Origin: Synergistaceae bacterium
GTDB taxonomy: Bacteria > Synergistota > Synergistia > Synergistales > Aminobacteriaceae
Assembly: GCA_012523155.1 (NCBI GenBank)
Contig: JAAYJB010000058.1
Location: forward strand, 1-12,748
Direction: 5' to 3'
Length of the DNA: 12,748 nucleotides
Shown here: one piece after another, positions 1-12,748 of the stretch
Position numbering within the stretch: the first letter of the stretch is position 1
Layout: every line of letters starts with the position of its first letter
Notes under the pieces: generated by a model
What the model was told of the DNA's origin: nothing
Seen by the model: only the letters and a program-made list of their open reading frames with translations
Databases searched by the model: none
Position numbers and translations under genes: made by a program

Positions 1-2
1 AT

Positions 3-1811
3 ATGACTTTCAGGAACCAGAAAATTCCCTTTACAGCTTTTAAAAATAATCGCTCCTTTCTTACGGTGGGAACCCTTTGCCTTTTCATTGTCTCTTTGTT
101 CTTTTTTTCCCCTTCTCCGGAGGCGGACGCGGCTGCGACGGTCAGCAGGAGGGAATTTCTCTCCCAGCTGCTCCAGGCAAGGGGATTCCCTTATCCGCAG
201 GGTATTTCGGATCCGGCTGATGCCGCTCTTCAATGCGATCTCATACCGTTCTTACCGGGGGCTGCTGGAGAATCGATTACCCGGAAAGAGGCCGTTATTT
301 TTGCAGTTCACAGCCTGGGGCTCTTTCACGAAGCCGGGATGCTTCAATCTCAGCGCCTTCCCTTCAGAGACATCGGCAGGCTCTCTCCGTCCGAACGGGG
401 ATATCTTGCCGCTGCCTATTTCATGAAACCGCAGATAGTTAAAAAGGGAAATTCATTTCAGCCCGGGAAAAAAATTACTCCTGCTGAAGCGAAGGATATC
501 TTCACGGCGATAAGGTCTGCGCAGAAGAAACTGGTCCTCTCCGTGAAATATGTTCCTGTGAAAGGGATATCGGTCCGCATTGAGAGGACAGGTACTTATT
601 TTTCACTGCCGAAGTGGCGGGCTGTTGTGAACGGGTTTGATACAAGGGAGGATGCCGGGCTGTTTCGTGATGCCCTTGCAGGTCTCGGGATCGAATCTAC
701 CGTGGACAGCCAGAATTACGACTGGCGTGTCCGTTCCCTGTTTTCGGATGTTTACGGCCCCGTGCGTGATTTCCTGAAAGCATCGGGATCCCTCGGAAAA
801 AAAGGCGTAGTGTTTTATTCCGGCAATGGATGGGACGCGGTAAACGCTCCCAGGTGCTGGATAATGGTCACCATTGACCCCGGGATGTACGATCTCAGAC
901 CCCTTTTCCCTCCTGCAGGACTCTCTGCCCTTGCCCCGCTCAGTGTTATGGCATCGGGTGCGGATGCGGCCATCAATGGCGGATTTTATTCCATTACAGG
1001 AAAAGAAAGCGGCAGTCCTATCGGTATCCTGATGGATCGTGGGGTCCTGGCGAGTCCCCCGTACAGAGGGCGGACGATCCTGGGTTGGAACAGCAGGAAC
1101 AAGGCTTCTTTTGAACAGCTTGAATGGAGCGGTGAAGTCCATTTCCCCGGCGTAGGCTTTATGAACATCACTGCAGTAAACAGGAACGTCAGGGGAGATG
1201 GGGTCGTGTTTTTCACCCGCCACTTCGGCGAAAAGACACCGCAGCCGCAGGTTTCTGCGGCCGAGGCAGTACTGGACGGAAACACCTGTGTTGAGATCCG
1301 CCACGGCGGAGGTTTCCCCATTCCGCCAGGCAGGAGCGTCGTGGCTTTTTACGGTTCAGTTTCCCGCTTTGCTTCCGACCTTTCACCGGGCGACCAGTTG
1401 GACATTGTGCAGAAAATGCAGGGAGGAAGCCCTGCATGGGGTTCCATGACGTACGCAGTCCAGGGAGGGCCTTTGCTTGTCCGTAAGGGGGATGTCCTTT
1501 TCGAAACGGAAAACCTCAGCGACGGAGTGGTCAGCCGCAGGCACCCCAGGACGGCTATCGGGCTTACAGGTTCGGGGCAGTGGTTTTTCTTTGTGGGAGA
1601 TGGAAGAAACGCTGTCCATAGCGTCGGATTCACCCTTGCAGAGACGGCTGATATACTGAAAAAAAACGGTGCGGCCTATGCTTTGAACCTTGACGGCGGA
1701 GGGTCTTCGTCTATCTTTTTGGGAGGTCGCGTTGTGAATGCCCTTTCTGATGGCAGAGAGCGGCCTGTAAGCTACGGAATAGGAGCATTTCGGAGGGGAG
1801 TGAACAAGTAA
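3..1811 (+). CDS. Secreted phosphodiester glycosidase (NAGPA-domain) protein with SLH-like and SPOR-like N-terminal segments
   Basis: 602 residues. Residues 17-45 form a signal peptide or membrane anchor (hydrophobic run, then an Ala-rich cleavage region), so the protein is exported. Residues about 47-170 resemble S-layer-homology repeats (ITRKEA at 92-97, LPFRDIGRLS near 119-128, an FQPGKKIT segment at 152-159). Residues about 199-240 resemble a SPOR peptidoglycan-binding domain (WRAVVNGFDTREDA at 205-218). The C-terminal half from about 285 carries the marks of the NAGPA / phosphodiester-glycosidase family: NGGFY (325-329), QGGP (487-490), RTAIG (516-520), GDGR (532-535), TLAE (544-547), LDGGGSSS (563-570) and a final RPVSYGIGAF. 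Family members cleave sugar-phosphodiester bonds or act on exopolysaccharide or cell-wall glycans; the substrate here is unknown. The start ATG is only two bases from the window edge, so its ribosome binding site is out of view and a slightly longer N terminus cannot be excluded. The family call is firm; the SLH and SPOR calls are tentative. Confidence 0.88.
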   Translation: MTFRNQKIPFTAFKNNRSFLTVGTLCLFIVSLFFFSPSPEADAAATVSRREFLSQLLQARGFPYPQGISDPADAALQCDLIPFLPGAAGESITRKEAVIFAVHSLGLFHEAGMLQSQRLPFRDIGRLSPSERGYLAAAYFMKPQIVKKGNSFQPGKKITPAEAKDIFTAIRSAQKKLVLSVKYVPVKGISVRIERTGTYFSLPKWRAVVNGFDTREDAGLFRDALAGLGIESTVDSQNYDWRVRSLFSDVYGPVRDFLKASGSLGKKGVVFYSGNGWDAVNAPRCWIMVTIDPGMYDLRPLFPPAGLSALAPLSVMASGADAAINGGFYSITGKESGSPIGILMDRGVLASPPYRGRTILGWNSRNKASFEQLEWSGEVHFPGVGFMNITAVNRNVRGDGVVFFTRHFGEKTPQPQVSAAEAVLDGNTCVEIRHGGGFPIPPGRSVVAFYGSVSRFASDLSPGDQLDIVQKMQGGSPAWGSMTYAVQGGPLLVRKGDVLFETENLSDGVVSRRHPRTAIGLTGSGQWFFFVGDGRNAVHSVGFTLAETADILKKNGAAYALNLDGGGSSSIFLGGRVVNALSDGRERPVSYGIGAFRRGVNK

Positions 1812-1914
1812 AAGACTGAAAGAAACTTTGGCAGACGTGTTTGCAGAAAGCAGATTTATGTTAGACTACACGGCGCAGCAGGATAAAAAAATCGGAAGGA
1901 GTTGTTCCAGTCTC

Positions 1915-2397
1915 ATGAAAAAGAATTCGAAAAGTCTCGCCCTTTTTGCCGTTTCACTTTTTATGCTTGTGTTTCTTGCATCATCGGCTTTTGCGGAGGT
2001 GGTTCAAAAACATGTGAATTTTGGCCAGGATGCCAACAAAATGCAGTGGTATCTTATGACGTACGGGAAAAACGATGACGGAATTCATGTTGCAACCGCA
2101 AGGAAATACTATACGAATCCCGACGAAAAACAGAAGATCATTGACCTCATCGTCGAGAAATTCGGAACGGAACGTGAATTCGCCTCCGGTCTTTACTTCA
2201 CCGAGTACGGATATGTCTATTCGAATGACGGGAAGTCATTTGCCGTGACCTACCTGAACCACTACAACATGGTCGGAAAGGAGATCCGGTCCACCGTGTA
2301 TCCTGAAGGTGAGAGAGAGTTCATAGGAATGTCGTCGAACATGATCCCTTACAAGGCGTACCAGTACGCCAGTGGTAAAAAGAAACCGGCGAAATGA
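1915..2397 (+). CDS. Secreted protein of unknown function, 160 residues
   Basis: I do not recognise the family. From the ATG at 1915 the protein begins with a classic Sec signal peptide: a basic start (MKKNSKS), a hydrophobic core to residue about 24, and an AFA cleavage site at 25-27. The mature part is about 133 residues, rich in Tyr, Lys, Asp and Asn, has no cysteine, and ends in a basic tail. The reading frame is open back to a TTG at 1828, but that extension would place the signal peptide internally, so the ATG at 1915 is chosen. The nearest Shine-Dalgarno-like sequence (GGAAGGA, 1894-1900) lies 14 nt upstream, longer than ideal. The gene starts 103 nt after the glycosidase gene and is followed 26 nt later by a strong terminator, so it ends a transcription unit. 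It is probably periplasmic or extracellular. Confidence 0.8.
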   Translation: MKKNSKSLALFAVSLFMLVFLASSAFAEVVQKHVNFGQDANKMQWYLMTYGKNDDGIHVATARKYYTNPDEKQKIIDLIVEKFGTEREFASGLYFTEYGYVYSNDGKSFAVTYLNHYNMVGKEIRSTVYPEGEREFIGMSSNMIPYKAYQYASGKKKPAK

Positions 2398-2423
2398 TCC
2401 CTGATAAAACAACAAAGAACCAG

Positions 2424-2451
2424 AAAAGACACCCGGCCGGGTGTCTTTTTT
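2424..2451 (+). terminator. Intrinsic terminator after the secreted-protein gene
   Basis: A perfect 7-bp GC-rich stem, GACACCC (2428-2434) with GGGTGTC (2439-2445), closes a GGCC loop and is followed by six T (2446-2451). Four A (2424-2427) before the stem can pair with the T run, so the hairpin may also work in the reverse direction. It separates the secreted-protein genes from the tautomerase-to-pseC run. Confidence 0.9.
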
Positions 2452-2508
2452 CTTCGTTGCGTTAACGGCGAAAATACAGTAAGCTTCAATAAAAAGGGAG
2501 GGGATCAC

Positions 2509-2703
2509 ATGCCCATAATCAATATTCATCTGTTTGAAGGACGGACCGTGGATCAGAAGAGGAAACTTGCTTCCGAGGTTACAGACGCAGTATGCCGGTC
2601 ACTGAATGTTGCTCCTGATGTGGTCAGGATCATCATGAGCGAAATGGCCGGGGAGAATTTTTCTATCGCCGGAGTGCTGAAATCCGACCAGCCGGCAAAG
2701 TAG
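2509..2703 (+). CDS. 4-oxalocrotonate tautomerase family enzyme
   Basis: 64 codons giving a 63-residue mature protein after Met removal, the usual length of the short 4-OT subfamily, whose members form hexamers with the N-terminal proline as catalytic base. Numbered from that proline, the sequence has Pro1, Arg11, Arg39 and Phe50, the four key active-site residues of Pseudomonas 4-oxalocrotonate tautomerase, so it should be a working keto-enol tautomerase. The physiological substrate cannot be read from the sequence, and no aromatic-degradation genes are nearby. A strong Shine-Dalgarno (AGGGAGGGGA, about 2496-2505) precedes the ATG. It is the first gene after the terminator at 2451 and leads a run of closely spaced genes; the next start is only 22 nt beyond its stop. 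Confidence 0.93.
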   Translation: MPIINIHLFEGRTVDQKRKLASEVTDAVCRSLNVAPDVVRIIMSEMAGENFSIAGVLKSDQPAK

Positions 2704-2725
2704 CCGGTATTTCAGGAGCGCAGTG

Positions 2726-3016
2726 ATGGAAAAAGTCCTGAAGACCCTTCGCAAGTGGTGGGAGGTTTTTGTCCTCTTTCACCACGGTACTTTTATTGAC
2801 AAAAGGATGGCCGTGGTCCGCAAGGAGGCATTTGACATCAACGACAACCTGATGCTTCTCCTGTTCGGAGATTTTCTCGGCATCCCGAACCCCGTCTCAT
2901 ACTACATGCTCGAGCTTCTTCCATATGTAGCAGATGATCTGGAAACCTGGGAGCGCAGGATCCAGAACCGGAAGTTCATTATCGCAGAAAAGGCCGCTCA
3001 ATATGACTTCGACTGA
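2726..3016 (+). CDS. Small protein paired with ArsA-family ATPase (cory-CC-star-like)
   Basis: 96 residues from the ATG at 2726. The GTG at 2723 is also in frame, but AGGAG at 2714-2718 is better spaced (7 nt) for the ATG. The N-terminal third is basic and aromatic (KTLRKWWEVFVLFHHG). The centre contains LLLFGDFLGIPNPVSYYMLE, followed by a Leu/Asp/Trp-rich helix. This central block matches my memory of the small proteins that NCBI calls cory-CC-star, encoded next to ArsA-family ATPases and named for a C-terminal Cys-Cys. Here the protein ends in QYDFD with no cysteine anywhere, so it would be a divergent member. No signal peptide is seen. It ends 13 nt before the preferred ArsA start, which supports a functional pair. 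The biochemical role is unknown; the gene call is strong and the family name comes from recall. Confidence 0.75.
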   Translation: MEKVLKTLRKWWEVFVLFHHGTFIDKRMAVVRKEAFDINDNLMLLLFGDFLGIPNPVSYYMLELLPYVADDLETWERRIQNRKFIIAEKAAQYDFD

Positions 3017-3029
3017 GGTGAAGGTTCAC

Positions 3030-3968
3030 ATGAAACGTTTTACATTCTTCGGGGGAAAGGGCGGCACAGGGAAGACTTCCTGTGCGGCAGCCTATTCTCT
3101 TTTTCTGGCATCGAAGGGCGTCAAGACCCTTGTGGTCTCCACTGATCCGGCTCATTCACTGGCTGATGCCTTTGATAAACCCATAGGCTTTCAGACCGCT
3201 CAGCTGGGTGATCGTCTCTGGGGAATTGAGATAGACGCGGAGGTTGAAGCCCGCAAATACATGAAGGCCGTCCAGGATAAAATGCTCGACCTCGTAAGTG
3301 CCGCTATCGTGGATGAAATAAAGCGCCAGATAGAGATCGCCTACATGTCCCCGGGTGCTGAGGAGGCCGCTATTTTTGACAAGTTTATCGAACTGATGGA
3401 GTCAGTCGGTGAAACATATGACGCCATTGTCTTCGATACCGCCCCCACGGGACATACACTGCGCCTGCTTACGCTGCCCGAAATACTGGGGGCATGGATC
3501 GAGCACCTGATCGAGAAAAGAAAAAAAGCCATGGATCTCATGAAATTGGCCGCCAGGTATGATAAACCCCTGGCGGAAAGGATAGAAAACGATCCGATCA
3601 TAAAAACCCTTTCAGCCCGGCGAGATAAATTTTCCCTCGCAAGACGCATCCTGACGGATCCGCAGGAGTCCATATTCCACTTTGTCCTCAACGCGGAAAA
3701 ACTGCCCATCCTTGAGACTGCAAGAGCGGTGGAGCTTCTCGGACGTCATGGTATTGCCGTGGGAGGAATCGTTGTGAACAAGGTTATCCCGCCGGAAGCC
3801 GGTTCATTCCTTGAGAAAAGGAGGCTTTCGCAGGAACAGTACCTCCGCGAGATCCGGACCCGCTTCGCTTCCATGAAAATCGTCGAGCTTCCTCTGCTGG
3901 ATGATGATATCCAGGGAATGGAGCAGTTGGGACTCCTTTCTCCCCTGATGGAGGATCTGGGCGGATGA
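3030..3968 (+). CDS. ArsA/Get3-family ATPase, single domain
   Basis: 312 residues, the length of a single-domain Get3/ArsA-like ATPase (ArsA proper has two such halves). Nucleotide-binding motifs appear in order: deviant Walker A GGKGGTGKTS (8-17) with the signature lysine, switch I STDPAHSL (37-44), and switch II / A-loop FDTAPTGHTLRLL (135-147). A late VVNKVIP fits the base-binding region. Residues about 155-215 are helical and charged, as in the client or regulatory subdomain. There is one cysteine (residue 18), so neither the arsenite-binding cysteines of ArsA nor the zinc CxxC of Get3 is present, and no arsB or arsR gene is nearby. A role in arsenic efflux is therefore unlikely; energy-driven handling of a partner protein is more plausible. 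The start at 3030 is chosen because GAGGTGAAGG (3015-3024) precedes it; the in-frame ATG at 3003 would overlap the previous gene. Confidence 0.9.
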   Translation: MKRFTFFGGKGGTGKTSCAAAYSLFLASKGVKTLVVSTDPAHSLADAFDKPIGFQTAQLGDRLWGIEIDAEVEARKYMKAVQDKMLDLVSAAIVDEIKRQIEIAYMSPGAEEAAIFDKFIELMESVGETYDAIVFDTAPTGHTLRLLTLPEILGAWIEHLIEKRKKAMDLMKLAARYDKPLAERIENDPIIKTLSARRDKFSLARRILTDPQESIFHFVLNAEKLPILETARAVELLGRHGIAVGGIVVNKVIPPEAGSFLEKRRLSQEQYLREIRTRFASMKIVELPLLDDDIQGMEQLGLLSPLMEDLGG

Positions 3969-4432
3969 TATCGGATACCCTCGAGAGGCTGGGAACATAT
4001 GTATGCCTCGGCGGCGGGATCGGAAAAGCCCTGGATTTCCTCGTTTCTTCCGACCTTCATGCACTTCCCGAAGGGAAAATCCCCCTTTGCGGGGATGACG
4101 TGTTTCTCCTCGTCCAGCGAAGGCGTACATGTCCTCCGGAGGAAGAGCCTTTCGAGGCACACCGCAGATACGCTGATATCCATATAACACTCGAAGGCGA
4201 GGAGTGGCTCGGATATGCCCCTCTCGCCGATCTTTCCCCCCTCGCTCCCTATTCTCCCGGGAAAGACTGTGAGACGTTCACCGGAGACGGCGTTTTTTTC
4301 CGGGGGGCCCCTGACAGGTTTTTTCTTTTCTTCCCCTGGGATGCGCACAAAGCATGCATCACCATGGGTGAAAGGAGCGACGTACGGAAAATAGTCGTCA
4401 AGGCGGCTGTCGGAGGAGGCCGTCCGGAATGA
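3965..4432 (+). CDS. YhcH/YjgK/YiaL (TabA-like) family protein
   Basis: 155 residues, matching the usual 150 to 155 of this cupin-like DUF386 family. The signature FEAHRRYADIH (63-73) followed by LEGEE (76-80), FFPWDAH (122-128) and the closing RKIVVK (141-146) are all present. Glu64, His66, His73 and His128 are the likely metal ligands by family analogy. Known relatives are TabA, linked to biofilm and toxin-antitoxin phenotypes in E. coli, and YhcH of the sialic-acid catabolic operon, where a sugar-isomerising role has been proposed; the reaction here is not known. The start ATG overlaps the ArsA stop by 4 nt (ATGA), with GGAGGA at 3950-3955, and its own stop overlaps the next start by 4 nt. 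It is therefore translationally coupled on both sides. Cytoplasmic, with no signal peptide. Confidence 0.88.
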   Translation: MISDTLERLGTYVCLGGGIGKALDFLVSSDLHALPEGKIPLCGDDVFLLVQRRRTCPPEEEPFEAHRRYADIHITLEGEEWLGYAPLADLSPLAPYSPGKDCETFTGDGVFFRGAPDRFFLFFPWDAHKACITMGERSDVRKIVVKAAVGGGRPE

Positions 4433-5976
4433 AGATCGCATGTGTTCAGCTCCGGGCCCATGATTCAGCTTTCGCCCGTTCAGCACTTGAAAACGCCCTG
4501 GAACATATTGACCGTGCGGCTTCCCTGGGAGCGGAGCTTATCCTTCTGCCCGAGTCGCTGTATCCGTCCTATTATCTCGGCGGAGCCGATGGTGCCGACG
4601 CGGCCTGGAGAGAGCTTGACCCGCTGCCTCTTTTCTCCGGAAAAGCCCGGGAAAAGCGTGTATGGCTTGCAGCCGGCCTCGTTATCGAGGAAAAGGGCAG
4701 GCTCTTCAACGGGGCTGTCCTGTGGGGACCGGACGGGACCGAGAAACTCAGGACATTCAAATCGAATTTGTGGCATTTCGACAGAAAATATGTTTCTCCA
4801 GGCACATGTTTCCCGGTTGTTGAGACGCCTTTCGGAACTGTGGGCATGATCGTATGCGCCGACGGCAGGATTCCGGAGATTTGCCGGATACTTGCCCTTA
4901 AGGGTGCGAAGCTGGTGCTGGATCTTACAAACCTCACTTCCACGGGTCCCGATGTGGAAAAACTGTCAAACCCCCAGCTCGAATACATGCTCCCGGCAAG
5001 GGCCGCCGAGAACGGGATCTGGATCGCAGTCGCAGACAAAGTGGGGCTCGAGTCGGAATCGGTGCTCAACTGCGGAGGGAGCTGTATAATTGACCCTGAG
5101 GGAAGAATTGAGGCCTCGGCTGGATCATCGAAAGAAGAGATCCTTCTGGCTGATATCGATCTTTCCCTTCCGGGACCCCTCTTTCCAGAACGGCATCCCT
5201 CGCGGTATTCGGCCCTGGCTCTTCCAACAGAGGAGACGTCGGCTTACAAAAAACAGTTTGAATATATCGCTCCAGCCGATGATGAAATCTTCACGGCAAT
5301 CTGCCGTTTTTTCTCCTCCTCCCGGGAGGAGTATATCGCCGCGGCGCGAAGGTTTCTTGCCCTGGCAGCCGACCAGGGCAACCTGCTCTGCTGTCTGCCT
5401 CCGGCCCCGGGAAAAAACACGCTGGAACTCGCGGAAATCCTTTCGGCCTCCATTCCTGAAGGCGGGCGGCTGGCGGTCATCCCCGGCCTGGATCCTTCGG
5501 GCAGGCCGGAGGCGGTGCTGTTTGCACGGAACATGGTCCTTGGAACTCTGAACAGCGAAGCTCTCTCTCCCCTGGAGACCTCCGCGGGAGCTATAGGTGC
5601 TGTATTCGGCGACGGCGGCTGGAATCCTGAACCTGTAAGATGCCTGATGATACAGGGTGCAGAGATCATTATCTGGATCGACGGCCAAAAGCGCCCCGGG
5701 AATTCCTCTTTGAATGTAGCCCGGACCAGGGCGGCGGAAAACAGGGTTTTTGTGCTTCACCTCTACGGAAATGACGCATCCATAATAGGCCCCTCGGGGG
5801 CTGTCCTGGCGTCGGCGCTCCGCAATGGAGACCAGGCGGTCTCGGCCATGATCCGCCGGGCGGAGAGTAGGGCGAAAACAGTTGTGCCGGGGACAAACAT
5901 AATTTCCGGCAGAATTCCTGAAGCTTACGGGGAACTGATCGCGTCAGGCGAAGAGGAATGCCGTGGCGGGAATTGA
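4429..5976 (+). CDS. Tandem nitrilase / carbon-nitrogen hydrolase with active first half and degenerate second half
   Basis: 515 residues, about twice the length of a usual nitrilase-superfamily domain. Residues 1-265 form a complete domain: Glu42 in LLPESLYPS, Lys111 in TFKSNLWHF and Cys143 in MIVCADGRIPE make up the Glu-Lys-Cys triad, followed by ARAAENGIWIA (190-200) and CIIDPEGRIEAS (219-230). Such enzymes hydrolyse amides, carbamoyl groups or nitriles; the substrate cannot be assigned. Residues about 285-510 repeat the same order (LLCCLPPAP 319-327, VLFARNMVLG 363-372, AVFGDGGWNPEPVR 391-404, GAEIIIWID 410-418, ARTRAAENRVFVLHLYG 431-447, IIGPSGAVLASA 452-463). The triad is lost, however: Glu becomes Pro325, Lys falls at Ala366/Arg367, and Cys becomes Gly394. 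The second half is probably structural or regulatory. Strong GGAGGAGG at 4412-4419. The start overlaps yhcH by 4 nt and the end overlaps tadA by 14 nt. Confidence 0.87.
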   Translation: MKIACVQLRAHDSAFARSALENALEHIDRAASLGAELILLPESLYPSYYLGGADGADAAWRELDPLPLFSGKAREKRVWLAAGLVIEEKGRLFNGAVLWGPDGTEKLRTFKSNLWHFDRKYVSPGTCFPVVETPFGTVGMIVCADGRIPEICRILALKGAKLVLDLTNLTSTGPDVEKLSNPQLEYMLPARAAENGIWIAVADKVGLESESVLNCGGSCIIDPEGRIEASAGSSKEEILLADIDLSLPGPLFPERHPSRYSALALPTEETSAYKKQFEYIAPADDEIFTAICRFFSSSREEYIAAARRFLALAADQGNLLCCLPPAPGKNTLELAEILSASIPEGGRLAVIPGLDPSGRPEAVLFARNMVLGTLNSEALSPLETSAGAIGAVFGDGGWNPEPVRCLMIQGAEIIIWIDGQKRPGNSSLNVARTRAAENRVFVLHLYGNDASIIGPSGAVLASALRNGDQAVSAMIRRAESRAKTVVPGTNIISGRIPEAYGELIASGEEECRGGN

Positions 5977-6460
5977 TGTGAAAAGCTCAGGTGACGAATA
6001 TTTTATGAAGATCGCCCTCACTGAGGCAGCTGAAGCTGTCCGCCGGGGAGATGTTCCTGTAGGTGCGCTGGTTGTCATGGAAGGGCGGGTGCTGTCCGCT
6101 GCCTCCAACAGAAAGGAAAAAGATCCGACCGCCCATGCGGAAATACTTGCCATCAGAAAGGCGGCATTGCTGCTCGGCACGTGGAACCTTCGGGGGGCTG
6201 AGCTCTACGTCACCGTTGAACCCTGCCCAATGTGTGCCGGGGCACTTGTACTCTCCCGGATCAGCCGGCTTGTTTTCGGATGTACTGATCCGCGGGCGGG
6301 TGCGTGCGGTACCCTGTACGATATTGTGCGGGACACAAGGCTGAATCATCGGTGCATCGTAAGAAGCGGAGTGCTGGAAACAGAATGTGCGGATCTTATG
6401 ACCTCGTTCTTCAGCAGAAGACGCAGGGAAACATTCCACAGGTCACCGGAAAAGGAGTGA
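5963..6460 (+). CDS. tadA: tRNA-specific adenosine deaminase TadA
   Basis: 165 residues, normal for TadA. It is a zinc-dependent deaminase that converts A34 to inosine in tRNA-Arg(ACG), allowing one tRNA to read CGU, CGC and CGA. The cytidine/deoxycytidylate-deaminase-fold signature is complete: HAE (58-60, zinc ligand His and catalytic Glu), then EPCPMCAGA (86-94) with Cys88 and Cys91 as zinc ligands. DVPVGALVV (30-38) and SNRKEKDPTAHAE (48-60) are typical of TadA rather than of guanine or cytosine deaminases. The start is the GTG at 5963, supported by GAGGAA at 5953-5958; a second in-frame GTG at 5978 is less well placed. The start lies inside the end of the nitrilase gene (14-nt overlap), so expression is coupled to that operon. 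Confidence 0.93.
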   Translation: MAGIDVKSSGDEYFMKIALTEAAEAVRRGDVPVGALVVMEGRVLSAASNRKEKDPTAHAEILAIRKAALLLGTWNLRGAELYVTVEPCPMCAGALVLSRISRLVFGCTDPRAGACGTLYDIVRDTRLNHRCIVRSGVLETECADLMTSFFSRRRRETFHRSPEKE

Positions 6461-6465
6461 GAGAA

Positions 6466-7593
6466 GTGAAGACCCTGTCATACGGGCATCAGTACATCGA
6501 CGAAGAAGATATCAAGGCGGTGGCGGAGGTTCTCAGGGGCGACTGGCTGAGCCAGGGCCCGTCCGTCGAAGCCTTCGAGAACGCTTTTGCCGACTATGTC
6601 GGCACACGGCACGCAGTGGCATTTTCCAACGGAACGGCAGCGCTTCACGGCGCGTACTTTGCTGCGGGAGCGTCCCGCGGAGATGAAGTGCTCACGAGTC
6701 CGCTCACCTTTGCGGCCACGGCCAATGCGGCCCTTTATACTGGTGCGGTCCCTGTTTTTGCTGATATTGATCCTGCTACCGCGTGCCTCGACCCGGAGAA
6801 GACGGCAGAGAAAATAACTCCGGTAACAAAAGTGATCGCCCCGGTGAGCTTTGCCGGATATCCCGCCGACGTTCCCGCATTTCTTGAAATCGCCCGCTCC
6901 TGCGGGGCCGTGGTCGTAGAGGATGCATGCCACGCCCTGGGAGCCTGCAGAGGAAGCGTCAGGGTGGGAAAGGAGGCCGACCTCACTGCGTTCAGCTTTC
7001 ATCCGGTAAAGCATATCACAACCGGAGAAGGAGGAATGGTCACCACCGATTCAGACGAGTATGCCCGCAGGCTTCGTCTTTTCCGCAGCCACGGCATCAC
7101 GAAGGATAGGGACACCATGAAGGATGAACCGGACGGACCCTGGTTTACAGAGATGCAGGTGCTCGGATACAATTACCGGCTCAGTGACATACACTCGGCC
7201 CTCGGGCTGAGCCAGCTGAAAAAACTCGACCAGTTCGTGCGGAGGCGGAAAAGTATTGCCGCGCTCTATGATTCCCTTTTCGAAGGAGTATCCTCTCTCC
7301 TTGTTCCTCCTCAGCACGAAGGCCATTCCTATCACCTCTATCCTCTCAGGTTCCCTGCTGAAAGGCGCCGTGAGATTTTCGAGGAGCTCCGCACGAGGGG
7401 GATAAGGGGAATGGTTCATTACCCGCCTGTTCACCTGCATTATTTCTACAGGCAGGAATTCGGGTGGAAGAGGGGCGACTTCCCATGCTCCGAAGAGTTT
7501 TACTCAAGGGTGATAAGCATACCCATGTATTACGGCCTTTCTGACGACGATGTACGGCGTGTGGCCGGTGAAATCCGTTCCCTTTCGGAATGA
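6466..7593 (+). CDS. pseC: PseC-like PLP-dependent sugar aminotransferase (DegT/DnrJ/EryC1 family)
   Basis: 375 residues, typical for the family. PseC transfers an amino group to C4 of a UDP-4-keto-6-deoxy-N-acetyl-altrosamine intermediate on the way to pseudaminic acid. The N-terminal YGHQYIDEEDI and GDWLSQGP, the SNGTAALHGA stretch (54-63), SPLTFAATANA (78-88), VFADIDPAT (97-105), EDACHALGA (152-160) and SFHPVKHITTGEGG (177-190) fit PseC closely. Lys182 should carry the PLP Schiff base and Asp153 should contact the pyridine nitrogen. The HYPPVHLHYFYRQEFG stretch near residues 315-330 also fits. Start GTG at 6466 has AAAGGAG (6451-6457) 8 nt upstream; the in-frame GTG at 6457 overlaps the tadA stop but lies inside that Shine-Dalgarno. 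No other pse gene is in the window, so substrate identity rests on sequence alone. Confidence 0.85.
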   Translation: MKTLSYGHQYIDEEDIKAVAEVLRGDWLSQGPSVEAFENAFADYVGTRHAVAFSNGTAALHGAYFAAGASRGDEVLTSPLTFAATANAALYTGAVPVFADIDPATACLDPEKTAEKITPVTKVIAPVSFAGYPADVPAFLEIARSCGAVVVEDACHALGACRGSVRVGKEADLTAFSFHPVKHITTGEGGMVTTDSDEYARRLRLFRSHGITKDRDTMKDEPDGPWFTEMQVLGYNYRLSDIHSALGLSQLKKLDQFVRRRKSIAALYDSLFEGVSSLLVPPQHEGHSYHLYPLRFPAERRREIFEELRTRGIRGMVHYPPVHLHYFYRQEFGWKRGDFPCSEEFYSRVISIPMYYGLSDDDVRRVAGEIRSLSE

Positions 7594-7618
7594 TTTCGGC
7601 CGTATCGGTAAATTTACC

Positions 7619-7647
7619 TGGACTTTCAGAGGTTTTCCGGATAGAAT
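7619..7647 (+). promoter_or_regulatory. Possible sigma70-type promoter for ompH
   Basis: In the 100-nt gap after pseC, TGGACT (7619-7624; 4 of 6 to TTGACA) and TAGAAT (7642-7647; 5 of 6 to TATAAT) are separated by 17 nt. Transcription would begin near 7654, about 40 nt before the ompH start. A perfect 12-nt palindrome (GGTAAATTTACC, 7607-7618) abuts the -35 element. This is pattern matching only; no terminator was seen between pseC and ompH, so read-through is also possible. Confidence 0.33.
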
Positions 7648-7693
7648 CTTTCCTGAGTTTCAATTTAACGGACGTATTTGAGGGGGTAGTTGT

Positions 7694-8137
7694 ATGTTTT
7701 CAATGAGGCGTATCAGTATTGCTTTATCAGTGGCCCTGCTTCTTGTTTTTGTTTCCGGAGCGGTAGCCTCAGCAAATGAGAAAATCGGTGTTATCGATTC
7801 CCAGAAGATCATTTTCCAGCACCCGAAATTCGAGGGAGTAACCAAGAGGCTTCAGCAGATCAGCAGGACGAAGGAAAACGAAATGAAGCTTGCCGTGGAT
7901 AAAGAGCCTGATCAGAACAAAAAGGCTCAGATCTTCAACGCGAAGCGTAACGAACTTGCACAGGAAGAACAGAAACTTATGCAGCCCATCTTCAAGGAAG
8001 CCGAGCTTGCAGTCCGCACTGTAGCCAAGGTGAAAAAGGTTACCGTCGTGATCGAAAAATCAGCCGTTTACTTCGGAGGAATTGACATTACCGACGATGT
8101 GATCCAGGAACTGAAAAAGAACGCCGCCAGAAAGTAG
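7694..8137 (+). CDS. OmpH/Skp-family periplasmic chaperone-like protein
   Basis: 147 residues. A signal peptide occupies residues 1-27 (MRR basic start, hydrophobic core, ASA cleavage site at 25-27), so the mature protein is periplasmic, about 120 residues. The mature start KIGVIDSQKIIFQHPKF and the ending YFGGIDITDDVIQELKK are the conserved ends of the OmpH/Skp fold, which meet in the trimer body domain. The segment between them (about 50-110) is charged and helical, as in the coiled-coil tentacles, but shorter than in E. coli Skp. Skp escorts unfolded outer-membrane proteins, so this gene points to a diderm envelope. SD GAGGGGG (7680-7686) lies 7 nt before the ATG. It is not beside bamA or lpx genes, the usual neighbours of skp in Proteobacteria, and is followed by a terminator-like hairpin. 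Confidence 0.88.
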   Translation: MFSMRRISIALSVALLLVFVSGAVASANEKIGVIDSQKIIFQHPKFEGVTKRLQQISRTKENEMKLAVDKEPDQNKKAQIFNAKRNELAQEEQKLMQPIFKEAELAVRTVAKVKKVTVVIEKSAVYFGGIDITDDVIQELKKNAARK

Positions 8138-8202
8138 GCAGATTCCCGAAGCTGAAAAACTGGAGTGAAATAATGACAGGGGGGCCTGCCTTCCTCTTTT
8201 TC

Positions 8203-8229
8203 AGGGGGAAGCGCGTTTGCCCCCTTTTT
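8203..8229 (+). terminator. Terminator-like hairpin between ompH and the HAD gene
   Basis: AGGGGG (8203-8208) pairs with CCCCCT (8220-8225) around an 11-nt loop in which a further A-T pair can form; the T run continues to 8229. It lies 66 nt after the ompH stop. Its T run ends only 8 nt before the Shine-Dalgarno of the HAD gene, so it could also act as an attenuator in a leader. A second CAGGGGG copy at 8177-8183 could compete for the same C-rich arm. Confidence 0.6.
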
Positions 8230-8250
8230 CTGTATCCGGAGGAACGTTTC

Positions 8251-9081
8251 ATGGTTTTCAAACTACTTGTAACAGATATAGATGAGACCCTTTCCCGGGG
8301 CGAATGCGTGTCGCCGGAAGTGTCCGCTGCATGCCGGCGTCTGCATGAAAACGGCTGGAGCCTCATGGTGGCGACAGGGAGAATTCTTGCGACTGCAATA
8401 TCGCATATCCGCGGGATCGAGGCATTCCTGCCCGCGATAGTGTATGACGGCGGCAGGGTCATGGATCCCGCTTCAGGAAAACCGATCTGTGAAACCCTCA
8501 TGGACACACAGCTTGCCCTGGAAATTGTGACCGCAGGATGGGATCATCCCGTGGAACTCCAGATAATAGGTGACGAACGAGCGTTCTGCAGGCGGAGCGA
8601 CTCCATGACCCGGGATTTTTTCCTTGCCTCCGGCATTCCCGTGGATCATTCACTCACCCGGCCTTCAGTTCCCCATGACGTTTTTCGTGTGATCTTTCAC
8701 GGTTCTCCCGTACATATCCGAACACTGCAGGAACACCTGAAAACACTCTTTCACGGAAGAGCGGGAATTGTTCAGGCAGGCGAAGGCTTTCTCGATATAT
8801 TACCCCCCGGAGTTTCCAAAGGGAGCGCTCTTAACTCGTGGCTGGATACATGCCCCGAATCCCCCGATATTATCGTCGCCGCAGGCGACCATCACAATGA
8901 TCTAGAACTGCTCGCCGCAGCCCATATCGCTGTGGCTCCTCAAGATGCCGCTGAAGATGTGCTCAGAGTGGCCAAAGTAATAATGCCTCCGGCGGACCGG
9001 CATGGTTTTGCAGTAATGGCCGAATGGCTTCTGAAATGGGAAGTGACCCGTGACGAAATTACTGGTTCTGTAGTATTATAA
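8251..9081 (+). CDS. HAD-superfamily (Cof-type) phosphatase
   Basis: 276 residues from the ATG at 8251, the normal length for Cof/IIB-type HAD hydrolases that remove phosphate from sugar phosphates, nucleotides or cofactors. All four HAD motifs are present: motif I TDIDETL with nucleophile Asp9 and acid Asp11, motif II VATGR with Thr42, motif III Lys190 in GVSKGSALN, and motif IV GDHHNDLEL (212-220). The region between motifs II and III (about 80-180) is the expected C2 cap that selects the substrate. Motif I has DET where most members have DGT. The frame is open upstream to 8173, but that stretch contains the hairpin at 8203-8229. GGAGGAA (8238-8244) is placed correctly for the ATG at 8251, so the shorter start is preferred. 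The natural substrate cannot be told from the sequence. Confidence 0.9.
   Translation: MVFKLLVTDIDETLSRGECVSPEVSAACRRLHENGWSLMVATGRILATAISHIRGIEAFLPAIVYDGGRVMDPASGKPICETLMDTQLALEIVTAGWDHPVELQIIGDERAFCRRSDSMTRDFFLASGIPVDHSLTRPSVPHDVFRVIFHGSPVHIRTLQEHLKTLFHGRAGIVQAGEGFLDILPPGVSKGSALNSWLDTCPESPDIIVAAGDHHNDLELLAAAHIAVAPQDAAEDVLRVAKVIMPPADRHGFAVMAEWLLKWEVTRDEITGSVVL
9050..9079 (+). promoter_or_regulatory. Possible sigma70-type promoter for the adenosine-specific kinase gene
   Basis: GTGACG (9050-9055; 4 of 6 to TTGACA) and TATTAT (9074-9079; 5 of 6 to TATAAT) are 18 nt apart, inside the last codons of the HAD gene. A transcript would start near 9086, about 40 nt ahead of the kinase ATG. The alternative is simple read-through from the HAD gene, because no terminator lies between them. 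Confidence 0.33.
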
Positions 9082-9126
9082 AAAAGTAGACAAAACGAGG
9101 AAAAATTCCACCAGGGAGGAGAAAAC

Positions 9127-9624
9127 ATGCCGGAGACAACCAGTTGGTCCCTTGTTCAGACGGAGTTCCCGGAGGACTGCAATATCATCCTGGGACAGAG
9201 CCACTTCATCAAAACGGTTGAGGATCTTTTCGAGGCACTCGTAACATCCTCTCCGTCTCTCAGGTTCGGTATCGCTTTTTGCGAGGCGTCGGGAGACTGT
9301 CTTGTACGGAGGGAAGGGAACGATGAGGAACTTGTGGCCGTTGCGGTTGAGAATGCGAAAAAGATTGCGGCCGGTCACTCTTTTTTTATTGTGCTCAGGA
9401 ACGGATACCCAATTAATGTCCTGAACAGGGTGAAGGACTGCCAGGAAGTATGCCGTATCTTTGCAGCGACGGCAAACCCCCTTCAGGTCATCATATGCGA
9501 GAGCAGCCAGGGCAGGGGCATCGCAGGGGTTATTGACGGATTCAGGCCTGTCGGTATTGAAACGGATGACGATGTGGAGAACAGAAAACAACTCCTCCGC
9601 TCGATCATCGGCTATAAACGGTAA
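9127..9624 (+). CDS. Adenosine-specific kinase family protein
   Basis: 165 residues, full length for this small family (Pfam Adenosine_kin, formerly DUF355), first described from archaeal structures and also found in Thermotogota, Synergistota and some Clostridia. Conserved blocks are seen in order: LRFGIAFCEASGDCLVR (45-61), GNDEEL (64-69), AGHSFFIVL (82-90), YPINVLNRVKDCQEV (94-108), IFAATANPLQVI (111-122), GRGIAGVIDG (129-138) and the closing RKQLLRSIIGYK. It has no P-loop and is unrelated to ribokinase-type adenosine kinases. The family name reflects adenosine binding, and the biological role is poorly established. No signal peptide, so cytosolic. The Shine-Dalgarno AGGGAGGAGA (about 9113-9122) is strong. 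It stands 45 nt after the HAD gene and 112 nt before the hydrogenase-type operon. Confidence 0.9.
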   Translation: MPETTSWSLVQTEFPEDCNIILGQSHFIKTVEDLFEALVTSSPSLRFGIAFCEASGDCLVRREGNDEELVAVAVENAKKIAAGHSFFIVLRNGYPINVLNRVKDCQEVCRIFAATANPLQVIICESSQGRGIAGVIDGFRPVGIETDDDVENRKQLLRSIIGYKR

Positions 9625-9680
9625 GCGTCAGAAAAATGGAGTTGCCTCATTTGCCGTTTACCCGGCTAAAGAAGACCGGA

Positions 9681-9712
9681 GGCGCTTGCATTGGCGGAGT
9701 GCCGCTTTTTTT
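9681..9712 (+). terminator. Weak terminator-like structure ahead of the hydrogenase-type operon
   Basis: Two alternative short hairpins precede seven T (9706-9712). One pairs GGCGCT (9681-9686) with AGTGCC (9698-9703), including a G-U pair. The other pairs GCGG (9694-9697) with CCGC (9702-9705). Both are weak, and they are mutually exclusive. The T run ends 9 nt before the Shine-Dalgarno of the DRTGG gene, so this may be a terminator of the kinase transcript, a leader element, or chance. Confidence 0.35.
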
Positions 9713-9736
9713 GATCCCATTGAGGAGGATGACGAA

Positions 9737-10102
9737 ATGAAATTGCGGGACATGGTTCAGGGTATCAGGGCGGACGTCTTATACGGTGAGGAACTGCTGG
9801 ACTCCATAGACATAGAATATGCGTACGGGGCCGATCTCATGAGCGACGTGCTCGCATTTGCCCGTCCCGGATCGCTTCTTCTCACCGGACTGACGAATAT
9901 CCAGATTATCAGGACGGCCCAGATGCTTGATATACCGGCAGTAGTCTTCGTAAGGGGAAAAAAGCCCCAGGAAGCTGCTGTCAAGCTGGCTTCCCAGATC
10001 AAAATGCCGGTTTTGCTCTGCCAGATGAGTATGTTTGAAACCTGCGGAATTCTATTCGCGAAAGGCGTGCTGCCTTGTCATATTCCTGACAGAGGGGTGT
10101 AA
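9737..10102 (+). CDS. DRTGG-domain protein, first gene of the hydrogenase-type operon
   Basis: 121 residues, a stand-alone DRTGG-type domain. The core resembles the regulatory domain found in Pta- and CBS-domain proteins: DSIDIEYAYGADLMSDVLAF (22-41), SLLLTGLTNIQIIRTAQMLD (46-65) and IPAVVFVRGKKP (66-77). The first six residues (MKLRDM) give a typical short N-terminal lead. There is no kinase, CBS or acetyltransferase partner domain, so it probably binds a small ligand or a partner protein; the ligand is unknown. The frame is open upstream to 9461 through the kinase gene, but GAGGAGG (9722-9728) lies 8 nt before the ATG at 9737 and sets the start. It leads a five-gene operon; the next start is 3 nt beyond its stop. 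A paralogous domain is encoded three genes later. Confidence 0.85.
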   Translation: MKLRDMVQGIRADVLYGEELLDSIDIEYAYGADLMSDVLAFARPGSLLLTGLTNIQIIRTAQMLDIPAVVFVRGKKPQEAAVKLASQIKMPVLLCQMSMFETCGILFAKGVLPCHIPDRGV

Positions 10103-10105
10103 ATA

Positions 10106-10582
10106 GTGTTCGAGGCTCCCTACGTCGAAGAATATTCCGTACAGGCAGGAGATTTCACCGCCATCGGTGAGGCCTCCACTAAATTCCGGGCGACACTGAA
10201 GATGCTCGGTATACCGTCGGAAATTGTCAGACGGGCGGCGGTGGTGGCATATGAAGCTGAAATGAACGCCCTTATTCACGCAGGAGGCGGGACCCTCTCC
10301 ATGACTGTTACACCCGATCACCTTGAAATCAGGGCCGCTGACAGGGGGCCTGGCATTCCCGACATAGCGCTTGCGATGCAGGAGGGATATTCCACCGCTT
10401 CGGACGAGATCCGTGAACTTGGTTTCGGGGCAGGGATGGGGCTTCCCAACATAGAACGGAATTCGGATACGATGGTAATTGACACTGAAGTAGGGGCGGG
10501 TACTGTTCTCATGGCAACAATAAGATTTTCTGCCGCAGAAAATCAAAAGTCCGGAGAAGGCAGACAGGCAGCGGAGCAATAA
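10106..10582 (+). CDS. GHKL-type ATPase of the anti-sigma regulatory factor (RsbW/RsbT-like) group
   Basis: 158 residues, a single HATPase_c domain. The ATP-binding boxes are clear: N box EAEMNALIH with Glu50 and Asn54, G1 box DRGPGIPD (79-86), and G2 box GFGAGMGLPNI (106-116). This is the set used by RsbW/SpoIIAB/RsbT-like serine kinases and related anti-sigma switches. No histidine-containing dimerisation domain, receiver or transmembrane helix is present, so it is not a sensor histidine kinase. Its partner, whether a sigma factor, an anti-anti-sigma (STAS) protein or the neighbouring iron-sulfur protein, is not visible here. Start is GTG at 10106, with AGAGGGG (10091-10097) 8 nt upstream and overlapping the end of the previous gene. 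It lies between the DRTGG gene and the hydrogenase-like gene with gaps of 3 and 18 nt. Confidence 0.88.
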   Translation: MFEAPYVEEYSVQAGDFTAIGEASTKFRATLKMLGIPSEIVRRAAVVAYEAEMNALIHAGGGTLSMTVTPDHLEIRAADRGPGIPDIALAMQEGYSTASDEIRELGFGAGMGLPNIERNSDTMVIDTEVGAGTVLMATIRFSAAENQKSGEGRQAAEQ

Positions 10583-10600
10583 CGCAAAGGGGTGGTAGAA

Positions 10601-11920
10601 ATGTCCGGCGGTATAAGAGTCCGTGAGGAGCGATGCAGGGGATGTGCAAACTGCATTAAGTCATGTCCCACCGAAGCTATACGTGTCATCGACGGCGTCA
10701 TAAAAATCATCCCGGAACTTTGCATAGACTGCGGCGAGTGCATCAGGAGCTGCAGGGACAAAGCCATAACGGTCAACGAAGACGAGTGGGAGCTTATCCG
10801 GTCAAGGGAAGGGCTTGTGCTGATGGCTGACCCGACGTTTTATGTCCAGGTAGGCGCCTATTCCCGCCCCAGGCTTATGAAGGAAGCTTTGGAACAACAC
10901 GGGCTGCGGGACATTGCCGAGTATGCATCCATTGCCTTCGACCTTGCTGCATACGCGTCTGCCGGTATCATCCGCGAAGGCGGAGACAACCTTCCTTATA
11001 TTTCCACATATTGCCCTGCCGTCATTCGCCTTATACAGATAAACTTTCCGGAACTCACGGGAAGGATCCTTCCCGTAGAGTCACCGCTCGAAACAGCTGT
11101 AACAATCTGGAGGGAAGCCACGGGAGCGAAGGAAAAAGTGACCCTTGTCGCTCCCTGCCCTGCAAAGGCCACCCTTGTCCGAAACCCCGTGGGAAGGAAA
11201 AAAAGCTCCATCGAATACGTAGTAAGCGTCAAGAGGGTCATCCGGGATCTTCTCGCATATAACGTGAAAGTTACGGGAACCCGCACGAAGGCTATCAGCA
11301 GAAGATGGCTGCTCTGGTCTATTTCAGGAGGCGAATCAAGGCACATAGCGTCTTTCTGCGACAAGGGGCTCACCTCGGTCTCGGTCTCAGGACTAAGGAA
11401 CACCATGGACCTGCTCAACGAACTGGAGCTGGGCCGTCTCAATGGTGTTGACTTTGTCGAATGCCGTGCGTGTGATCTCGGGTGCATCGGCGGAACGGCA
11501 ACATACGAATCCCGTTTCCTTTCGCAGCTTCGCCTCGAAAACATTGAGACGGAGTGGATGCCGTCACAGGATGAGATGGAGGAGATAAGAGCCTTGTATG
11601 ACAAGGATATCTGGCGGCTTGTTTCTCCGATCCAGGTCAAGGAACGCCTGCCTCTCTCCCAGGATCTCGGGGAGGCGATGGCGAAGCTCAGGGAGATGGA
11701 TGCCATCTACGCGAGTCTTCCTCACATCGACTGCGGGGCATGCGGCCGCCCAACCTGCCGTGCACTTGCAGAGGATATCGTGCGGGGACAGGGCAAAGAA
11801 ACAGACTGTGTATTCAAGCTCAGGGATCGTATAAGTCTCCTCAGCGGAGAGATCCGCGATCTCTCGTCAAGGCTTCCCCATACCATCCATAATTCCGGAA
11901 AAAGGAGGCCGTCTTCGTGA
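10601..11920 (+). CDS. [FeFe]-hydrogenase-like iron-sulfur protein with altered active-site motifs
   Basis: 439 residues. Two ferredoxin-type [4Fe-4S] motifs come first (Cys12-15-18-22 and Cys41-44-47-51). The hydrogenase large-subunit domain follows with STYCPA (Cys138), APCPAK (Cys186, Lys189) and CRACDLGCIGG (Cys291, Cys295), the four positions that hold the H-cluster in true [FeFe]-hydrogenases. A C-terminal Fes-type motif (Cys378-381-386-403) should bind a third [4Fe-4S] cluster. By motif alignment with Clostridium CpI, the proton-relay cysteine (TSCCP) is Tyr137, the relay glutamate after motif 2 is Leu192, and the two methionines lining the cluster are Ala184 and Arg289. Fast H2 turnover is therefore doubtful; sensing or electron transfer is more likely. 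The small-subunit domain is absent. Start ATG at 10601 fits AAAGGGG (10586-10592) better than the GTG at 10592. The stop overlaps the next start by 4 nt. Confidence 0.9.
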   Translation: MSGGIRVREERCRGCANCIKSCPTEAIRVIDGVIKIIPELCIDCGECIRSCRDKAITVNEDEWELIRSREGLVLMADPTFYVQVGAYSRPRLMKEALEQHGLRDIAEYASIAFDLAAYASAGIIREGGDNLPYISTYCPAVIRLIQINFPELTGRILPVESPLETAVTIWREATGAKEKVTLVAPCPAKATLVRNPVGRKKSSIEYVVSVKRVIRDLLAYNVKVTGTRTKAISRRWLLWSISGGESRHIASFCDKGLTSVSVSGLRNTMDLLNELELGRLNGVDFVECRACDLGCIGGTATYESRFLSQLRLENIETEWMPSQDEMEEIRALYDKDIWRLVSPIQVKERLPLSQDLGEAMAKLREMDAIYASLPHIDCGACGRPTCRALAEDIVRGQGKETDCVFKLRDRISLLSGEIRDLSSRLPHTIHNSGKRRPSS

Positions 11921-12258
11921 AGATTTCAGAGATAGTTCGGCAGCTCGACCTGAAAACCTATTCCGCGGGAGATGGTGAACGGGAGATCTCCGGAGTTGTT
12001 TCGGGAGACCTGCTCAGCTTTATCATGGCCGAGGCCAGGGAAGGATGGATGTGGATCACCGTTCAGGTCCATCTCAACGTGGCTGCAGTAGCTGTGCTGA
12101 AGGACGTTCCCTTCGTCCTGCTCGCATCAGGGAGGCAGCCGGAAAAAGATCTTGTGGAGCGGTGTGCCGCTGAAGGAATTACCCTTGCGGGCACCCCCTT
12201 TTCCTCCTACGAGGCTGCCGGAAGACTATGGGAAACAGGGCAGAGACTGCGGGAATGA
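11917..12258 (+). CDS. Second DRTGG-like domain protein
   Basis: 113 residues. Its middle aligns by eye with the first operon gene: GVVSGDLLSFIMAEAREG (26-43) matches the YGADLMSDVLAFARPG stretch, and LKDVPFVLLASGRQPEK (61-77) matches MLDIPAVVFVRGKKPQE. The helix and tail that follow (SYEAAGRLWETG) correspond to MFETCGILFAKG. The two are therefore diverged paralogs, and some tools may label this one HPr-kinase N-terminal-like. The ligand and partner are unknown. Start is GTG at 11917, overlapping the hydrogenase-like stop by 4 nt, with AAAGGAGG just upstream (about 11900-11908). Its own stop overlaps the PHP start by 4 nt. Such tight coupling suggests roughly equal synthesis of the hydrogenase-like, DRTGG-like and PHP proteins. 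Confidence 0.82.
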   Translation: MKISEIVRQLDLKTYSAGDGEREISGVVSGDLLSFIMAEAREGWMWITVQVHLNVAAVAVLKDVPFVLLASGRQPEKDLVERCAAEGITLAGTPFSSYEAAGRLWETGQRLRE

Positions 12259-12748
12259 CTCTCTCTCCCTACTGGGTCGACCTGCACCTTCACACTGTTC
12301 TTTCACCGTGCGGCGAACTGGAGATGGGAGCCCCCGAGATAGTTGAAGCCTACAGGAATGCAGGCATATCGCTCTGTGCCGTGACCGATCACAATGCTGC
12401 AGACAACGTCCCTGCAGTCTCAGGCGCAGCCGGAGGGAACCCAAAAGTTCTTGCCGGGATGGAAGTGCAGACATCCGAGGATATCCACATAGTGGTCATA
12501 TTTCCTTGTCATGAAGAGGTAATGAATTTTCAGGCCTGGCTGTGGAAAAAGATGCCTCCCGTAATGAACAGGCCGGAAATATTCGGAGACCAGCTCATCA
12601 TAAACAGCGGGAACGGAATAATCGGAGAGCAGGAAGTCCTTCTCGTCCAGGGCGCCGGGTACAGCGCAGACGAGGTGGCATTGGAAGCGGGGGGGCGGGG
12701 AGCGATCGTCATCCTGGCCCATATGGACAGGCCCTCCTTTTCATACGA
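12255..12748 (+). CDS. PHP-domain metal-dependent phosphoesterase, partial (runs off the window)
   Basis: 164 codons are visible and the frame is still open at the window end, so the gene is cut at its 3' side. The PHP signature is clear: VDLHLHT (8-14) with His11 and His13, VTDHN (43-47) with Asp45 and His46, AGMEVQTSED (67-76) with Glu70, and ILAHMDRPSF (153-162) with His156. These are the expected ligands of a two- or three-metal phosphoesterase centre. Single-domain PHP proteins hydrolyse small phosphoesters such as nucleoside 3',5'-bisphosphates or histidinol phosphate; the substrate here is unknown. The start ATG overlaps the previous stop by 4 nt and has only a weak Shine-Dalgarno, implying translational coupling. 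It is the fifth gene of the hydrogenase-type operon. Confidence 0.87.
   Translation, partial: MTLSPYWVDLHLHTVLSPCGELEMGAPEIVEAYRNAGISLCAVTDHNAADNVPAVSGAAGGNPKVLAGMEVQTSEDIHIVVIFPCHEEVMNFQAWLWKKMPPVMNRPEIFGDQLIINSGNGIIGEQEVLLVQGAGYSADEVALEAGGRGAIVILAHMDRPSFSY

Follow-up and report, generated by a model that had tools for sequence, protein, structure and literature searches.

At the 3′ end of the window, i.e., the whole 12,748-nucleotide stretch of Synergistaceae DNA analysed here, five genes on the forward (+) strand follow one another in the order DRTGG, GHKL ATPase, hydrogenase-like Fe-S protein, DRTGG, and PHP phosphoesterase. This order had been given in a first-pass annotation of the DNA and is confirmed by the open reading frames, whose coordinates also agree with the packing claimed there (gaps of 3 and 18 nt and two 4-nt overlaps). 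The first gene (9737..10102) encodes a stand-alone DRTGG-domain protein, DRTGG1 (Pfam DRTGG, 4.8e-6; 32-sequence alignment), and is followed after 3 nt by a gene with a GTG start (10106..10582) for a SpoIIAB-related GHKL ATPase/kinase (Pfam HATPase_c, 3.8e-8). After the 18-nt gap comes the gene for HydS (10601..11920), a group D-like [FeFe]-hydrogenase homologue in which FeS (PF04060) and 4Fe-4S domains stand beside Fe_hyd_lg_C (Pfam, 3.1e-21). An in-frame GTG at 10592 is an alternative start for HydS, from which its residue numbers are counted here, but the ATG at 10601 is preferred because it fits the length of the closest homologues (438–440 aa). DRTGG2 (11917..12258), a diverged DRTGG paralogue recognised by its family profile, overlaps HydS by 4 nt and is itself overlapped by 4 nt by the PHP phosphoesterase gene (12255..12748; ATG at 12255; Pfam PHP, 5.5e-5), the 3′ end of which is missing: the reading frame is open at 12748 because the contig ends there, inside the gene. 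Searches of the window for tRNAs and Rfam families gave no match. A defence-system identity was discarded, the sole PADLOC match (E 0.0032) covering the start of PHP alone.

The complete five-gene set was found in 38/40 Synergistota genomes and in 47/58 Clostridia genomes, with the order kept in all 47, and it also occurs in Parabacteroides distasonis, where a second ATPase gene follows, giving an occurrence in three phyla. This conservation exceeds chance in both Synergistota and Clostridia, and the neighbourhood survey proposed in the first-pass annotation thus revealed conserved co-occurrence; the earlier idea of co-expression suits a module that is widely conserved and, from its packing, looks co-transcribed. 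HydS is present in 91 of 185 Synergistota genomes and in 72 of 148 Clostridia genomes. No published description of the module was found in the open-access literature, in which the nearest matches, as far as the accessible parts of these sources go, were an AAA-DRTGG gene, a paper on Thermoanaerobacter mathranii, and a Rex study with a PHP gene among its predicted sites. The statement that the set has no established function stands for the module, although the protein at its centre is a member of a named class, the putative sensory group D, which was missed.

HydS follows the domain plan of group D laid out in the accessible text of PMC8163306: N-terminal cysteine motifs, PF02906, and a C-terminal cysteine set. 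Its N-terminus carries two 4Fe-4S motifs (Cys 15/18/21/25 and 44/47/50/54), its H-domain (PF02906) has the four cubane cysteines (141, 189, 294, and 298), and its C-terminus has a Cx2Cx4Cx16C motif (Cys 381, 384, 389, and 406); no PAS domain was matched by Pfam, as for group D. TamHydS from T. mathranii, described as a group D (M2e) putative sensory [FeFe]-hydrogenase in what is accessible of PMC8163306 and PMC13104023, shares with the window HydS the two N-terminal 4Fe-4S motifs, the H-domain, the C-terminal Cx2Cx4Cx16C motif, the absence of PAS, and an adjoining gene for a histidine kinase-like ATPase. The neighbours of TamHydS given in the accessible text are ATPase and AraC genes, with DRTGG and PHP partners unmentioned there. 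Group C HydS proteins that have PAS and a serine-phosphatase-type partner (T. maritima HydS; HfsB/HfsC, accessible text of PMC11837493) are likewise putative sensors with an H-domain and C-terminal Fe-S motifs, but the window HydS lacks PAS and is partnered by an ATPase of the kinase type instead of a phosphatase. The genome of the window also has a group C HydS (contig C162), whose gene has a 4-nt overlap with that of a SpoIIE phosphatase. In a quick tree with one group C row as the outgroup, in which TamHydS was not a row and for which the tool warned of long branches, the 38 Synergistota HydS rows form one clade (SH-aLRT 99) on a long branch among the Clostridia group D-type rows.

All four cubane cysteines are kept in 97/97 group D rows, whereas the diiron pocket varies. 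HydS residues Tyr140, Ala187, Lys192, and Arg292 correspond to CpI positions 299, 353, 358, and 497. Tyr at 299 and Arg at 497, which frame the diiron site, occur in 38/38 Synergistota rows and set the window HydS apart from TamHydS. The hydroxyl residue that group D has at 353 is also absent from the window HydS, which has Ala there in place of the Ser/Thr of TamHydS; other Synergistota rows have Ser, Thr, Ala, or Val, and 58/58 Clostridia rows have Ser/Thr. We rejected the Tyr/Arg pocket as a tracker of maturase loss because both residues are shared by 19/19 Synergistota rows from genomes with at least one maturase. Lys358 is present in 19/19 Synergistota rows with a maturase versus 9/18 without, a count that leaves out the window's own row, which keeps Lys358, and that represents few independent clades; judging from this pattern, the Synergistota proteins from genomes with a maturase could still bind an H-cluster.

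It has been proposed for group D that such a protein is a true H2 sensor, in which case HydS with a complete H-cluster would signal H2 through the ATPase and would be assembled by an unrecognised route where HydEFG are absent; for the module studied here we consider this rather unlikely. According to the accessible parts of the two papers, TamHydS takes up a synthetic diiron site and turns over H2 with sensory-like properties (PMC8163306), and H2 alters its secondary structure, its C-terminal cluster being unresponsive to H2 (PMC13104023). In keeping with an H2 sensor, the cubane cysteines and the proposed proton-path residues of TamHydS, E252 and E289, are kept in 38/38 Synergistota rows, but the Tyr and Arg that frame the diiron site in these proteins do not favour it, and neither does the distribution of the assembly genes.

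Unlike TamHydS, the window HydS comes from a genome without recognisable maturation genes. In this 93.6%-complete MAG, HydG and HydE had no match at E <= 0.001, the HydF match was weak (7.9e-26) and resembled the sub-threshold GTPase hits that every genome has, and HydA had no match over the cut-off, a result that goes against the H-cluster-based H2 sensing suggested in the first-pass annotation for this organism. Including the window genome, 41 of the 91 HydS-containing Synergistota lack HydE, HydF, HydG, and HydA over the cut-offs, with obvious HydE/F/G fragments scored as present; sub-threshold matches within the 41 are a HydG-like one in G096 (161 bits) and HydE in six genomes. When only HydS-containing Synergistota with at least 95% completeness and at most 5% contamination are considered, 19/45 belong to these 41, which also include two single-contig genomes (G029 and G031). 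The lack of maturases is much rarer among HydA-containing Synergistota (6/109 versus 41/91 with HydS; Fisher p 2e-11, uncorrected for kinship). A match to the [NiFe]-hydrogenase family PF00374 was found in 41/41 of the maturase-less genomes versus 8/32 of those with all three maturases. We found no paper on group D without HydEFG in the open-access literature at title level. Missing maturases are nevertheless not proof of a missing H-cluster, because the six HydA-containing Synergistota, whose HydA looks intact or nearly so (five with full group A motifs), lack HydE/F/G as well, one of them (G112) being a single 1.68-Mb contig of 99% completeness; an unseen assembly route is therefore conceivable.

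In Clostridia, HydF exceeds the cut-off in 57/72 HydS-containing genomes, which is compatible with H2 sensing there. The other 15 have no HydF, HydE, or HydG over the cut-offs, whereas both HydE and HydG were found in 5/5 HydF-containing controls, the HydE/HydG searches covering 20 of the 148 Clostridia genomes. At least four of the 15 (G199, G203, G286, and G322) encode, next to the module, a HydA that has group A motifs, as judged from the loci around it, the HydA gene of G286 being cut before the last group A motif. Because at least these four carry a catalytic-type HydA, missing maturases are not proof in Clostridia either; it is likely that the bins there are incomplete or that an assembly route is being overlooked, and the maturase argument loses weight for Clostridia. 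Ala299 is kept in 10/15 of the maturase-less Clostridia rows.

The ATPase has intact boxes (YE-E-N---H, D-GPGI, and GFGAGMGL), and the invariant residues of the 28-sequence ATPase alignment lie in the N, G1, and G2 ATP boxes. The first-pass annotation called it an anti-sigma-type ATPase. This is right insofar as, among solved structures, the profile comes closest to that of the anti-sigma F factor SpoIIAB (PDB 1til; E 6.7e-9) and all 28 members are hit by the NCBIfam spIIAB model, a number that no other family reaches; however, the window ATPase scores far under the equivalog cut-off of that model (41.5 versus 135 bits), and no STAS or sigma factor gene is among the five. The stretch GPGI--A-Q-GYST may resemble RsbT.

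DRTGG1 has the invariant stretches DLMSDV, TGL-N-Q, RTA, and FVR-K-P (32 sequences), and DRTGG2 has DL-S, W-T, and N--A-A-L. DRTGG2 alone gives a sub-threshold DRTGG match (0.031), but 20 of 30 aligned members of its family have a DRTGG match with E <= 0.1, the best being 4.7e-6, and its profile matches DRTGG1 with an hhalign probability of 99.2. The best solved match of both profiles is the DRTGG domain of a CBS pyrophosphatase (PDB 3l2b), weak at E 0.005 and 0.05 and spanning about 40 residues, from which the module proteins differ in standing alone at about 111–125 residues and in having two paralogous forms. The PHP match falls slightly below the Pfam cut-off (24 versus 26.4 bits) on the truncated frame; the metal-ligand motifs DLH-H, DHN, E-Q--EDIH, H-DR, and SD-H are conserved in a 44-row alignment with full-length relatives, the window copy ending before the last of them (SD-H).

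These partners bear on the earlier messenger idea, a small-nucleotide circuit in which the DRTGG proteins would bind an adenine nucleotide or dinucleotide, PHP would hydrolyse it, and HydS with the ATPase would control its turnover. The occurrence of DRTGG domains in CBS pyrophosphatases, the intact PHP metal-ligand motifs, and an Adenosine_kin (PF04008) gene upstream of the module (9127–9624, Pfam) fit this idea, but the structural matches are weak and neither a ligand nor a synthetase was identified, and we regard it as improbable.

The association of the module with hydrogenase genes is borne out: genes of the NuoE/NuoF type lie near it on the same strand in 26/40 larger Clostridia loci and in 8/40 Synergistota loci, and HydA with full group A motifs, TSCCP, TSSCP, or TSCSP being allowed in the test, lies near it in 18/40 of the larger Clostridia loci. 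In five Synergistota genomes the module stands before NuoE-HATPase-NuoF-NuoG-HoxY-HoxH, a HoxEFUYH-like [NiFe] hydrogenase with the nickel-ligand motifs RICGIC and DPCLSC in the large subunit wherever it is complete. The downstream hydCBA expected in the first-pass annotation is not seen: the window contig ends in PHP, and in two genomes of the same genus (L045 and L046) the gene after the module is reversed and reads as hisIE. Proteins of 597–599 aa downstream of the module in Synergistota, which matched "HYDS" via ferredoxin repeats, were rejected as HydA; the three retained in the alignment are gapped at the H-cluster motifs and one read fully is NuoF-like. A formate dehydrogenase beside the module in L052 was also rejected, since the gene that follows FocA looks like gyrase A.

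This neighbourhood would also suit a factor that assembles, repairs, or controls the activity of NAD-linked hydrogenases. HydS and its partners would then either bind to the NuoE/NuoF diaphorase or supply Fe-S clusters, the ATPase serving as a chaperone-like motor. The association indeed holds whether the catalyst is [FeFe] or [NiFe], and many of the NuoE/NuoF-type operons near the module contain a second HATPase gene. However, signalling and nucleotide chemistry are the more usual setting for a SpoIIAB-type domain and a PHP enzyme, 32/40 Synergistota loci have no NuoE/NuoF-type gene on the module strand within the stretch read, and 64/109 HydA-containing Synergistota lack HydS, so that such a factor seems quite unlikely.

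The absence of recognisable H-cluster assembly genes and of [FeFe] HydA over the cut-off in the window genome and its nearly complete relatives leads us to infer that the H-domain here carries at most [4Fe-4S] clusters. The genome appears unable to make an H-cluster, and HydS may therefore sense something other than hydrogen. We tentatively suggest, with slightly less than even confidence, that the H-domain is an Fe-S redox sensor that would control the SpoIIAB-like kinase in the service of NAD-linked hydrogenases; equally tentative is the reading of a hydrogenase fold without a diiron site as a [4Fe-4S]-only redox sensor whose kinase operon goes with NAD-linked hydrogenases, be they [FeFe] or [NiFe]. 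The group D homologue would be the input and the kinase the switch: the H-domain may respond to how reduced the ferredoxin/NAD(H) pool is or dock on a NuoE/NuoF-type diaphorase, and the state of HydS would turn the kinase on or off. The DRTGG proteins, with invariant Ser/Thr residues as putative phosphoacceptors, may be phosphoacceptor or nucleotide-binding partners of the kinase in place of partner-switching STAS proteins, and the PHP enzyme would reset or execute the output. The likely target is an NAD-linked hydrogenase, of the [FeFe] HydABC type in many Clostridia and of the [NiFe] HoxEFUYH type in several Synergistota.

The question of how group D proteins signal is posed outright in the accessible text of PMC8163306, and the five-gene operon is an obvious candidate circuit that offers a specific group of partners for study. 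That it persists in dozens of genomes devoid of HydA and of any recognisable H-cluster assembly gene points to a signal other than H2 binding by a diiron site in those genomes; the HydA-containing genomes without maturases are a separate question. HydS and its four partners stay even where the [FeFe] enzyme and its assembly line are absent and a [NiFe] enzyme is used instead. In eukaryotes, the H-domain is reused as a plain Fe-S protein in Nar1/NARF, of which this would be a bacterial counterpart if our suggestion is true, and the name "putative sensory hydrogenase" would then wrongly describe a large part of the group D proteins of these bacteria.

The first-pass annotation had claimed five closely spaced ORFs, and an ORF check of the window bore out both the ORFs and their spacing; the five-gene observation as a whole stands. 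The window is the entire contig C190 (12748 bases) of a genome (G000) with a completeness of 93.6%, whose named relatives are Synergistaceae or Synergistales MAGs and two Clostridia MAGs. The most probable start codon of the HydS gene, the third of the module (9737-12748, + strand), is the ATG at 10601, preceded by AAAGGGG. The gene product matches PF02906 and PF04060 and carries 4Fe-4S motifs, and the Pfam search of the window HydS found no PAS domain. In PMC8163306, the domain plan of the group D (M2e) hydrogenases includes a C-terminal Cx2Cx4Cx16C motif; the window HydS has a domain plan matching that description, with the motif at Cys 381, 384, 389, and 406. The GHKL ATPase encoded by gene 2 has SpoIIAB as its top profile match among solved structures (E 6.7e-9), and its ATP-box residues are invariant across 28 sequences.

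Profile comparison identified DRTGG1 (gene 1) and DRTGG2 (gene 4) as paralogues, with an invariant Ser (36 in DRTGG1, 34 in DRTGG2) and Thr (50 and 48) at equivalent positions in both families. The PHP gene (gene 5) is incomplete and continues past the contig end; metal-ligand motifs are present in full-length relatives of its product. It had also been proposed that PHP clears a small phosphorylated messenger; we regard a small-nucleotide circuit as quite improbable. No PHP match was found in three of the Clostridia loci (G198, G225, and G240), in which DRTGG2 is present.

The rest of the window carries an Adenosine_kin (PF04008) gene at 9127-9624, ending 112 nt upstream of DRTGG1; a homologue occurs in 22 of 44 clustered loci, and a HAD phosphatase gene in 14 of the 44, in many of them alongside it. 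Positions 3-8137 encode an NAGPA phosphodiester glycosidase, an ArsA ATPase, a DUF386 (YhcH) protein, a carbon-nitrogen hydrolase, a cytidine/deoxycytidylate-type deaminase that reads as TadA, a DegT aminotransferase, and an OmpH-like protein, and the Pfam search gave no match for 1828-2397 and 2723-3016.

Conservation of the module is far wider than the author of the first-pass annotation could know. The complete set was present in 38 of 40 Synergistota neighborhoods (L045-L084), hand-chosen at one to several per genus out of 91 HydS-holding genomes; the other two (L062 and L081) miss DRTGG2 and PHP. Group D-type HydS was found in 72 of 148 sampled Clostridia genomes (E below 1e-80), and among the 58 of these with loci examined, 47 have all five genes, always in the same order (47/47). 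Besides the three loci without a PHP match, the 11 incomplete Clostridia loci comprise five interrupted by a contig end (G199, G203, G272, G316, and G328) and three covered only 1.5 kb downstream (G209, G270, and G298). In Parabacteroides distasonis (NZ_OY725779.1), the full set is present together with an additional ATPase gene, under piecemeal annotation.

Searches of 185 Synergistota genomes placed HydG in 81, HydF in 97, HydA in 109, and HydE in 104 over the cut-off, each search also putting 1 of 14 control genomes (a set including Thermotoga maritima) over it. HydS is present in 91 of the 185: 32 of these have all three maturases, 18 have some, and 41 have none, obvious HydE/F/G fragments being scored as present. 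The 41 span 17 genera and seven families, include the window's genome, and have no HydA over the cut-off (0/41). Among the 45 HydS-holding genomes with at least 95% completeness and at most 5% contamination, 19 are maturase-less, including the single-contig G029 and G031. Sub-threshold matches among the 41 are HydG-like in G096 (161 bits) and HydE in G011, G014, G096, G178, G179, and G184 (E 4e-4 to 6e-17). As neither HydE/F/G nor HydA is over the cut-off in the window's genome, the proposal that the module senses H2 is doubtful there. Maturase state switches at least 15 times on the HydS tree, a quick tree with Clostridia scored on HydF alone. In genus g10 (43 Synergistota genomes), HydA is over the cut-off in most genomes and group D HydS in none, and therefore the module is dispensable for [FeFe]-hydrogenase as such. 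Nine Synergistota, mostly nearly complete genomes (G105, G108, G113-G116, G121, G166, and G169), have HydE, HydF, and HydA over the cut-off and no HydG over it, and a variant [FeFe] maturation is possible in them.

Six of the 109 HydA-holding Synergistota (G033, G086, G112, G157, G160, and G164; HydA loci L172-L177) also have no HydE/F/G, which means that an intact-looking HydA can occur in a maturase-less genome. None of the six has HydS. Full group A motifs are present in five of these HydA proteins, that of G086 (L177) having an altered L3 stretch, and G112 is a single 1.68-Mb contig with 99% completeness. Either the maturases went undetected in these six, or the H-cluster is made another way. 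A lack of maturases is nevertheless far rarer among HydA-holding (6/109) than among HydS-holding Synergistota (41/91). In Clostridia, HydF was not over the cut-off in 15 of 72 HydS-holding genomes, nor were HydE and HydG in those 15, whereas all five HydF-positive controls have both; G271 has a sub-threshold HydE-like match (202 bits) and G272 a HydG-like one (182 bits). In four of the 15 (G199, G203, G286, and G322), a HydA with group A motifs adjoins the module, the G286 gene ending before the last motif, and therefore these bins may be incomplete or another assembly route may be used.

The active-site residues of HydS give mixed evidence, which fits a cubane-only H-domain and is no proof of one. 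The cubane cysteines are conserved in all 97 group D rows. At two positions beside the diiron site (CpI numbering), Tyr299 and Arg497 are found in every Synergistota row (38/38, made up of 37 loci plus the window); among the 58 Clostridia rows, 44 have Ala299 and none has Arg497, and the Parabacteroides row has Phe and Arg. Lys358 is kept in 19/19 Synergistota rows whose genomes have one or more maturases versus 9/18 without, excluding the window row, which keeps it, and in 40/43 HydF-positive Clostridia rows versus 11/15 without HydF. The proposed proton-path residues E252 and E289 of TamHydS, the group D protein of Thermoanaerobacter mathranii, are conserved in 38/38 Synergistota rows, and the D265 position is Ser in 30 of 38. 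We consider HydS unlikely to be a true H2 sensor.

A match to PF00374, the [NiFe] large subunit family, was found in 41/41 maturase-less HydS-holding Synergistota versus 8/32 with full HydEFG, although the listing contains many partial matches and may take in further members of that family. Nickel-ligand motifs at both ends were confirmed in L071, L075, and L159-L164; the protein of the window's genome (L162) is a different relative of 411 aa, and in L070 and L077 truncation of the gene left the first motif alone visible. The module is followed by NuoE-HATPase-NuoF-NuoG-HoxY-HoxH in L070, L071, L075, and L077, and G179 (L072 and L163) has the same NuoE-to-HoxH run with FocA inserted between PHP and NuoE; Pfam searches of single representatives gave the names NuoE, NuoG, FocA, and HATPase, while HoxH was identified from PF00374 together with its motifs, and NuoF and HoxY by reading. 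Different genes follow NuoF in L073, L074, and L078, and genes reading as RadA or HisIE often come after the module in other Synergistota. In 26 of 40 larger Clostridia loci, NuoE/NuoF-type genes lie on the same strand as the module; 18 of the 40 have HydA with group A motifs, and 17 have both. Our preferred reading of the module, judged slightly less likely than not, is a SpoIIAB-like kinase driven by an Fe-S redox sensor and serving NAD-linked hydrogenases. The HydA proteins seen in some maturase-less genomes lowered our confidence in this reading a little and raised that in a true H2 sensor and, marginally, in a small-nucleotide circuit. A second, distinct GHKL ATPase family (about 180-190 aa) occurs in many hydrogenase operons, between NuoE and NuoF or directly after PHP (L071:10985-11557 and similar; L157:9867-10400).

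The window's own genome, without HydE/F/G, also encodes on contig C162 (- strand) a PAS-bearing HydS of group C type (L085:2118-3827), whose gene overlaps a SpoIIE phosphatase gene (L085:940-2121) by 4 nt. The known parallel is HfsB/HfsC: according to PMC11837493, loss of the PAS-bearing HfsB alters fermentation, and HfsC resembles serine phosphatases. A single genome thus has two H-domain proteins, one paired with a kinase and the other with a phosphatase, an arrangement suggestive of partner switching.
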